NCBI RefSeq assembly: GCF_009208775.1
Contig: NZ_WFLM01000001.1
Coordinates: forward strand, 186,001-250,000
Source of the DNA: Silvanigrella paludirubra
Lineage (GTDB): Bacteria; Bdellovibrionota_B; Oligoflexia; Silvanigrellales; Silvanigrellaceae
Direction of reading: 5' to 3'
DNA: 64,000 nucleotides
Numbering within the stretch: the stretch's first letter is position 1; each line of letters begins with the position of its first letter. The translations under genes were made by a program, and so were the position numbers. Positions 1 to 64,000 of this stretch are shown in pieces. Under the pieces are notes generated by a model. That model was not told where the DNA came from. It searched no databases and worked only from the letters and a program-made list of their open reading frames with translations.

Positions 1-702
1 GTTCATTTCTTTTGTTCGCATGCTAAAAGGAACAAAGTCAGGATCGCTATCTTGACGTTCTAGTTTTGAAAAATCAATGGATCGAGCATCGAGACGAGGG
101 GTTGTCCCCGTTTTCATTCTTCCTACTTGAAAGCCATAATCTTTAAGAGCTTGAGCGAGTTCTATACTAGCAGGTTCGCCAGCACGTCCTGCCGTTATGC
201 GTCGTTCACCTATGTGTATCAAACCATTTAAAAAAGTTCCTGTCGTTAAGATAACACAGGAGGAATGAACAGATTGATCAAGTGAAGTATTTACGCCAAC
301 AACGGCATTGTTATCAATGATTAAGGAAGCGACAGTATCTTGTAAAATATCTAGATTTGGGGTGTCTTCAAGTGTTTTACGCATATAACTGCGGTAAAGA
401 TCCATATCCGCCTGAGCGCGGCTCGACCAAATAGCAGGACCTTTGCTTTTATTTAATACTCGAAATTGAATGCCTGTTTTATCAATAGCAGCACCCATTT
501 CGCCACCTAAAGCGTCGATTTCTTTTACTAAATGTCCTTTAGCTGTACCACCAATGGCAGGATTACAGGACATTTGTCCTATGCGATCTATACTCATTGT
601 GATGAGCAGTGTTTTTTTATTCATGCGTGCGGAAGCAAGGGCTGCCTCGCAACCCGCATGACCACCGCCAACAACAACAACATCATAGTTTAGTGAACGC
701 AT
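1..702 (-). CDS. mnmG: tRNA uridine-34 5-carboxymethylaminomethyl modification protein MnmG (GidA), 5' part
   Basis: With MnmE, MnmG uses FAD, NADH and a folate C1 unit to place the carboxymethylaminomethyl group on U34 of some tRNAs. The 234 visible residues are the N-terminal FAD-binding part. They begin MRSLNYDVVVVGGGHAGCEAA, a dinucleotide-binding GxGxxG loop, and continue with family blocks SCNPAIGGTAKGHLVKEID, a GTFLNG block and KTGTTPRLD. The start is ATG at 702 with AGGGG about 5 bases upstream. The gene runs off the left edge. It is normally next to mnmE; here mnmE begins at 32990, about 32 kb away on the other strand. Identification is certain. Confidence 0.97.
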   Translation of the reverse strand, partial: MRSLNYDVVVVGGGHAGCEAALASARMNKKTLLITMSIDRIGQMSCNPAIGGTAKGHLVKEIDALGGEMGAAIDKTGIQFRVLNKSKGPAIWSSRAQADMDLYRSYMRKTLEDTPNLDILQDTVASLIIDNNAVVGVNTSLDQSVHSSCVILTTGTFLNGLIHIGERRITAGRAGEPASIELAQALKDYGFQVGRMKTGTTPRLDARSIDFSKLERQDSDPDFVPFSMRTKEMN

Positions 703-843
703 AAAAACCCCTGTAATTACTAAGATAAATCGGAGCCCCTGAGATAGCAGACTCTAGATTCAGTTGTATTACCTGTAATCGTGTTACGGTACAAGGGTTA
801 TTAAAAAGACGAGAGGAATCATATTAGGAAGGACTGAATTTCT
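703..843. other. Intergenic region between mnmG and a binding-protein gene
   Basis: About 140 bases upstream of mnmG and downstream of the minus-strand binding-protein gene. It should contain the mnmG promoter. I see no tRNA fold, no convincing -35/-10 pair and no strong terminator. Confidence 0.4.
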
Positions 844-1584
844 TTATTTATATTTATCAAAAAGTTTTCCTACTGTACCATCTTTTTTCATTTTATCTAA
901 AGTATCATTTAATTTTTTAATTAAAGCATCATCTGTGTCTTTATTGAAAGCGGCATACATTTCTGCTTTTTTAAATGTAAAAAGTGGAACTATTTTTCCT
1001 GTTTTTTCCGCTTTAGAAACCCATGGTCCTAATTGGGATCCAGTTGCCCAAAGATCAATTCTACCTGCTTCTAATTTTAAAGCATTTTGTTTTTCATTTG
1101 TAGCAAGTTGAATATTTTTACCTTTTACAAAATTTTGCTTTAGCAAATAATCAGAGATGGCATCTTCATTGTAACCACCCACTGAGTATTTACGGGCATC
1201 ATCCAAGCTATTAATTTTTATAGTACTGCCTTTTTTAGCAAAAAAGACCCAGTCATTGGAAACAAGAGGGCCAACCCATTTAAACAGAGCTTCTCTTTCT
1301 GGAGTTCTTGTTGTTGAGTAAACAACCGTATTTTTTTCTTCTAATCCCATTTTATAAGATCTTGCCCATGGAAAAAGTTCAAGTGAATACTCTATTTTTT
1401 CTCTTTTTAGAAGTTCTCTCATAACATCTGTCGACATTCCTACAATTTTTCCACCTTCTTCCATATTAAATGGTGGATAGTTTTCCGTAACTAAAACAAG
1501 TTTATTGGCAGCAAAAGAAAGTGGAGTTAACAAAATTGAAAAACAAAGAAACAAAAATTTTGTGAAATTTTTTGTAAAATACAT
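844..1584 (-). CDS. Solitary periplasmic amino-acid-type solute-binding protein (SBP family 3)
   Basis: A 246-residue exported protein with a signal peptide (FTKFLFLCFSILLTPLSFAA) and a mature part starting NKLVLVTENYPPFN, the usual opening of family 3 periplasmic binding proteins. The family blocks GKIVGMSTDVMRELLKR, ELFPWARSYK and the C-terminal LNDTLDKMKKDGTVGKLFDKY follow. Such proteins bind polar amino acids or similar small solutes. No permease or ATPase gene is adjacent, so it may serve a transporter encoded elsewhere or have a sensing role. AAGGAAG precedes the ATG. The ligand cannot be read from the sequence. Confidence 0.85.
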   Translation of the reverse strand: MYFTKNFTKFLFLCFSILLTPLSFAANKLVLVTENYPPFNMEEGGKIVGMSTDVMRELLKREKIEYSLELFPWARSYKMGLEEKNTVVYSTTRTPEREALFKWVGPLVSNDWVFFAKKGSTIKINSLDDARKYSVGGYNEDAISDYLLKQNFVKGKNIQLATNEKQNALKLEAGRIDLWATGSQLGPWVSKAEKTGKIVPLFTFKKAEMYAAFNKDTDDALIKKLNDTLDKMKKDGTVGKLFDKYK

Positions 1585-1720
1585 AAACTTCCTTTCATAA
1601 AGTTACGTGCACTAAATTTTTATCAATTCTAGCATAAATACAATAAAATTTTATGTTATGAAAAAAAAATGACACAAAAATTAATAAAAGTTTTTAGAAT
1701 TTATAGAGTTCTAAATATTT

Positions 1721-2497
1721 TTATTTTGTGTTTTTATTTTCAGAGCTTACGTTATATTTTTTTAACAAAGATTTATATTCTACTGTGGTTTTGTATTTTT
1801 CCATTGTTTTAGCCAAAGTGGATACAAAATTATCATCGCTAGTTAAAGAAGCTGCTATATATTGCTGATTTATAGAAACAATAAGGGCACATTTTAAAAT
1901 GGATGGGTCAAAATTATTCATTTTCCAATTATAGCTTGTTACCGAATATCCTGATACAACGGCATCGACTTTATGCAAATTTAATTTTACGGCAAGTTCA
2001 TTTAAATCTATAGAATCTTCTAGAGGATAATCTTTTAGATGCTCTGCTTCTGAACCGCTTCGTATGATTCCAATGGATTTTAGTTTTTTAAGATCCTCTT
2101 TTGTTTTAACAATAATATCAGGTCGGGAAGTAAATACGCAGACAGGGTCATCAAATACTTTTGAAACCCATTTGTATTTAATTTCTCGATCTTTAGTTCT
2201 TGATAAAGGTAAAATTAAACTATTTTTCACTTTTTGCAATTCAGATTGTGCCCTAGGCCAAGGAAGTACATTTAAATTTAAATTTTTTACCTGATTTTTG
2301 GTTGATTCAGCCAAAAATTCTCCACTTATTCCTTCCAGTTTATTTTTATTAATTATAACTATTGGATTAAGCTTATCCGTCGTAAAGACTTCTATGTTAT
2401 CAAAGGTAAAAGCTTCTGCGTTGTGAAAAATGAAAAAATTTATCAAATATAAGATAAAAACGTAAAATAAGTGAGCTTTTGTCAATTTTAATTCCAT
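1721..2497 (-). CDS. Solitary periplasmic solute-binding protein-like protein (SBP family 3)
   Basis: A 258-residue protein with an N-terminal hydrophobic signal segment (about residues 9-29) and a two-lobed binding-protein pattern. Visible blocks are KLEGISGEFLAEST, NLNVLPWPRAQSELQ (compare LFPWARSYK in the gene downstream), LKSIGIIRSGSEAE and a C-terminal helix. It is more diverged than its neighbour at 844-1584 and lacks the usual YPPF motif. It lies 136 bases upstream of that gene on the same strand, so they could be co-transcribed. No transporter subunits are nearby. The ligand is unknown. Confidence 0.65.
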   Translation of the reverse strand: MELKLTKAHLFYVFILYLINFFIFHNAEAFTFDNIEVFTTDKLNPIVIINKNKLEGISGEFLAESTKNQVKNLNLNVLPWPRAQSELQKVKNSLILPLSRTKDREIKYKWVSKVFDDPVCVFTSRPDIIVKTKEDLKKLKSIGIIRSGSEAEHLKDYPLEDSIDLNELAVKLNLHKVDAVVSGYSVTSYNWKMNNFDPSILKCALIVSINQQYIAASLTSDDNFVSTLAKTMEKYKTTVEYKSLLKKYNVSSENKNTK

Positions 2498-2841
2498 TCT
2501 ATTTTATAAATTTAAACAATTATTCTTTTATTATTAATAATGAAATATTTTAAATAAATTATAAAAAGTGGCATGTAAAAAAAATGACGGCAGCCTATTT
2601 AGCTTTTGAAGCATTAAATTTAATAAGATTAAAATTAAGTTAAAAAAAGATTAAATATTCGTCAATTACTTTTATCCAATTTAAATTATTTGATATTTAT
2701 TGTAACTATATAATTCATATTATTTTTATTTAAGAGGTAATTTATGAGTTTATTATATTACATTATATTATATTTACCTGTAGTATTGTCGTTTTCTGCA
2801 TTAAAAGTATATGGAATAATTTTATAATATGAATTTATGAG
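2498..2841. other. AT-rich intergenic region
   Basis: About 340 bases of very AT-rich DNA between two minus-strand binding-protein genes. The only item I can support is the short plus-strand reading frame at 2744-2827. No terminator hairpin or RNA gene was recognised. Confidence 0.4.
2744..2827 (+). CDS. Possible 27-residue hydrophobic peptide
   Basis: A plus-strand reading frame starts at ATG 2744 and stops at TAA 2825-2827. AGAGG lies about 6 bases upstream (2733-2737), which is a plausible ribosome site. The peptide is almost entirely hydrophobic with many Leu, Ile, Tyr and Val residues, like a single membrane helix. It is antisense to the local gene direction and stands alone. In such AT-rich DNA a frame this short can arise by chance, so only the ribosome site and the composition support it. 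Confidence 0.3.
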   Translation: MSLLYYIILYLPVVLSFSALKVYGIIL

Positions 2842-3831
2842 CTATTCTAAAAATATGCTTTCATTTGAAATGCTTTCGGGTAAAGTTATGTTTTTTTGTT
2901 TTAACTCATATTTACTAAAAATAAATTTTCCTTCTTGTAAATAAATTGGATAAATTGAGTTTGGCATTAGTTGTGAGTTTTTCAAAAGTTTTTGTGCTAC
3001 TTCTGCAGCCGCTATTCCCTGACTAGTGCCTGTTATGACGAGTCCTCCTAATGATTTTTCTTTTCCTACAGCAAAATCCCAAAAAGCAAAAACTGGTTTT
3101 TTTGAGTTTTTTGATGACCATTTTAATACTTCTTCGTGATTCACATTTTTATTATTTTCATTTAATGAAAAGTAGAGACCAATAATAATAGCATCGTATT
3201 CTTTATTTGCTTTTATAACTAAATTTTTCCAATCTGAAAATTTATTTAAAAGAAAAATATCATATTTAATATCTGAAAATGAAACAGAAGATTGATTATC
3301 AAAAAAATCTTTAAAGACAATTTCCGATGTTCTAGCATGATCAAATAAAATTAATACCTTTTTAGCTTGTGGGATTATTTTTTTAATAAAAGCGGCAGAT
3401 CTTCTGATCAAGGGACGCTCTAAAACGCCCGTCACATATTTTGGTTCTTGATCAAAATAAATTCGAGGATTATCGTTTATCCCTAAGTAAACTGTGCGAA
3501 TTTGATCTTTTTCAAGTTGAGGTCCTACAAATTTTAAAGCAGGATCATCCCCAAGAATAACTAAAGTAGGCTTTATTTTAGAAATTAAATTTATAGCTTT
3601 TATTCCCATTCCTTGATGTTCTTGAGGAGGCAATACTTTTGTATTCATTTCAAAAAATGTAATTTTGTAATCGTTACCTAATGATTTTTTAATTTCATTT
3701 GCATAATCTACATCCCATTGAATTTTTTGGCTGTAGCTTTCAACAACAACAATATCTTTTTCTCCGGCAAATACTTGGAAAGTAAAAAAAAGGAAACATA
3801 TAATAAAAAAAGTATTTTTTCTTTTTTTCAT
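2842..3831 (-). CDS. Solitary ABC-type substrate-binding protein (ABC_sub_bind/TrpX-like family)
   Basis: A 329-residue exported protein. The signal peptide (KKRKNTFFIICFLFFTFQVFA) is followed by DIVVVESYSQKIQWDVDYANE and then alternating beta/alpha units such as KPTLVILGDDPALKFVG, TVYLGINDNP and KKVLILFDHARTSE. This is the periplasmic-binding type I fold of the ABC_sub_bind family. ATG at 3831 is preferred over GTG at 3837 because AAGGA sits 6 bases upstream of the ATG and touches the GTG. It follows the GH15 gene by 24 bases and may be the last gene of the glucan operon, which would hint at a sugar ligand, but this is not shown. No permease or ATPase is present. Confidence 0.75.
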   Translation of the reverse strand: MKKRKNTFFIICFLFFTFQVFAGEKDIVVVESYSQKIQWDVDYANEIKKSLGNDYKITFFEMNTKVLPPQEHQGMGIKAINLISKIKPTLVILGDDPALKFVGPQLEKDQIRTVYLGINDNPRIYFDQEPKYVTGVLERPLIRRSAAFIKKIIPQAKKVLILFDHARTSEIVFKDFFDNQSSVSFSDIKYDIFLLNKFSDWKNLVIKANKEYDAIIIGLYFSLNENNKNVNHEEVLKWSSKNSKKPVFAFWDFAVGKEKSLGGLVITGTSQGIAAAEVAQKLLKNSQLMPNSIYPIYLQEGKFIFSKYELKQKNITLPESISNESIFLE

Positions 3832-3855
3832 AAACACTCCTTAATTCATATTTTT

Positions 3856-5733
3856 TTAATTCTTAAAATCTTCGTTTGCCCAAAGAAAAAAAGCATGGCT
3901 CCATCCAAGAGGCATTACCCATAATGGCTTTCCTGTGTTTGAATCAATTTGCTCAGAAAAAAAACCTGCTTCATTTGAGGAATTCATTGTTTTTTTAAAG
4001 ATATCAAATGACAAATCAGCAAAGTGCGGCTCTATTTTAGATAATTCTCTTGCTGCTTGTGCCATCCAAAAACCTGCTAAGACCCAACTATTTCCGCCAA
4101 TATAATGATCATTTTCATATCTTAACGTTCCCATTTTTGTTGTTAATTTATCGTAACAAAATTCAAAAATAGATAACTTTATACTATCTTCAATTGGAAA
4201 TTCTGAAAAAGGGAAAATACAAGATAATAATGAAATATCCGCTTGAAGATCTCTATTATTATGTGGATCTACCGCTCTTGCAAAGCGTTTTTGTTTTGAC
4301 ACATACAAGTGATGGTAACAAAAATTTTTGCAAGATTTTAAACCGGAATGAATAAGATCTTGAAGATCAGGAAATAAATTTAAGGAACGATATAGTGCTC
4401 CATAAGCTGTAACGTGTGCATAAAAATGTAAGCCATAAATTTCTTCCCAAAGATCAAAACTGTTTACTAAGGAGCCTTTTTCAGAGAAGTCATTAGCTAA
4501 TTTTTGAATCCCTTTTTTTATAGAATCCAATAAAACTTCATTTTTTTCATAATTTAAATATTCAATCATAGCTGTAATAACAAGACCTAATTGATCCGCC
4601 TGTAGCTCACACCAACTTGGGGCTTTATTTCCTTGGCAATCGTATCTTTGAAAAAAATCGCCATGATGACTTTGAACTTTGGCTAAAAATAAAAGAATAG
4701 ATTTTGCTTCTTTAAACTGATTGCATTTCATAAGGCTTAAAGCGCAAAATGCGGCGTCTCTAGGCCAAACAAACCCATAGCCACCACTATGTTGAAAATC
4801 GAGATCACACTCGGGAGCGGCGATAATTCCGCCATTTTCGTCTATTAACGATTTTAAAACTTTTAATGATATTTCTTTTAATAAAAATCTTTTTTGTGGC
4901 AATGGTAAATTGGAAATTTTAATAGGAGAGTTATTTTTTAAAATTTGAATTGTTTCATTAACTTCTTTTTCTAATGCAGAATTATCAAAATACATTGACA
5001 ATCTATATTCTAATTCTTCTTGATTATTTCCAAATCCGTAAAAAATGGAAACTTCGCCTTCATACAACAAGTCATTTTCAATTGATTTTGTAAATACAAG
5101 AGGCTGAGTACAAGCAGCAGCATAAACATTTCCCATTTCAATTCTTCTGAATTTATTGGGTTCCGATAAAAAATGATCTACTAATTCTCCTAAAGACTCA
5201 CTGCTAGAGCTTTGAATAGCTCGTACAGATTGAAAATGAGAGTAACAAGCTCCATTGCAGGCACCAATTCCAACCCAAAAATTTTCTGAAAAAGCAAAAA
5301 TCATATCTTCGCCTGTTTCTGAATATACCGATTGAAATCTTTTTTCTGAATGCATATTCCAGTTAGATAATAGCCATAAATTTATTTTATGTGATGCATA
5401 TTCTATTGGAATTGTGAGTTCCCATTTTTCAATAAATGAAGAATGAATTGCTAGACTTTTTTTTCGAATTAAAATTCCACTGTATTTTGGATGTTTTAAT
5501 TCCCAAGAAACGATAATAATATTTTCATTTGGGCAAAAAGAAAATTGAATTTGATCGCGTGCAGGATCTAGCCAAATACTTTCCCCATTAATAGCTAATC
5601 CACAAATAGAAAAATTTAAATGGGAATGTCTACTATCTTTAAAGGGCCAAAATAAGCCCTTTAGTTGACCATCTTCACCGAGGCAGGCGAGGAGTTTTTC
5701 CGAGGCGGTGATACTTGAGTAGTTTTCTCGCAT
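3856..5733 (-). CDS. Glycoside hydrolase family 15 (glucoamylase/glucodextranase-type)
   Basis: A 625-residue enzyme expected to release glucose from alpha-glucan chain ends. The N-terminal beta-sandwich has the GH15 opening KLLACLGEDGQLKGLFWPF. The (alpha/alpha)6 domain follows, with GGYGFVWPRDAAFCALS, SWCELQADQLGL, the general-acid region FDLWEEIYGLHFY and the C-terminal base region FFSEQIDSNTGKPLWVMPLG. Length fits bacterial GH15. No signal peptide is seen, so it is probably cytoplasmic and acts on storage glucan. The first 73 bases overlap the end of the GH57 gene. No later start keeps the conserved N-terminal block, so the overlap looks real and implies coupled translation. Confidence 0.9.
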   Translation of the reverse strand: MRENYSSITASEKLLACLGEDGQLKGLFWPFKDSRHSHLNFSICGLAINGESIWLDPARDQIQFSFCPNENIIIVSWELKHPKYSGILIRKKSLAIHSSFIEKWELTIPIEYASHKINLWLLSNWNMHSEKRFQSVYSETGEDMIFAFSENFWVGIGACNGACYSHFQSVRAIQSSSSESLGELVDHFLSEPNKFRRIEMGNVYAAACTQPLVFTKSIENDLLYEGEVSIFYGFGNNQEELEYRLSMYFDNSALEKEVNETIQILKNNSPIKISNLPLPQKRFLLKEISLKVLKSLIDENGGIIAAPECDLDFQHSGGYGFVWPRDAAFCALSLMKCNQFKEAKSILLFLAKVQSHHGDFFQRYDCQGNKAPSWCELQADQLGLVITAMIEYLNYEKNEVLLDSIKKGIQKLANDFSEKGSLVNSFDLWEEIYGLHFYAHVTAYGALYRSLNLFPDLQDLIHSGLKSCKNFCYHHLYVSKQKRFARAVDPHNNRDLQADISLLSCIFPFSEFPIEDSIKLSIFEFCYDKLTTKMGTLRYENDHYIGGNSWVLAGFWMAQAARELSKIEPHFADLSFDIFKKTMNSSNEAGFFSEQIDSNTGKPLWVMPLGWSHAFFLWANEDFKN

Positions 5734-6992
5734 TCTAGATTTTCTCCAGCTGTTTCTTTATTCAATATTTCAATATTTTTTTGTGCTAAATTTTTAATTC
5801 TTAATTTTTCAGCACACTTTATTTCAAGATCTTCTAGTATATTGACATAATCGAGGTAGGCTTCGTAGGGGCTGTCAAAAGGGCTAAAGTATTTATGCAC
5901 ATCTCCATCGCTAGACCATTTAATGCACATGTAATAAAAATGATCGCTTGTTAATAATTTACGCCATTCTTCTATTATTTCTTTATCATCTAGTAACATG
6001 ATTTCTGTTTTTAATTTATAAACTCTTTGAATAGCATCCTCTTGTATTCTGTTACCTAACCAAGCTGAAATATCTCTTTCTGTATCCGCCCAACTTAGTG
6101 GACGATCGACATTCATAGGTGCCCGTGAAGAGAAATTTTGTGCCGTTTCACTGACTGTCATAAATTGAAAACGTGAATCAAAAGCCATATTTGTTACAAA
6201 ATGATCTAGGAATTCAAATATTCCCGTATCAGCCCATTGGTGTTCACCAAAAGTTTCATAATCCATAAAGAGTCCTATAAATTCATGGTTCCCATCTAAA
6301 AGCTTTTCCAGCCAGGAATGATATTTATCTGCAGTTAATGGCCAAGATTCCCAACCTCGGTTTGAAAATCGAAAGGCTAAATCATCAGATAATTTATAGC
6401 TTTTAGGCAATAATTTAAGTTCCGATATTTCAGGATGATGAAAAACATGATGCGTATTCCAGCCTTCGGGAATAAACGGTTCCCAACCTTCAAGTAAACA
6501 TACTTGAAATCCAGCTTTATGAATTAGTCTTCCAATATTATCTGAATAAATTAATTCTGTATTTCTAAAAGCTTTAGGTTCTACATTAAATAATTTTTTT
6601 AATTTATTTTTTTGAATTTTTATTTGTGAAAAAAATTCTTCTTCGTCCCACAAGGCTGCTAAGCTATGATGAGACGTTTCACAAATGATTTCAGCATTAG
6701 GTAACGAAATTATGTCTTGATATAACTCTAAAAGTTTTGGGTCGTATAATTCACATTGCTCTAAAAATGTTCCAGACATTGAAAACGTTACTTTAAAATC
6801 ATTAGGATGTCTTTTTAATAATGATGCTAACAAAAGTCCTGCTGGCCAGTAACATTTTTTTGCTACTTTTTCAAAAATACTTTTATTAGAAGAGTCGTTA
6901 AAATATGAATTATGTTTACTTATATCTTTAATTCTATAATGATTAATACGAAATGGTTGATGAACTTCAAAGTAAAAACAAATCGCTACCAT
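5661..6992 (-). CDS. Glycoside hydrolase family 57 (alpha-amylase or 4-alpha-glucanotransferase type)
   Basis: A 443-residue cytoplasmic enzyme acting on alpha-1,4-glucan. GH57 motifs are visible: HQP at residues 11-13, the nucleophile motif FRNTELIYS (Glu about 146) and the acid motif LFMDYETFGEHQW (Asp about 244). The extra C-terminal domains of the longer GH57 enzymes are absent. The last residues, after about 410, are low-complexity and overlap the start of the GH15 gene in another frame. The start lies 11 bases after the glycosyltransferase stop, so it is co-transcribed with that gene. Whether it hydrolyses or transfers glucan cannot be settled from the sequence. Confidence 0.9.
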   Translation of the reverse strand: MVAICFYFEVHQPFRINHYRIKDISKHNSYFNDSSNKSIFEKVAKKCYWPAGLLLASLLKRHPNDFKVTFSMSGTFLEQCELYDPKLLELYQDIISLPNAEIICETSHHSLAALWDEEEFFSQIKIQKNKLKKLFNVEPKAFRNTELIYSDNIGRLIHKAGFQVCLLEGWEPFIPEGWNTHHVFHHPEISELKLLPKSYKLSDDLAFRFSNRGWESWPLTADKYHSWLEKLLDGNHEFIGLFMDYETFGEHQWADTGIFEFLDHFVTNMAFDSRFQFMTVSETAQNFSSRAPMNVDRPLSWADTERDISAWLGNRIQEDAIQRVYKLKTEIMLLDDKEIIEEWRKLLTSDHFYYMCIKWSSDGDVHKYFSPFDSPYEAYLDYVNILEDLEIKCAEKLRIKNLAQKNIEILNKETAGENLECEKTTQVSPPRKNSSPASVKMVN

Positions 6993-7003
6993 TTAAGATC
7001 CTT

Positions 7004-8419
7004 TCAATTAATTTCGGAATAAGCGGAAATAAGTGTTTGGGCAGAATGAAGCCATGTTCTATCATTTAAATCCTGAATAGAATTTGTGATCATTTCTTTT
7101 TTCATAGGACTATACTTTAAAATACTTAAAATTCTGTCTGCCATGAGATCAATATCCCAAAAATCAACTTTCATGGCGTGATGCAGAACTTCGGAGACGC
7201 CGGACTGTTTTGAAATTATGATTGGTATATTTTGAGCAATGGCTTCTAAAGCTACTATCCCAAAAGGTTCAGAGACACTCGGCATAATAAATAAATCTGA
7301 AGTTTGTAACGCTAATTGAACTCCTGTTGAATTTAAAAATCCTTCAAACTGAAAATTCTTATGAATGCCAAGTTCCCAAGTTAATTGTTTCATTGCAGGA
7401 AGTAGATCTCCAGTACCAACAACTTTGAAAATAACATTTGGGTTTTCTTTTAAAACTTTTTCTGCTGCTAAAACAAAATAGGATGGACCTTTTTGAAATG
7501 TAATTCTTCCTACAAAAGTTACAACAGGTTTTATTTCTTCTTCTGAATTTTCTAAAACAGGTTCTATTTTTTCATTTAATTTTTGAACATGCTGATAATT
7601 GTTCGCGTTATAGACTACTTTAATTTTTTCAGGAGGAATATTAAATTTTTCTACTAATAAATTTTTTGTGTATTCTGAAACTGCAATTACAATATCACAA
7701 ATTGACACGCCCATTTTTTCAATTTCTAAAATATTTTTATTATTATTTATTTCACCAGATCGGTCAATTTCAGTAGAATGAATATGCGCAACTATGGGTA
7801 TTTGGTATTTATTTCGAATCATTTGAGTTGCTGTGAAAGTCATCCAATCATTTGCGTGGATGACTTGATAATTTTCATCTTTACTTAAAACATCTAAAGC
7901 TAATAGACCAACAATGTAACATTTTTCATTTATAGAAGCATCTCTTGAAAATGAAAAATCTATATTTCTGTTGTTTTGATTTTCTTTATTTTCATTTAGA
8001 TTAATTATGCATTCGTGTATTTTTTTTAAATTATATTCAATTTTTTTCTTTTCAGAAAAAGACAGTTCTTTGTTTTCTATTTTATAATTATAGTGAGAAT
8101 TTTTATGAGCATTTAATTTTTCTTGTATTGAATTTTTAATTTCATTATATGTTTCATTTACAGCGGTGATGGAATCGTTCGTTTTTTTAATTATTAAATT
8201 TTCTTGAATTTCTAATTTTTCATTTTTTTCAAAAACAAAGGGATTTTCTGGGCTAACAATTTTCAATCCTGGTATTTTAACTAGATGTGGAAAATAAGGC
8301 AAAATAAGTGTTACTTCATTGCCCATTTTTATTAAACCATTAATTAATCCCTCAGTTGCTGTACCTAATCCTCCAGAAATCATTGGAGGATACTCCCAAC
8401 CTAGCATTAATATTTTCAT
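7004..8419 (-). CDS. Glycogen-synthase-like glycosyltransferase (GT4/GT5, GT-B fold)
   Basis: A 471-residue GT-B enzyme. It starts MKILMLGWEYPPMISGGLG, the nucleotide-sugar glycosyltransferase opening with the KxGGL-like loop seen in glycogen synthases. The C-terminal lobe has VTFVGRITFQKGPSYFVLAA, a VGTGD turn and MPSVSEPFGIVALEAIA, the E(x)7E donor-binding motif. Between residues about 75 and 165 there is a Lys/Asn/Glu-rich, probably helical insert before HANDWMT. Given its neighbours (GlgP, GH57, GH15) it probably elongates alpha-1,4-glucan. A different sugar acceptor remains possible because no glgC or glgB lies nearby. Confidence 0.85.
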   Translation of the reverse strand: MKILMLGWEYPPMISGGLGTATEGLINGLIKMGNEVTLILPYFPHLVKIPGLKIVSPENPFVFEKNEKLEIQENLIIKKTNDSITAVNETYNEIKNSIQEKLNAHKNSHYNYKIENKELSFSEKKKIEYNLKKIHECIINLNENKENQNNRNIDFSFSRDASINEKCYIVGLLALDVLSKDENYQVIHANDWMTFTATQMIRNKYQIPIVAHIHSTEIDRSGEINNNKNILEIEKMGVSICDIVIAVSEYTKNLLVEKFNIPPEKIKVVYNANNYQHVQKLNEKIEPVLENSEEEIKPVVTFVGRITFQKGPSYFVLAAEKVLKENPNVIFKVVGTGDLLPAMKQLTWELGIHKNFQFEGFLNSTGVQLALQTSDLFIMPSVSEPFGIVALEAIAQNIPIIISKQSGVSEVLHHAMKVDFWDIDLMADRILSILKYSPMKKEMITNSIQDLNDRTWLHSAQTLISAYSEIN

Positions 8420-8472
8420 GAATTCCGCCGTTTGTTATCATTATTTAATGTAACGTTAAATGATTAAAAAAA

Positions 8473-10947
8473 TTATCTTGCTACTAAATCTAAATCAAGA
8501 TGTTCTGGAAAAATTATTGGATTTGGACAAACTCGAATTGTATATGTTCTAATTTCTGGATTTTTTGTCTCAAGATCTATCGCATAAATAAATTGATTAT
8601 GCGTGGGATCTGTCTCAACAAAAACTAAATTAACATCTTTTCTATCACTTATGCCATACATATTATCCGAATTTTCAAGAACTAAAGAAACTTCTAACCA
8701 ATTCTCAGGGAATGGGGAATGAATTTCTAATTGTAAGGAAACATTTTCTCCTACAATTACAGTGTCAGATGGTTTTAATTCGGTTCTTGTAATTTGAACT
8801 TCTTTCCATTTTTCTTTTAAAAATTGGACATTGTTAATATGTTTTTTTAAGGATTCAATTTGCCCATCAGAATGAATGGACCAATTTTCGTGAAATTTTG
8901 CTGCTGGTAAATAGGATTTAGAAATATAGTCTGCAAGCATTCTGTGAGCACTAAATTTTGGAGTTAATACAGAAATAGATTTTTTCATTTTCTCAATCCA
9001 TTCTGTAGGTATTTTAGAGCTATAATAAAGAGGTATAATCTCATATTCTAATGTGTCATATAAACTAACTGCATCTCTATCATCACGATTGTTTTCATTT
9101 AAAACTTCTTCCCGGTTTCCTATACTCCAGCCAAGATCGGGATCAAAGGCTTCATCCCACCATCCATCTAAGATGGAAAAATTTAATCCACCATTTAAGG
9201 CTACTTTAATACCACTCGTTCCTGAAGCTTCTAAAGGACGAATCGGTGTATTTAACCAAACATCAACGCCTCTCACAAGTTTTTGCGCAATATGCATGTC
9301 ATAATTTTCAAGAAAAATAATTCGACTGCTTAATTTTTCATTTTGAATTGATTTGACCACTTTTTGAATAATTTCTTTTCCTAAATTATCTGCAGGATGT
9401 GCTTTTCCTGAAATTATTAGTTGAACTGGTTTTTCCGAATTTAATAATATTTTTTTTAGGCGATCAATATTTCTAAAAATAAGATGACCTCTTTTATAAC
9501 TCGCAAAACGTCGAGCAAAACCTATGGTTAAATATTCTGCTGATAGTTCTGATTTAGGTATTGTAGATATCAAACGACTTTTTCTGTTAAGATGTACATT
9601 CCATAGTTCAGAATTAGGAATGTTTTCGACTCTTTTCCAAATATTTGGTTCATTTAATTTTGCGTCCCATCCTTTGCCAAGATAAAAATCAAATAACTCA
9701 ACAAGCTCATTACACAACCATGTGCGTGTATGAACTCCATTCGTAATTCCATTAATAGGAATTTCATTTTCAGTAAGTGTTGGCCACAATGGCTTCCAAA
9801 TTTTTTTAGAAACTTTTTTATGAAGTTGGCTTACTCCATTTCGGTGTCCACTTGTTCTTAACGCAAAAACGGGCATAGAAAATTCAGAATGATTGTCTGG
9901 CGAACGCCCTAAATTATAAAACTCTTCATCTGAAATTCCATATTTTTCAAAAATATTTCCTAAATATTTTGATAACATTTGAATTGGAAAAGCATCATTG
10001 CCTGCTGGAACAGGTGTATGGACTGTAAATATTTGTGTTCCTTTAGTTGCAATTAATGCTTCTTGCCAATTTAATCCTTTTTTAATAAATTGAGAAATTC
10101 TTTCTAATGTTAAAAAAGCAGAGTGTCCTTCATTTAAATGATATACGGCGGGCGATATATTTAGTTTTTGGAGAGCTTTTATACCTCCAACTCCTAAAAC
10201 AATCTCTTGTTGAATGCGTAACTCTTGTCCACCAGAATATAGTCTTGATGTGATATTTCTGCTCTCATATGAATTTTCTCTTACATTTGTGTCTAATAAA
10301 AATAGTGGAATTCTTCCAACATTTAATTTCCATATTTGTGAATAAACAGTTTCACCAGCAATATTTACATCTATTAATAACGGTTTATTTGTTGATTCTG
10401 TAACAAGTTGCATTGGTAAATAAAAAGGATCATTTGGATCATAATTTTCATTTTGCCAGCCATCACTATTTAAATTTTGCCTAAAGTAACCTTCAGAATA
10501 AAATAACCCAACTGCAACAAGCGGTAGGCAAAGGTCACTTGCTGTTTTTAAATGATCTCCTGATAAAACGCCAAGCCCTCCTGAATACAATAAAATGCTT
10601 TCATGTAAACCAAATTCCATTGAAAAATAAGCAATTTTATTTGCAGGATTATAATCTGTTACTTTTGTAACGCCATTTTCTAAATAATTTTTAAACTCAT
10701 TATAAACTTCATTTAAATGTTCTAAAAAACCATTGTCTTCTTTTAAATTTTCCCAAGTAGATGAGGGTAGTGTATTTAATAACTTTAAAGGACAAGGACC
10801 ACTTGCTTCGTATTCTTGAGGATCTATTCTTCTAAATAAATTAATAGCGTTGCTGTTCCATGACCACCAAACATTGCGAGCAAGATCCCAGAGTGGTTCT
10901 AAATTTTTTGGTAATGACGATCGAATATGGAGTTGAATAGTACGCAT
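8473..10947 (-). CDS. glgP: Alpha-glucan (glycogen/maltodextrin) phosphorylase
   Basis: An 824-residue GT35 enzyme that releases glucose-1-phosphate from alpha-1,4-glucan with pyridoxal phosphate. The N-terminus has the DUF3417-type segment (PLWDLARNVWWSWN) found in the short bacterial/archaeal phosphorylases. Next come the family blocks AYFSMEFGLHESI, YSGGLGVLSGDHLK, NEGHSAFL and the PLP-lysine block EASGTSGIKVALNGGLNFS (Lys about residue 580), then DGWWDEAFD. It is the first gene of the glucan operon. The C-terminal portion after about residue 700 is beta-rich, as in this subgroup. Confidence 0.94.
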   Translation of the reverse strand: MRTIQLHIRSSLPKNLEPLWDLARNVWWSWNSNAINLFRRIDPQEYEASGPCPLKLLNTLPSSTWENLKEDNGFLEHLNEVYNEFKNYLENGVTKVTDYNPANKIAYFSMEFGLHESILLYSGGLGVLSGDHLKTASDLCLPLVAVGLFYSEGYFRQNLNSDGWQNENYDPNDPFYLPMQLVTESTNKPLLIDVNIAGETVYSQIWKLNVGRIPLFLLDTNVRENSYESRNITSRLYSGGQELRIQQEIVLGVGGIKALQKLNISPAVYHLNEGHSAFLTLERISQFIKKGLNWQEALIATKGTQIFTVHTPVPAGNDAFPIQMLSKYLGNIFEKYGISDEEFYNLGRSPDNHSEFSMPVFALRTSGHRNGVSQLHKKVSKKIWKPLWPTLTENEIPINGITNGVHTRTWLCNELVELFDFYLGKGWDAKLNEPNIWKRVENIPNSELWNVHLNRKSRLISTIPKSELSAEYLTIGFARRFASYKRGHLIFRNIDRLKKILLNSEKPVQLIISGKAHPADNLGKEIIQKVVKSIQNEKLSSRIIFLENYDMHIAQKLVRGVDVWLNTPIRPLEASGTSGIKVALNGGLNFSILDGWWDEAFDPDLGWSIGNREEVLNENNRDDRDAVSLYDTLEYEIIPLYYSSKIPTEWIEKMKKSISVLTPKFSAHRMLADYISKSYLPAAKFHENWSIHSDGQIESLKKHINNVQFLKEKWKEVQITRTELKPSDTVIVGENVSLQLEIHSPFPENWLEVSLVLENSDNMYGISDRKDVNLVFVETDPTHNQFIYAIDLETKNPEIRTYTIRVCPNPIIFPEHLDLDLVAR

Positions 10948-11010
10948 TTATATTCCCCTAATTTTTTTGCCAATAAATATTGACTTGTAATTTAGAGAAT
11001 TGCAACTATT

Positions 11011-11853
11011 CTAATTCAGTTTGTAACCTAAGAAAATTCTATTTAACCATAATTGACTAGATGGATTCAGGGTTTCTGCATTTTTCCATTCTGTTACATT
11101 GGCGAGAATAGATTTTGCAATAACGAGAAAAGAAGGGTCTTTTTTTAATCTTTCATTTGTAGCCAAAACAATTAAGTCTTGCAATAAATTTGCTTGATAT
11201 TCTTTTGAGAGTTTTTCTGATATTTCAAGAACACTTTTTATTTCATTTAAAGTTACGGTTTTGGTTTCTTTTTCTTGAAGTGAATTTACAAGATTTGGCA
11301 TGAAATTTTTAAAGGAATCTATTTGTAACTTTATTAAATTAAAATCTTCTTGAGAGATGCTATCAAGAATGCTTTTTTTCGAAATTTCTTTAAAATGAAT
11401 AAAAACTTTTTGGCAGCGACTCGAAATTGTGGGAAGTACAAGACTTAGATTTTTTGTCGTGAGGATAAAAATTGATTTTGCTTGAGGTTCTTCCAAAGAC
11501 TTTAAAAGAGCATTTGCTGAATTTGTATTCATTCTTTCACAGTTTTCAATGAAAAATAAACGTCTTTTTCCTTCTGAGGGTTGGTAAAGAACCAATTCTT
11601 TGATTTTAGCTAAGTCTTCTATTCGTAAAATTTTGCGTGTTCTGTCAGCAATAAAAATATCATTATGACTAGCGGCGATATCAAAAAGAGAAACATCATT
11701 TGTTTGAAAAAGCGCGACTCCTGAAATTTCTTTCACAAGTGTTTTAAAATGCTCTTCTGGAAAACTCATATTTTCAAATTGTTTACAAACTAAGAGTAGG
11801 GCGTGATGTTTGTAATCTTGAATGTTTTTAATGAACTCTTCAAATGAATTCAT
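11011..11853 (-). CDS. holB: DNA polymerase III delta-prime subunit (HolB)
   Basis: A 280-residue clamp-loader AAA-type subunit. The N-terminal part lacks a usable Walker A loop, as is normal for delta-prime. The conserved GKRRLFFIENCERMNTNSANA, LLKSLEEP and the SRC motif (TISSRCQKV) are present. Together with delta and gamma/tau it loads the beta clamp on DNA. It overlaps tmk by 4 bases (stop/start overlap), the common tmk-holB pairing. The C-terminal domain is short and diverged, so identification rests on the SRC block and the context. Confidence 0.88.
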   Translation of the reverse strand: MNSFEEFIKNIQDYKHHALLLVCKQFENMSFPEEHFKTLVKEISGVALFQTNDVSLFDIAASHNDIFIADRTRKILRIEDLAKIKELVLYQPSEGKRRLFFIENCERMNTNSANALLKSLEEPQAKSIFILTTKNLSLVLPTISSRCQKVFIHFKEISKKSILDSISQEDFNLIKLQIDSFKNFMPNLVNSLQEKETKTVTLNEIKSVLEISEKLSKEYQANLLQDLIVLATNERLKKDPSFLVIAKSILANVTEWKNAETLNPSSQLWLNRIFLGYKLN

Positions 11854-12506
11854 AATGTAATTCCTAAATGAGTCAAAATAGATTGTTTTATTTCTTTAAA
11901 AATCTCTTCAATAGATAAATTTGCATTGATAAGGATTCTTTTTGGTACTTTACCATTTGGATAAGTAAATGGTGTATTTAAAATTTTAAGATAACCATCT
12001 TTAATTAAAAAATGAATATTTTTTTGTTGGGAGTCCATACGGTCTTGTTGTCGTTGTTTTTCACTGTGGATGCGTTTGACCGCTGTATTTGGGTCAGCAA
12101 TAAAAACAAATGTGAGATCGGGTATTAAATTATCAATAATTTGTTTTGAAATACTATCAACAACATCTTTATTAATATTGCCTAAAATACATTGATAAAC
12201 ATATGTGCTATCTAAAAATCGATCACATAAAACAAAATGGCCTTTTTTAAGCTCGGGTTGAATGATTTTTTGAATATGTTGCGCTCGTGCCGCAGATACC
12301 AACAAAAGTTCTGTGAGCGGAAGAGGGGCGTCATTATGCGTGTTAACTTGCTTAAATAAAGAGCGAATGCTTTCGGCAAAGGGCGTGCCACCAGGTTCAC
12401 GAGTTGAGGTGCAAGGAATGCCAAGTTGTTTTATGGCTGTAAAAAGAAGTTCTATTTGAGTACTTTTCCCAACACCTTCGCCACCTTCAAATACTATAAA
12501 TGCCAT
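11850..12506 (-). CDS. tmk: Thymidylate kinase
   Basis: A 218-residue kinase that phosphorylates dTMP to dTDP. The P-loop is VFEGGEGVGKST near residue 5. The TMP-binding and lid blocks are TREPGGTPFAESIR, LCDRFLDSTYVYQ and KQRQQDRMDSQ. Length fits the family. It precedes holB, with a 4-base overlap giving translational coupling. Confidence 0.96.
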   Translation of the reverse strand: MAFIVFEGGEGVGKSTQIELLFTAIKQLGIPCTSTREPGGTPFAESIRSLFKQVNTHNDAPLPLTELLLVSAARAQHIQKIIQPELKKGHFVLCDRFLDSTYVYQCILGNINKDVVDSISKQIIDNLIPDLTFVFIADPNTAVKRIHSEKQRQQDRMDSQQKNIHFLIKDGYLKILNTPFTYPNGKVPKRILINANLSIEEIFKEIKQSILTHLGITL

Positions 12507-12623
12507 TTGTGTTCCCTGGTTAAATGCAGTTTTTACCGAGGGGCAATCCCCTACGCTTAGCTAACATAGAACATGACCGAAAGGGAGAGAAGTGGAAAAT
12601 AGAATTTGATGGAGGTCTTTCTC

Positions 12624-13115
12624 ATGGAAAAGTTAGATCTTGATTTAACAGGTGTCTCAGCTTATTCCGACTCTTCTCATGCCCGTGATAGAGAACTTTG
12701 GAGAGGGTTTTTAAGCTATGCATTACCAGTGGTTATGGCTCATGATGTGGAAAATTTAGAAAAATATCTAGCAGAAGCTGTCGTTTATTCTTTTGATGAG
12801 CTTACGGCGAAAGGCAGTGAAAATGCTTCACAAGCAGAAGTCATTCGCTGTATTTCTACTTTGCTTGCAAAAGAAATTGGAGTTCCGCCTGAGTTTGCTT
12901 TGGCATCTTTTTATGAAGGTGAAGTCCCAACAAAGCTTTATAAAATTAAATACAAACCCCTAAAAAAGAGCGTCAAAGTGCATCAAGAAGATAAAATGAT
13001 TGGAGGCTGGCTTGCCGATTTGGCTAAAGTCCAAGAAGATAAAAAGTTTATTAAGACTGTAGAAACATGGAAAAAATGGTTGTTACAGGATAAACCCTAT
13101 TCAAAAGTAGGATAA
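12624..13115 (+). CDS. Conserved-looking protein of unknown function
   Basis: A 163-residue soluble protein. GGAGGT at 12611-12616 sits 7 bases before the ATG at 12624, so that start is preferred over the ATG at 12606. The N-terminus is acidic (MEKLDLDLTGVSAYSDSS). The centre is helical with a GVPPEFALASFYEGE block and the C-terminus is basic with a WKKWLL helix. There is no signal peptide or membrane segment. I do not recognise the family. Its stop lies on the edge of the hairpin that terminates the convergent RRM gene. Confidence 0.75.
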   Translation: MEKLDLDLTGVSAYSDSSHARDRELWRGFLSYALPVVMAHDVENLEKYLAEAVVYSFDELTAKGSENASQAEVIRCISTLLAKEIGVPPEFALASFYEGEVPTKLYKIKYKPLKKSVKVHQEDKMIGGWLADLAKVQEDKKFIKTVETWKKWLLQDKPYSKVG

Positions 13116-13150
13116 AAAAATAGCCTAGTTATGAGACATAACTAGGCTAT
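13114..13150 (-). terminator. Intrinsic terminator for the RRM protein gene
   Basis: A 14-bp perfect inverted repeat (13120-13133 with 13137-13150, loop AGA) is followed, reading the minus strand, by seven T residues at 13120-13114. It lies about 40 bases past the RRM gene stop. It also abuts the stop of the convergent plus-strand gene, so it may slow transcription from both sides. Confidence 0.88.
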
Positions 13151-13191
13151 CCAATTTCATGAAAAATCAAAAAATTTGGCTTTTGTGCTGA

Positions 13192-13518
13192 TTAATAGCG
13201 AGGTGGACGTCCTTGACGCTCACCACCACGGTGTCCGCCGCCGTTAAATCCGCCACGGTTGTTGCGTGGTTCTGGAGGGCGTGCTGGGTTAACAACCATA
13301 GGGCGATTGTTTAGCTCACTACCATTAAACATTTCGATTGCTTTATCAGCATCTTCTTTTGATTCCATTTCGACAAAACAAAAACCTTTAAAACGGCCAG
13401 TTTCGCGATCCATTACAGCGCGAACAGAAGCTACTTTGCCTGCTTTTTCAAAAAGGCTTGCGATATCATTCTCTGTTGCTGAAAAAGGCAAATTGCCTAC
13501 GTATAACTTGGTACCCAC
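13192..13518 (-). CDS. RRM-domain RNA-binding protein with Gly/Arg-rich tail
   Basis: A 108-residue protein with one RNA recognition motif. RNP2 is KLYVGNLPF, RNP1 is GRFKGFCFVEM, and the family GKVASVRAVMDRETG block lies between them. It ends in a Gly/Arg/Pro-rich tail (NRGGFNGGGHRGG). This is the layout of small bacterial Rbp proteins that act as RNA chaperones, often in cold. I choose GTG at 13518 because GGAG lies 5 bases upstream and the next codons begin the RRM. The upstream in-frame ATG at 13635 would add 39 residues unlike the family. A leader of up to about 200 bases precedes it. Confidence 0.93.
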   Translation of the reverse strand: MGTKLYVGNLPFSATENDIASLFEKAGKVASVRAVMDRETGRFKGFCFVEMESKEDADKAIEMFNGSELNNRPMVVNPARPPEPRNNRGGFNGGGHRGGERQGRPPRY

Positions 13519-13724
13519 AGGATCTCCAGTTGAATTGTACACGTGCCGATCAAACACAAAAGCCCCATGCCACGCGTTGTATCGAACAGTAAAACTTTGA
13601 GACAATCGGTGGCTCTGAAAACTTTCAAGACGCACGGAGTATTCTCAATCTTGAGTGTTTCACGGAACGTGTTTACTTGCAAGAGAAAAATGTTGCAGTA
13701 GAAAAAATCAGTCGTAATAATTAG
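13519..13724 (-). promoter_or_regulatory. Leader/promoter region of the RRM protein gene
   Basis: Roughly 200 bases without a convincing gene. The half nearest the RRM start is clearly richer in GC than its surroundings and stays open in frame, as a long structured 5' leader might. The promoter itself was not located. Confidence 0.35.
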
Positions 13725-14312
13725 TTAAAAGATTAAAAAAGTAGCTTCGCAGCCGTAACCCCATTTATATCTTTTGTCGTTTTGCACTATTATGTATCGA
13801 ATAAAGGGTTCAAAAACAATTAATCCTTTAAGTATTGGAAATCCTAAACCTAATTGAAATTGAGAAAAAGGGATATTTTCAGTCCCTGAAATGTCATCCA
13901 CAGCATAGGTAATTGGGTACTGAGTTATAAATTTTGTTTGTCTGTAAATATATCCAAATGAATAACTTAAGCTTGGAATAACAACCCAGTCATATAAAAT
14001 TCCTGTTTCCAAAGAATATCTAAAATCTTTTTCTTCAATTCTCAAAGCCTTAGGCATGTCAGGCTGTTGCCACGAATAATTCATTCGAAAGCCAGGACGA
14101 AACCAAATGCTTTTGTATAGAGGGAGATATCCATATGTGACAATTTCAGGAGCAATCTGTTTAAATGTAGTTTCTCCGTATTCTTCCCGAACATAAAAAC
14201 TAGCGCCGCCTCCCACTGCTAAGTGAAAGTTTTTTTTATCGGCAAAAGCAACTTTAGCTATAAAAAAATGTAGAAAAATAAAAAATAAATATAAAAATTT
14301 TCGTTTTTTCAT
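13725..14312 (-). CDS. Exported beta-barrel-like outer membrane protein, unknown
   Basis: A 195-residue protein with a signal peptide (MKKRKFLYLFFIFLHFFIAK then VAFA) and a mature part of alternating hydrophobic and aromatic residues (FHLAVGGGASFYVRE, SLSYSFGYIYRQ) ending in a hydrophobic strand with a terminal Phe. This fits a small outer membrane barrel. The ATG at 14312 overlaps the stop of the upstream metalloprotease gene (ATGA at 14312-14309), so translation is coupled. The function is unknown. Confidence 0.72.
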   Translation of the reverse strand: MKKRKFLYLFFIFLHFFIAKVAFADKKNFHLAVGGGASFYVREEYGETTFKQIAPEIVTYGYLPLYKSIWFRPGFRMNYSWQQPDMPKALRIEEKDFRYSLETGILYDWVVIPSLSYSFGYIYRQTKFITQYPITYAVDDISGTENIPFSQFQLGLGFPILKGLIVFEPFIRYIIVQNDKRYKWGYGCEATFLIF

Positions 14313-15598
14313 GTGCAACCCACACGATAAGTGCTTGGAAAACCAACAGATCCAAAATTTGCTTTTAATTGAGTGCAAATTTGAGTTTGTGTTGCCCCCG
14401 ATCCTATTTGCGTTAAAAAGGAATTAAAAAAAGATCCTAAAATGAGGCCGTTGTAATCGGAATTATTGCTGTCTCCTGGGCTAGGTTTACAATAGTCATA
14501 AAATTTTATTAAACTACTGCTTGGTAAATTACTCATGTTACTTTTTGTTGTTTTAATGGCATTCGTCACTAAAGTCATAAAAGCACCACGAGCCAAACTT
14601 CCTGATAAAGAAGTTTGATCATACCCTAAGTTTTTTTGAGCATTAAATAGAGCATTGGCAAATAAAGTACCAATACAATAAAAACTTTGTTCACAGGTGG
14701 AATTAGATGAATCTGCTACTCCTCCTGTGATGTTGTCATAAGTAAACGTGATGGTAGAAAAATTTCTTTGAGTTCCTCCGTTACCAAAATCGATGCTATT
14801 TTGAAGAATATTTGTACTTCCTGTTAAAGTATAACTATTCATATCTGCGAATCCTTCATTTAATCCACGGATAACATATTCCTGGTTTAATCTGTCACAA
14901 TCAGGGGTGCTCCCATTATCAAATGCCAATTCCCAAATAGAATGTCCAAATTCATGAGCAATTACTTGTAAATTTGCGGCAAGGGGAATGTTTTCTAAAT
15001 TTGATCTTTGAAACATGATAAATTGATGTGCTCCAGGCACATAGGCCGCATTTAATTTTCCAGAGGATTGAATTGTGCTGCCATCGCTTTCTAGAATAAT
15101 TTTTGGTTCAAAAAAGATACGAATTTTTCCATATTTTGAAAAAATAGAGTCCATTGAATATCCAGTCATAGTTTGGATATTGTTTGCAACAACATCAAAC
15201 TGATAATAAGAAGAAAGCATAGCTAAGGTAGAATAATCTTTTGGAACAACAACACCATTTTTAACATTATATCTTAAATTTAAATCTTTGGACTGCTCGA
15301 AACTTTTTGCTGAGACAATTGATCCAGATACATAACTTGCTTTTAAAATCCCGCCAAAAACAAAATTAAAATAATTTCCATTTAAAGAGTTAAGATCCTG
15401 TAACCAAGTAAAAGTTGCTTTATCAAATTTAAATGTTGGTGCTTCAGAGCGTTTTTGGGTTGAAGTCATGCTATTCATTTGTAAGACTTCAGCAGTGTAA
15501 GGTGGGCCAGGGGCCTTATCTTGATTTGTACAGTTATTTATAAATACAAATAAAGTACAAATAATAAATAATTTAAAAAATTTTTTCTTTTGGACCAA
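14309..15598 (-). CDS. Exported lipoprotein-like zinc metalloprotease (HExxH)
   Basis: A 429-residue protein. The N-terminus is a basic-hydrophobic signal ending in a weak lipobox (FVFINNC, Cys about 23), so it is probably surface-anchored. The active-site motif IAHEFGHSIWE lies near residue 216. About 30 residues on, GLNEGFADMNS could provide the third zinc ligand (Glu) of a gluzincin-type peptidase. The rest shows no family I can name. Its stop overlaps the start of the beta-barrel gene downstream, suggesting the two work together. The substrate is unknown. Confidence 0.75.
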   Translation of the reverse strand: MVQKKKFFKLFIICTLFVFINNCTNQDKAPGPPYTAEVLQMNSMTSTQKRSEAPTFKFDKATFTWLQDLNSLNGNYFNFVFGGILKASYVSGSIVSAKSFEQSKDLNLRYNVKNGVVVPKDYSTLAMLSSYYQFDVVANNIQTMTGYSMDSIFSKYGKIRIFFEPKIILESDGSTIQSSGKLNAAYVPGAHQFIMFQRSNLENIPLAANLQVIAHEFGHSIWELAFDNGSTPDCDRLNQEYVIRGLNEGFADMNSYTLTGSTNILQNSIDFGNGGTQRNFSTITFTYDNITGGVADSSNSTCEQSFYCIGTLFANALFNAQKNLGYDQTSLSGSLARGAFMTLVTNAIKTTKSNMSNLPSSSLIKFYDYCKPSPGDSNNSDYNGLILGSFFNSFLTQIGSGATQTQICTQLKANFGSVGFPSTYRVGCT

Positions 15599-15643
15599 GG
15601 TTTCATTCTCCTTTAAAAATAATTTATTTCATATTTAAATTTT

Positions 15644-16441
15644 TTAAAATAAAACTTGCCATCCCAGCCAAGGGCCTGAAACCAAATTTGTAAAATTCCA
15701 ATAACCAAAATTTAAATTTGATTCTTTCCCTGTTTTATAATTCAATAATATACGAACAAAAAAAGGAATAGATTGTGTGTTTGTGTTAAAATCTAGAGAA
15801 GTTTGTTGTCCAGGATCGTCATATGAAATGCTAAAGTAAGGAGAATATAAAAATTGTCCTTCTATACCAAATCTATCTGTAAAAAAAGTTTGATAACCCA
15901 AACCAAATGCAATGGCATTCAATGATAATTTAAAATATTTTTTATCATTAGAATCACCATTTTGAGAACTAAAATTAAGAGTATTAAAATGAAATGTTAA
16001 AATATTATTTGAGTTAAAAAAATAGGATGTATTATTTGTAAAATTGATTAACCAAGTTGTGTTTTCTGGAGTACTGCTTGAAGAAGGAATTAAAAAATAT
16101 CCTAAGTAACCAGTTATTACTGAACTTATAGATTTGTTACTAAAGAAACGGTATCTTGCTTTTAAAAATAAAAAAGGATTAAATGTAAATGAAGTAACAA
16201 GGGTTGATGCTGTATTTGTTCCTATAGTGAAATTGTCTGTTATTCCATAATCAAATCCGGTGAGCGGCAGATCAAAAGTAAAACGATTTTCTGGGACCAT
16301 TCCCGTGTCAAAGTAACCAGAAAAAAAACCTAAAGGAGTTTCTACCGGAGGGGTTTGCTCAATAAAGTCACTTCCTCTTTGAGCGTGGGCAGAAAATGTT
16401 ATAAAGAATGTTAAGAAACATAAAAGTGTAACTTGTTTCAA
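15644..16441 (-). CDS. Exported beta-barrel-like protein, unknown
   Basis: A 265-residue protein with a signal peptide cleaved after SAHA (residues 1-20) and a mature chain rich in Asn, Ser, Phe and Tyr with alternating strands such as FKLSLNAIAFGLGYQTFF and LNFGYWNFTNLVSGPWLG. This suggests an outer membrane barrel. It lies 45 bases upstream of the metalloprotease gene on the same strand, probably in one operon with it and the barrel at 13725-14312. No family was recognised. Confidence 0.68.
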   Translation of the reverse strand: MKQVTLLCFLTFFITFSAHAQRGSDFIEQTPPVETPLGFFSGYFDTGMVPENRFTFDLPLTGFDYGITDNFTIGTNTASTLVTSFTFNPFLFLKARYRFFSNKSISSVITGYLGYFLIPSSSSTPENTTWLINFTNNTSYFFNSNNILTFHFNTLNFSSQNGDSNDKKYFKLSLNAIAFGLGYQTFFTDRFGIEGQFLYSPYFSISYDDPGQQTSLDFNTNTQSIPFFVRILLNYKTGKESNLNFGYWNFTNLVSGPWLGWQVLF

Positions 16442-16497
16442 TTGGAATCTACCTTTGTAAAGAAGATAAACATTATAGTTAATGGAGTTTCAGAACT

Positions 16498-16815
16498 ATG
16501 CTAAAAAAAACTTTATATTTAAACATGCTTGTAGCTGTTTCTTTAACAACAACTTCATGCTTAACAGTTGGAAACCAATTTCCAAGTGTTGTAAATTGGA
16601 TCAAACCGAATGTTACAACAAAAACCGAAATTGAAAAAGCATTTGGCCCACCTTATCGTGTTGGTTATGATTCAGGAATGAAAACGTATTCTTATGGATA
16701 TTATAAGTATTCCCTTTTTTCTGAAAGCCAAACAAAAGATTTTACAATTCGATTTAATGAAAATATGACGGTCTATAACTATACATTTAGCAGTTCGTTT
16801 CCAGAAGATAAATAA
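16498..16815 (+). CDS. BamE/SmpA-like lipoprotein
   Basis: A 105-residue putative lipoprotein: signal MLKKTLYLNMLVAVSLTTTS then Cys 21. The mature part has the BamE/OmlA fold pattern. KPNVTTKTEIEKAFGPPYRVG is the helix plus the family GxP turn. Beta-strands (MKTYSYGYYKY, KDFTIRFNENMTVYNYTF) follow. True BamE assists the BAM complex in inserting outer membrane barrels; this may be a diverged paralog. It is divergently transcribed from the barrel gene at 15644. Confidence 0.72.
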   Translation: MLKKTLYLNMLVAVSLTTTSCLTVGNQFPSVVNWIKPNVTTKTEIEKAFGPPYRVGYDSGMKTYSYGYYKYSLFSESQTKDFTIRFNENMTVYNYTFSSSFPEDK

Positions 16816-16994
16816 TTTTAGTCTTTTAAATATCACGACTTAGTTTTTAAATAGCCAACTGCCGCAACAATTTGTTTCATCTTTTTTTATTGAAATTTAT
16901 GAAAAGAACTCATACTTAAGGATGTCAGTATAATAATGACTTAAATTTATTATTATATTTATATTCTATTATTGTCATGTAAGGGTTTCTTGTA
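16816..16994. other. Intergenic region
   Basis: About 180 bases, AT-rich towards the right. It should hold the promoter of the barrel gene at 16995. No hairpin with a T-run or RNA gene was seen. Confidence 0.35.
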
Positions 16995-17990
16995 ATGAAT
17001 TTAAAAAAGATAAGTGTATTAGGATCTATTTTAGTAACAGGATTTATTTCAGAAAGTTCATTTGCTTGTTCTTCTTGTGGATCAAGTGCAACCGCTCCAC
17101 TTGTTTTAAATCCAAATGAAAATTTAAAAATGTATTTAGGAATATCTCAGAATTTTGGGTACATGAATTATGGTGGCTATGGAGCTTCAGCAACAACAAG
17201 AACAGCAAATAAAATGTTGACTTCAAGAAAAACCTTAACTCTTGCTGTTGGTTATAGAACGAGTGAAAATTCTTTTGTTACTTTAACAGGATCTGTGATT
17301 CAAAATGAAGGCCCTGCCGATTCAATGAATTATGCAAATGGCACAAAAACTAAGTATTTATTAGGCGATCCTATTCTTTCTGGAAGATACAATTTAGTGA
17401 ATATGGGAATGGATAATATTTATCGTCCTCAAATACAATTAATGGCTGGATACAAACCTGGATTAGCAAAAAATATGGTTGATCGAGATGGTGGCGCAGT
17501 TGATACTGTAGGCAATGGTTTTCATCAAACAAATGGAGGAATTGATTTTTGGTGGGGAATGCCTATGATTCAATTTGGTGCAAGTCAATTAATCACCTAT
17601 TCTTTTAATAGAACTCCAGGCAATGATTTTGGTGGTGGAATCAATCAAGTAAAACGTACTCGTGATTTACAATACACTACTGTTCTTACAGTGGGTCATG
17701 CTTTTACAGATTATAAATTTTCTGTTCAGGCAGGTATGATTCTCGATTATATTGGTGAAGAAACAATTTATTTAGAAAATTCTGCTGGAAATCAAACATC
17801 AAAAACAATTTCTCCAGCTCAATCAAATTCTGCATTTTTCCTTGCTAAATTTAACGTAACAGATTTGGATACTCTCAGATTTACCTATACAATTGGTGGC
17901 GCTTATGATGGAAATTTGGGACCTTATACAAATTCAAATCAAACGACTTCAAACTCAGCTTTAGTTGCTTATGAAAGAACATTTTTTTAA
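16995..17990 (+). CDS. Exported beta-barrel-like protein with N-terminal CSSC motif
   Basis: A 331-residue protein with a signal peptide ending ESSFA, then CSSCGSS at the mature N-terminus (residues about 25-31). The remainder is strand-like: LKMYLGISQNFGYMNYGGYG, KTLTLAVGYRTSENSFVTL, YTTVLTVGHAFTDYKFSVQ, and a final ALVAYERTFF with terminal Phe typical of outer membrane barrels. The Cys pair could be a lipid/metal/redox site. A thioredoxin-fold gene follows after 12 bases, which supports a redox link. No family name is assigned. Confidence 0.72.
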   Translation: MNLKKISVLGSILVTGFISESSFACSSCGSSATAPLVLNPNENLKMYLGISQNFGYMNYGGYGASATTRTANKMLTSRKTLTLAVGYRTSENSFVTLTGSVIQNEGPADSMNYANGTKTKYLLGDPILSGRYNLVNMGMDNIYRPQIQLMAGYKPGLAKNMVDRDGGAVDTVGNGFHQTNGGIDFWWGMPMIQFGASQLITYSFNRTPGNDFGGGINQVKRTRDLQYTTVLTVGHAFTDYKFSVQAGMILDYIGEETIYLENSAGNQTSKTISPAQSNSAFFLAKFNVTDLDTLRFTYTIGGAYDGNLGPYTNSNQTTSNSALVAYERTFF

Positions 17991-18002
17991 AAAAGGTATA
18001 TT

Positions 18003-18362
18003 GTGAAATATAATTTCATTTTAAAATTTTTAAGTCTTATTTTATTATTAAATTCAAGTATTTCTTATGCTTTATGTGAGGTTGTCGATTTAGATAGCTT
18101 TATAAAAAGTGTTCATGGAAAAAAAAATATTCAATTGATATTTTTTTCATCATGGTGCTCTGATTGTAAAGAAGAATTGCTTAAAATAAAAAATGATTTA
18201 AATGAAAATTATATTTTAATTAATACCTTTGATTCTGTTGGGAAAGGAGATATTGCATTAAAGTCTTTAAAAATTAATCATAAATGTATTTTTGATAAAG
18301 ATAGATTAATTGCTAAAAAATATAATGTGAAGTCCGTACCCAAAAAAATAATAGAACCTTAA
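18003..18362 (+). CDS. Periplasmic thioredoxin-like protein (WCSDC)
   Basis: A 119-residue protein starting at GTG 18003 (AAAGGT upstream). The signal segment FLSLILLLNSSISYA is followed by a minimal thioredoxin-like domain with the active-site motif SSWCSDCKEELLKIK and a later VKSVPKKII with the cis-Pro. It resembles a TlpA/ResA-type thiol reductase without the usual extra inserts. It probably shares an operon with the CSSC barrel protein 12 bases upstream and may act on its Cys pair (inference). Confidence 0.8.
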   Translation: MKYNFILKFLSLILLLNSSISYALCEVVDLDSFIKSVHGKKNIQLIFFSSWCSDCKEELLKIKNDLNENYILINTFDSVGKGDIALKSLKINHKCIFDKDRLIAKKYNVKSVPKKIIEP

Positions 18363-18369
18363 ATTAAAT

Positions 18370-19327
18370 TTAATCTGTGAAAAGAATAAAATCTTGATTT
18401 GATTTTCTTGGAAATTTACTATTTACTTCTTTAATTAATTTTAAATTTTGATTCATATCTATTTTTGGGTATATTTCTTGAAGCTCGCTTTTAGAAATAT
18501 ATATATTTTTTATATCTGTCTCTATTTTAACTTGGCCATGTATATGGGATTCAATATAATTACCTTCAGCTCCTTTTCCATAATTACTATGAATAGGTGC
18601 GTTTGTGTTATTTGCTTTATTTATTAAACTTTTAAAACAATTATAGCCAAAAAAATCGTTTTGGCAGTTTGCAATTAAGTTTTCAAAACTAAAAAAAGTA
18701 CACAACTTATTATAATCTGAGTTGAATCGATTTCCATAAATATCAAAAGGTGAATAAGTGCAAACGTGTTTTACATAATCATTTAGTACAAAAAAAGATT
18801 TTCCATAATGAGATGCGCCACCATGTTTATATCCTAAAAAATCGAGTGCAGCATAGATAGGCCTACTTATTCCCTGGAAATCTCTATTTAATGGGTTAAA
18901 AGAGTTACTATAACCACCCGTGACAGCTAATTTTTGATAAGGAGAATCCGTCAAATTGTTTAATTGAAAAGCGGAATTTTCAATAGAGTCTCTTCCAACA
19001 TTATATGCTGGTAAATCATTTGGCCTGCCTGATAAACGAAAACAATTGTAAATTTCACCTTTTTTAAGAAGGCTTGTAAAATCTAATTTGGAAGAATTAA
19101 AATTTATTGTTAGTCTTGAATTTTGTAAAACATTAATAATTTTAGAAATTAATTCATTAGCTTCCATGTCGCTTTTGCATAATCCTCGAACTCGTTTAAA
19201 AGCTTTTTCGTAATTTATTTTTTGATTAAGAGTACATCTGTCATCTACGTTTTTTAAAATATTTTTTTAAAATATTTTTTTGAAATATTTTTGCGTAAGT
19301 AGAATGATTTTCTTTGTTTAATGTCAT
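18370..19327 (-). pseudogene. DUF3626-like protein gene, frameshifted near its 5' end
   Basis: The open part (ATG 19167 to 18370, 265 residues) has blocks resembling DUF3626: GEIYNCFRLSGRPN, SRPIYAALDFLGYKHGGASHYG, HVCTYSPFDIYG and YIESHIHGQV. Upstream, the same frame stays open for about 30 residues with no start codon (VDDRCTLNQKINYEKAFKRV). A good start, ATG at 19327 with GGAG upstream, opens another frame ending at a TGA near 19246. The two join if one base is lost in A-tracts at 19250-19281, giving about 318 residues. It may be a decayed gene, a slippage-dependent gene or a sequencing error in homopolymers. The function is unknown. Confidence 0.6.
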
Positions 19328-19545
19328 AAATTATCTCCAATAATCAAATAAATATAATATAACATTTAGATTAAATATCACTAAATGTTTAATTTATCAA
19401 TGAACTTATTTATTTGTGTATGAATTTATTGTATATTATTGATAATAATATATATTTTTTAATAAATATTTAACGTGGTCTATTTTTGTGAAGCTTGTAA
19501 AATAAATATAAATATAGAATAATATTGATACTTATTAAGCTTCAA
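19328..19545. other. AT-rich intergenic region with a small hairpin
   Basis: About 220 bases of nearly pure A and T. A 9-bp AT-only inverted repeat (19432-19440 with 19444-19452) is followed by a T-run on the plus strand, too weak to call a terminator. No gene was seen. Confidence 0.35.
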
Positions 19546-20790
19546 TTAAAAAACAGTTCCATCACTTTCAATTTTGAGAGGAGGGCTTCCGTCTTTTCTT
19601 AATTGAGCCGCAATTTTTCTTCCTGCCCACCAAGTTCCACCTTCTAAAACGCGAGCAAGAGGAAAATCGGAAGATTTTTTACCTAACATTTCTGTTACTT
19701 TTTTTCCTATTTCATCTAGTAAAGCAATAGTTAAGGCGCGCCACTCAACAATTAAAGGCGCGCCAGGATGATGTAATTTTTCAAATTCATCTTTATTTTT
19801 TAAAGTAATTAAACCTGTGTCAATAATCAATCCACCGTTACGATATTCAGCAAGTCCTGTTAAGGCATCTATATGAGAAATGGTAAATCCTGCTTCCATT
19901 AAAGGTTCAAATAAGGAATAGGAAAGCCATTGAGAAAGTTTGTGGAATGGGACCAAGGAAGAAATTCCTTCTCCTAAAGCTTTGTATGACCAAACATCTC
20001 CCAAATTAATTTGGTTGATAGAAGCTCTTCCTGGCCAAATAGATCCTAATCCCTGCTGAATTGTTCGTAAAATTTGTGTCGCTGTTACGTTCCCTGTTGG
20101 GCATTTTTCTTGTAAATAATCGAGCATATTTCCAATACGAGGATTTTCACTTCCAAAAATATCGCTGTCTTTTAAAAGTGTTTCTCCTAAATTTTGAAGA
20201 AGTTTTAAACGGCCTTCCATTCCAATTAAAGAATTTTTTTCGGTAACTTGAAGTCCTTGTGCAAATTCTTCTAAAGTAAGAGATTTTAAACGTTCTGCAT
20301 TTACTTGATAAGGATTTTCTTTTTCTGAAGAAAATAATCCTGATAAAAACATTCTTAGACTTGCGACAGCAAGGCCTTCAGAACGTGTGTATTCTTTTCC
20401 TGTATTTTTTTCAGAATATCGCCAACGAATACCTGCCCCTGCATCTAATAAAACGCTTAAAACAACCAGGTCTAATTTAGATTTTGTTCTTTGATTTGTT
20501 GTGAAACGAGTTAGGGCTAATTTTAATTCTGTTAATCTATCAAAATTTCCCACATTGAAATGGTTCCATCTTGAATGAAAAGGGATATTTAAATTGGGAT
20601 AATTTTCTAAAGTAACAGAAGTAACAAATTTAGAAACTTCATCTAATTTATCCATATGAACAATAAAGTTGGTATTGCCAGATAAGGCTAAATTAAATAT
20701 TTCATGAGCTTTTTTTCTAATTGTTAAAGGAGAAAAAATATTTTCGATATCGTGAATATCACCGCTAAAGTCATTCATAAGCTTATTCAT
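19546..20790 (-). CDS. URC4-like protein of uracil catabolism (DUF1688)
   Basis: A 414-residue protein of the DUF1688 family, which in fungi is Urc4p, needed for the URC route of uracil breakdown with unknown chemistry. Family blocks include FIVHMDKLDEVSKFV, PFHSRWNHFNVG, LLDAGAGIRWRYSE, YTRSEGLAVASLRMFLSG and the end EGGTWWAGRKIAAQLRKDG. The ATG at 20790 lies inside the last codons of URC1 (8-base overlap), so translation is coupled. Adjacency to URC1 strongly supports the assignment. No signal peptide is present, so it is cytoplasmic. Confidence 0.9.
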   Translation of the reverse strand: MNKLMNDFSGDIHDIENIFSPLTIRKKAHEIFNLALSGNTNFIVHMDKLDEVSKFVTSVTLENYPNLNIPFHSRWNHFNVGNFDRLTELKLALTRFTTNQRTKSKLDLVVLSVLLDAGAGIRWRYSEKNTGKEYTRSEGLAVASLRMFLSGLFSSEKENPYQVNAERLKSLTLEEFAQGLQVTEKNSLIGMEGRLKLLQNLGETLLKDSDIFGSENPRIGNMLDYLQEKCPTGNVTATQILRTIQQGLGSIWPGRASINQINLGDVWSYKALGEGISSLVPFHKLSQWLSYSLFEPLMEAGFTISHIDALTGLAEYRNGGLIIDTGLITLKNKDEFEKLHHPGAPLIVEWRALTIALLDEIGKKVTEMLGKKSSDFPLARVLEGGTWWAGRKIAAQLRKDGSPPLKIESDGTVF

Positions 20791-22030
20791 CTAATTTGCG
20801 CCCTTTCACTTTTTTAAGTTCGGAGACACTTTTTGTTTTTCCCTCTGTAAAGTAACCGGCGGCTTTTTTAGCTTCCATTTCTACTTGAGCATCGGGCGGA
20901 ATCAATTCATCTGGTATAGAAACCCTTCTAACAACTTCAATTCCACTTCCTACAATTGCATTGTATTTCATATCGCTCATAGAAACGAGATTATCAATGC
21001 GTTGAATTCCTAACCAATGCAAAACATCTGGCATGAGTTGTTGAAAACGCATGTCTTGAACGCCAGCAACACATTCTGTTCTATGAAAATAAGTGGCGGC
21101 ACTATCACCACCTTCTTGGCGTTTTCTTGCATTATATACTAAAAATTTTGTTACTTCACCAAGAGCTCTGCCTTCTTTTCTAAAGTAAACAATTAATCCT
21201 GAACCGCCTTCTTGTGCGGTACGAATGGATTCTTCAATTCCATGGGTTAAATAAGGTCTACAAGTGCAAATATCGGAACCAAAAACATCGGAACCATTGC
21301 ATTCATCATGAATTCGAACTGTTAATTTTTTCGAAAGATCGGAAACGTTTTTTACATCTCCAAAAATATAAACGCTGGTACTTCCAATTGGAGGAAGTAA
21401 CACTTTTAGATCGCGGCGTGTAATTAATTCTGGAAACATGCCGCCTGTTTGATCAAATAAAACTCTTCTTAAATCACCTTCTGAGACGTTAAATCTTTTT
21501 GCAATTCCTGGTAAATACCACACTGGATCTATAGCCGCTTTTGTTACTAAAACGTCTTTATTTTTAGATATGATTTTATCATCTATATGAAGTCTACCGG
21601 CTTCAATTGCTTGAGAGATTTCTGGCATATTTATATGTGCAGTAGTTATTGCAATAGTTGGTCTTATGTCATAACCTTTTTCAAAAAAAGATTTAAAAAC
21701 TTCGCCAACTTTTGCTCCCCATGGGTCTAAGCTTACTATTTTTTCAGGGTCTTCCCAAGATGGAAAAGGGCCAATATTTATTACTGGAGATGTATTTGTT
21801 AAATCTGGTTTATGTTCCATCGTTAAGGCGCCAGATGCATTTGCTAAGGCACGATAAACGGTATAACTTCCACTATGTGTACCTATGGAATTTCGATGTT
21901 CGCGGGTTGTTAAAGATGCAACAACTGGACCTCTTAATAATGGGTCTGCTTCTCCCCAATTTAGAGGGGCGGCGTGTTTAAATATACTTGCAGGATGTGA
22001 AGTTAATAATACGTGACCATTACTTGTCAT
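20783..22030 (-). CDS. URC1-like protein of uracil catabolism (GTP cyclohydrolase II homolog)
   Basis: A 415-residue GTP cyclohydrolase II homolog with a long N-terminal extension (about residues 1-210). This is the layout of Urc1p, which acts in ring opening of a uracil nucleotide, and not of riboflavin-pathway RibA. The zinc-site pattern HDECNGSDVFGSDICTC (C-x10-C-x-C) is intact. The RibA EGRG block is changed to RKEGRALGE. Other blocks are HRNSIGTHSGSYTVYRALA and LGIQRIDNLVSMSDMKYNA. It lies between an MmsA-type dehydrogenase and URC4. No ribB/ribE genes are nearby. Assignment to URC1 is strong. Confidence 0.9.
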   Translation of the reverse strand: MTSNGHVLLTSHPASIFKHAAPLNWGEADPLLRGPVVASLTTREHRNSIGTHSGSYTVYRALANASGALTMEHKPDLTNTSPVINIGPFPSWEDPEKIVSLDPWGAKVGEVFKSFFEKGYDIRPTIAITTAHINMPEISQAIEAGRLHIDDKIISKNKDVLVTKAAIDPVWYLPGIAKRFNVSEGDLRRVLFDQTGGMFPELITRRDLKVLLPPIGSTSVYIFGDVKNVSDLSKKLTVRIHDECNGSDVFGSDICTCRPYLTHGIEESIRTAQEGGSGLIVYFRKEGRALGEVTKFLVYNARKRQEGGDSAATYFHRTECVAGVQDMRFQQLMPDVLHWLGIQRIDNLVSMSDMKYNAIVGSGIEVVRRVSIPDELIPPDAQVEMEAKKAAGYFTEGKTKSVSELKKVKGRKLDE

Positions 22031-22048
22031 TTTTTACTCCTAATTCTT

Positions 22049-23527
22049 TTAGGACATCCAATTTTGATTGGTGATTTGAAACCATTTTGTTGTTACTTTT
22101 TTACGATTACTCCAAAATTCTATACCACCATCACCAGTGATATCTCCATGTCCAAATTTAGAAAGATTTATTCCGCCAAAAGAAAAAGGTTCTCTTGGTA
22201 CAGGAATACCAATGTTTATTCCTATCATTCCCGCTTTTGCATTTGCAGAAACATATTCCGCGATATCTCCACGAGATGTAAAAACAGAAGCGGCATTTCC
22301 ATAAGGATTTGCATTTTCTATTTTCATAGCTTGTTCCAAATTTTTGCAACGAATGATTGATAAAATAGGGCCAAATAATTCTTCTTTAGCAGAATAACTT
22401 TGAGGATCAACATGATCTAATATTGTTGGATTAAGCCAATTACCGCCTGAAAGTTCATCTGGTACTGTTACCTTACGTCCATCTACAAGAATTTTAGCAC
22501 CTTCAGATGAAGATTTTTCAATTGCATTTTTTAATCGATCCAAAGATTGTTTCGTTATAATCGCTCCTATATCTTTGCTCGCTTGAAACTTTGCTGCTTT
22601 ATTTGCTATTTCTTGAATAAGGGAGTCGGTTTCTCCAACAGACAATAATACACTTGCTGCCATGCAGCGTTGCCCAGCACATCCTGAAAAGGAAGATAAA
22701 ATTCCATCCACGGCAAGTTCTTTTTGAGCATCTGGCATTAAAAAAATATGATTTTTTGCACCCCCTAACGTTAAAGCTCTTTTTCCGTTTGCCGTTGATC
22801 GTGTGTAAACATATTTTGCAACAGGAGAAGAACCAACAAATCCAATTGCCTTTATGTCTTCATGATCACAAAGAGCGTCTACTGTTACTTTATCGCCTTG
22901 AACTACATTTAATATCCCATCGGGTAATCCACATTCTTTAAGAGCATTTGCAATTAGAAGCGAAGTCATTGCTGTTTTCTCGGAAGGCTTCCAGATAAAA
23001 GCATTCCCAACCATGATGGCTATAGGAATCATCCACATGGGTACCATTGCGGGAAAATTACTTGGTGTGATACCAGCAACTACTCCTAAAGGTTCTCTTC
23101 TGTATTCACATTGAATGCCTTTTGAGACCATCATTTTGATAAGGGGATCATTATTTTGAAGCCCTATCGCAAATTCAATGATCTCAACTCCTTTTAAAAC
23201 GCCGTCGCGAGCTTCTTCGGGAAGTTTGCCGCACTCATTGCTTATTGTTTGTGACAGTATAGGCATGTTATCAAGAAGCCATGATTTAAATTGATTCATA
23301 ACAAGGGCTCTGTCACGATAACTTAGTTGCCCCCATTCTTTTTGTGCTGTTTTTGAAGTTTGAACTGCTTTATCAATTGTTTTAAAAGAACTTCGGTAAG
23401 TATTTGCAATTGTTTTTCCATTAAAAGGGCTTAATATAACTCCTAATTTTTCATCGGGAGTCTCCCATTTTCCTTCAATAAAATTAAGGCATTCTACAAT
23501 CTTTGGGCTTGTGCTTGAAGAGGACAT
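22049..23527 (-). CDS. mmsA: CoA-acylating (methyl)malonate-semialdehyde dehydrogenase
   Basis: A 492-residue aldehyde dehydrogenase of the MmsA/IolA type. It converts methylmalonate or malonate semialdehyde with CoA and NAD to propionyl- or acetyl-CoA. Visible are PLGVVAGITPSNFPAMVPMW, GFVGSSPVAKYVY, LGGAKNHIFLMPDA and the active-site block FSGCAGQRCMAAS (Cys about 288). It is first in the operon ahead of URC1 and URC4. This fits disposal of the three-carbon product of uracil breakdown through malonate semialdehyde, though valine or inositol use is also possible. Confidence 0.93.
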   Translation of the reverse strand: MSSSSTSPKIVECLNFIEGKWETPDEKLGVILSPFNGKTIANTYRSSFKTIDKAVQTSKTAQKEWGQLSYRDRALVMNQFKSWLLDNMPILSQTISNECGKLPEEARDGVLKGVEIIEFAIGLQNNDPLIKMMVSKGIQCEYRREPLGVVAGITPSNFPAMVPMWMIPIAIMVGNAFIWKPSEKTAMTSLLIANALKECGLPDGILNVVQGDKVTVDALCDHEDIKAIGFVGSSPVAKYVYTRSTANGKRALTLGGAKNHIFLMPDAQKELAVDGILSSFSGCAGQRCMAASVLLSVGETDSLIQEIANKAAKFQASKDIGAIITKQSLDRLKNAIEKSSSEGAKILVDGRKVTVPDELSGGNWLNPTILDHVDPQSYSAKEELFGPILSIIRCKNLEQAMKIENANPYGNAASVFTSRGDIAEYVSANAKAGMIGINIGIPVPREPFSFGGINLSKFGHGDITGDGGIEFWSNRKKVTTKWFQITNQNWMS

Positions 23528-23747
23528 AAGATCTTTATCCTTTTTCCTTGGCTTTGCTGAACAAAAAGAGTATGCGTACTATCCCTAGACTATTGGTGAG
23601 AATTTAGTGTATGTCAATTTTCCGGTGCGGTAAATTCAGCCCACTAATAAAAAGGCGAATTCAGACATTTGATGTTTTAATTTGCATCCAATAAAGTCAT
23701 ACCAACGTTATTTTTGGTATCAGTGTTGTGTAGGAGAATAAAAAACG
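23528..23747. promoter_or_regulatory. Divergent promoter region between the URC operon and a DksA-like gene
   Basis: About 220 bases separating two divergent transcription units, so it must carry both promoters. A short inverted repeat (ATACCAA and TTGGTAT near 23700-23722) is the only symmetric element. No clear -35/-10 pair was identified. A possible ribosome site, TAGGAGA, lies before the DksA-like ATG. Confidence 0.45.
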
Positions 23748-24149
23748 ATGCCGCCTAAAATGCCTTCTCAACCACAAGAGCTGACTCGAGCGGAAGTAAG
23801 TCAACTCAAAACTTTACTTACAAAATTGCGTGATGAGCTCTATGCAAAAGAAGTTGCACGTAAAAATGAAGGAGCCTATGAAATAAGTCGGGATGATATA
23901 TCTGATGAAACCGACTTAGCATCTGTTGAAACAGATCAAGAAGTAAATATGAAACTTGCAGAAGCTGATAGAGTAAAAATTGCTTTAATTGAAAAAGCTC
24001 TAAGAAAAATTGAAGCCAATGATGGAACCTATGGACTATGTGAAGGAACGGGCGATCCAATCGGATTTAAACGTTTGCAAATACAACCTTGGGCTCTCTA
24101 TTCTCTACGCCATCAAGAAGATCTTGAAAGGGGAAGAAGAGCAAATTGA
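23748..24149 (+). CDS. DksA/TraR-family protein without the zinc-binding cysteines
   Basis: A 133-residue protein with the DksA layout: N-terminal helix, coiled coil (about 13-90), and a C-terminal globular part NDGTYGLCEGTGDPIGFKRLQ. DksA binds the RNA polymerase secondary channel and works with ppGpp. The coiled-coil tip keeps the D-x2-D pair (Asp 50 and Asp 53, DISDET) that matches DPVD of DksA. Only one of the four zinc cysteines remains (Cys 98); the positions of the C-terminal pair read YSLR. Such zinc-less members exist in the family. It is monocistronic with its own terminator. Confidence 0.85.
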   Translation: MPPKMPSQPQELTRAEVSQLKTLLTKLRDELYAKEVARKNEGAYEISRDDISDETDLASVETDQEVNMKLAEADRVKIALIEKALRKIEANDGTYGLCEGTGDPIGFKRLQIQPWALYSLRHQEDLERGRRAN

Positions 24150-24170
24150 TTTTATTTATTCGTATTTAAT

Positions 24171-24207
24171 AAACCTCTAAAGGGATTTCTCTTTAGAGGT
24201 TTTTTTT
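24171..24207 (+). terminator. Intrinsic terminator after the DksA-like gene
   Basis: A 12-bp perfect stem (24171-24182 with 24191-24202, 8-base loop) ends in a run of T to 24207. It lies 21 bases after the stop codon and is a textbook rho-independent terminator. Confidence 0.93.
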
Positions 24208-24297
24208 ATATGAAACATTTCTTTTCTGGACTGCCATTTACATTAGTGATATTTTCAAAATTCATTCATTTATAAAACAATTCATAAGGGGATTTTA

Positions 24298-25944
24298 ATG
24301 TCTCATAATTTCAAAAAAATGTTAAATAAAAGCTATTTATTATATCTACCATTAACTTTAAGTTTATCAAATTTCTCTTATGCAGCGGACTTACCAAATG
24401 GTATTAAGTTATCTAAAAATCAAGTTTTAAATCGTGGAAATGGAGCCGAAATCCCAACTATTGATCCTCAAAAAATAGAAGATGTTCAAGCTGCAAATGT
24501 AGGTTTAGATCTTTTTGAAGGTCTTGTTCGTTATGATGCTCAAGGAATATTAAGGCCAGCGGGAGCTACAGATTGGACAATTAGTAAAGATGGATTGACT
24601 TATATTTTTCATCTTAGAAAAAATTCAAAATGGTCAAATGGAGATATTATTACTGCACATGATTATGTATATGGTTTTCAGCGACTCGTTGATCCTAAAA
24701 TAGCATCTTCTTATGCCTTTATTGTATCTTCAATTAAAAATGCAGAATTAATAAATGCAGGAAAAGAGCCTTTAAATAAGCTTGGTGTGGTTGCTTTAAA
24801 CGATTATACTTTACAAATATCTTTAAATGAACCGACTCCCTATTTATTTGAAATTTTAACTTTAAGTAACTGTGTACCAGCAAATAAAAATGCAATGGAT
24901 AAAAAGAAAGATCAATTTTTTCAAGCTGGAATTTTAGTTTCAAACGGGCCTTATACTTTAAAGTATTGGAAAGTTGGAGACAAAATCACATTGGTTAAAA
25001 ATCAAAATTATTGGAATGCGAAAAAAACGATAATTGAAGAAGTTAATTTTTATCCTACTCAAAATTTAACATCTGAAGAACAAATGTATGAATCAGGTCA
25101 GATAGATATTACGAATGAAATTCCTATGGATAAATACGATTCTTTAAAAAGAAAGCTAACTGACGAAGTTAAAACAAACCCTGCTTTAACTTCTTATTGG
25201 TTTAGTTTTAATTTAGATAAACCACCTTTTAAAGATAATATTAAATTGCGTAAAGCATTATCACTTGTGGTTGATCGTGATGTCATAACAAAAAAAGTAA
25301 CAATGAGAGGTGAAAAACCTTTGTATGATATTGTTGCTATTGGAACAAAAAATTACAATCAATTTAAATATGATTGGAGTGATAAATCTATTCAAGAAAG
25401 AATTCAATTAGCAAAAAAATTATATGAAGAAGCTGGATATTCAGCAGCTAAGCCTTTAAATATTAGAATATTATATAATACAAATGATAATAGTAAAAAA
25501 TTAGTTTTAGCTCTTGCATCTATGTGGAAACAAACTTTAGGAGTAAATGCTGTTACTGAAAATCAAGAATGGAAAGTCTTTTTAAATTCAAGAAATAAAG
25601 GTGAATTTGATGTTGTTTGGAATAGATGGATAGCGGATTATAATGATGCGAATACATTTGCAGATTTATCAAGATCTAGTAGTGAAATGAATACTTCAAA
25701 ATATAACAATCCAAAATATGATGAACTATTAAAAATAGCGACAAAAGAACTAGATTTAAAGAAAAGGCAAAAAATTCTTGAAGAAGCATCAGCTTTAATG
25801 ATGAATTCTTATCCTATTGTTCCTTTATATTCTGCTGTTACTACTCACTTGGTTAAAAAACATGTTGGCGGTTATACTGGAAAAAACCCACAAGACTCCA
25901 CCCAATCCTTTGAGTTATATATAAAAGAACATGAACAAAGATAA
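24298..25944 (+). CDS. Solitary oligopeptide-binding protein (OppA/MppA family)
   Basis: A 548-residue SBP family 5 protein with an N-terminal signal (LLYLPLTLSLSNFSYA). Family blocks are NRGNGAEIPTIDPQKIEDV, FEGLVRYDAQG, YIFHLRKNSKWSNGDIIT, ANDYVYGF-like HDYVYGFQRLVDP and SNGPYTLKYWKVGDKITLVK. It binds peptides in the periplasm. AAGGGG precedes the ATG. No oppBCDF genes are adjacent. It is a full-length paralog of the gene at 54861-56492 (both 548 residues when counted from the same kind of start). Confidence 0.92.
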   Translation: MSHNFKKMLNKSYLLYLPLTLSLSNFSYAADLPNGIKLSKNQVLNRGNGAEIPTIDPQKIEDVQAANVGLDLFEGLVRYDAQGILRPAGATDWTISKDGLTYIFHLRKNSKWSNGDIITAHDYVYGFQRLVDPKIASSYAFIVSSIKNAELINAGKEPLNKLGVVALNDYTLQISLNEPTPYLFEILTLSNCVPANKNAMDKKKDQFFQAGILVSNGPYTLKYWKVGDKITLVKNQNYWNAKKTIIEEVNFYPTQNLTSEEQMYESGQIDITNEIPMDKYDSLKRKLTDEVKTNPALTSYWFSFNLDKPPFKDNIKLRKALSLVVDRDVITKKVTMRGEKPLYDIVAIGTKNYNQFKYDWSDKSIQERIQLAKKLYEEAGYSAAKPLNIRILYNTNDNSKKLVLALASMWKQTLGVNAVTENQEWKVFLNSRNKGEFDVVWNRWIADYNDANTFADLSRSSSEMNTSKYNNPKYDELLKIATKELDLKKRQKILEEASALMMNSYPIVPLYSAVTTHLVKKHVGGYTGKNPQDSTQSFELYIKEHEQR

Positions 25945-25966
25945 CGAGTCACTCCTTTGACGTTAA

Positions 25967-26010
25967 GCTTTTAAACTTTAGTCACGATATTATTCTGGGA
26001 GTTTAAAAGC
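25967..26010 (+). promoter_or_regulatory. Inverted repeat over the ribosome site of a small membrane protein gene
   Basis: An 11-bp perfect inverted repeat, 25967-25977 with 26000-26010, spaced by 22 bases. The right arm ends at the base before the ATG at 26011 and touches the GGGAG ribosome site (25997-26001). In RNA it would fold the start region into a stem. It could also act as a weak terminator for the oppA gene upstream. Confidence 0.55.
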
Positions 26011-26226
26011 ATGGGCGGATTAATTAAATACATTACTATATTTATATTTTTTGGAGTGATTTGGTTTGGTATTTTATCAATTCAAGTTAGTAAAAAAACT
26101 TCACTATTTGTTGCAATACAAAAAGAATTAAAATTGTATCCCGAAGATGAAGACGATCAATCAAATAAAAAATCTATTGATAGAGAAAAAGTAATTGATG
26201 CAATTTCAAAAGCATTTAATAATTAA
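26011..26226 (+). CDS. Small single-pass membrane protein, unknown
   Basis: A 71-residue protein. Residues about 5-26 form one hydrophobic helix (YITIFIFFGVIWFGILSIQV). The remainder is soluble and charged, with an acidic patch (YPEDEDDQ) and a C-terminal helix. GGGAG precedes the ATG. Its stop overlaps the stop of the convergent gene by 3 bases. No family is recognised. Confidence 0.65.
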   Translation: MGGLIKYITIFIFFGVIWFGILSIQVSKKTSLFVAIQKELKLYPEDEDDQSNKKSIDREKVIDAISKAFNN

Positions 26227-26879
26227 TTTACAAAATGTCTCATTATATTTTTATAAATAAATAAAGAACGGTGAACAGAAATAACATATGGATCATCATA
26301 AGTTATATCATAAGGAATTCCTAAATCATCATCAAAACAGCAAGGCATAGAAACCGCGTGAAGTTCTGAATTGGGATTTATTTGAATAGAGTTGATTGTT
26401 TCTTTTAAACTTGCATGTGAATGTACAAATAATAAAACGATTTTTTGAAAAGAATTTAAATTTAAAGAACAGTCTTCAATTTTTTTAGCAATAATATTTA
26501 TATTTTTTTTATCATTTATTTTCTCAAGTATTTTATTGTAATCTCTTTCCATTGCCGGATCAATTGAAAAAATAGTCCACTTAGTCATATTTGCTATATA
26601 ATATCCTGTTCTTGGATTATACCCATCACCTACCACAAGAATTGCTATAGATTCATCGTTATAATCTAATTTTAATTTGTGTCTTACGGCCTCAAATGCT
26701 CCTTGAGTTTCAGATATTTCTTTAGCATTTGGATAAAAACCTGTATCAATAAGTTTTGCTGCAGACTTTAGTTTTAAGAAAAAATCTATATACCGAAGAC
26801 TTGGTTTTGTTACTTTTATAGTAAAATATTCATTTGTTTCAGAGTGATCAATAACAGGACGTGGCATACTAAACCTCAA
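26223..26879 (-). CDS. Possible SAM-dependent methyltransferase-like protein, unknown
   Basis: A 218-residue cytoplasmic protein. The central block SIAILVVGDGYNPRTGYYIA resembles the nucleotide/SAM-binding first motif of class I methyltransferases. A FSIDPAME block, where an acidic residue would follow strand 2, comes next. Later strands QKIVLLFVHSHA and LHAVSMPCCFDDD fit the fold order. I cannot name a family, and the catalytic identity is unproven. It is convergent with the small membrane protein gene. Confidence 0.6.
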   Translation of the reverse strand: MRFSMPRPVIDHSETNEYFTIKVTKPSLRYIDFFLKLKSAAKLIDTGFYPNAKEISETQGAFEAVRHKLKLDYNDESIAILVVGDGYNPRTGYYIANMTKWTIFSIDPAMERDYNKILEKINDKKNINIIAKKIEDCSLNLNSFQKIVLLFVHSHASLKETINSIQINPNSELHAVSMPCCFDDDLGIPYDITYDDPYVISVHRSLFIYKNIMRHFVN

Positions 26880-26927
26880 GCTTAAAATAGGATAATCCTA
26901 TTCAATTTGCTTAAACTAATATTCCAT

Positions 26928-28004
26928 TTATAATTGGTCAATAGAACTTGAGAGAATAGTATCTGTTAAAACTTTATGAAATGGTTTGATAATTTTCAAA
27001 CCGTTTTCACTTAATCCATATGAAAAAGATTTATTTCCACTAGGTATTTTAAAAAACAACCCAAAATCGACACCTGTTTCTAATAAATTTTCTATGTCCT
27101 TTTTAATTCCTTCTCCTGGAGAAGGATTAATCCAATTTTTTAAAATATCAACTTGAAATTTTTCTGATTTAAAATCGGGAGAAAAAATTTTTGAGATTTG
27201 TGATGCTGTAATTGGAGAATGAGGCAATAATAAATTACCAGTATCATCACTATGTGGGACTAATAAAGAAACTATAGCCATAATTTTTTTGGAATCAAAT
27301 TTTTTCTCAGAATTGATTTCTTTTAAAATAAAGATAAAGTCATTATATTTTTCAATAAAACTGATAAAAGATTCTAATCTCCATGATAACAATGATAATG
27401 GATCGGATTGTAATTGATTTAAATAATTAAAAATAGATGTTTTTATATATGGAAATTCATCTAAGAAAAATTCATTATTTTCTAGAATAAAGTCATCATA
27501 ATTGTTTTTATCATTTGAAGTTAATTTTGCAATTTTACTTCTTGATATTTCTCTTATTTTTTCTACGGTTTCACTTGGATATATTGCCATTCCGGTTAAA
27601 TAATCTTCTTCTTGTTCGGAACAAAAAATTCTTTTTACAAAATCATGAGCAAAAATTTCTTCCAAAATATTTTCTTCATATAAAGATTCTTTTTTTTCGA
27701 CAGATACTTCCTGCAAAATTAAATCTGCTGTAATGGCGAGCCAATTTTTTATAAAATTATGGTTAACACCTGATAATCTTGTCATTTCTTTTACAATAAA
27801 TTCAAGACTAGTTTTTGAAAATAAACTAAAGCCAAAGTGTCTATAAGAATACGCAATTTCAATAGCTAAAAAATCTTTTTGAAGAGGAGAAACAGATTCA
27901 TCTTGTGAATTTAAATTAAGAGATGCTTTTAAAATTTCAATTATTCTTGAGTTTTTTTCAATTGATTTTAGATGAATATTTGCATCTTTAATAATTGTCT
28001 TCAT
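26928..28004 (-). CDS. Unknown helical protein
   Basis: A 358-residue soluble protein, largely helical and acidic, without signal peptide or membrane segment. A GLFFKIPSGNKSFSYGLSENG stretch near the C-terminus looks like a small beta unit, perhaps a winged-helix wing. It shows a loose resemblance to helical regulators found in Bdellovibrio-like bacteria, not strong enough to name. It lies 24 bases downstream of the FecR-domain gene and is probably co-transcribed with it. Confidence 0.6.
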   Translation of the reverse strand: MKTIIKDANIHLKSIEKNSRIIEILKASLNLNSQDESVSPLQKDFLAIEIAYSYRHFGFSLFSKTSLEFIVKEMTRLSGVNHNFIKNWLAITADLILQEVSVEKKESLYEENILEEIFAHDFVKRIFCSEQEEDYLTGMAIYPSETVEKIREISRSKIAKLTSNDKNNYDDFILENNEFFLDEFPYIKTSIFNYLNQLQSDPLSLLSWRLESFISFIEKYNDFIFILKEINSEKKFDSKKIMAIVSLLVPHSDDTGNLLLPHSPITASQISKIFSPDFKSEKFQVDILKNWINPSPGEGIKKDIENLLETGVDFGLFFKIPSGNKSFSYGLSENGLKIIKPFHKVLTDTILSSSIDQL

Positions 28005-28027
28005 ACTTATTTTTTTTCCTGTTACTG

Positions 28028-29191
28028 TTAAGGTAAACTTGGACTACTGACATTAATATTAACTGTTTTTTGTGTTTGTGATGTTGTCACAGTTTGTATA
28101 ATTGAATTGACTTGTCTGTTAATTAAGTTTGTAATATCTGTTACCTGTTGCAGCGAATTTTTAATTGGATCAATATCTCCATAGCTAGTTGGTCTTACAG
28201 AAATATTTCCTTGAGTAACAAGTAAATCGTTTAAATTTGAATTTGTACTAATTACTGTGCTTGTTCCATCGGGATTAAATATTTGTTTACGTTGGTCTGT
28301 TACGGCTGAATTAATTTCAGCAGATCCAGAAGAGGTTCCTACTGTCTTTTGATCTCCTGAAGAGCCATTTGGAGTCGTAGAGCCAGATTCATTTCCTTGT
28401 TTGCCTTTGCCTTCATTATTTTGTTGTTGATTATTATTTTGTTGATTTTTATTTTTAATTTTTGATTCATTTTGTTTAAAATTTGGATCTACAGCTGCCG
28501 CATCTGCATTTAGTTTATTTAACACAGCAGGTGGTACAGGTTTAGGAACAGTAGGTGATTTATTCCCAACAACTTCGGTAAATAAATTTGCAGGTACAAC
28601 AACAGATTTACTCGGATCCGCAATACTTGTTACTTGAACCGTTCCTGTAGTAACAACAATTTGAGTGTTTCCTGGTACGGAAGCATCAATAAAACCGCTT
28701 GTACCACGTATACCCATCACGGAGTTTGAGGTTTTAAATTTGGCGTCCGTTTTTCCTGTCCCAGAATCTGCTTCTTCTTGAGGTTTGACAAAAAAACGTA
28801 CTTTCCCTTTTACAATATCAATTGCGGATTTAACATCATTTACGTTTTCTGCTTTGGCTTTTATTTTGAATTCTGCTAATTTAATGCGTGCATTTTGAAA
28901 TACCATTAAATTACTTCCATCATTAAAAGTGATTTTGAGCGCTGTTTTGTCATAGGTTACAAGTTCGTCTGTTTCTTGTAAGACAAAGTCCTTTTCAGCT
29001 GTTAGGGTTTTGCCAGAACGGACAACTTCAACTTTACCAATCACGTTTGTTAATTTGCCAATACCCTCAGAAGTTTGCGCAAAACAGGAGAAAGGAAAAA
29101 CAAATGTTGCAATGCAAAGGGACAGTAATATAAGCCTTAATAGTTTGGAAAAAGTGTTTCTTCGATTTTGGGCGTATATGTTTGCAACCAT
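28028..29191 (-). CDS. Exported FecR-domain protein with Asn/Gln-rich segment
   Basis: A 387-residue protein. ATG at 29191 is chosen because AGGA lies a few bases upstream and the signal sequence (LLRLILLSLCIATFVFPFSC) follows; the in-frame ATG at 29281 lacks these. The FecR domain has LTNVIGKVEVVRSGKTL, DELVTYDKTALKITFNDGS and VMGIRGTSGFID. A low-complexity stretch rich in Asn, Gln, Gly and Ser follows, then a beta-like C-terminus. Stand-alone FecR-domain proteins of this type are usually periplasmic or surface proteins, not sigma regulators. The role is unknown. Confidence 0.85.
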   Translation of the reverse strand: MVANIYAQNRRNTFSKLLRLILLSLCIATFVFPFSCFAQTSEGIGKLTNVIGKVEVVRSGKTLTAEKDFVLQETDELVTYDKTALKITFNDGSNLMVFQNARIKLAEFKIKAKAENVNDVKSAIDIVKGKVRFFVKPQEEADSGTGKTDAKFKTSNSVMGIRGTSGFIDASVPGNTQIVVTTGTVQVTSIADPSKSVVVPANLFTEVVGNKSPTVPKPVPPAVLNKLNADAAAVDPNFKQNESKIKNKNQQNNNQQQNNEGKGKQGNESGSTTPNGSSGDQKTVGTSSGSAEINSAVTDQRKQIFNPDGTSTVISTNSNLNDLLVTQGNISVRPTSYGDIDPIKNSLQQVTDITNLINRQVNSIIQTVTTSQTQKTVNINVSSPSLP

Positions 29192-29287
29192 ATTTTTCCT
29201 TTGAATCGGATGAATGACTATATTTAGAGCATAACCAGTATCTTGCTTTAAATGTGAAATTAGTGCCAAAAAGGACGACACCTTAAA

Positions 29288-29683
29288 ATGATAATTCCCT
29301 CTTTTTATCCTGTTTCTAAAATAACAAATTTTGCTGAATTTTATTCAAATGCATCAAAATATAGGACAACTTATTTTCTAACTTATATGTCTTTTAAAAA
29401 AACAGAAGATGAAAAAGGCTCATTAAATTTTGCTGTTGTTACCTCAAAAAAAGGAGTGCATAAAAGAGCTGTAAAAAGAAATAGGGCGAGAAGAAGATTA
29501 AAATATGCTTTTATGCATTATATTAAAACAGCTCAATTGCCATTAGGTATTGAAATTCAGGTTCTATTTATGGCAAATAGAAGTGTATTAGAGGCTGATT
29601 GGGATGATCTTCTTACCGCGGTTCAAAATGCGATGCAAAAAGTTATATCAAGAGGCTGTTCAAATTTGGAAGCAAAACTATGA
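29288..29683 (+). CDS. rnpA: Ribonuclease P protein component
   Basis: A 131-residue basic protein subunit of RNase P, which trims 5' leaders from pre-tRNA. The RNR motif block [19 protein letters not shown] is present after [11 protein letters not shown]. The N-terminal length fits the family, so the ATG at 29288 is kept. It overlaps yidD by 4 bases. rpmH, which nearly always lies just before rnpA, is not in the 100 bases upstream or anywhere on this strand nearby. Confidence 0.93.
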
Positions 29684-29913
29684 GTTTAAAAAAATGGAAC
29701 GATTTTGTTGTTCTTTTGTTCGTTTTCTTGATCAAGGTTTATAAGCAGTGTATTTCTCCAGCACTTGGCTCACGATGTCGGTTTTATCCAAGTTGTTCTC
29801 AATACAGTTTGGAAGTATTTCAAAAGTATGGTGCATTAAAAGGTTTTGGCAAAACAACTGTCCGAATTTGCAAGTGCCATCCTTTTCATAGAGGCGGAGT
29901 TGATCTCCCTTAA
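29680..29913 (+). CDS. yidD: Membrane protein insertion efficiency factor YidD
   Basis: A 77-residue protein with the highly conserved YidD pattern: [20 protein letters not shown], a conserved Cys-rich core, then [12 protein letters not shown]. It assists membrane protein insertion near YidC. It overlaps rnpA by 4 bases and sits 32 bases before yidC, the usual order. Confidence 0.96.
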
Positions 29914-29945
29914 AGTTTTAACAAAGTAATGAACGGGATTTTGAA

Positions 29946-31670
29946 GTGAAAAAAGAAACAATTGGTTTTATGTTAGGTTTGTTCGTTTTATTTGGTGGGT
30001 ATTTTGCTGTTAATAATCATTATGCTCAAAAACAACAACAAGAAATGAATGAACGTCAAAATAATTTAAAAGCAACTCAGCCCAAAAACCATACTTCACC
30101 AAATGAATCTATGGCAGCAACTCCTCAGGCGACGACAAGTATCGCTTCTAATGTTCAAAGTCAGGCTACCTCTCTACCAGTTCCTGAAAAGGAAGTGGCT
30201 TTACAGCCTCTAACTGTTGCAAATCCTGCTGATCTAATCATAAAAAAATCTTATGCAACATTTGAATTCACTCCTGTTGGTGGCTGTCTTGGGAATAACA
30301 GTTTAGTAGGTGAAAAGCTTGCTTACGACGATCCGTCTCCCGTTTCTGTCGTTCAAAATTATTATATTTGTAAAGCTTATGGATTCCGTATAGGGACGTT
30401 AGATCTCCGTGAGCAGCCTGCAGGAATTTCTAAAACCCCACAAGGTGATTTGCAAATTGTGCAAAGAGCAGGTGGTCTTGAGATTACTAGGGTTTTTAAA
30501 TTCTCAGATAAAAATTATAGTGGTGATTTACAAATTATCATTAAAAATATTTCACAGTCTCCTCAAAATACCAATGTTGATTTTGAGTTAGGAGCGACAT
30601 CGGACAATAAAAATCATGGCGGAATGTTTTCTTCCGTGCCACCACAGTACCACTCAGCAGCAGTTCGTTTACCAGATGGAAAAGTTTTGAGAGAATTTAC
30701 TCCTTTTGATGAATCTGCAGGCCCAAAAACTCTTTTAAATGAGTCTGGAAGTTTTTTTAGTTGGATGACAGCTGATTCTCTATACTGGATGAATACAGTA
30801 ATGCCATTAAATCAAATGCCTGTTGGTTTTGAAATTATGAGAACAGGGTTTAATTACGGTAAAGATGCGCTTTCGCAAGTTGATCAAACAGGTTATCAAG
30901 CTTGGGTAAAACAACCGGTCAATCTTGCGATTGGTCAGTCTGTTGTTTATAATTACAAAATTTATATTGGTCCTAAAAATGAAACCATTTTAAAAGATTT
31001 TGATCAGTACCATTTAAGTGAAACGATTGACTATGGTTTCTTTAAAATTATAGCACGTCCTATGTATCATATTATTTATTTTATTCATGGACTTGTTAAT
31101 AACTGGGGTATTGCAATTATAATCTTAACAATTTTAATTAATATTATCTTTTTGCCACTCCAAATTAAAGGTTATGCTTCAGCTCAAAAGTTACAAGTAA
31201 TTCAACCTCAAATGAAAGCTTTACAGGAAAAATACAAAGAAGATAAGCAAGCATTACAAAGAGAAACAATGGCATTAATGTCAAAAAGCGGTGTAAATCC
31301 ATTAAGCGGATGTTTGCCATTATTGCCACAAATCCCTGTGTTTTTTGCACTAGATTCTTGTTTGAGACATACCTTTGATTTACGTCAGTCTCCTTTTTTC
31401 TTCTGGATTAAAGACTTAACTCAGCATGATCCTTATTTTGTTTTACCAATTCTTATGGCGTTTTTAATGATTGGTTATCAAAAAATGATGCCAATGCCTT
31501 CAATGGATCCGACTCAAGCTAAGATGATGAAATTTCTTCCTATTCTTTTTTCAGTATTCATGGTTTTCTATCCGTCGGGATTAGCTCTTTATGTAATAAC
31601 GAATACCCTCATCTCAATGATTAGGCAGGCGTTCCTGACACGTCATTACAAGAAAGCTTCTGCAAAATAA
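29946..31670 (+). CDS. yidC: Membrane protein insertase YidC
   Basis: A 574-residue insertase starting at GTG 29946. It has an N-terminal anchor (GFMLGLFVLFGGYFAV), an Ala/Gln/Thr-rich linker, a large periplasmic beta domain (about 80-340) and a C-terminal group of membrane helices starting NNWGIAIIILTILINIIF. The conserved KGYASAQKLQVIQPQMKALQ and SGCLPLLPQIPVFFAL blocks are present. It inserts inner membrane proteins with or without SecYEG. It is part of the rnpA-yidD-yidC-khpB-mnmE block. Confidence 0.97.
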   Translation: MKKETIGFMLGLFVLFGGYFAVNNHYAQKQQQEMNERQNNLKATQPKNHTSPNESMAATPQATTSIASNVQSQATSLPVPEKEVALQPLTVANPADLIIKKSYATFEFTPVGGCLGNNSLVGEKLAYDDPSPVSVVQNYYICKAYGFRIGTLDLREQPAGISKTPQGDLQIVQRAGGLEITRVFKFSDKNYSGDLQIIIKNISQSPQNTNVDFELGATSDNKNHGGMFSSVPPQYHSAAVRLPDGKVLREFTPFDESAGPKTLLNESGSFFSWMTADSLYWMNTVMPLNQMPVGFEIMRTGFNYGKDALSQVDQTGYQAWVKQPVNLAIGQSVVYNYKIYIGPKNETILKDFDQYHLSETIDYGFFKIIARPMYHIIYFIHGLVNNWGIAIIILTILINIIFLPLQIKGYASAQKLQVIQPQMKALQEKYKEDKQALQRETMALMSKSGVNPLSGCLPLLPQIPVFFALDSCLRHTFDLRQSPFFFWIKDLTQHDPYFVLPILMAFLMIGYQKMMPMPSMDPTQAKMMKFLPILFSVFMVFYPSGLALYVITNTLISMIRQAFLTRHYKKASAK

Positions 31671-31769
31671 AGTAAACTTAATCTATGGGTCTTTCATAAG
31701 ACTCAATCATGACCTCATTTTATTTTCATAATCTGAGGTTGTTAATATAATCCAAAATATGGAGTTTTC

Positions 31770-32897
31770 ATGGATAAAAGGCAATTTACGGGAAAGACTC
31801 TAGAGGAGGCTTTATCTGAAGCTGCTAAGTCTTTTTCAACTAATAAGGATTTGCTTTGTTATAATGTAATTCAACAACCTTCTGCTGGATTGTTTTCTAG
31901 GCTATTTTCTCGTTCCATTCGCATTGAAGCATGGGTCGAAACAGTAAAAGAAGATCTCCAAGCTGCTGCTAGAGAAGTTGTGCGACAAACCTTAGTAAAA
32001 AGTAACTCATCTAAACCTAATCTTTCTCCTGTTACAAATACAAAAAAAGACTCTAAAGAAACAGCTATAAAAAAAGAATCTTACCAAATTCAACAAAATG
32101 AAAAACAAAGTCATTCCTTAAAAAGACATTCAACTCGTCCTGATGCACAAATAAATCGTTCCATTTTAAATATGGAAAGCGAAGGTGTTGAAGAATTATT
32201 TGATCATTATAATAAATTATTTTTTGCTGCATTTGGTATTTCCCAGGATAACATTGAAACAATTATTCATGATAATGAAACCGTTGTTCGTGTATCCGAT
32301 CCAGAAATTGAAAAGTATTTAAGTAAAAGTGACAAATTATCTTTAGCTTTTGAACACGTCTTTAAAAGAGTAGCTCAAAAAAAATTAGGAGATATTTCAA
32401 CAAGGATTACTCTTGATGCAGGAGAGTCTTCTGAAAAACGCGAAGAACGTCTCATTGGAATGGCTCGAACTTTAGCTGAAAAAGTAAAGAAGACAGGTAA
32501 AAGTGTTATTTTGTCATCAAAAAGTAGCCAAGAGCGTAGAGTGATTCATCTTGCTCTTGATGGTTTTGTTGGTGTAGCGACTCGAAGTGTAGGTACAGGG
32601 GATAAAAGACGACTTGTTATTTATTCAACAGAAAAAAGACAAAATAATAAGGTTCAAAATTTAGCCCAACAAAATAATAATGGAAACAAAGCACCTTCAA
32701 CAGATAAAAATGAATCAAATTCATCTGTCCCTTCAAAATTTAAAAAGAAACCACATAAAAAAAGAAACAATCAAAATATTGTTACTAAACAAAATAGAGA
32801 GAGAGTGGGGGCTTTTTCTTATAATGAATCTTCTGATGAAGATGAATTAAAAAAAGTTAATGTGAAAAAAAATGCAGTCCTTAATAAAGAAAATTAA
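31770..32897 (+). CDS. khpB: RNA-binding protein KhpB (Jag/SpoIIIJ-associated)
   Basis: A 375-residue protein with the Jag N-terminal domain (FTGKTLEEALSEAAKSF and SAGLFSRLFSR), a Lys/Ser-rich linker (about 85-130), a KH-like domain (about 135-210), and an R3H domain ending SSQERRVIHLALDG plus the DKRRLVIYS strand. The C-terminal tail is long, basic and Asn-rich (KKPHKKRNNQN), which is unusual. It binds RNA and is linked to cell envelope growth in other bacteria. It sits 99 bases after yidC. Confidence 0.9.
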   Translation: MDKRQFTGKTLEEALSEAAKSFSTNKDLLCYNVIQQPSAGLFSRLFSRSIRIEAWVETVKEDLQAAAREVVRQTLVKSNSSKPNLSPVTNTKKDSKETAIKKESYQIQQNEKQSHSLKRHSTRPDAQINRSILNMESEGVEELFDHYNKLFFAAFGISQDNIETIIHDNETVVRVSDPEIEKYLSKSDKLSLAFEHVFKRVAQKKLGDISTRITLDAGESSEKREERLIGMARTLAEKVKKTGKSVILSSKSSQERRVIHLALDGFVGVATRSVGTGDKRRLVIYSTEKRQNNKVQNLAQQNNNGNKAPSTDKNESNSSVPSKFKKKPHKKRNNQNIVTKQNRERVGAFSYNESSDEDELKKVNVKKNAVLNKEN

Positions 32898-32913
32898 TTA
32901 TATTTTCTTGTAA

Positions 32914-32957
32914 AAACCTTGCTATTTACTCACAAAAGCAAGGTTTAAATTTTTTTT
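32914..32957 (+). terminator. Intrinsic terminator after khpB
   Basis: A 10-bp perfect inverted repeat (32914-32923 with 32937-32946, 13-base loop) followed by a run of eight T residues at 32950-32957. It lies just 17 bases past the khpB stop and about 30 bases before mnmE, so mnmE may have its own promoter or depend on read-through. Confidence 0.75.
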
Positions 32958-32989
32958 AATTATAAACTTAAATTAAAAGGAAATATGGT

Positions 32990-34477
32990 TTGAGTTCAAA
33001 TTTTGATTCAATTTTTGCTTTAGCTTCAACTTCACAAAGAAGTGCAATTCATTTGCATAGAGTATCTGGAAGAAATTTATTTGAAATAATATCAAAATAT
33101 GTATATAAACCTTCAAATCAAAATGAAAATTTAAATATTGATTTATTATTACAAAAATCAAATGGAAAAGCTATTTCTCATTATGTTTATTTAAAAGATC
33201 AAAATTTAAATTTAATTGATGATGTTATGATAACTTTTTTTCCAGCTCCTAAAAGTTATACTGGTGAAGATATCATTGAGATAGGAGTGCATGGGAATCC
33301 ATTAATTTCTGCTAAATTACAAAGTTTATTGCGTTCAATTGGAATGCGTGATGCTGAACCAGGGGAATTTACCCAAAGGGCAGTATTAAATGGAAAAATG
33401 GATTTAGCACAAGCCGAAGGAATTAATCAGCTTATTCACACGGAAACATTAGGTGGAATTCAACTTGCCCGAAATACAGTTGAAGGCGTTTTATCTAAAG
33501 AAACAGAATTAATCCGTGATCAATTAATATCAATGTTATCTTATTTAGAAGCACATATCGACTTTGCACCCGATGAAGTTGGTGATTATAATCCATCTTC
33601 TCTTTTACCTCAAATGGAAGAAGCAAAATCTAAATTAGAGGCGCTATTAAATACCTATTCGACAGGTCTTAAAGTAAGAGAAGGAGTAAAAGTTGCTCTT
33701 TTAGGTAAACCTAATGCAGGAAAATCAAGCTTATATAATGCATTATTACGTTACGAAAGAGCAATTGTTACTAATATTCCTGGTACCACTCGTGATGTTC
33801 TTGAGGATAGATTAGTAATACAAAATAAAGATTTTGTTTTGATCGATACGGCAGGTATTCGAAATACAACGGATACAGTTGAAAAAATAGGGGTTGAACG
33901 GAGTTTAAAAACGGCAAGTATTGCTGATATTATTTGTTTTATTATAAATCTTGAAAATATTGAGTATGAAAAAATTTCAGACGTTATTAAGTTTGAAATT
34001 AAAGCTTTTTTAAGTGAAGCTAAATTAAGCAAAGACCAAAAAATATTAATTGTTATTAGTAAAAAAGATCTTTTAAATGAGAAAATTATTAAAAATATTG
34101 AAAATATTTTTAAATCTTGTATTTCTGAATTTAGAACTGAACCTTTTGGCTTTTGTTTAGATTCAAATATTGTTGTTACTTCAACAGAAAATACAGACTT
34201 ATTATCAAAGCATCTTGTAATTTTACATGAAGAATTAACAGGTATGTTGACGAAAAATGAAAATCCAGCACTAATTTCTATGAGACAAAAAAATAAAGTA
34301 GAAATTGCAATAAAATGCATTGACGATGCTGTTAATTTAATTAAACAAAGAGATTTTCCTGAAAAAATTTCATCAATTATCAATCATGCAAGACAATCTC
34401 TTCAAGAGATTGTTGGTGAGATTCATTTAGACAATGTGCTTGAAAAAATATTTTCAACTTTTTGTATTGGTAAATAA
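32990..34477 (+). CDS. mnmE: tRNA modification GTPase MnmE
   Basis: A 495-residue partner of MnmG. TTG at 32990 is the start, with AAAAGGA upstream; the ATG just before it (32985) hits TGA at once. The N-terminal folate-binding domain (IFALASTSQRSAIHLHRVSG, PAPKSYTGEDIIE, GEFTQRAVLNGKMDLAQAEG) is followed by helices, the G domain (GKPNAGKSSLYNALL, TNIPGTTRDV, DTAGIR) and the C-terminal FCIGK whose Cys is catalytic. It lies after khpB as usual, but mnmG does not follow. Confidence 0.97.
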   Translation: MSSNFDSIFALASTSQRSAIHLHRVSGRNLFEIISKYVYKPSNQNENLNIDLLLQKSNGKAISHYVYLKDQNLNLIDDVMITFFPAPKSYTGEDIIEIGVHGNPLISAKLQSLLRSIGMRDAEPGEFTQRAVLNGKMDLAQAEGINQLIHTETLGGIQLARNTVEGVLSKETELIRDQLISMLSYLEAHIDFAPDEVGDYNPSSLLPQMEEAKSKLEALLNTYSTGLKVREGVKVALLGKPNAGKSSLYNALLRYERAIVTNIPGTTRDVLEDRLVIQNKDFVLIDTAGIRNTTDTVEKIGVERSLKTASIADIICFIINLENIEYEKISDVIKFEIKAFLSEAKLSKDQKILIVISKKDLLNEKIIKNIENIFKSCISEFRTEPFGFCLDSNIVVTSTENTDLLSKHLVILHEELTGMLTKNENPALISMRQKNKVEIAIKCIDDAVNLIKQRDFPEKISSIINHARQSLQEIVGEIHLDNVLEKIFSTFCIGK

Positions 34478-34615
34478 GTGATAATCTAAATTATTTTTTT
34501 TATTATTTTCTTAGCTTACCAATAATGTATTTGTTTAAATTATTTTAATTTGATTTTTTTTATTAAAAAAGTTATCTTTATAGAAAGATATCTATTTAAA
34601 TTTGGGATTATAATA

Positions 34616-35404
34616 ATGTTTTTTAAAATATTACTTTATTTAGTGATTTTTTTGTCTTATACAAAAGTTTATTCTAATAAATTAGTATTACATATTTGTG
34701 CAAATGATTTGAGATTAGAAGATTCTAGTAAATCAAATACAAATGTTAGTATTGATGTATTAAAAATTGCAATTAATAACTTTAAACAAAAAGTTGATGT
34801 TGATTTTAAATTTGAATTTATGCCCTGGAACAGATGCTTTTCTATGCTTCAAAAAGGTGAAATGGATGCAGCTTTAAATGCATCATATAGAACAGATCGG
34901 GCATTATTTCTTGATTATCCTCCAGATTCTGGAGCAAAAGAAAAAAAACCTTGTTCTTCACTTTATAAGGTTGCCTGTTCTGGTTACGTTATTATTACTT
35001 TAAAATCGAATCGTTTTGAATACAAAGGAGATCCCAAACAACTTCCAAGACCAGTTAGGGTTTCTAGAGGGTATTCCATTGTTAATGAATTAGAAACTAT
35101 TTTTCAAAATGATTTGGAAGTTAGTAAAAGTGACACCATAAATATTCAAAAACTCATTCGTGATAAAGAAGGAAGTGTGATCACACATTTTGCTTATTTA
35201 TTAGATTTGAAAAAATTTCAAAAGATTTCAAATGAAATAAAAATACATAAAAAATTCTATGTACAAAAATCATATTACGTTCCTTTTTCTAAAAAATCGA
35301 AACTTTCTGATAAAGATAAATTATTATTTTGGAATGAAATAAAAAATGTTTTTAATAATAAAGAGCTTATTTCTGGATTGATTTCTAAATATTATTCTCA
35401 ATAA
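34616..35404 (+). CDS. Solitary periplasmic solute-binding protein (SBP family 3)
   Basis: A 262-residue exported protein. ATG 34616 is chosen because a signal segment (FFKILLYLVIFLSYTKVYS) starts there; the in-frame TTG at 34550 has no support. Mature blocks are KLVLHICANDLRLED, DFKFEFMPWNRCFSMLQKG and DAALNASYRTDRALF, like the binding proteins at 844 and 1721. It has no permease or ATPase next to it. The ligand is unknown. Confidence 0.78.
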   Translation: MFFKILLYLVIFLSYTKVYSNKLVLHICANDLRLEDSSKSNTNVSIDVLKIAINNFKQKVDVDFKFEFMPWNRCFSMLQKGEMDAALNASYRTDRALFLDYPPDSGAKEKKPCSSLYKVACSGYVIITLKSNRFEYKGDPKQLPRPVRVSRGYSIVNELETIFQNDLEVSKSDTINIQKLIRDKEGSVITHFAYLLDLKKFQKISNEIKIHKKFYVQKSYYVPFSKKSKLSDKDKLLFWNEIKNVFNNKELISGLISKYYSQ

Positions 35405-35525
35405 TAACTCATTTTAATTTTTCTCAAGTAAAAAATAATAAAAATCCTTTCTTTGCTGATTGAATGAAAAAATGGTACTTTTTTAAATAGAAATATAAAC
35501 ATAATTTTATTTAAGGAAATTAATT

Positions 35526-36572
35526 ATGCCATTAATAGAAGCTTACGCTGCTTTTAAATCAAATGAGCCATTACGTAGATTTCAATTTCAAAATAGAAAA
35601 ACGGGCGATCATGATGTCCAAATTGAAATTCATTATAGTGGTGTATGTCACTCTGATATTCATACTGCTAGAAATGAATGGGGTGGATCTATTTATCCCG
35701 TAGTTCCTGGACATGAAATTGTTGGTAAAGTAACTGAAGTTGGACCTGCTGTAACAAAGTATAAAGTTGGGGATTCTGTGGGTGTTGGTTGTATGGTGGA
35801 TTCATGCCGAAATTGTTTTTCATGTAAAAATGGAACAGAACAATATTGTGATAATGGAAGTACATTTACTTATAATAGCAAATTAAAAGGCTCTGAAACG
35901 CAAACATATGGTGGGTATGCAAAACAAATTGTGGTGAATGAAGATTTTGTTTTAAAAATTCCAGCAAATTTGCCTTTAGATAAAGCAGCACCGCTTTTAT
36001 GTGCAGGAGTAACAACGTATTCTCCACTGCGCCAATGGAAAGTAAAGCAGGGAGATCAAGTTGCCATTATTGGACTTGGTGGATTAGGTCACATGGCTGT
36101 TAAGTTAGCTGTAGCCATGGGAGCTGAGGTGACTGTAATAAGCCGTTCGAATAATAAAAAATCAGATTCTACTAAGTTAGGTGCTAAACATTATATTAAT
36201 ACCTCAGAGCCTGATATGCTTAATCAAAATGCAAATAAATTTGATTTTATTTTAAATACCGTTTCATCCGATCTTGATTTGACTCCCTTTTTAAATTTAT
36301 TAAAATTAGATTCAACCATGGTGCAGGTTGGTGCTCCTGAAAAACCCAATTCATTAAACATATTTCCTCTCATTTTTCGCAGAAGAAGGCTTGCAGGCTC
36401 CTTGATAGGTGGCATAAAAGAAACCCAAGAAATGCTTGATTTTTGTGGTAAACATAATATTTCATCCGACATTGAATTAATTTCTATGGAAAAAATAAAT
36501 GAAGCTTATGAACGTGTTGTTAAAGGAGATGTTCGTTATCGTTTTGTCATTGATATGAAATCTTTTAAATAA
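35526..36572 (+). CDS. Zinc-dependent NAD(P) alcohol dehydrogenase (cinnamyl-alcohol/YahK type)
   Basis: A 348-residue medium-chain dehydrogenase. Catalytic zinc ligands are in GVCHSDIHTARNEWG and VVPGHEIVG. The structural zinc site is the Cys-rich CMVDSCRNCFSCKNG with EQYC. The cofactor loop is AIIGLGGLGHMAVKLA. It has the family AGVTTYSPLRQW block. It interconverts aldehydes and primary alcohols with broad specificity. AAGGAAA precedes the ATG. It stands alone between a binding protein and the type III restriction genes. Confidence 0.93.
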   Translation: MPLIEAYAAFKSNEPLRRFQFQNRKTGDHDVQIEIHYSGVCHSDIHTARNEWGGSIYPVVPGHEIVGKVTEVGPAVTKYKVGDSVGVGCMVDSCRNCFSCKNGTEQYCDNGSTFTYNSKLKGSETQTYGGYAKQIVVNEDFVLKIPANLPLDKAAPLLCAGVTTYSPLRQWKVKQGDQVAIIGLGGLGHMAVKLAVAMGAEVTVISRSNNKKSDSTKLGAKHYINTSEPDMLNQNANKFDFILNTVSSDLDLTPFLNLLKLDSTMVQVGAPEKPNSLNIFPLIFRRRRLAGSLIGGIKETQEMLDFCGKHNISSDIELISMEKINEAYERVVKGDVRYRFVIDMKSFK

Positions 36573-36788
36573 ATAATCATTATCAAAAATCTTTTTAGGT
36601 AATCTTTAATTTATCATTATTTTTCATTTTAAAATTTTTATAATAAGTATGTATTTAAAACATATTTAACTATTTTAAAATTTTATTTAGTTGATATAAC
36701 TTAAAATTCAGCTAAAGTTATGAAAAGAGCTAAATCTATTCTAAATTAGAAATTGCTCTTAAATAATGAAATGAAAAAGGATCTTATT
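36573..36788 (+). promoter_or_regulatory. Upstream region of the type III restriction-modification genes
   Basis: About 215 AT-rich bases. Near the mod start is a small palindrome (36740-36750, TCTAA-A-TTAGA) nested inside a longer repeat (AAGAGC at 36725-36730 and GCTCTT at 36755-36760). It could be an operator or only chance in AT-rich DNA. Confidence 0.35.
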
Positions 36789-38690
36789 ATGAAAGAAAAT
36801 AATGAAAAAATAAGAGTTCAAAGTTTAAATTTCATTGAAGAAAAAAAGAAAAAATTAAAAGAAATTTTTCCTGAAATATTTTCAGACGGAAACTTGGATA
36901 TATTAAAATTAAAAGAATTATGTAATAATAGTAATGAGGAAAATGAAATAAATAATGAGTTTTATGGCTTATTTTGGCCTGGTAAAAAAAAAGCAAAAGA
37001 AAATTCCAGATCACAAACGCAAGGAACTTTATCTCTATTAAAAGACTGTGGTGTTGATATTGAAAATACAAAAAATATTTTTATTGAAGGTGAAAACTTA
37101 GAGGTTTTAAAACTATTACAAAAATCATATGCAAATAAAATTAAACTTATTTATATAGATCCTCCTTATAATACAGGTAATGACTTCATATATCACGATA
37201 AATATTCTGAAGGTAAAAATGATTACTATAAAAAAACGAAACAAGCAGATGAAAATGGACAATTACTGACATCAAATCCTATAGCAAGTGGACGTTTTCA
37301 TTCAAATTGGTTGTCTATGATGTACCCAAGGCTAGAACTTGCTAGGAATTTATTATGCGAAGACGGTGTTATTTTTATATCTATTGATGATAATGAAATA
37401 CATAATTTAAGACATTTAATGGATGAAATATTTGGTCAAGGAAACTTTTGTGGAGTGATTAAAAGAAGAGCTTCTCGAAAGTCTACATTCTTATCAAAAA
37501 CCATGTCAGACTTATGTGATTATTTAGTCATTTATTCAAAAGGTGAATTGTCAGAAATATTAAGTGTAGAGCAAGTTTCTGATGGCACAAGACCTGTTTT
37601 TAATGAAGGCAATAAATTAACAAATAGAACACTTTATAAAGGGATACAGGCAAAATGTGATGATGGAGTTTATAAAGCAGGTGAATATTCTGTTCGTTCA
37701 TTTAAGTTTGAATTATTAAATGAACTTATTATTAAAAATGGCATTTTACAAAATGATGTAGAAGTGAATGCTCCTTGGCGAGTAAATCAACAAATTATTA
37801 ATAAATCTATTTTTATTACAAAACATTTTGGATTCAGAAGAAAAGTCTTAGATGAAGAACTTGAAAAAAAGAAGGTATTAAGTGATTTATTAGATAACTC
37901 AGATTGTTATAATGAAAAAGGGAGTGAAGAGCTTTATTCGTTGTTTGAAAATGAAAAATGTGTTTTTGATAATCCTAAACCAATTGGGCTGATGCAGTAT
38001 ATATTTAAGGCATGTAATTTAAAAGAAAATGATTATGTTTTAGATTTTTTTGCGGGCTCAGGAACAACTCTTCATTCTGTCTTATATGAAAATTCTATTA
38101 AAGATTTCTCAATAAATTGTATATCAATTCAAATTCCCTTAAAAATTAAAGGTATAAATAGTAAATATGAAACAATTTCTGAACTCACAATTGAAAGAAT
38201 AAATAAGGCAATTAAAAAGATTACAAGTCATTCTGAATTCTCAAAAACTAAAAATTCAGATTTAGGATTTAAATGTTTTTCATTGAAAGAAACAAATTTT
38301 AAAAATTTTGATAATAAAAATGTAGAATCATTAAGTGAGTTAGAAAATTTATTTTCTAACTACCAAGAAACATTAAAAAGTAATAGAATAGAAGAAGATA
38401 TTATTTGGGAAATTATTTTGCAAGAAGGATTTCCATTACATAGTAAAATTAAAAAAGAAATGAAAATTATAAATAATATTTTTTATAGAATTAGTTCGAA
38501 TTGGTGTTTTCATGAACTTCTTATTTGCTTTGATGATAAAATTAATTATGAAACTGAATTTGAGTTATTAAATTTAGAAAAATCTGATATTGATAATAGA
38601 TTTATTTTAATTTTAAAAGATAAAGCTCTTTATAAAAGAGATGATATTAAGATTCGATTATCTGATAAATTTAAGATAAAAACTCTATAA
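36789..38690 (+). CDS. mod: Type III restriction-modification methyltransferase (Mod)
   Basis: A 633-residue adenine methyltransferase of the beta class. Motif IV DPPYNTGNDFIY lies near residue 124 and comes before motif I FFAGSGTTLHSV near residue 420, the type III order. The region between and after, with EDGVIFISIDDNEIHNLR and HSNWLSMMYPRLELA, is typical. ATG at 36789 is chosen because AAGGA lies 7 bases upstream; the TTG at 36753 is unsupported. Mod recognises the site and methylates it, and is needed for Res. It is followed after 6 bases by res. Confidence 0.95.
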   Translation: MKENNEKIRVQSLNFIEEKKKKLKEIFPEIFSDGNLDILKLKELCNNSNEENEINNEFYGLFWPGKKKAKENSRSQTQGTLSLLKDCGVDIENTKNIFIEGENLEVLKLLQKSYANKIKLIYIDPPYNTGNDFIYHDKYSEGKNDYYKKTKQADENGQLLTSNPIASGRFHSNWLSMMYPRLELARNLLCEDGVIFISIDDNEIHNLRHLMDEIFGQGNFCGVIKRRASRKSTFLSKTMSDLCDYLVIYSKGELSEILSVEQVSDGTRPVFNEGNKLTNRTLYKGIQAKCDDGVYKAGEYSVRSFKFELLNELIIKNGILQNDVEVNAPWRVNQQIINKSIFITKHFGFRRKVLDEELEKKKVLSDLLDNSDCYNEKGSEELYSLFENEKCVFDNPKPIGLMQYIFKACNLKENDYVLDFFAGSGTTLHSVLYENSIKDFSINCISIQIPLKIKGINSKYETISELTIERINKAIKKITSHSEFSKTKNSDLGFKCFSLKETNFKNFDNKNVESLSELENLFSNYQETLKSNRIEEDIIWEIILQEGFPLHSKIKKEMKIINNIFYRISSNWCFHELLICFDDKINYETEFELLNLEKSDIDNRFILILKDKALYKRDDIKIRLSDKFKIKTL

Positions 38691-38696
38691 AAAAGG

Positions 38697-41213
38697 GTGA
38701 AAATTTTGACTAATGAAATTAAATTAAAATTTGACTCTAATCTTCCTCATCAAATAAATGCAATTTGTGCAGTAGTTGATGTTTTTAATCAAATTGAAAA
38801 CAATGAAAAATTATATGAATACTATCATAGAAATGACATATATTCTAATTATCCATTAAATTTAGATATGAGTGATGAAGTTTTAAGAAAAAATATAATG
38901 GAAGTTCAAATTCGAAATGGAATTTCTTCTTCAAATGAAGTATTTTATGATGAAGGTAATCTTTTAGAAGATTTATCACCAAGTTTAAATGAGAAACATT
39001 CCTGTCCGCATTTTACTGTTGAAATGGAAACGGGTACAGGTAAAACATATGTTTATTTAAGAACAATTTATGAATTAAAGCAAAAAAATAATTTCAAAAA
39101 ATTTATTATTGTTGTCCCTAGTATTGCTATTTATGAAGGTGTTATTCAAGCATTTAATGCTATGGAGGAGCATTTTAAATATTTATACAATAATGAAATT
39201 TTAACTTTGTATCATTATGATGGTTTTTATAAACAAAATGAAATTAAAAATTTTTCTTTTAATTCAAATGGAATAGACGTTTTATTAATTTCTTTAGATT
39301 CATTTAATAAAGTAAATTATAATAATTTATTTAAAGAAGGGTATATTTTTGGAAGAGAAGAGCTACCTTATCAATTTATTCAGAAAACAAGACCAATTAT
39401 TATTTTAGATGAGCCTCAAACTAAATTTGGAACTGAAAAAAATAGTCAAGCTATTCGCTCTTTAAAACCCTTATTTGTTCTGAGGTATAGCGCTACACAT
39501 AAGCATTTTCCAAATTTGCTTTTTAAATTATCTCCTTTTGAAGCTTATCATAATAAATTAGTTAAAAGAATAGAAGTAATAGGTTTAGAAAATAATTTAA
39601 AAAATAATGGATCTATTGTTTTAAAAGAAGCAAAAAGAATTCATAATAAAATTACGGCTTTTATTTTATGCTTGAATATTTTGAAAAATGGAGAAAAAAA
39701 AGAAGCAGAAATATTATTAAACCAAGGAGACGATCTTTATTTGAAATCAAATTATTATGAATATAAAGATAATAATTATATAGTAAAAGAAATATATATT
39801 GGTGAAGATGGAGAATATATTTTATTTGAAAATGGACAAAAATTCTTTAAAGATGCGATCAAATTTTCTTCCATTGAATATTTGTTTCGTTCTCAAATTA
39901 GACAAACCATATTGACCCATATAGAAAAACAAAATAAATTATTTACTAGAGGTATAAAAGTATTATCTTTATTTTTTGTGGATAAAGTTTCAAATTATAT
40001 TAAAGAAAATAATAAAAATGGAATCATTAAAGATATTTTTGAAGAAGAATATGAAAGTTTAAAATATAAGTCTTCTTATTTTTCAAATTTAAATATAAAT
40101 GATATTCAAGCATCTTACTTTGCAAAAAGACAAATCAAAAATTCGGAAGAATATATAGAACTAAATGAAGAAAAATGGACAAAAGAGCAAAGACAGGCAT
40201 CCAAGAAATCATTTGAATTAATAATGAAAGATAAATCTAGTTTACTCTCTTTTGCAAGTCCAGTTTCCTTTATTTTTGCTCATTCTGCACTTAAAGAAGG
40301 TTGGGACAATCCAAATGTATTTCAAATTTGTACTTTAAACCAGACAAAATCAACTATAAAAAAAAGACAGGAAATTGGAAGAGGGCTTCGTTTATGTATA
40401 GATCAAACAGGAAAAAGAATTATAAAAGATGACCCCTACTTTGAAATAGCAAATTGTCTTACAATTGTTGCAAACGAAAATTATGAAAAATATGCAGATA
40501 ATCTTCAAAGAGAATATCAAGAAGAAGGTTTTACTTTTTTTGCTAAAACGGTAATTCATAATGATAAAGAAAATAAAGTTAAGGATATATCAAATGAGAA
40601 AAAATTCGATTTAAAAGCTAAGCAAAAAAAATTCAATTTTACTAATAATATGGATTTATTTATACAAAAATGTATAGATAAATTAAATTTAACTCATTTT
40701 CCTGATAATTATATTCCAAAATCGAGAGGAGTTATTTTTTATCAAAATTATTATCTCTATTTACATGAATTTGAGATTGATTGCGTTAAAATAAAAATAG
40801 TTAAAGATATAAATGATAAAAAACCTTTATTTATAAAATTAAAAATTGGTGAAAGTCTTTCATATAATTTAAATGATCAAAATTTATTAGGTTTTAAATT
40901 AAAAGATATTTTTAATAATCATGATCAAAGTTCATTTATTTTGTTTGAAAATGGAAAAATATTAACCTATTCAAATTTTTTAGAATTTAACTCATTGTCT
41001 TCTTTTTTAAAAGAAGAAGACAATTTAGTTACAACTGAAATAATTCATCCATATATCAATTTATTGCAAAAAGTATCTGAAGTTACAAATTTAACTAGGC
41101 ATAGTATTTTTGATATTTACAAAGGATTAACGGAAGATAGAAAATTGATGTTTTTAAAAAATCCAGATAAATTTATAAATATATTTATTTCTACGATTTT
41201 GAGTTTATGTTAA
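38697..41213 (+). CDS. res: Type III restriction Res subunit, apparently lacking the C-terminal nuclease domain
   Basis: An 838-residue SF2 helicase of the type III Res family. Walker A is METGTGKTYVYL (about 110), Walker B ILDEPQTKF (about 238), motif III LRYSATH and motif VI KKRQEIGRGLRLC (about 558). SALKEGWDNPNVFQICTL is also typical. Res proteins are normally near 970 residues with a PD-ExK nuclease domain last. This one stops in the linker (TLSLC-like end) and I see no PD or ExK pair. The start is GTG 38697, or TTG 38706 with better spacing to AAAAGGG. It is a truncated or nuclease-less variant. Confidence 0.9.
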   Translation: MKILTNEIKLKFDSNLPHQINAICAVVDVFNQIENNEKLYEYYHRNDIYSNYPLNLDMSDEVLRKNIMEVQIRNGISSSNEVFYDEGNLLEDLSPSLNEKHSCPHFTVEMETGTGKTYVYLRTIYELKQKNNFKKFIIVVPSIAIYEGVIQAFNAMEEHFKYLYNNEILTLYHYDGFYKQNEIKNFSFNSNGIDVLLISLDSFNKVNYNNLFKEGYIFGREELPYQFIQKTRPIIILDEPQTKFGTEKNSQAIRSLKPLFVLRYSATHKHFPNLLFKLSPFEAYHNKLVKRIEVIGLENNLKNNGSIVLKEAKRIHNKITAFILCLNILKNGEKKEAEILLNQGDDLYLKSNYYEYKDNNYIVKEIYIGEDGEYILFENGQKFFKDAIKFSSIEYLFRSQIRQTILTHIEKQNKLFTRGIKVLSLFFVDKVSNYIKENNKNGIIKDIFEEEYESLKYKSSYFSNLNINDIQASYFAKRQIKNSEEYIELNEEKWTKEQRQASKKSFELIMKDKSSLLSFASPVSFIFAHSALKEGWDNPNVFQICTLNQTKSTIKKRQEIGRGLRLCIDQTGKRIIKDDPYFEIANCLTIVANENYEKYADNLQREYQEEGFTFFAKTVIHNDKENKVKDISNEKKFDLKAKQKKFNFTNNMDLFIQKCIDKLNLTHFPDNYIPKSRGVIFYQNYYLYLHEFEIDCVKIKIVKDINDKKPLFIKLKIGESLSYNLNDQNLLGFKLKDIFNNHDQSSFILFENGKILTYSNFLEFNSLSSFLKEEDNLVTTEIIHPYINLLQKVSEVTNLTRHSIFDIYKGLTEDRKLMFLKNPDKFINIFISTILSLC

Positions 41214-41248
41214 TAGAGAAAACAATTTTAATTAAATTGTTTTCTCTA
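41214..41248. terminator. Bidirectional terminator between res and a convergent gene
   Basis: A 15-bp perfect inverted repeat (41214-41228 with 41234-41248, 5-base loop) starts directly after the res stop and has T residues after it on the plus strand. The stop of the convergent gene (41232) lies in the loop. It probably ends transcription from both sides. Confidence 0.82.
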
Positions 41249-41843
41249 TTTTTGGAATTTTAGGAAAATGATATTTTTCAAGTAATATTTCCCACGATAC
41301 ATGATTCCCTGTTGGCCATCCTATTAGTGATGCTAAAGCAGCATCAATTTTTAGAACAACAGCTAAAACCCCAACATGAATTTGAGTAAATGCAGATTTA
41401 ACAGTTAAAAGATCTTTTTTAACATTTTCATCGGAACAGGTTTCTCCCCAAAAGTCGGGAGTATTTTTTTGAATTTCTTCACTTGCAAAAAGAAAAATAT
41501 TTTTTCTTAATTCAAGTTGATTTGTAAACCATTTAGGATACCAAACCGCTTTGAAATCGGAAAAATCATTCCAAGTTTCAGAATTTGTTTTATTTGATAT
41601 GCGAATTAAAAATAATTCCGGATTTTTAATATGAAGAGCTCCACAAGTTATAGAATATGCCGATTTATAATATTCTATGAGTTGTTTGTTTCTTTTGCTA
41701 TTTTGAGTTGCTTGGGTTAAAAGAATTCCTAAAGAAAATACATCTGATAAAGTAAAATCGGATTCTTGATCTAAAAAATGTAAATAATTACCTGAAATTC
41801 TATCAAGAGATCTTCTTTGTGCTGCAGTGAAAATAGAAGACAT
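41232..41843 (-). CDS. Unknown protein downstream of mreB
   Basis: A 203-residue soluble protein. It is mostly helical with a basic start (TAAQRRSLDRISGNYLHFL) and a hydrophobic C-terminal helix (VGVLAVVLKIDAALASLIGW). There is no signal peptide. It lies 43 bases downstream of mreB on the same strand and could be in its operon. I do not recognise the family. Codon use looks like the neighbours. Confidence 0.7.
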   Translation of the reverse strand: MSSIFTAAQRRSLDRISGNYLHFLDQESDFTLSDVFSLGILLTQATQNSKRNKQLIEYYKSAYSITCGALHIKNPELFLIRISNKTNSETWNDFSDFKAVWYPKWFTNQLELRKNIFLFASEEIQKNTPDFWGETCSDENVKKDLLTVKSAFTQIHVGVLAVVLKIDAALASLIGWPTGNHVSWEILLEKYHFPKIPKIEKTI

Positions 41844-41886
41844 GGAAACCTCAAAAAGTTACTTAAAATAAAAAAATATTTTTTAT

Positions 41887-42915
41887 TTAAAAAGTAACTT
41901 CTCTGAGAAGTTCAGGATTGTCAAGAACGCGTCCCGAGCCAAGTACAACTGCAGTTAACGGATTTTCAGCAACAACAATAGGAAGTCCTGTTTCTTCACG
42001 TAATAAAACGTCCAAATTTCGAATGAGAGCTCCTCCCCCTACTAAAACAATTCCTTTATCAACTATATCTGCTGCTAATTCTGGAGGTGTTTTTTCAAGA
42101 GCAAGGCGCACCGCTTCTACTATTGCATTTACGGGTTCCTGCATTGCTTCGCGAATTTCTTCGCTTGTTACTTCAATTGTTTTTGGTATTCCGGCAACAA
42201 GGTCACGACCTTTTACTTGCATGGTGCGAATTTCTTCTTCTGGATAAGCAGAGCCAATTGCAATTTTAATTTGTTCTGCCGTTCTTTCCCCAATTAATAC
42301 GTTAAAACGTCGTTTTAAATAATTTACAATGGACTCATCCATTTTATCACCACCAACACGAACGCTTTTTGAATATACAATACCTAATAGAGATATTACC
42401 GCGACTTCTGTTGTTCCGCCGCCGATATCTACAATCATATTTCCGCTTGCTTCATGAATGGGCAAGTCTGCTCCAATAGATGCTGCCATAGGTTCTTCAA
42501 TTAAGTAAACAGAAGAGCATCCTGCAGATTCAGCAGATTCACGAACAGCTCTTTTTTCTACTTCTGTAATCCCATATGGAATACAAATAACGGCTCTTGG
42601 TCTAACAAGAGATCGGTGATTATGAGCAACACCAATAAAGTAACTTAACATTTTTTCCGTTAATTCAAAGTCGGCAATCACGCCGTCTTTCATTGGACGA
42701 ACAGCTTCAATTGTACCTGGAGTTCTTCCAAGCATTTCTTTTGCTGCTCTACCAACTGCTTTTACAGTACGAAGTCCACGGGAGTCACGTTGAACAGCAA
42801 CTACCGACGGTTCGTTTGCCACAATCCCTCTGTTTTTAACATAAACTAAAGTGTTGGCAGTTCCTAAATCTATAGCTAAATCGTGGGAAAGTAGCCTAAA
42901 AAACCAATCAAACAT
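41887..42915 (-). CDS. mreB: Rod-shape-determining actin homolog MreB
   Basis: A 342-residue actin-fold ATPase that organises elongation of the cell wall in rod-shaped cells. Start [20 protein letters not shown] gives the amphipathic membrane helix and phosphate-1 motif. [14 protein letters not shown] is phosphate-2 and [15 protein letters not shown] the adenosine motif. Length fits the family. mreC and mreD are not adjacent. It is the clearest sign that the organism is rod-shaped or helical at some stage. Confidence 0.97.
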
Positions 42916-43037
42916 GGATCCTCCCTAGGGAAATTGGAGAGAATGAACTTAAGTGCATTCAAAGTTTAATTCATGCTATATCAAAAAAGGTATCACTTTG
43001 AGAACGGTTATTCTATCAAAACAAACCAATTTTTACT

Positions 43038-44021
43038 CTATTGAAAAGAATATTGAACAGGACTGTTTGTACCTACTACCTGGATAGCAACAATTTCTGT
43101 CACCATATTTTGAGCAAATCGAGGGGGTACCGTCATAGGAAATACTTGTGATACAACCTCTTCAATCATTTTATCCACTGCTGAAAAATCCTTTTCTGGA
43201 AGCCTTTTGTGAGAAAGGTTTTCGAACTTTTGAAGGGATCCGTCCCCTTTAATATAAAGTTTATAATACACGATATCTCCTGGGCGTAGTGGGGAACTTG
43301 GTGGAACCCATCTTTCATGAGAATTCCATATACCTGAAAATTTTTCTTTGAACTCTTGACTAAATTGATAAAGCCCTAAATCCTTTACAGAATAACGTTC
43401 CATAATTTTAGGACCATTTCTAGGGGTGAGGTCATCTCCTACAATTGGAATGTCACCACTATCGCCTTCAATTTTTTGTTGTTTTTGAGTACTTTTACGG
43501 AGTTCATCTATGTAAGCCGAGCTTGAATTTGGTAAAAAGGAATCTAAACCGTTTTTAGTATTTTTTTGAATATTTTTAGGAAGAGAAATAGTTTCATCCT
43601 TATTATTTTTTGTAGGAATTCTCTTAGAAATAAAAGGATTTTTATTAGCTTCTCTGTCTGGAGAAACTAAGCTTTCGGGGACAAAAGTTTTGCTTTTAGA
43701 ATTTGGATTGTTATCGGCAAGAACACCTCCAGAATGATTTTTAGGAATATTTTTTGTCCCTAATTTTTTATTGGAATGTTCATTAATTGGAGATGAACTA
43801 GACATTTGTCCATCTGTAAATTGAATATGAATAGGAGGTTTGTTTGGCGTTGTAGAGCTTGTTATCTCTTTTAATTGATTTTCATTTGGTTTAAAATAGT
43901 ATAAAAAGTAGCCAAATAGAACGTGAAATAGAACAGAAATTAATACAATATACTGTAAATTATCCTTTTTTTCAGGATAAAGCCAAAGGGAATAATGAAT
44001 TTCTGTTTCGCGAAAAGCCAA
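43038..44021 (-). CDS. TonB-like inner membrane protein
   Basis: A 327-residue protein with a short cytoplasmic N-terminus and one membrane helix (about 27-45, IVLISVLFHVLFGYFLYYF). A long Asn/Lys/Ser/Pro-rich spacer (about 50-190) follows, then a C-terminal domain. The end (DIVYYKLYIKGDGSLQKFEN and MIEEVVSQVFPMTVPPRF) resembles a TonB/TolA C-terminal domain. It may span the periplasm to transfer energy or position outer membrane proteins. No exbB or exbD is nearby. It is divergent from the aspartase fusion gene. Confidence 0.65.
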   Translation of the reverse strand: MAFRETEIHYSLWLYPEKKDNLQYIVLISVLFHVLFGYFLYYFKPNENQLKEITSSTTPNKPPIHIQFTDGQMSSSSPINEHSNKKLGTKNIPKNHSGGVLADNNPNSKSKTFVPESLVSPDREANKNPFISKRIPTKNNKDETISLPKNIQKNTKNGLDSFLPNSSSAYIDELRKSTQKQQKIEGDSGDIPIVGDDLTPRNGPKIMERYSVKDLGLYQFSQEFKEKFSGIWNSHERWVPPSSPLRPGDIVYYKLYIKGDGSLQKFENLSHKRLPEKDFSAVDKMIEEVVSQVFPMTVPPRFAQNMVTEIVAIQVVGTNSPVQYSFQ

Positions 44022-44163
44022 AAGGATAACCTCATATCTTATTGAGTTGATTAGTATTTTTATTCTTAATCAACTATAGGGATGTAGCATCAAGTACTCC
44101 CATTGTCACCGCTATAAAATAGGTGTAACACAAAATGAATCCATATATGGAGGAATTATTGCC
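44022..44163. promoter_or_regulatory. Divergent promoter region before the aspartase fusion gene
   Basis: About 140 bases between divergent genes. It contains an 8-bp inverted repeat (GTTGATTA with TAATCAAC near 44046-44073) and GGAGGAA just before the plus-strand ATG. Promoter boxes are not clear. Confidence 0.4.
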
Positions 44164-46011
44164 ATGGATCTTGCTTTTTTTCCACATTTTAGTCTTTTTT
44201 CAAGCCTTTCAGAGAAAGAAATTAAAACCCTTTCAAAATATTTTGAACACTTAACCTTTAAAAAGGGTGCCACCATTTATACACCCGGACAAGTAAGAGA
44301 CAAGCTTCGTCTCATTTTAAAAGGTCGTATTGAAGTATCGGCTCAAACCTATGATTTTGAAGAACCAACAACAATATATGGTCCAGGTCAGTTTCTTGGG
44401 GAAGCCGCTCTGCTTCAAGAAGGAACCCTTCATAAAGCAAAATCCATTGCGGTAACTAATGTTGAAATGGTGATTCTATCACGAGCAAATTTTCTAAAAT
44501 TAATGAAAGAACATCAAGATATTTCTTGTAAAATTCAAATGAATATTGGGACATTTGTTTTTAATAAACTTTCACGCGGGGCAAGCCATGGAAACGTCCA
44601 TTTTTCTGGCTATGGTTCTGGTAAAAAACGCCATGAACATGATCTTTTAGGTGATAGAGAAATTTCGGACGAAGCTTATTATGGTGTTCAAACCTTAAGA
44701 GCAATTGAAAATTTTAATATTACTGGTGTGGTTTTAAGAGATTTTCCTGTATTTATTAAGGGATTAGCTCAAGTAAAAAAAGCGGCTGCTCTTGCAAATT
44801 GCGAGATTGGCGTGCTTGAAAAAGAAATTTCTGAATATATTGTAATGGCCTGCGACGAAATTATTGCTGGTCATTGGCATGATCAATTTTTGGTTGACAT
44901 GATCCAAGGAGGAGCAGGAACCTCTACAAATATGAATGCAAATGAAGTGATAGCAAATAGAGCATTAGAGCTTTGGGGGAAACAAAAAGGAGAATATCAT
45001 TTTATTCACCCAAATAATCATGTTAACTTAGGCCAATCAACTAATGACGCTTACCCAACGGCAATTCGTTTAGCAGCTCTTCAATCTATACCCACATTAG
45101 TGGAATCTTTAGAGGAGCTTTGTCAAACTTTATCTGAAAAAGGCAAGGAATTTTCTGATGTGATAAAAATGGGCCGCACCCAATTACAAGATGCCGTACC
45201 TATGACATTAGGACAAGAATTTGAAGCATTTTCTGTCATGTTAAGTGAAGATATTGCACGTATTCGAGAAGGTTCAAAACTCTTTTTAGAATTAAGTATT
45301 GGCGGAACAGCTATTGGAACAGGAATTAATTCACATCCAAAATATGCTGCGACAGCTGTGAAAAAAATAAAAGAAATTACAGGTCTTGATGTTGTTGCCT
45401 CACCTAACTTAATTGAAGCAACACCTGATACAGGTGCCTTTGTGATGTTTTCAGGTATTTTAAAACGTTTAGCTGTTAAGTTAAGCAAAACTTGCAATGA
45501 CCTAAGGCTATTATCAAGTGGTCCTCGTTGTGGCTTTGGAGATATCAATTTGCCTCCAATGCAACCAGGATCAAGTATTATGCCAGGAAAAGTGAATCCC
45601 GTAATTCCTGAAGTTGTGAATCAAGTTGCCTTTCAAGTAATTGGCAATGATTTAACAGTAACAATGGCTTCTGAAGGGGGGCAGCTCCAGCTAAATGCTT
45701 TTGAACCAGTTATGGTTTTTAATATTTTTCAAAGTGTGAATATGTTGAGCAGAGCTATGCGGACGTTGACTAGGTTGTGTGTCAAAGGAATTACAGCAAA
45801 TCGTGAAGCTTGCCGCCGTGCTGTTGAGCATAGTATTGGTTTAGTAACTGCTTTAAATCCTTTAATTGGGTACGAAAATTCCACGATGATTGCAAAAGAA
45901 GCTCTTGAGTCGGGAGATAGTGTATTTAACCTCGTATTAAAACATAAACTCCTTACAAAAGAACAACTTGAAGACGCTTTAAAACCTGAAAATATGTTGA
46001 GCGCCCGCTAA
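44164..46011 (+). CDS. Cyclic-nucleotide-binding domain fused to aspartate ammonia-lyase
   Basis: A 615-residue two-domain protein. Residues 1-135 form a cNMP-binding beta-barrel (HLTFKKGATIYTPGQVRDK, LILKGRIEV, GQFLGEAALLQEG). The phosphate-binding cassette keeps F-x-GE at 77-80, but the usual PRSA-type Arg is replaced (HKAKSIAV, 90-97). A Gly/Ser linker follows. Residues about 157-615 are a complete aspartase: EHDLLGDREISDEAYYGVQT, GAGTSTNMNANEVIAN and the signature GSSIMPGKVNPVIPE (about 470). Aspartase makes fumarate and ammonia from aspartate. The fusion suggests allosteric control by a nucleotide or another ligand. GGAGGAA supports the start. Confidence 0.93.
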   Translation: MDLAFFPHFSLFSSLSEKEIKTLSKYFEHLTFKKGATIYTPGQVRDKLRLILKGRIEVSAQTYDFEEPTTIYGPGQFLGEAALLQEGTLHKAKSIAVTNVEMVILSRANFLKLMKEHQDISCKIQMNIGTFVFNKLSRGASHGNVHFSGYGSGKKRHEHDLLGDREISDEAYYGVQTLRAIENFNITGVVLRDFPVFIKGLAQVKKAAALANCEIGVLEKEISEYIVMACDEIIAGHWHDQFLVDMIQGGAGTSTNMNANEVIANRALELWGKQKGEYHFIHPNNHVNLGQSTNDAYPTAIRLAALQSIPTLVESLEELCQTLSEKGKEFSDVIKMGRTQLQDAVPMTLGQEFEAFSVMLSEDIARIREGSKLFLELSIGGTAIGTGINSHPKYAATAVKKIKEITGLDVVASPNLIEATPDTGAFVMFSGILKRLAVKLSKTCNDLRLLSSGPRCGFGDINLPPMQPGSSIMPGKVNPVIPEVVNQVAFQVIGNDLTVTMASEGGQLQLNAFEPVMVFNIFQSVNMLSRAMRTLTRLCVKGITANREACRRAVEHSIGLVTALNPLIGYENSTMIAKEALESGDSVFNLVLKHKLLTKEQLEDALKPENMLSAR

Positions 46012-46013
46012 AG

Positions 46014-46069
46014 AATTTCCCTGATTTTCCGAAAATCATAAAGATATTTTCAAAAATGTCAGGGGAATT
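46014..46069 (+). promoter_or_regulatory. RNA hairpin covering the ribosome site of the STAS-like gene
   Basis: An 11-bp stem with one G-U pair, 46014-46024 with 46059-46069. The right arm contains the AGGGG ribosome site (46061-46065) of the gene starting at 46073. A smaller stem (ATTTTC with GAAAAT) lies in the loop. It starts 3 bases after the aspartase stop. It could hide the ribosome site or act as an attenuator. Confidence 0.5.
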
Positions 46070-46072
46070 GGA

Positions 46073-47452
46073 ATGGAAATTGAGAACGATTTCGAAGTGA
46101 TTTTTGAAAATGGAATTTCAACCCTTAAAGGGCATTTAATTGATTCTACAGAAATTGATTTTCTGAAAGATCCTTTTTCAAAATCACGAGAAATTAGTTT
46201 TGCTCGATTAAATTCTGTAAGTTGGCTTGGAATTCAACGACTCTATGAGTTAATTTTAAATTTAGAAGATTCTATAAAATTATCAAATATTCCTCCCCAT
46301 ATTTACAGAATTTTATTATTGTTTCCTGATTTTGGAAAAAAAGTAGGAATTAAAAGTTTTCAAGTGGAAGTTTTTAATAAACAATGTGACATCATTAAAA
46401 TGGTTATGACATTAGATAAACTTGTAGAACTTGGAAACAAGCAAGGATGTTTTGCTAAATTAACAAATGGAGAAACCATTTGTGGTTCATTGCATCATTT
46501 ATGTCGCCCATTTTTTAATGATTATAATTTACCTAAAAAGAATTATTCTTCAAAATGGTGCAATGAAAACCAAGAGATATGTAATTTTTTCTATGAATAT
46601 TCATGTTTTACAAGACTTGTTTTGGAAATTTGCTCTTTAGCTCAAGAATCTACTTCTCGTTTAATTGAAGAGTCATTACAAAATATCTGTGCCCGTGTTT
46701 CAAACTTAGAATTTTCAATTAAAAATATTGATCCCAATTTTTCAGAATATAAATCTCGTTATCTTATGTCACTTATGCCACACATTCATGAAATATCAAA
46801 ATCTGTTGTGGTTGCAATCAATTTAAGTAGCACAACGTTTGAAGCAGTTGTTCAAACATTTGAAGCTTTATTTATGAGAGATAAACTTGATTCCTCTGAA
46901 GTATTTAATCAAATGAAAGATTTTATAAACTTTTCTGATCAACTTGTTCCCATTGCTAAAAATTTAGAAGATGTTGGAGTTGAGTTAGGGGATAATGTTT
47001 TAAAATATGGAGATTTTGGTACTTTACATCAAACATTTAAAACATTTAATGGTGATCATTTAACTGAGAAAAGCATATCGACTATTAGAAGAAAATTAAA
47101 ATTGGATCAATATATAAATTTAACATGGAATGATACATATAATGAAATAAAAAGTGAATTTAAATCAATTGATACAGAGTTAAGTAGATGCATTGTTGCT
47201 TTACAAGGATTTGATTTAGTACGTCAGGTACTTGAACATCGAATTGCTGAAATAAATATTTTTAAAGAAAATTTACACCTCGTAAAAAGTAATCAAATGT
47301 CTTTGGAAAAACTGAAAGAGAAAATACTCATTCAAATTGTTGATAGACTTGTTACAGATCAAGAGAAATTTTCATATTCTTTTTTCTTTCCCGACTCGAC
47401 AATTAAAGAGAATAAATCTAAAGTAGCCTCTGGTGATCCAGTTTTCTTTTAA
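46073..47452 (+). CDS. STAS-like domain protein with helical C-terminus, possibly signalling
   Basis: A 459-residue soluble protein. Residues about 1-105 look like a diverged STAS domain: strands, FARLNSVSWLGIQRLYELIL, then LSNIPPHIYRILLLFPDFGK. The middle is Cys-rich and unnamed. The last 200 residues are helical. ALQGFDLVRQVLEHR (about 376-390) resembles the LQ-QD--RQ---EH helix of CheZ/PilJ-type and related signalling proteins. It lies 61 bases after the aspartase fusion and 21 before the MFS gene, all on one strand. The role is inferred, not known. Confidence 0.6.
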   Translation: MEIENDFEVIFENGISTLKGHLIDSTEIDFLKDPFSKSREISFARLNSVSWLGIQRLYELILNLEDSIKLSNIPPHIYRILLLFPDFGKKVGIKSFQVEVFNKQCDIIKMVMTLDKLVELGNKQGCFAKLTNGETICGSLHHLCRPFFNDYNLPKKNYSSKWCNENQEICNFFYEYSCFTRLVLEICSLAQESTSRLIEESLQNICARVSNLEFSIKNIDPNFSEYKSRYLMSLMPHIHEISKSVVVAINLSSTTFEAVVQTFEALFMRDKLDSSEVFNQMKDFINFSDQLVPIAKNLEDVGVELGDNVLKYGDFGTLHQTFKTFNGDHLTEKSISTIRRKLKLDQYINLTWNDTYNEIKSEFKSIDTELSRCIVALQGFDLVRQVLEHRIAEINIFKENLHLVKSNQMSLEKLKEKILIQIVDRLVTDQEKFSYSFFFPDSTIKENKSKVASGDPVFF

Positions 47453-47473
47453 TTTTATTAATGGCTATAAATA

Positions 47474-48895
47474 ATGTTTAAAAAACAAATTGAATATAAA
47501 TATCTTGTTGCCGTTATATATGTTTGTGTTTTATTTTTAGACCGTATGGATGTCACAATAGTAAATGTCGCTATGCCCACTTTTGCGGAAGTTTTTAAAG
47601 TAAACATAACGGAAACAGAATGGGTATCAACTGGTTTTTTATTAGCATTAGCAATTATAATACCTATAAGTGGTTGGGCAGGAGATAAATTTGGTTATAA
47701 AAAAATATTTATAATTGCAACTTTTATTTTTACATTAAGTTCCCTTTTATGTGCTTGTGCATGGAGTTTAAATTCTCTTGTTTTGTTTCGTATTATGCAG
47801 GGAATAGGTGGTGGTATGATTGTACCTGTAGGTATGGCTATGGCATATAGAGCTTTTCCTACAAGCGAATATTCTAAAGCAGCGAGCTATACCTTAATGC
47901 CAACATTGGTTGCTCCTGCGATTGCCCCTACTTTAGGGGGATTTGTATTAGAACATTTTAGTTGGCGTTGGATATTTATTTTTAATGTTCCTATAGGCAT
48001 TATGGCAATTATATTGTCTTTTATCTATTTAAAAGAAGACAAGTTTGAGAACACCCCTTCGCTGGATTGGCTTGGATTTATTTTATCTGCAATAGGTCTC
48101 TCTTCGTTACTTTATACATTATCACGAGTTGGGCATTATGGATTATCCGATGATATTGTATGGGTGGGAGGGTTTGTTTCCTTATTTTCATTAGTTATTT
48201 TTATTTTTTGGCAAAGTAAAATAAAATATCCATTATTAGATCTTAAATTTTTTAAAATTCCATTATTTGTTCAAGCAAATATAATACAACTATGTTTTCA
48301 AATATGCCATTTTGGTTCTATTTTTATTGTTGCGCTTTATTTTCAAACTGGATTAGGAATGTCCCCAATACAAAGCGGACTCGCAATGTGTACTCAGCCT
48401 ATTGGCTCAATCATGATGCTTCCCATATCTGCAAGAGTTTTTAATAAGTTTGGCCCAAAATACTCCATTATTTTTGGTCTTTGTGGATTATCTTTAGCAA
48501 CTTATTTTATTTATTCTGTGAAATCTCCTCAAGAGGTTTTATATGCTTCTATTTTATTATGGGTACGCGGTCTTTTAATTGGATTTGCCAATGGCCCTAT
48601 TCAAGCTTCAGCGTTATTTGATATTCATAAAAATGATACAGGGCGAGCGAGTTCTGTATTTAATGCAGGACGTCAGGTTGCAATTAGTATTGGAGTTGCT
48701 CTTTCCTCTTTAATATTAGCAAGCGGATTTCGCGAAATGAATATCAATTCAAACTTTATATTGTCCAATTCAAATGCCTTACCCATTTTTGAAAGAGCTT
48801 TTAATATTTTAGCTCTTATTTCCTTTATGGGTGTGATAATTGCGCTTACAATTAATAATAAAAGAGTTTTAGAAATTATATCAAAGAAAAAATAG
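47474..48895 (+). CDS. DHA2-family MFS drug exporter (EmrB/QacA type)
   Basis: A 473-residue transporter with about 14 membrane helices. The family motif MDVTIVNVAMPTFAEVF lies near residue 24, then STGFLLALAIIIPISGWAGD, DKFGYKKIF and RIMQGIGGGMIVPVGM. DHA2 proteins export drugs or toxic compounds using the proton gradient. No emrA-type adaptor is adjacent. The ribosome site is weak. It may be co-transcribed with the STAS-like gene 21 bases upstream. Confidence 0.92.
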   Translation: MFKKQIEYKYLVAVIYVCVLFLDRMDVTIVNVAMPTFAEVFKVNITETEWVSTGFLLALAIIIPISGWAGDKFGYKKIFIIATFIFTLSSLLCACAWSLNSLVLFRIMQGIGGGMIVPVGMAMAYRAFPTSEYSKAASYTLMPTLVAPAIAPTLGGFVLEHFSWRWIFIFNVPIGIMAIILSFIYLKEDKFENTPSLDWLGFILSAIGLSSLLYTLSRVGHYGLSDDIVWVGGFVSLFSLVIFIFWQSKIKYPLLDLKFFKIPLFVQANIIQLCFQICHFGSIFIVALYFQTGLGMSPIQSGLAMCTQPIGSIMMLPISARVFNKFGPKYSIIFGLCGLSLATYFIYSVKSPQEVLYASILLWVRGLLIGFANGPIQASALFDIHKNDTGRASSVFNAGRQVAISIGVALSSLILASGFREMNINSNFILSNSNALPIFERAFNILALISFMGVIIALTINNKRVLEIISKKK

Positions 48896-49056
48896 CAAAT
48901 TAAAAATATTATCTTATTAAAATAATTCATAAAATATAATATATATGATATTAGAATGAAGTTTATATAAAAAATAAATAAATTGAAATTTAAAATTCTA
49001 TTTAATATATAAAATTGTTTTTGTATGTTTCAATTTATTCTTAAGGATTTACTTAT

Positions 49057-49431
49057 ATGATTCGTGTTTTTTTATTGTTAATTTCTGTAATGATTAGTTT
49101 AACTCCTTTTTTTAGTTATTCTTTTCCATTAAAATCAAGATGGAATTTTATAAATAATAATAACAAATTAGTTCAAATTGATTGTTATAATGAGAGATTT
49201 ATTCATAATTATCAAAGATCTTTTTCCGCAAATAAGAAAGAATCCATTTTATGGGAACTTTATCATAATGATGGAGGATGGGAACAAGAGGGGATGTGGT
49301 CCTGTGTAGTCATTACAGATCCTCACAGCAAAAAACCCATTAAAGTAAAAATGGAAGACTTTTATGTTTCTGGATTCGAGGAACTTACATTTACATTTGA
49401 AAACAATAACGTTCAATTAAAGGTAAATTAA
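49057..49431 (+). CDS. Small secreted protein, unknown
   Basis: A 124-residue protein with a clear signal peptide (FLLLISVMISLTPFFSYS). The mature domain of about 100 residues has two Cys (QIDCYNERF and MWSCVVITD) that could form one disulfide, and a beta-rich end (EELTFTFENNNVQLKV). AAGGA lies upstream. I do not recognise the family. It stands alone in AT-rich DNA. Confidence 0.68.
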   Translation: MIRVFLLLISVMISLTPFFSYSFPLKSRWNFINNNNKLVQIDCYNERFIHNYQRSFSANKKESILWELYHNDGGWEQEGMWSCVVITDPHSKKPIKVKMEDFYVSGFEELTFTFENNNVQLKVN

Positions 49432-49550
49432 GTTATTACTAATAAACATTTTATAGTTTTAGGTTAATTTGTTATTTTTGATAATTTATTAATTAATTTC
49501 AATAAAATTTGAAAACTATAATTTGTTTTAAATTAAATATTAATTATTAT

Positions 49551-49688
49551 ATGATAAAATTTAAAAATTTTTTAGAAAAATCAATAAATTCATTTTCATA
49601 TATTTTTTTTAGTGCTCAAGATGAAAAAAAAAATAGACATGTTATATTTTATTACAGACGTGAATTCTTAATATTTTATAACTTATAA
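49551..49688 (+). CDS. Possible 45-residue peptide (weak)
   Basis: ATG at 49551, TAA at 49686-49688. The peptide is basic and aromatic (EKKNRHVIFYYRREFLIFYN). No ribosome site precedes it and its 3' end lies inside the palindrome. It could be a chance frame or the remains of a gene. Confidence 0.15.
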   Translation: MIKFKNFLEKSINSFSYIFFSAQDEKKNRHVIFYYRREFLIFYNL

Positions 49689-49718
49689 AATATTAAGACC
49701 TTCATTGAAATCGTCTGT
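49654..49718. repeat. Nested inverted repeat upstream of the GNAT gene
   Basis: The inner element is a perfect 15-bp inverted repeat with one central base (49667-49681, 49683-49697). It is bracketed by a second perfect 7-bp pair (ACAGACG at 49654-49660, CGTCTGT at 49712-49718). In RNA it would be a long hairpin ending 6 bases before the GNAT ATG at 49725. Confidence 0.8.
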
Positions 49719-49724
49719 TTTTCA

Positions 49725-50261
49725 ATGCGAGGATTTAGAAAAGTGGATATCATTATACGTGAAATGAATAAGTTTGATTCTTTAAAATGTAAAGAGTTAA
49801 CCGTACAGTTGGGCTATCCAGACCAGCTCGTTGATTTTGATAAAAGGTTCTCATTAATTAATAAATTACCTCACCATCATCTAGTCGTAGCGGAAACCGT
49901 ATCCGATAAAAATGTGGTTGGTTGGATGCACTTAGAAATTCGTTATCTTTTAGTTTCTTCTTTTAAGGTTGAAATTTCAGCAATCGTGGTAGATGAAAAG
50001 TTGCGTGGGCATGGAATTGGAAAAAAACTCTTAAATTATGCTGAAAATTGGACTAAAAATTGTGGATTTAAAGACATCTTTTTATATACAAATATCATTA
50101 GAGAAAACTCACATTCATTTTATTTAAAATTTGGTTATCAAAATTCTAAAGACTCTAAAATGTTTATTAAAATGCTAGATAAACCATTATCTCAAAATGA
50201 TTTAAAAGTGATAATTGAAAATAAACCCGATTTAAAAATTGAGAATATTAAAATTCAATAG
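49725..50261 (+). CDS. GNAT-family N-acetyltransferase
   Basis: A 178-residue (or 172-residue) acetyltransferase. Motif A is VEISAIVVDEKLRGHGIGKK with the acetyl-CoA loop RGHGIG. Motif B follows with GFKDIFLYTNIIRENSHSFYLKFGY. The substrate is unknown. The start is uncertain: ATG 49725 has no ribosome site, while GTG 49743 follows a GAGG but at 11 bases. A palindrome lies just upstream and may affect expression. Confidence 0.88.
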   Translation: MRGFRKVDIIIREMNKFDSLKCKELTVQLGYPDQLVDFDKRFSLINKLPHHHLVVAETVSDKNVVGWMHLEIRYLLVSSFKVEISAIVVDEKLRGHGIGKKLLNYAENWTKNCGFKDIFLYTNIIRENSHSFYLKFGYQNSKDSKMFIKMLDKPLSQNDLKVIIENKPDLKIENIKIQ

Positions 50262-50265
50262 ATGA

Positions 50266-50451
50266 TTATAAAAGTTCTTTTTTTAAAAATAAAATGACTT
50301 CATTTAATTTATTCAAAATTGCAGGATCATTTATATCTTCTATATTTGTTGCAATAGAAATTTCGGTTTTTAGATTTTCAAGAAATCGCAGTGCTGCAAG
50401 AATATCATGCTGTTTTTTTGGGTCTTCAATTAAATTTTTTTTAGTTTTCAT
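50266..50451 (-). CDS. Small helical protein encoded after the LpxL-like gene
   Basis: A 61-residue protein with a basic start (MKTKKNLIEDPKKQHD) and amphipathic helices ending FLKKEL. The ATG is one base after the LpxL-like stop codon and GGGGGT lies in that stop region, so translation is coupled. It is probably real because of position. No family is known. Confidence 0.6.
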   Translation of the reverse strand: MKTKKNLIEDPKKQHDILAALRFLENLKTEISIATNIEDINDPAILNKLNEVILFLKKELL

Positions 50452-50452
50452 T

Positions 50453-51313
50453 TTACCCCCATCGATTATGCATCCAAAAATATTCTTCAGGGTTTAATTT
50501 TACCATTTCTTCTACAATTAAATTCATTCTTCTTGTGTTTTCTGTGATATTTTCTTGAATTGTTTTTTCTTTATCTATGATCATTTCAAATTCAGGGAAG
50601 AATGTCATTTCATGGGTATCCAATTTAATTCTTTTAATACACACAGGGACAATAGGAGCATTTTGTCGCATCCAAAGTTTAGCTAAACTATTATTTGTCG
50701 ATGCTTCTTTTCCAAAAAAAGGTAACATTTCTCCTCTAGGTCTTTTTTGATCTACAATAAATCCAATAATTTCTTTTTTATTTAAGGCCTGAAATATTTG
50801 AGAAGTTGTGGATTCTTTTCCTTTACGATCGATCAAGCGAAATCCAATAGAAGCGCGCATATTTTCAACCCATTTTGCTAATGTCCCTTTGCCTATCGCT
50901 TTTACGACAACATGAATGGGCGCATATTTAACGGACCCAACATGACATAGATATTCCCAATTGCCCATATGAATACAAATAGCATAAAGACCTTTGTTTT
51001 TTGCCAGTCCATTTTTAATATAATCTTCATTCTTAACAATTATATTAGTTTTTTCAAAAAGTTTTTTTGCTGTAAATAATTCAAGTGCTGTTTGTAAAAA
51101 ACTGATAGTAGATTTTCTTCCAATTTTTAATTTTTCAGCTTGTGTTTTTGTTTCGCCAAAGGCAATTGTTAAGTTTTTTAGAATTACTTTTCTTCTTATA
51201 CGTAAGATATCAAATGATAATATTCCTAAAAGGAATGATATTATATAAATTCCTCTATGCCCTAAAATGTTTAATAAAAAAGAAAGAATATTTAATAGAC
51301 CGTTGATAATCAT
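50453..51313 (-). CDS. LpxL/HtrB-like lysophospholipid (lipid A) acyltransferase
   Basis: A 286-residue membrane-associated acyltransferase. An N-terminal hydrophobic anchor (about 5-35) is followed by the HX4E motif HMGNWE (His 115, Glu 120). The later blocks GFIVDQKRPRGEMLPFFGKEA and MHNRWG are typical of the LpxL/M family, which adds secondary acyl chains to lipid A. The family also includes ornithine and other lipid acyltransferases, so the substrate is inferred. A terminator separates it from the zinc-finger gene upstream. Confidence 0.88.
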   Translation of the reverse strand: MIINGLLNILSFLLNILGHRGIYIISFLLGILSFDILRIRRKVILKNLTIAFGETKTQAEKLKIGRKSTISFLQTALELFTAKKLFEKTNIIVKNEDYIKNGLAKNKGLYAICIHMGNWEYLCHVGSVKYAPIHVVVKAIGKGTLAKWVENMRASIGFRLIDRKGKESTTSQIFQALNKKEIIGFIVDQKRPRGEMLPFFGKEASTNNSLAKLWMRQNAPIVPVCIKRIKLDTHEMTFFPEFEMIIDKEKTIQENITENTRRMNLIVEEMVKLNPEEYFWMHNRWG

Positions 51314-51331
51314 GAGATCCCCAAAATAATA

Positions 51332-51363
51332 AAAACTAAAAACACGGAGTTTTTTAGTTTTTT
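51332..51363 (-). terminator. Probable terminator after the zinc-finger protein gene
   Basis: A 12-bp perfect inverted repeat (51332-51343 with 51352-51363, 8-base loop) lies 28 bases past the minus-strand zinc-finger gene stop. Its stem is mostly A-T with T-rich ends. It is AT-rich and therefore a weaker call than the other terminators. Confidence 0.55.
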
Positions 51364-51390
51364 TACTTTATCGACTTTTTTAATTTTCGT

Positions 51391-52230
51391 CTATACATCT
51401 TCTACGAGAGGGTGTTCTTCAAAGTGGGTCTCTACTTCCATTTTTGTGAAGAATTTTTCATTACAAACAGTACATCTATATTGTGCATTGTCTCTTGCGA
51501 ATGGTTTTTGATTTGGTCTTCGATACAAAACTGGTTTTTCAATTTCTTGAGGTTTTTGTTTGATATCACTTTCATGATCCATTGGATCACCAGAAGTGCC
51601 AGGCTCCTCTTCTGGAGTTTCATCTACAGCAGGGGCTTGTGCTTGTACAACATCTTGTTCTGACGAAGTTGCATCATCAGTTGAGGTGTCTTCAACAGGA
51701 GGTAATTTGGGAGTTGGTTCTGGAGATGATTTTGGTGAAGATTTTGGAGCTTTAAAAGTAGCTACTTTTTTTGGAACGGAAGATCCTATAATTCCTGGTC
51801 TTGTTACAAGTGAATCTCTTTTTGTTTTTTCCGCTCTTTCCGCTAAGGATGCAAAAAGATTATGAAGGTGATCTCCAAGCACTTTGGGGTAACGCGCTGC
51901 TTGAAGGTCTCTTAAAATACAAAGTGCGGTATCAGGCTCATTAGAATATGTTTTGCCACAAAGTAAACAAAAATAAGTTTGGGTATTACTTTGAGTAGCA
52001 ATAACAGGAATTGAATTAATATTTAATCCATTACTAGTAAGACATTTCCAAGCATCATCTGGGTTATTATATCTTTTCCCGCATAAACCACAAACGTAAC
52101 AACCTGGTCCCTTAAATACTCGACATAGTCTTTGCATAGGCGATAAACTTGTCGAAGGAGCCTTCAAAAAAGATTGTATGTTACGAGGTATTCCCATATT
52201 TTCTTTCAATGAAACTAGAAGGTTTCCCAT
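51391..52230 (-). CDS. Protein with a canonical C2H2 zinc finger and two Cys-x2-Cys repeats
   Basis: A 279-residue protein (ATG 52230; ATG 52197 is an alternative, and neither has a strong ribosome site). Two similar repeats come first: CGLCGKRYNNPDDAWKCL and CLLCGKTYSNEPDTALCIL, each with Cys-x2-Cys plus a third Cys. A Pro/Ser/Glu-rich disordered linker (about 150-230) follows. The C-terminus is YRCTVCNEKFFTKMEVETH plus FEEH, which matches C-x2-C-x12-H-x3-H with the F-x5-hydrophobic spacing of classical C2H2 fingers. It probably binds nucleic acid or another protein. The family is unknown to me. Confidence 0.82.
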   Translation of the reverse strand: MGNLLVSLKENMGIPRNIQSFLKAPSTSLSPMQRLCRVFKGPGCYVCGLCGKRYNNPDDAWKCLTSNGLNINSIPVIATQSNTQTYFCLLCGKTYSNEPDTALCILRDLQAARYPKVLGDHLHNLFASLAERAEKTKRDSLVTRPGIIGSSVPKKVATFKAPKSSPKSSPEPTPKLPPVEDTSTDDATSSEQDVVQAQAPAVDETPEEEPGTSGDPMDHESDIKQKPQEIEKPVLYRRPNQKPFARDNAQYRCTVCNEKFFTKMEVETHFEEHPLVEDV

Positions 52231-52350
52231 TGCAAACCATAACAAATAAGTTTATCGGTAAAATTGCATGAAAAGTAAATATTGCCATAAATCAGGAAGT
52301 CCGCTAGGAATAAGCAGAGCCGTTAAGGTACTTTAGGAAGGAAATGTATC

Positions 52351-52632
52351 ATGCCAATACTGACTGTAAAAACCGATAAAAGAAATATAACTGTTGAAAA
52401 AGGTTCATCTATAATTGATGTTTGTGAGACTGAAGAAACAAGCATTTTATTTGGATGCCGCGATGGGGCATGTGGTGCATGCATGATACGAGTTGTCGAG
52501 CATCCAGAAAATTTAAGTCCTATGGAAGAACATGAAAAAGATTTTCTTGAAACCATGGCAGCTAGAGAAGATGAACGTCTTGCTTGTCAATGCAAAGTTT
52601 TAGGTGATGTAACAATAGAAGTCTCAGAATAA
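52351..52632 (+). CDS. Plant-type 2Fe-2S ferredoxin
   Basis: A 93-residue ferredoxin with cluster ligands in GCRDGACGACMIRVVE (Cys 36, 41, 44; C-x4-C-x2-C) and the fourth in ERLACQCKV (Cys 79). It is a small electron carrier. AGGAAGG lies a few bases before the ATG. It is upstream of dapF by 39 bases and may be transcribed with it. The electron partners are unknown. Confidence 0.93.
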   Translation: MPILTVKTDKRNITVEKGSSIIDVCETEETSILFGCRDGACGACMIRVVEHPENLSPMEEHEKDFLETMAAREDERLACQCKVLGDVTIEVSE

Positions 52633-52671
52633 TTAATCTAATTAAATCCTTTAAAAATAAGGTAAATTGTA

Positions 52672-53664
52672 ATGCATTCAGATTTTAATATAGAATTTGA
52701 AAAATTTCATGGAGCCTCAAACGATTTTATTTTTATTTCAGATTCCTATTTAAAATTTTTTTCGAATCAAAATGAATTGAAAAAATTTGCTGAAAAAATT
52801 TGCGATCGAAATCAAGGAATTGGTGCTGATGGAGTTGTTTTTTATCAATATCCTTTAGATCAAAATACCACTCTCGTAAATATTTTAATTATAAATTCAG
52901 ATGGAAGTTTTGCTGGTACCTGCGGGAATGCTTTGCGCTGTTTAGGTCTAAAACTCATTCAAGATAAAAAATGGGATGGTTTAAATTCATTTCCTATTTT
53001 TAGATTATTACCTGCATTTTTTACAAATCAATTAGAAACAATTTTGTCTGAAGAAGAGTTTATATTACAAAAAAATTCTTTTGCTGTTTTGACAAAAGCA
53101 AATGTTCATAATTTAAATGATGCTAATGTAAGTGTTGCTATGGGTAAAGAAATTGAAATATTTCAAACACCCATCCAAGATCATTCATTGGCAAATTTCG
53201 GAAATTTTGAAAATATAACTCCTATATTTGTTTCGTTATCAAATCCTCATTGGGTATTTATTTCATCAGAATTTCTAAAGTTTAATAAAAAAATGTATGA
53301 AGAATTTGGTCATTATGCTCAGAATGATCTTAGACAAAAAGCATTAAAAAATAAAATTCCTCTTGCCAATATTGGAATGCTTTCATTTCATGAAAAAAAT
53401 GTAAGTCATTGGAATCTTGTTGTATATGAACGAGGTGCTGGGCTTACAGCCTGTTGTGGTTCAGGAGGAGTTGCGGCCCGAATTGCATTGGAGCATTCAC
53501 TTAATATTTCAACTCAATTGAATGAAGTTTTTTTTAAAATGCCTGGTGGCATTATTTCTATTTCTAAAATCATTACAATAGAAAATTATGGTGAACAAAG
53601 AATATTATCAGGTCCATCTAAAAAAGTATTTAGTGGAAATATTCCTCATTATTTATTTCAATAA
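52672..53664 (+). CDS. dapF: Diaminopimelate epimerase
   Basis: A 330-residue enzyme, longer than the usual 270-280. It converts LL- to meso-diaminopimelate for lysine and peptidoglycan. The two catalytic cysteines are in GTCGNALRC (about 84) and TACCGSGGVAAR (about 260). The start EFEKFHGASNDFIFI and NQGIGADGVVFY are typical. The extra length lies between the two halves (about 100-175). It overlaps the end of the convergent gene by 35 bases. Confidence 0.94.
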   Translation: MHSDFNIEFEKFHGASNDFIFISDSYLKFFSNQNELKKFAEKICDRNQGIGADGVVFYQYPLDQNTTLVNILIINSDGSFAGTCGNALRCLGLKLIQDKKWDGLNSFPIFRLLPAFFTNQLETILSEEEFILQKNSFAVLTKANVHNLNDANVSVAMGKEIEIFQTPIQDHSLANFGNFENITPIFVSLSNPHWVFISSEFLKFNKKMYEEFGHYAQNDLRQKALKNKIPLANIGMLSFHEKNVSHWNLVVYERGAGLTACCGSGGVAARIALEHSLNISTQLNEVFFKMPGGIISISKIITIENYGEQRILSGPSKKVFSGNIPHYLFQ

Positions 53665-54823
53665 AATTTTTATTTGATTCAAATTTAATATTAAGTAATT
53701 TTAATAAACCAAAATAATCTTCTTTAGCTAGTTTTAAAAAAGAATCAATTGAAATTGGATTTTCTGGATTCATAAAAATAGATAATGTTTTAGGGTTTTT
53801 TATAAAATTATTCATTTCTTGGAGAGCTTTTTCAATAATAGGATTAGATATGAATATTAATAATAAATTATTTTGTTTTATCATATCATTTTTTACTTGT
53901 TCAATAGATTTGTTTTTTTTAATTGATTCATTTTTATAGTATTCATCTAAAAAATTTTGATCGGTGAATTGAAATAAAGTTTTTTCAAATGAAGAACTAT
54001 TTAAATTTACTAAATTATAAATAATAAAATGACTTAAAATTTTAATATTTATGATTCTTTGAATTTCTATATTGGCATTTAAATTCGCTTCTTTTTCATT
54101 ATTTTGGGTTGAATTATAATTTATATTTAAATTTATTAATAAATTTTTATAATTATTTCCTAAAACTTCCTGAAGAGCTGTGTTTTTTGGAAATACTTTT
54201 TCTGTGTTTAAAGGAATGTCTTCAAGATTGATTTTGAAGTTTTTTAAATATAAAATATTTTTAGATTTTTCAACCGGATTAAAGTTATTTAAATGATATG
54301 AGCTGTTTAATATTAAATTGTTTTTTAAGTAAAATCTAAGATCAATAGAATATTGATTAGATTGGTATTTAGCATGAAAAGAAGCTTTAGGAGAATTTAA
54401 AAAATAGTAAATACTTTCATAAAATTGATTTAAGTTATTGTCTTGTTTTTTTATATTTTCTTTAAGTACTTCTAAATTATAAATTTGAATAGATTCTGAA
54501 GAAATTTCAATAGGAAAAAAATCATTATTAAAAATAAAAAAATCGTTTATTTCTATTTTTTTTATTAAAAGTTCAAAAGGAATATTTTGGACTTTTATGA
54601 ATAAATTATCAATGTTAAATTTTTTATTTATGATAAATAATGGAGAAAGTGATATTCCTTTATACTCAATATTTTGAATTTCTGGATAAATAGAATATAA
54701 TTTACTTATTTTTAAATTCATTTCTTTGGTAATTATAAAATGAATCCATAGCATAATTATTGAATATAACGTAAGAGTAACTACTAAAAAACAAATTGAT
54801 AATACTGATTTTTTATTTTTCAT
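53630..54823 (-). CDS. Membrane-anchored exported protein, unknown (DUF945/AsmA-like?)
   Basis: A 397-residue protein with one N-terminal membrane helix (about 6-29) and a large, probably periplasmic, beta-rich domain. Repeating Asn/Ile/Leu-rich strands such as NIDNLFIKVQNIPFELLIKK and NLILNSSYHLNNFN resemble the DUF945/YdgA or AsmA type of periplasmic protein, but I cannot confirm it. Composition is extremely Asn/Lys/Ile-rich even for this genome. Its 3' end overlaps dapF by 35 bases in the opposite direction. Confidence 0.65.
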   Translation of the reverse strand: MKNKKSVLSICFLVVTLTLYSIIMLWIHFIITKEMNLKISKLYSIYPEIQNIEYKGISLSPLFIINKKFNIDNLFIKVQNIPFELLIKKIEINDFFIFNNDFFPIEISSESIQIYNLEVLKENIKKQDNNLNQFYESIYYFLNSPKASFHAKYQSNQYSIDLRFYLKNNLILNSSYHLNNFNPVEKSKNILYLKNFKINLEDIPLNTEKVFPKNTALQEVLGNNYKNLLINLNINYNSTQNNEKEANLNANIEIQRIINIKILSHFIIYNLVNLNSSSFEKTLFQFTDQNFLDEYYKNESIKKNKSIEQVKNDMIKQNNLLLIFISNPIIEKALQEMNNFIKNPKTLSIFMNPENPISIDSFLKLAKEDYFGLLKLLNIKFESNKNFIEINNEEYFH

Positions 54824-54860
54824 TAATTATGTTACTCTATAATAATAAATTAAAAATTAA

Positions 54861-56492
54861 TTAACTATTTCCATCGTGAGATACAATATAAAGATCTTTG
54901 GTTCTATAATTGTCTAGTGGACTAGAAAATGTAACACCTTGAACATAACTTTTTATTAATCTGTATGTTTTATTAGAATATAATGGTGCTACAGAGTAAT
55001 CATCCATAGCTATTTTAGACGCATCAAGTAAAATAGCCTTTCTTTTTGAAGGGTTTAATTCTTTACTAGATTTATAAAGAAGTTCATCATATTTTTTATT
55101 GGAATATCCAGAAATATTTTGCATATTGCCTGATTGTAATAAAGCTATGAAATTTTGAGCATCATTGTAATCTGCTTTCCATAATTGCATTGTAACTTCA
55201 TATTTTTTTTCAGTAAGATAACTTAAATGTACTTTCCATTCTTCACTAATAATTTCGGTTTTTACTCCCAAAGCTTTTTCCCAAATAGAGGCAAGTGCTG
55301 TGGCATATTTTCTATCTGTTTCGTTAGTTGCATGGGAAAATTTAATAACTGCAGGGTTATCTCTAGAGTAACCAGCTTCTTTATATAGTTTTTCTGCTTT
55401 TGCAATTAATTCTTTTTCAGATAATAAGGACCAGTTAGGGACATAAGGTGTGTAATTATCTACGCCAAATGGAACAATATCATAAAGAGGTTTTTCATTT
55501 CTACCAGTAACAAATTTAGTGAAATTTTCTCTGTTAATAACGATAGATAATGCCTCCCTTAGTTTTTTATTATTAAATGGAGGTTTTGTGTTATTAAAAG
55601 ATAAATAACTTGATGATAAATCAGGTGCGCTTCTTAATTCTTTAGGGTATTTTTTAGATAAACTTTGATATTGCCCTGGAGGAATTCCATAAGTCCAATC
55701 TAATTGTCCTGATTCATACATTCTATATGAAGCTGTTTTATCTTGGGCAACAACATAATTTACTTTTTTAATAACTGTATTTTTAGCATCCCAATAATTT
55801 GGATTTATTTCAAGAGTTGATTTGTCTCCAATTTTCCATGATGTTAGCTTATAAGCGCCATTTCCAACTAAGTTTCCAGGTTGAGTCCAAGCCATTTGAA
55901 ATTTTTCAATAATATCTTTCCTTAAAGGAACAAAATTTATTCCTGAAACAACACTTAAAAAATAAGGAGTCGGTTCTTCTAAAGTTATTTCAAAAGTATG
56001 AGGATCAACAGCTTTAACACCTAATAAATCTGTATTTAGCTTGCCTTCATTTATTCTTTTTGCATTTTTAATCATTTCGGCAAGATAAGCCATTTCAGAA
56101 GCTGTTTTGGGATCTACAAATCTTTTAAAGCTATAAACAAAATCATTTGCAACAACGGCTTTACCATCAGACCATTTTGCATCTTTTCTAAGATGAAAAG
56201 TATATTTTAATCCATCTTTGCTAATATCCCAGTGACTTGCTGTTGCAGGAATAATTTTACCAACAGGATCATCGCTAACTAGTCCTTCAAATAAGTCCAT
56301 AATAATGTTTGCGCCAATATTATCGCGACAGTGAGATGGGTCTAATGATGAAGGTTCGCTTGAATTATCTTTATTTAATATTTGGTTTTTTGCTAATTTT
56401 GTTCCTTTAGGTACTATAGCAGCATTGGCTAAGGTAACAAAAGTACTTGATGCGAGAACAAAGGAAGCTATTTGAAATAATTTTCTCTTCAT
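54861..56492 (-). CDS. Solitary oligopeptide-binding protein (OppA/MppA family)
   Basis: A 543-residue SBP family 5 protein. ATG at 56492 is chosen since GGGAG lies 9 bases upstream; GTG at 56507 would precede that site. The signal (LFQIASFVLASSTFVTLANA) is followed by NKDNSSEPSSLDPSHCRDN, FEGLVSDDPVGK, YTFHLRKDAKWSDGKAVVAN and NGAYKLTSWKIGDKSTLE. Close layout to the gene at 24298 shows a paralogous pair. No oppBCDF is nearby. Confidence 0.93.
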   Translation of the reverse strand: MKRKLFQIASFVLASSTFVTLANAAIVPKGTKLAKNQILNKDNSSEPSSLDPSHCRDNIGANIIMDLFEGLVSDDPVGKIIPATASHWDISKDGLKYTFHLRKDAKWSDGKAVVANDFVYSFKRFVDPKTASEMAYLAEMIKNAKRINEGKLNTDLLGVKAVDPHTFEITLEEPTPYFLSVVSGINFVPLRKDIIEKFQMAWTQPGNLVGNGAYKLTSWKIGDKSTLEINPNYWDAKNTVIKKVNYVVAQDKTASYRMYESGQLDWTYGIPPGQYQSLSKKYPKELRSAPDLSSSYLSFNNTKPPFNNKKLREALSIVINRENFTKFVTGRNEKPLYDIVPFGVDNYTPYVPNWSLLSEKELIAKAEKLYKEAGYSRDNPAVIKFSHATNETDRKYATALASIWEKALGVKTEIISEEWKVHLSYLTEKKYEVTMQLWKADYNDAQNFIALLQSGNMQNISGYSNKKYDELLYKSSKELNPSKRKAILLDASKIAMDDYSVAPLYSNKTYRLIKSYVQGVTFSSPLDNYRTKDLYIVSHDGNS

Positions 56493-56577
56493 ACACAACT
56501 CTCCCACTTAACATCATGAATTAATTTTACAAATTAATTTCTAACGAGGGTGGGTTTCATTGTCAAGGAAACGGAGA

Positions 56578-57174
56578 TTATTTAGAAATAAGAGACATAA
56601 ATTCATTTCTTGAAGCGAGAGAGTCGCGAAATTGTCCATGCATAGCGCTTGTTATCATAGTGGAATTTTGTTTTCTAACACCACGGACACACATACAACT
56701 ATGTACACCTTCAAAAACAACTGCAACACCTTGTGGCCTAAGATATTTATTGATTGCATTTGCTACTTGCTGTGTAAGTCTTTCTTGTACTTGTAGCCTT
56801 TGAGAAAACACATCAACTATGCGTGCAAGTTTAGAAAGTCCAACAATTTTTCCATCCGTCGGAATATAAGCAATATGTGCTTTTCCTGCAAAACTTAATA
56901 AATGATGTTCACATAAAGAATTAAATTCAATATTTTTAACTAAAACCATTTCATCGGATTCAGATTCAAAAGTAGTGGAAAGAATTTCTTCCGGGTTTGT
57001 TGAGTAACCTTCCGTCATTTCTAATAAAGCACGGCAAAATCTGTCAGGAGTATCTACAAGTCCTTCTCTATTTGGATTCTCACCAATATAAAGTAATAAA
57101 GTACGAACTGCTTCCGTCGCTTTTTCAGCACTAATATTATTTGCTCCAATTGCTTTTTTAAAAAACGGACTCAT
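56578..57174 (-). CDS. folE: GTP cyclohydrolase I
   Basis: A 198-residue enzyme that makes dihydroneopterin triphosphate from GTP for folate (and queuosine-type) pathways. Zinc and catalytic blocks are FNSLCEHHLLSFAGKAHIAY and GVHSCMCVRGVRKQNS. RLQVQERLTQQVANAI is typical. Length fits. It follows yhbY by 10 bases on the same strand, so they form an operon. It differs from the URC1 cyclohydrolase II homolog at 20783. Confidence 0.97.
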   Translation of the reverse strand: MSPFFKKAIGANNISAEKATEAVRTLLLYIGENPNREGLVDTPDRFCRALLEMTEGYSTNPEEILSTTFESESDEMVLVKNIEFNSLCEHHLLSFAGKAHIAYIPTDGKIVGLSKLARIVDVFSQRLQVQERLTQQVANAINKYLRPQGVAVVFEGVHSCMCVRGVRKQNSTMITSAMHGQFRDSLASRNEFMSLISK

Positions 57175-57184
57175 AAATCACTCC

Positions 57185-57529
57185 TTAAAGGCTTTTTAAC
57201 TTTATTTTTGCTTCCTGCGGTTCTTTTTCTAAGTAAAGAATGACACTTCTACCTATGCGACCTATAACATGAGAGTTTTTAGCGAGTACAGAGCTCAATT
57301 CATTTTGTTTGTCTTTTTTGCTATCTGCATCTGTATTTCCAGGCAGTTGAATTTTAACAAGTTCATGTTTCTCAAGTGCTAAATGAATTTCTTTGATCAC
57401 AGTTTCAGATAATCCTTGGTTCCCAACTTGGACCACAGGTTTTAAATGATGAGCGAGGCTTTTTAGTTTTGCTTTTTGTTCGCTTGTTAAAACTTCAGTG
57501 AATTTATGGACTTTTTTGTCTATAGCCAT
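57185..57529 (-). CDS. yhbY: YhbY-type RNA-binding protein (CRM domain)
   Basis: A 114-residue protein with a CRM domain: LTSEQKAKLKSLAHHLKPVV, QVGNQGLSETVIKEIHLAL, HELVKIQLPGN and HVIGRIGRSVILYL. CRM proteins bind rRNA and act in 50S subunit assembly. The start has AAGGAG upstream. It is transcribed with folE. Confidence 0.92.
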   Translation of the reverse strand: MAIDKKVHKFTEVLTSEQKAKLKSLAHHLKPVVQVGNQGLSETVIKEIHLALEKHELVKIQLPGNTDADSKKDKQNELSSVLAKNSHVIGRIGRSVILYLEKEPQEAKIKLKSL

Positions 57530-57626
57530 CCTTTAATGCTCCTTCGTAGACGTAAAAAAAGTACCTTGCACCAAATTTTGTTCAGATGCCATACTTTTTG
57601 CACACTAACATAATTCATAAAAACTA

Positions 57627-57653
57627 TTAATTAGTAAAAAAATCTGTCGATAA
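57627..57653 (+). promoter_or_regulatory. Possible sigma-28 (FliA)-type promoter of the chemotaxis operon
   Basis: GTCGATAA at 57646-57653 matches 7 of 8 bases of the FliA -10 box GCCGATAA. TTAA lies at 57627-57630, at the TAAA-N15 spacing, with one mismatch. Transcription would start near 57660, just before the ribosome site. The -35 match is weak, so this is a candidate only. Confidence 0.4.
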
Positions 57654-57678
57654 TGAATCTGCAACAGGGAGGATGGCA

Positions 57679-58047
57679 ATGGCCAAGAAAATACTCATCG
57701 TTGATGACTCTCGTACGATTCGCCAGCAGGTGGGCTTTACCTTGTCTAAGGAAGGCTTTGAAGTGGTAGAGGCAGAAGACGGTCAAGACGGACTTAATAA
57801 GCTTCAGGCAACACCAGATATTAGCATGATCATTTCAGATGTGAACATGCCGAATATGGATGGTCTAGTGATGATCGAATCGATACGAAAAATTGAGCAA
57901 TTTAAATTTATCCCCATAATCATGCTCACAACAGAGAGTAGTGGCGATAAAGTAGAACGTGCCAAAAAGGCGGGAGCAAGTGGTTGGCTTGTGAAGCCTT
58001 TTAATCCGGAACAACTTGTTGGTGCCGTAAAGAAACTAGCTCGTTAG
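57679..58047 (+). CDS. cheY: Chemotaxis response regulator CheY
   Basis: A 122-residue single receiver domain. The acid pair is in ILIVDDSRTIRQ, the phospho-Asp in MIISDVNMPNMDGLV, the Thr in IMLTTESSG and the Lys in WLVKPFNPEQL. CheY carries the signal from CheA to the motility motor. GGGAGG lies at 57667-57672, directly before the ATG at 57673 and 6 bases before the ATG at 57679, so the latter is preferred. It is first in the operon. Confidence 0.95.
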   Translation: MAKKILIVDDSRTIRQQVGFTLSKEGFEVVEAEDGQDGLNKLQATPDISMIISDVNMPNMDGLVMIESIRKIEQFKFIPIIMLTTESSGDKVERAKKAGASGWLVKPFNPEQLVGAVKKLAR

Positions 58048-58065
58048 TTTTGAAAGGGTTTAGTT

Positions 58066-58635
58066 ATGTCTGATAATGAAGGTGGCGGAAAAGGTGGCAA
58101 AGGTGGAGCAAAGCTAGATGCTTTGTACAAACTAAAACACGATACTTCTGGTATTCGTAAAAGAATTGCTCCTAAAATTGAAACTTATAAATTAATTGGT
58201 TTTAAACTAAACGAAGAAGAATTTGTAATTGAAATTGAAAGAGTAAAAGAAATTGTTAAGGTGCCACTCGTAACAAGAGTTTCAAAGGCGCCGCATTTTG
58301 TTGAAGGTGTAGCAAATTTACGTGGAGATATTCTTCAAGTTGTAAATTTTCATAAAATAATGGGTTTAGAAAATCAACCCATTTCTGATAGAAGTAGAAT
58401 CATAGTTCTAGATGATAAAAATGTTTTAGCTGCAATTATAGTTGATGCTGTAAGTGAAGTTATCGAAGTAGAAAAAGAAGCTGTTCAACCTACACCAGAT
58501 ATTGTAGCTGGTGAAAGATCTAAATTTTTAAAAGGAATTATAAAACCTCATAAACATAGAAATATTTTATGGCTTGACTGTGGTGCTATTTATTCTGAGT
58601 TTAGTTCACAAAACGAAAAAGCAGCTGCTGCTTAA
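58066..58635 (+). CDS. cheW: Chemotaxis coupling protein CheW
   Basis: A 189-residue protein. The first 20 residues are Gly/Lys-rich (GGGKGGKGGAK). A CheW domain follows: YKLIGFKLNEEEFVIEIERV, LVTRVSKAPHFVEGVANLRG and KFLKGIIKPHKHRNILWLD. It joins receptors to CheA. It follows cheY by 18 bases. It is slightly longer than a minimal CheW because of the N-terminal tail. Confidence 0.94.
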   Translation: MSDNEGGGKGGKGGAKLDALYKLKHDTSGIRKRIAPKIETYKLIGFKLNEEEFVIEIERVKEIVKVPLVTRVSKAPHFVEGVANLRGDILQVVNFHKIMGLENQPISDRSRIIVLDDKNVLAAIIVDAVSEVIEVEKEAVQPTPDIVAGERSKFLKGIIKPHKHRNILWLDCGAIYSEFSSQNEKAAAA

Positions 58636-58648
58636 TGAAGGGTTTTTT

Positions 58649-58957
58649 ATGAGCATTGTAACCTATGAAAATAAAACTTTTAAGTTCACAGGAAAACTAA
58701 CTATTTATAAAGTTTCTGAACTAAAAAATAAAATTTTAGAAGGATATAATGCAGAAGCGGCAAAGGAATCTGATTTTTTTCTAGACTTATCAGGGGTAGA
58801 AGCAATTGATGCTGCTGTTTTACAACTTTTACTTGCTCTTAAACAATTAGTTAAAAATGGTAAAGGAAATTTAAAATTAAAAGCAAGTACTCAAACATTT
58901 GATTCACTTTTAGATTTGTTTGGGATGCCTGCAGATACTTTTCCTAAAGCAGCATAA
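58649..58957 (+). CDS. STAS-domain protein in the chemotaxis operon
   Basis: A 102-residue single STAS domain starting at ATG 58649 (GAAGGG 6 bases upstream). It shows NKTFKFTGKLTIYKVSELKN, DFFLDLSGVEAIDAAVLQLL and GNLKLKASTQTFDSLLDLFG. The Ser that anti-anti-sigma factors phosphorylate is replaced here by DAAVLQ, so it is probably not a classical phospho-switch. It lies 13 bases after cheW and 44 before cheA, so it belongs to the operon. Its role there is unknown. Confidence 0.85.
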   Translation: MSIVTYENKTFKFTGKLTIYKVSELKNKILEGYNAEAAKESDFFLDLSGVEAIDAAVLQLLLALKQLVKNGKGNLKLKASTQTFDSLLDLFGMPADTFPKAA

Positions 58958-59001
58958 TGATTTGTTACTTTAGGTTTTTATTAGGGATGAGGTGCTAAGC
59001 T

Positions 59002-61233
59002 GTGAGTTATAATGAAGAACAAATGCAAGAAATATTCTTTCAAGAAATGCGAGAAGTATTCGAGCATATCGATAGTTGCATTCTTGTTTTAGAAAAAACT
59101 CCAGGCGATTTAGAAATTATTAAAAATTTATTTCGTGAAGTTCATACATTAAAAGGTTCTAGTGGGGTTTTTGGTCTACGTGAAATTGCTGATTTAACTC
59201 ACCATGCGGAAGACTTACTTGACCGTATGCGTGAAGGAAAATTAGAGCCAAATGAAGAAGTATTTTCAGCGTTATTACGTTGTTTCGATCGTTTAAAAGA
59301 AATGATGGATGGTGCTCAAAAGAAACAAAATTTATCTACTTTTGATAACTCCGATATTGTTCGTCAGCTTTGTGACTTTAAAGAAATTACAGGCGAACAA
59401 CTACAAGAAAAAGTCGCTTCTGGTGAAGTTGCACCTACTCCTACTCAAGAAAATATTAAGCCTGGTGAATGCCCATTTCATATTTCTATTACTGGTGCAG
59501 ATCAATTCTTTTTAACTGGTATTGATCCTATTACACTCGTTTTAAATTGTAGAGATATTTCTTCGGGCGTATTTTCGCTTTTTACAAACTGTTCACGAAT
59601 TCCTGCTTTATCTGAAATAGAACCAGAACGTTGTTACTTTGAGTTTACGTTTAATTTTGTTTCAATGGCAGAATTTAAGACAGTTCAAGATATTTTTGAA
59701 TTCGCAATTGGTTCTAGCAATGTGAAAATTGAAATGGACGGAGTCGCGGGAGGAGCGGCTTCAAAACCGGCAGCAGAGAAAGCAGGGGAAGCTAAGCCCA
59801 TGGAAGCAAAAACAGCAGCGCCCGCCGCAGCAAAAGCACAACCCGCTCCTAAACCAGCGGCCGCAGCAGCACCCGCTGCCGCAAAAGGAGCCCCAGCAGC
59901 AGCAGCGGCTAAACCTGATGCAGGTCATGGTGGTGGCGATGCCAATGACTTTGTTCGTTTGAAAAAAGAAAAACTAGATCAATTAATGAATTTAGTTGGT
60001 GAGCTAATTACGGTTAAGAATTTATTTGTTCACTTAGCTAATAGACTTGAAGAAGTATTGCCTGAAAATGAAATTACAAAAGGTTTCAAAGAAGGAACAG
60101 GTCATGTAACAAGACTTTCTGCAAGGTTACAAGAAAGTGTAATGAATGCAAGAATGGTTCCTGTAGGCAGTGTATTTACAAAATACACAAGACTTGTTCG
60201 TGACGTTGCTAAAAAATTAAATAAAAAAGTAAATTTAGTTATTGAAGGTGAAGAAACAGAGCTAGATAAAACAGTAAGTGAAGCTATTTCTGACCCAATT
60301 ATGCATTTAATTAGAAACTCAATAGACCATGGTATTGAAAATCCAGAAACACGTAAGGAAAGAGGTAAGCCAGATACTGGTACTTTATTACTAAAAGCGG
60401 GTTATGAGGGTAACAACGTTAAACTTGTTGTGCGTGATGATGGTAATGGTATTGATTTAGATAGAGTTAAAAATAAAGCAGTTGGACTTGGTATTGTCAC
60501 ACAAGAACAAGCTGACATGTTAAGCAAGAAAGATATTATCGAATTTATATTTCATAGCGGTTTCTCTACAGCAGCTGAGATCACAGATGTAAGTGGTCGT
60601 GGTGTTGGTATGGATGTGGTTCGTAACAACATTAGGAAATCTAGTGGTTCTATATTTGTTGATACAAATCCAGGTCAGGGAACTGAATTTAAAATCATTT
60701 TACCTTTAAGCTTAGCTGTTATCGAAGCATTATTGATTGGTGTTGATGGTGAAACGTATGCATTACCTCAAGAAGTAATCACAGAAACAGTTCGTGCTGA
60801 GAAAAATGATGTTGTTAACTTAAATAATCAGCCAAGTATTAACTTACGTGGCGAAGTAATTCCACTATTAAGATTAAATGAAGTTGTTAATTTAAGAACT
60901 TCTATTCTTGATGATTTTATTCATCAAGAAAAGAAACGCTTAAATCAAAATGAAGAAGAAAATACGGATTCACATGCAGGTCCAAAAGAAAAAGATGATG
61001 GACTTACAAATCCAGTAGTTATCGTACAAATAGATGGTTTAAAAGTTGGAATTCTTGTTGATGTTTTGTATTGGCAAGAACAAATCATGATCAAGCCATT
61101 AGGCGGCTTTTTGGCTAATATTCCTGTATTTACAGGGGCTTGTATTATGGGTAACGGGTCGGTTGTATTGGTGCTTGAGCCGAAAGAACTTTATTATGCG
61201 GCTTGTCATGACGATGCTAAAACAGCGGCGTAA
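59002..61233 (+). CDS. cheA: Chemotaxis histidine kinase CheA
   Basis: A 743-residue kinase starting at GTG 59002 with GATGAGG upstream. Domains in order: HPt (1-105) with phospho-His 48 in VHTLKGSSGVFG; a P2-like domain (about 150-245); an Ala/Pro-rich linker (about 246-307); the dimer domain (RLKKEKLDQLMNLVGELI); the ATPase (LIRNSIDHGIENP near 431, DDGNGID, GRGVGMDVVRNNI near 532); and a CheW-like C-terminus (about 575-743) with a charged insert (about 645-670). It phosphorylates CheY and CheB. Confidence 0.97.
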   Translation: MSYNEEQMQEIFFQEMREVFEHIDSCILVLEKTPGDLEIIKNLFREVHTLKGSSGVFGLREIADLTHHAEDLLDRMREGKLEPNEEVFSALLRCFDRLKEMMDGAQKKQNLSTFDNSDIVRQLCDFKEITGEQLQEKVASGEVAPTPTQENIKPGECPFHISITGADQFFLTGIDPITLVLNCRDISSGVFSLFTNCSRIPALSEIEPERCYFEFTFNFVSMAEFKTVQDIFEFAIGSSNVKIEMDGVAGGAASKPAAEKAGEAKPMEAKTAAPAAAKAQPAPKPAAAAAPAAAKGAPAAAAAKPDAGHGGGDANDFVRLKKEKLDQLMNLVGELITVKNLFVHLANRLEEVLPENEITKGFKEGTGHVTRLSARLQESVMNARMVPVGSVFTKYTRLVRDVAKKLNKKVNLVIEGEETELDKTVSEAISDPIMHLIRNSIDHGIENPETRKERGKPDTGTLLLKAGYEGNNVKLVVRDDGNGIDLDRVKNKAVGLGIVTQEQADMLSKKDIIEFIFHSGFSTAAEITDVSGRGVGMDVVRNNIRKSSGSIFVDTNPGQGTEFKIILPLSLAVIEALLIGVDGETYALPQEVITETVRAEKNDVVNLNNQPSINLRGEVIPLLRLNEVVNLRTSILDDFIHQEKKRLNQNEEENTDSHAGPKEKDDGLTNPVVIVQIDGLKVGILVDVLYWQEQIMIKPLGGFLANIPVFTGACIMGNGSVVLVLEPKELYYAACHDDAKTAA

Positions 61234-61266
61234 TGACGCAAAACTAGCGCCAGATAGGAGAGTCTA

Positions 61267-62349
61267 ATGGCTATTTATATCGCCAAGAGCAAAAAAGAAG
61301 AAAGAATGCTTCAGATCGGAAGCAACAAGTTTGAACTTGTTGATTTCAGATTGAAAGACTTCCCTGCAGGCGCTGATATGTCTCATCCCGCTGCTTATGA
61401 AGGCATTTATGGTATTAATATTGCTAAGGTTCGTGAAATCAATAAAATCAGCCAATTTACTAAAATGCCAAATACCCATGAATGTATTGAAGGATTGCTA
61501 GAACTTCGTGAAGAAGCTATCCCAATTGTAAATTTAGCAAAATATTTAGGCTATGAAAATCATGCACTAAGAAGCACAGATAATATTATTATTTGTGAAT
61601 TTAATGGTTTAGTTACTGGATTTGTTGTGCATCAAGCAATGAGAATCCGCCGTATTTCTTGGGAGGCCATTTTACCTCCTACAAGATTGATTGGACGCGA
61701 AGGTGGTTGCGTAACAGGAATGCATAAATTAGTTAAAGGTCCAGACAATGAACGTGATTTAATGCTTCTTATTTTGGACTTTGAAAAAATTGTTGCAGAA
61801 ATTAATGGTGAAACTTACGCTCTTAATAAATTCTCAGAAGACAAACAAAATAATCGTGTTCAAACGAATACAGATGAAACTCGGACTGTACTTGTAGTCG
61901 ATGATAGTGCGACTGCAAGAACTCAAGTTGAACTTTTCTTAACTCAACATGGTTATCGAGTGATAACGGCAACAGATGGTGAGGAAGGTTTATTCACATT
62001 ACAGGCTTTACTAGATCAGGCTAAAAATGATGGCAAAGAGATTACAGATCTTGTTCAAGTTGTCGTTTCCGATGTTGAAATGCCACGCATGGATGGTCAT
62101 GCATTTACTCAAGCCATTAAAAAAGATCCAAAATTAAGTTCTCTTCCCGTGATTATGCATACCTCTCTTTCTGGTCGGGCAAATCAAGATGCGGTGAAAT
62201 CTTTAGCAGATGAGTATGTTGTTAAATTTAATGGAGATGCTTTAATTGCTACAGTAAATCGTATCTGGAGAAAACTAATGGATAAGAAAGAAACAAACAG
62301 AACGAGTGAATTAAATGAGACGGATGACGATACAGACATGGCATCTTAG
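61267..62349 (+). CDS. cheV: Chemotaxis protein CheV (CheW fused to a receiver domain)
   Basis: A 360-residue hybrid. Residues about 15-185 are CheW-like (FELVDFRL, INKISQFTKMPNTHECIEGL, HQAMRIRRISWEAI). Residues about 205-330 are a receiver (VLVVDDSATARTQ, VVVSDVEMPRMDGHA, MHTSLSG, YVVKFNGDAL). All phospho-transfer residues are kept. CheV is a phosphorylatable coupling protein. It lies 33 bases after cheA. Confidence 0.95.
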   Translation: MAIYIAKSKKEERMLQIGSNKFELVDFRLKDFPAGADMSHPAAYEGIYGINIAKVREINKISQFTKMPNTHECIEGLLELREEAIPIVNLAKYLGYENHALRSTDNIIICEFNGLVTGFVVHQAMRIRRISWEAILPPTRLIGREGGCVTGMHKLVKGPDNERDLMLLILDFEKIVAEINGETYALNKFSEDKQNNRVQTNTDETRTVLVVDDSATARTQVELFLTQHGYRVITATDGEEGLFTLQALLDQAKNDGKEITDLVQVVVSDVEMPRMDGHAFTQAIKKDPKLSSLPVIMHTSLSGRANQDAVKSLADEYVVKFNGDALIATVNRIWRKLMDKKETNRTSELNETDDDTDMAS

Positions 62350-62366
62350 TTTAAACGGAGTTTTTT

Positions 62367-63395
62367 ATGGCTATTAATGTTCTTATTGTTGATGATTCCC
62401 CTACAGTTTGTGCAATGCTTTCTCAAATTATGGGAAATGCAGGGTTTAACGTTGTTGGTATTGGGAAATCAGCTGAAGAAGGGCTAGAATTGGCCGCAAA
62501 ACTAAAACCTGATGTAATTACATTAGATATAGAAATGCCAGGAAAAAGTGGCTTACAAGCACTGCCTCTTATGCAAAAAACTTGTGATGCCGCAATAATA
62601 ATGTGTTCAACTCTTACAAATCAGGCTGCTCAAGCGACTTTACAATCTCTTGAAAAGGGAGCTTTTGACTACATCCCTAAGACAGAAATTGGAAAATCAT
62701 TTACTCCTGATATGTTAAAAGAAAGAGTAACAAACGCTTATGCTTTTGTTACTCAAAAGCGTAAAGGTGAATCAAATTATAAACCAAGTGTTCCCATAGC
62801 TTCTTTGCCACACCAAACTGTCAAAGCAATCGTTATTGGTGTATCAACTGGAGGGCCAGCTGCTCTACATAAATTATTTAATGCTTTGCCTGTAATGCCA
62901 GTTCCTATTGTTGTTGTTCAACATATGCCAGCAGCCTTTGTTGCTTCGTTAGCAGAAAGAATTGCACAACAAACAAAACATAAAACATCTGTAGCAAAAG
63001 AAGATTATACTTTAGTGCCTGGTGAAATATGTTTTGCACCTGGTGATTTGCATGTTTTATTTAAAAAAATGGGTAGCAGACTTTATTGCGGTTTAAGTGA
63101 AGAACCTCGTAATATATTACATAAACCTTCAGCGGACGTTCTTTTTCAATCTGCTGCTGAAGTTATGGGTAAAGAATTATTAGGTGTCATTTTAACAGGA
63201 ATGGGTAGAGACGGTGCAGATGGTGGAAAAACCGTTCGTTCTCGTGGCGGTATGATTTTAGCAGAGAGTAAAAGTTCTTGCGTAGTATACGGTATGCCAA
63301 AAGCTGCTATCGAAGCAAGAACAGCAAATTTTGAATTTGATTTACAAGACATGGCAGCGGCTATAACTAAAATTGTAACTGGAAAAACGATATAA
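62367..63395 (+). CDS. cheB: Chemotaxis protein-glutamate methylesterase CheB
   Basis: A 342-residue enzyme. The receiver is N-terminal (VLIVDDSPTVCAML, VITLDIEMPGKSG). The methylesterase domain has catalytic Ser in GVSTGGPAALH, His in VVVQHMPAAFV and Asp in LTGMGRDGADGG. It removes methyl groups from chemoreceptors for adaptation. No cheR or receptor gene is in the window. It is last in the operon and followed by a terminator. Confidence 0.97.
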   Translation: MAINVLIVDDSPTVCAMLSQIMGNAGFNVVGIGKSAEEGLELAAKLKPDVITLDIEMPGKSGLQALPLMQKTCDAAIIMCSTLTNQAAQATLQSLEKGAFDYIPKTEIGKSFTPDMLKERVTNAYAFVTQKRKGESNYKPSVPIASLPHQTVKAIVIGVSTGGPAALHKLFNALPVMPVPIVVVQHMPAAFVASLAERIAQQTKHKTSVAKEDYTLVPGEICFAPGDLHVLFKKMGSRLYCGLSEEPRNILHKPSADVLFQSAAEVMGKELLGVILTGMGRDGADGGKTVRSRGGMILAESKSSCVVYGMPKAAIEARTANFEFDLQDMAAAITKIVTGKTI

Positions 63396-63428
63396 ATTAT
63401 GATTATGAATTTAAAAATTATCTTTAAC

Positions 63429-63466
63429 AAAGCTTCAAAATAAAAATTTGAAGCTTTTATTTTTTT
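63429..63466 (+). terminator. Intrinsic terminator after the chemotaxis operon
   Basis: An 11-bp perfect stem (63429-63439 with 63447-63457, 7-base loop) is followed by a T-rich run to 63466. It lies 34 bases after the cheB stop. Confidence 0.9.
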
Positions 63467-63530
63467 CAAAAAAAAATCAATGTTAAAATTTTAATAAATA
63501 AAAATGAATCTACAGGAGTTTCAGATTTAA

Positions 63531-64000
63531 ATGAAGAAAGAAATAATTTTTATAATATTAATTATTTTTCTTATATCATTAAATCAAAAATTATTTGCTT
63601 CAAAATCATCAGATTTTATTATAGATTCAGGATTTTCAATGGTAAATTTTGCAGGAGATAATTTTACAGGTGGAAATGTAAAATTATCTTTGCTTAGTCC
63701 CATTTATCATAGCCAGCCTGATAATCTAGACATTGTTCTTGGTGGAGGTATACGGATAGAAAGAGTAGATTATTTAACGCAAGAAAAATACTATGGTTAT
63801 GCAACAACAATAAATTCATTTGAAGTTGGAATAATTACTGGATTAAGATATAAAATACTTCCTGAATTAAGGTTTTTTCTATTGCCTTCATTTTATTATT
63901 CACCACATACTATTTTTGAAAATAAAATATATTTAAATAATACAGATATCATTAAAGAAGCATCTGTCGATTATAATTTAAATACAGGCATAGATTTAAA
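63531..64000 (+). CDS. Exported beta-barrel-like protein, 5' part
   Basis: An open frame starting at ATG 63531 (AGGAG 12 bases upstream) continues past the window edge; 156 residues are visible. It has a signal peptide (IIFIILIIFLISLNQKLFA) and a strand-like mature part (DNLDIVLGGGIRIERVDY, EVGIITGLRYKILPELRFF). It is probably an outer membrane barrel. The function is unknown and the 3' end is missing. Confidence 0.72.
   Translation, partial: MKKEIIFIILIIFLISLNQKLFASKSSDFIIDSGFSMVNFAGDNFTGGNVKLSLLSPIYHSQPDNLDIVLGGGIRIERVDYLTQEKYYGYATTINSFEVGIITGLRYKILPELRFFLLPSFYYSPHTIFENKIYLNNTDIIKEASVDYNLNTGIDL

Follow-up and report, generated by a model that had tools for sequence, protein, structure and literature searches.

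Zinc-finger proteins of the Oligoflexia and the classical-looking C2H2 finger of Silvanigrella

Ros/MucR is a bacterial finger of the C2H2 type with a shorter spacer than the eukaryotic finger, of which it has been proposed to be the ancestor; its Ros fold is given as beta-beta-beta-alpha-alpha (both statements from an excerpt of PMC9779718).

A different bacterial finger had been described in the first-pass annotation of a 64-kb (64,000-nucleotide) stretch of Silvanigrella paludirubra DNA, hereafter the window: a multi-finger protein with a classical C2H2 finger at its C terminus. The multi-finger protein is real, and its C2H2 state is confined to the orthologues of one genus. Here we describe the anatomy, conservation, ligand pattern, spread and neighbourhood of the family to which it belongs, which is both real and unnamed. 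At roughly one chance in two, we read it as a class-wide family with ancestral Cys4 and Cys3-His fingers, in which the window's genus acquired His at the third ligand place of one finger, and whose members would serve as tethered nucleic-acid-binding regulators or adaptors.

The gene and its three fingers

The open reading frame lies on the minus strand, ends at 51391, and reaches back to a TTG at 52245 through in-frame ATGs at 52197 and 52230. The ATG at 52197 is the likelier start, since in L002 and L003 an in-frame TAG stands just 5' of the matching Met, and the gene most likely has the extent given in Table 1. The layout first proposed for the protein stands: its two N-terminal Cys-x2-Cys units are related repeats, ending in C-x3-N and C-x3-D; the linker between the fingers, with a pI of 4.5 (residues 131-222 of the 268-aa form), is predicted to be disordered; and finger 3 has the ligands, spacing and hydrophobic positions of a classical C2H2 finger.

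Table 1. Features of the window around the zinc-finger gene (residue numbers of the fingers, helix and linker refer to the 279-aa form counted from ATG 52230)
Feature	Position	Strand	Remarks
61-aa ORF	50266..50451		adjoins lipid A acyltransferase gene; kept in six genus loci; no Pfam match
Zinc-finger protein gene	51391..52197	(-)	most likely extent, 268 aa; ORF open onward to ATG 52230 and TTG 52245
Finger 3 core, C-x2-C-x12-H-x3-H	51412..51474	(-)	residues 253-273
Finger 3 with extra N-terminal strand	51412..51507	(-)	residues 242-273
Linker, predicted disordered	51541..51810	(-)	residues 141-230; Pro/Ser/Glu/Asp-rich; AlphaFold2 pLDDT blocks 44-55; highest pN/pS
Predicted helix after finger 2	51814..51885	(-)	residues 116-139; AlphaFold2
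Finger 2, C-x2-C-x12-C-x3-D	51907..51969	(-)	residues 88-108; Asp here in 7/7 genus orthologues
Finger 1, C-x2-C-x12-C-x3-N	52030..52092	(-)	residues 47-67; Cys4 in most out-of-genus relatives
Conserved non-coding block with CCGATA	52252..52279	(-)	between finger gene and ferredoxin gene
2Fe-2S ferredoxin gene	52351..52632	(+)	PF00111; divergent neighbour
dapF-type gene (diaminopimelate epimerase)	52672..53664	(+)	PF01678; beside ferredoxin gene

The strict C2H2 pattern occurs once among all six-frame open reading frames of at least 60 aa in the window. None of 60 windows generated by a first-order Markov model contains it, and 1 of 20,000 shuffles of the protein's residues does. The whole protein passes the Pfam model PF00096 (25.9 bits, curated cut-off 25.2), while finger 3 alone scores 17 bits in a genome scan, under the cut-off; because of this, and because 11 of 14 control genomes also match at E up to 1 (one of them over the cut-off), the Pfam hit is weak by itself. 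Of 28 family members, just 5 match this model at all when E up to 0.1 is allowed. Judged from sequence comparison, finger 3 is real, a claim that rests on conservation and not on pLDDT; AlphaFold 3, according to an excerpt of PMC12383448, assigns zinc sites confidently to short, random Cys/His sequences. Six relatives from the same genus are 46-72% identical to the window protein. In comparisons with four relatives (L002, L004, L006 and L007), for which pS (0.60-0.87) is close to saturation, pN/pS is 0.48-0.87 in the linker, 0.23-0.49 in fingers 1 and 2 with the following helix, and 0.09-0.33 in finger 3, which is under the strongest purifying selection.

AlphaFold2 gives the finger blocks pLDDT values of 87-97. 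Modelled alone (mean pLDDT 90.9; strands 11-14 and 17-20, helix 30-38), finger 3 is predicted to fold as a beta-beta-alpha unit with one strand beyond the minimal finger. The best 20 Foldseek rows for it comprise 17 classical zinc fingers (Kaiso, SALL4, ZBTB20, BCL11A, SUPERMAN and others), the other three being ARS2 and a U2 snRNP chain, in a search that is weak for so small a domain (no E below 0.6). VIA rows that span the extra strand are largely fingers of ARS2, the archaeal ribosome, U2 snRNP and TUT1 (35-42 residues, rmsd 1.7-2.8 A, Z 3.1-3.7); as an unrelated JAK1 chain also reaches Z 3.0, these RNA-associated matches are a hint at most. Structure searches with the whole model (best Foldseek E 0.24; unrelated chains reaching Z 4.3) are uninformative for fingers 1 and 2. 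A sequence search of solved structures with the finger profile reached E 2e-8 with PRDM9 arrays by summing short repeats, none of which passes alone, and its whole-finger matches, for example to SALL4, have E values of 0.13 or worse.

Spread of the family and its ligand sets

Own genome included, a single-sequence search matched 31 of 56 genomes, a profile of the C-terminal finger (A3, containing no row of the genus's C2H2 type) matched 33 of 58 genomes of the phylum, Bdellovibrionota (order Silvanigrellales for the window's own family), and a second profile, built on the N-terminal double finger (A8), matched 35; by A3 or A8 the family is present in 38. The 20 genomes that neither profile matches include all of groups f2, f3, f8, f11 and f12, and seven of the eight in f5. 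Against the window protein, A8 gives E 1.2e-23 (the window protein being one of its 26 rows) and A3 gives E 1.7e-13 over the C-terminal finger with its preceding [FY]xR....Y.C strand. These profile searches covered this phylum and part of one other. A contig scan with one exact pattern, which does not fit the window's own finger, so that a blank is no evidence of absence, gave 26 stretches and 19 relatives. Of the relatives, 17 are Oligoflexia by genus or group name (Pseudobacteriovorax among them) or by hits shared with Oligoflexia genomes; the other two are from Candidatus Magnetocorallium, filed by NCBI under Nitrospirota.

Candidatus Magnetocorallium paracelense has a six-finger member (L047, 3667-4848) and a one-finger member (L052, 5998-6162). 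The finger profile matches 3 of 148 sampled genomes of that phylum, one strongly and two at E ~5e-4, and the Magnetocorallium members may represent a cross-phylum transfer. Contamination was considered as well: a neighbour gene is slightly nearer to the organism's own phylum (35%, 253 bits) than to Oligoflexia (31%, 224 bits), which leans against contamination, without deciding it, for the 327-kb contig with the single-finger ORF, which is what the check covers, and not for the 5.4-kb contig with the multi-finger gene.

Members have from one to six fingers: single-finger members are open frames of ~45-70 codons, and six pattern matches each are found in L018, L024, L025 and L047. The window's own genome has a 65-codon frame with one Cys3-His finger (L077; G000 contig 2, 655539-655637), and single-finger ORFs resembling it are found in other genomes of the class. 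One frame of 182 codons (L020; G016 contig 3, 1480-2028) has the N-terminal double finger without the C-terminal finger; together with a single-finger ORF elsewhere in the same genome (L038), it may be a split member. In genus g4 (L011, L012 and L022), the double finger and the C-terminal finger are separated by a very long linker, in frames of ~580-630 codons.

We read the ligands of 120 pattern-matching fingers in 39 proteins, which are frames extracted from retrieved loci: CCCC in 47, CCCH in 45, CCCD in 8, CCCN in 7, CCHH in 7, CCCP in 3, and CCCG, CCCE and CCHD in one each. The pattern used, C..C.{12}[CH], is blind to other spacers and other third ligands, and the count stands apart from matches in, for example, G021, G028, G053, G056 and G057, from the fingers of G049 and L034/G020 (frames broken by stops), and from L041-L046, L048-L051 and L053-L059, several of which are the same genomes. 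L010 and L021 are duplicates, as are L022 and L019, and one of each pair was counted; L004 is nearly identical to L005, and L017 to L033. A Cys one residue later, giving C-x4-C, is found in two of the three CCCP fingers (L028, L032) and in the final finger of L024.

In the rest of the Oligoflexia, most N-terminal fingers read C-x2-C-x12-C-x3-C, and the C-terminal finger reads C-x2-C-x12-C-x3-H. The seven CCHH fingers all come from the window's genus (G000 and G002-G007), where each is the C-terminal finger; G001, a genome of the same genus that is 72% complete, has no match. Among 37 aligned C-terminal-type fingers, ligand 3 is His in six, all of them genus orthologues, and Cys in 31, including three single-finger paralogues from the window's own genus; the seventh orthologue, L005, also has His at this place in the 39-protein reading. 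Calling the finger classical C2H2, as the first-pass annotation did, is therefore right for the genus orthologues and wrong beyond them. The annotation had also named homologues without the Cys/His ligands as grounds for refutation. This does not apply to finger 3, since the wider homologues keep four ligands, with Cys in place of His; in fingers 1 and 2 the fourth Cys that is usual elsewhere has been lost in the window's own genus, and three of the four ligands are kept. Finger 1 has Asn (in six) or Gly (in one) at the fourth ligand place in this genus, leaving it without a fourth Cys, His or Asp ligand at the usual place, and it is preceded by two extra cysteines that are present in 7/7 proteins of the genus and 0/22 other A8 rows.

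Since His at ligand 3 is limited to the seven genus orthologues, with Cys in the other 31, finger 3 appears to be derived locally from a bacterial Cys3-His finger and not to be a borrowed eukaryotic domain, and a Cys-to-His change within this genus is the simplest reading. In a tree of 25 rows, the four C2H2 rows form one clade (99/98), nested in a ten-row set (100/99) whose remaining members are five other rows of Silvanigrellaceae and the one from Magnetocorallium; the tree has long branches (L047, L008 and L009), the clade of the window protein and L008 are long branches that meet, and the bootstrap is unsettled.

Gene neighbourhood and proposed function

Within the Silvanigrellaceae, the finger gene stands head-to-head with the ferredoxin gene, with dapF adjoining, at 11 of 12 loci (in L064 the finger gene, which the finger pattern search passed over, was taken from a separate reading of the locus); at the exception, L069 of G009, the contig extends 2.8 kb upstream and shows no ferredoxin there. 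Among five three-finger loci of f4, f6 and f10 with wide flanks, four (L071, L072, L073 and L076) lie within ~7 kb of a PF02482 gene, of the hibernation-factor type, and of RecD2, and three of these four also adjoin tatC and polA; the fifth, L051, has neither a PF02482-type gene nor RecD2 within 6 kb (Pfam calls were run on the window's genes, L072 and L042). At L071 the finger gene begins 2 bases after an ABC-F type gene. A conserved protein with no Pfam match is encoded between tatC and the finger gene at L072 (5713-6444) and L071 (8909-9706). In f7, the finger gene follows topA in L075 and is convergent with it, at ~1 kb, in L074. At 5 of 7 Oligoflexia loci (L041-L044 and L049; not L045 and L046), a prolyl-oligopeptidase gene comes after the multi-finger form, which in some other loci has Nfu/NifU-type and Suf-like genes nearby. 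Across the class no partner stays constant, and so the neighbourhood gives no function; the settings are chromosomal and of housekeeping character, which supports vertical descent. We propose that the family, whose member in the window belongs to the Silvanigrellaceae, has been mostly vertically inherited in the Oligoflexia.

The CCGATA block upstream of the finger gene is kept on the minus strand in six of six aligned genomes of the genus. In Bdellovibrio, the attack-phase FliA consensus TTAAG-N16-CCGATA was found at 92 of 140 promoters (PMC3627812, from an excerpt). The block is possibly a sigma-28-type promoter of the finger gene, to be taken as a lead only; by our own scoring, 4.3 equally good promoter matches are expected by chance in 64 kb. 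In the 200 bases upstream of seven distinct flagellin-type genes, CCGATA is found at one and CGATA at two (L096 and L097 have no frame). The nine flagellin-type matches of the own genome are distributed over contigs C3, C5, C7 and C8.

In our main reading, each finger would be a zinc-stabilised beta-beta-alpha unit with an extra strand N-terminal to it. The ancestral ligands would have been Cys4 in both N-terminal fingers and Cys3-His in the C-terminal finger, ligand 3 of which became His in the window's genus and gave the finger its classical C2H2 look. The N-terminal double finger and finger 3 would dock on separate RNA, DNA or nucleoprotein sites by a conserved basic patch on the extra strand, the hairpin and the start of the helix, and the disordered linker, of ~90 residues, would tether the two finger ends; unlike closely linked tandem fingers, such a protein would read no contiguous DNA word. 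We infer that this putative regulator or adaptor binds both zinc and nucleic acid, and we give about even odds that its fingers, held apart on a flexible tether, bind nucleic acid separately.

The patch is seen in the 37 aligned C-terminal-type fingers: column 13, before the finger, is Arg in all 37, and Lys or Arg is found at column 17 in 29 (Gln in finger 3 of the window protein), at column 26 in 30 and at column 30 in 36. Nucleic-acid binding is favoured by this patch, by the RNA-associated structure rows, and by the RNA- and DNA-handling neighbours found in some lineages (the PF02482 ribosome-hibernation type, RecD2, PolA, TopA and the ABC-F type). It is weakened by the lack of tandem linkers, by the acidic residue at helix column 32 in 34 of the 37 fingers, and by the near-neutral charge of the finger-3 segment (7 Lys/Arg, 8 Asp/Glu, pI 6.1).

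The same acidic helix residues and near-neutral charge would suit a protein-protein adaptor, whose fingers bind partners and whose disordered linker bridges two of them, in the way that FOG-type mixed Cys/His fingers bind partner proteins. This is the main rival, if a rather doubtful one: the long and variable spacing between fingers and the long, acidic linker agree with it, but the invariant Arg and the conserved Lys/Arg around the finger do not, nor does the neighbourhood, in which an adaptor's partner gene might be constant across the class and is not. A metal or redox sensor, in which Cys-rich sites answer zinc or oxidation and switch the activity of the protein, seems improbable. The mostly Cys ligands of the family, the 2Fe-2S ferredoxin beside the gene in the Silvanigrellaceae, and the Nfu/NifU-type and Suf-like genes near the multi-finger form all point towards it; these Fe-S neighbours, however, differ from lineage to lineage, and a thiol switch would hardly tolerate the genus's Cys-to-His swap at ligand 3 or the varying fourth ligands. 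Gain of the C-terminal finger from a eukaryote or a eukaryotic virus by horizontal transfer, for which the classical ligand and spacing pattern and the whole-protein PF00096 score could be cited, was set aside as hardly credible, as ligand 3 is Cys in 31 of 37 fingers, the C2H2 clade lies inside Cys3-His rows, the nearest relatives among the bacterial, phage, plasmid and viral sequences searched are Cys3-His fingers of bacteria, accompanied by the same N-terminal fingers, relatives in the Silvanigrellaceae keep the same neighbour genes, 50,697 phage and 72,556 plasmid records hold no match to the multi-finger member L018, and 12 pattern matches in viral contigs include no relative.

As to descent within the class, we lean slightly towards the view that the Oligoflexia have their own endogenous lineage of beta-beta-alpha fingers, with 1 to 6 fingers per protein, and that one genus turned a Cys3-His finger into a classical C2H2 finger. 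If true, this would be a natural record of a eukaryote-like C2H2 finger arising in bacteria without eukaryotic transfer, and a second class-wide bacterial family, with 12-residue spacing, repeat expansion, and a ligand series from Cys4 through Cys3-His to Cys2-His2. Such a series would offer a natural test of the evolution of ligand identity, fold and nucleic-acid binding, and the family would point to unannotated proteins in a little-studied bacterial class.

Comparison with described zinc fingers

The domain models that match the family are generic zinc-finger models only, and each matches few members. Among Pfam models, zf-C2H2_4 is matched most often, with hits in 8 of the 28 members when E up to 0.1 is allowed. 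Among nine members scanned, those over a Pfam cut-off are L014 and L024 (PF25017, via summed weak stretches), L025 (zf-BED), and L047 (PF00096 and DUF7830). For DUF7830 (PF25169), L047 is the only one of the nine to pass at E up to 0.01 (30.2 against 27.5), and across the phylum the model matches 1 of 56 genomes, where the hit lies in a frame of 613 aa on a different contig. Among NCBIfam models, none is matched by more than 3 of the 28 members at E up to 0.1, and the four NCBIfam matches of the window protein are all far below their cut-offs. A known defence protein and a known phage protein were considered and rejected: the window protein and L018 have no PADLOC match, and PHROGs gives none for the window protein and one weak match for L018 (E 0.005, residues 437-496). 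Nor is the family described in the literature on bacterial and prokaryotic zinc fingers, including those of Oligoflexia, among the matches listed. The earlier statement that no named family has this layout thus agrees with Pfam, NCBIfam, PADLOC, PHROGs and the literature, among the matches listed.

The fingers of ARS2, U2 snRNP (SF3A-type proteins), TUT1 and the archaeal ribosome are alike in matching the finger together with its extra strand; they differ in that no sequence kinship to them was found, and Z is too low for a relation. Eukaryotic C2H2 fingers (PF00096; Kaiso, SALL4) share the pattern C-x2-C-x12-H-x3-H and its hydrophobic positions, and the predicted core of finger 3 aligns with that of Kaiso at about 0.5 A across 23 columns. 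They stand in tandem arrays, whereas the fingers here are single and separated, with an extra strand and long linkers, and in relatives of the window protein ligand 3 is Cys, as ligand 4 often is too.

The family is also distinct from the Ros/MucR form C-x2-C-x9-H, as had been claimed: all three fingers of the window protein have a spacer of 12, and the length of the spacer, 9 in Ros/MucR according to the excerpt of PMC9779718, rules out membership. No Ros structure or Ros Pfam model is among the matches listed, which by itself excludes nothing. Ros/MucR, for which AT-rich DNA binding and oligomerisation are further traits, belongs to another class, the alpha-proteobacteria; it has one finger, according to the same excerpt, and a larger domain. 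What it shares with the Oligoflexia proteins is a bacterial finger with a strand added in front, and ligand sets that vary in both.
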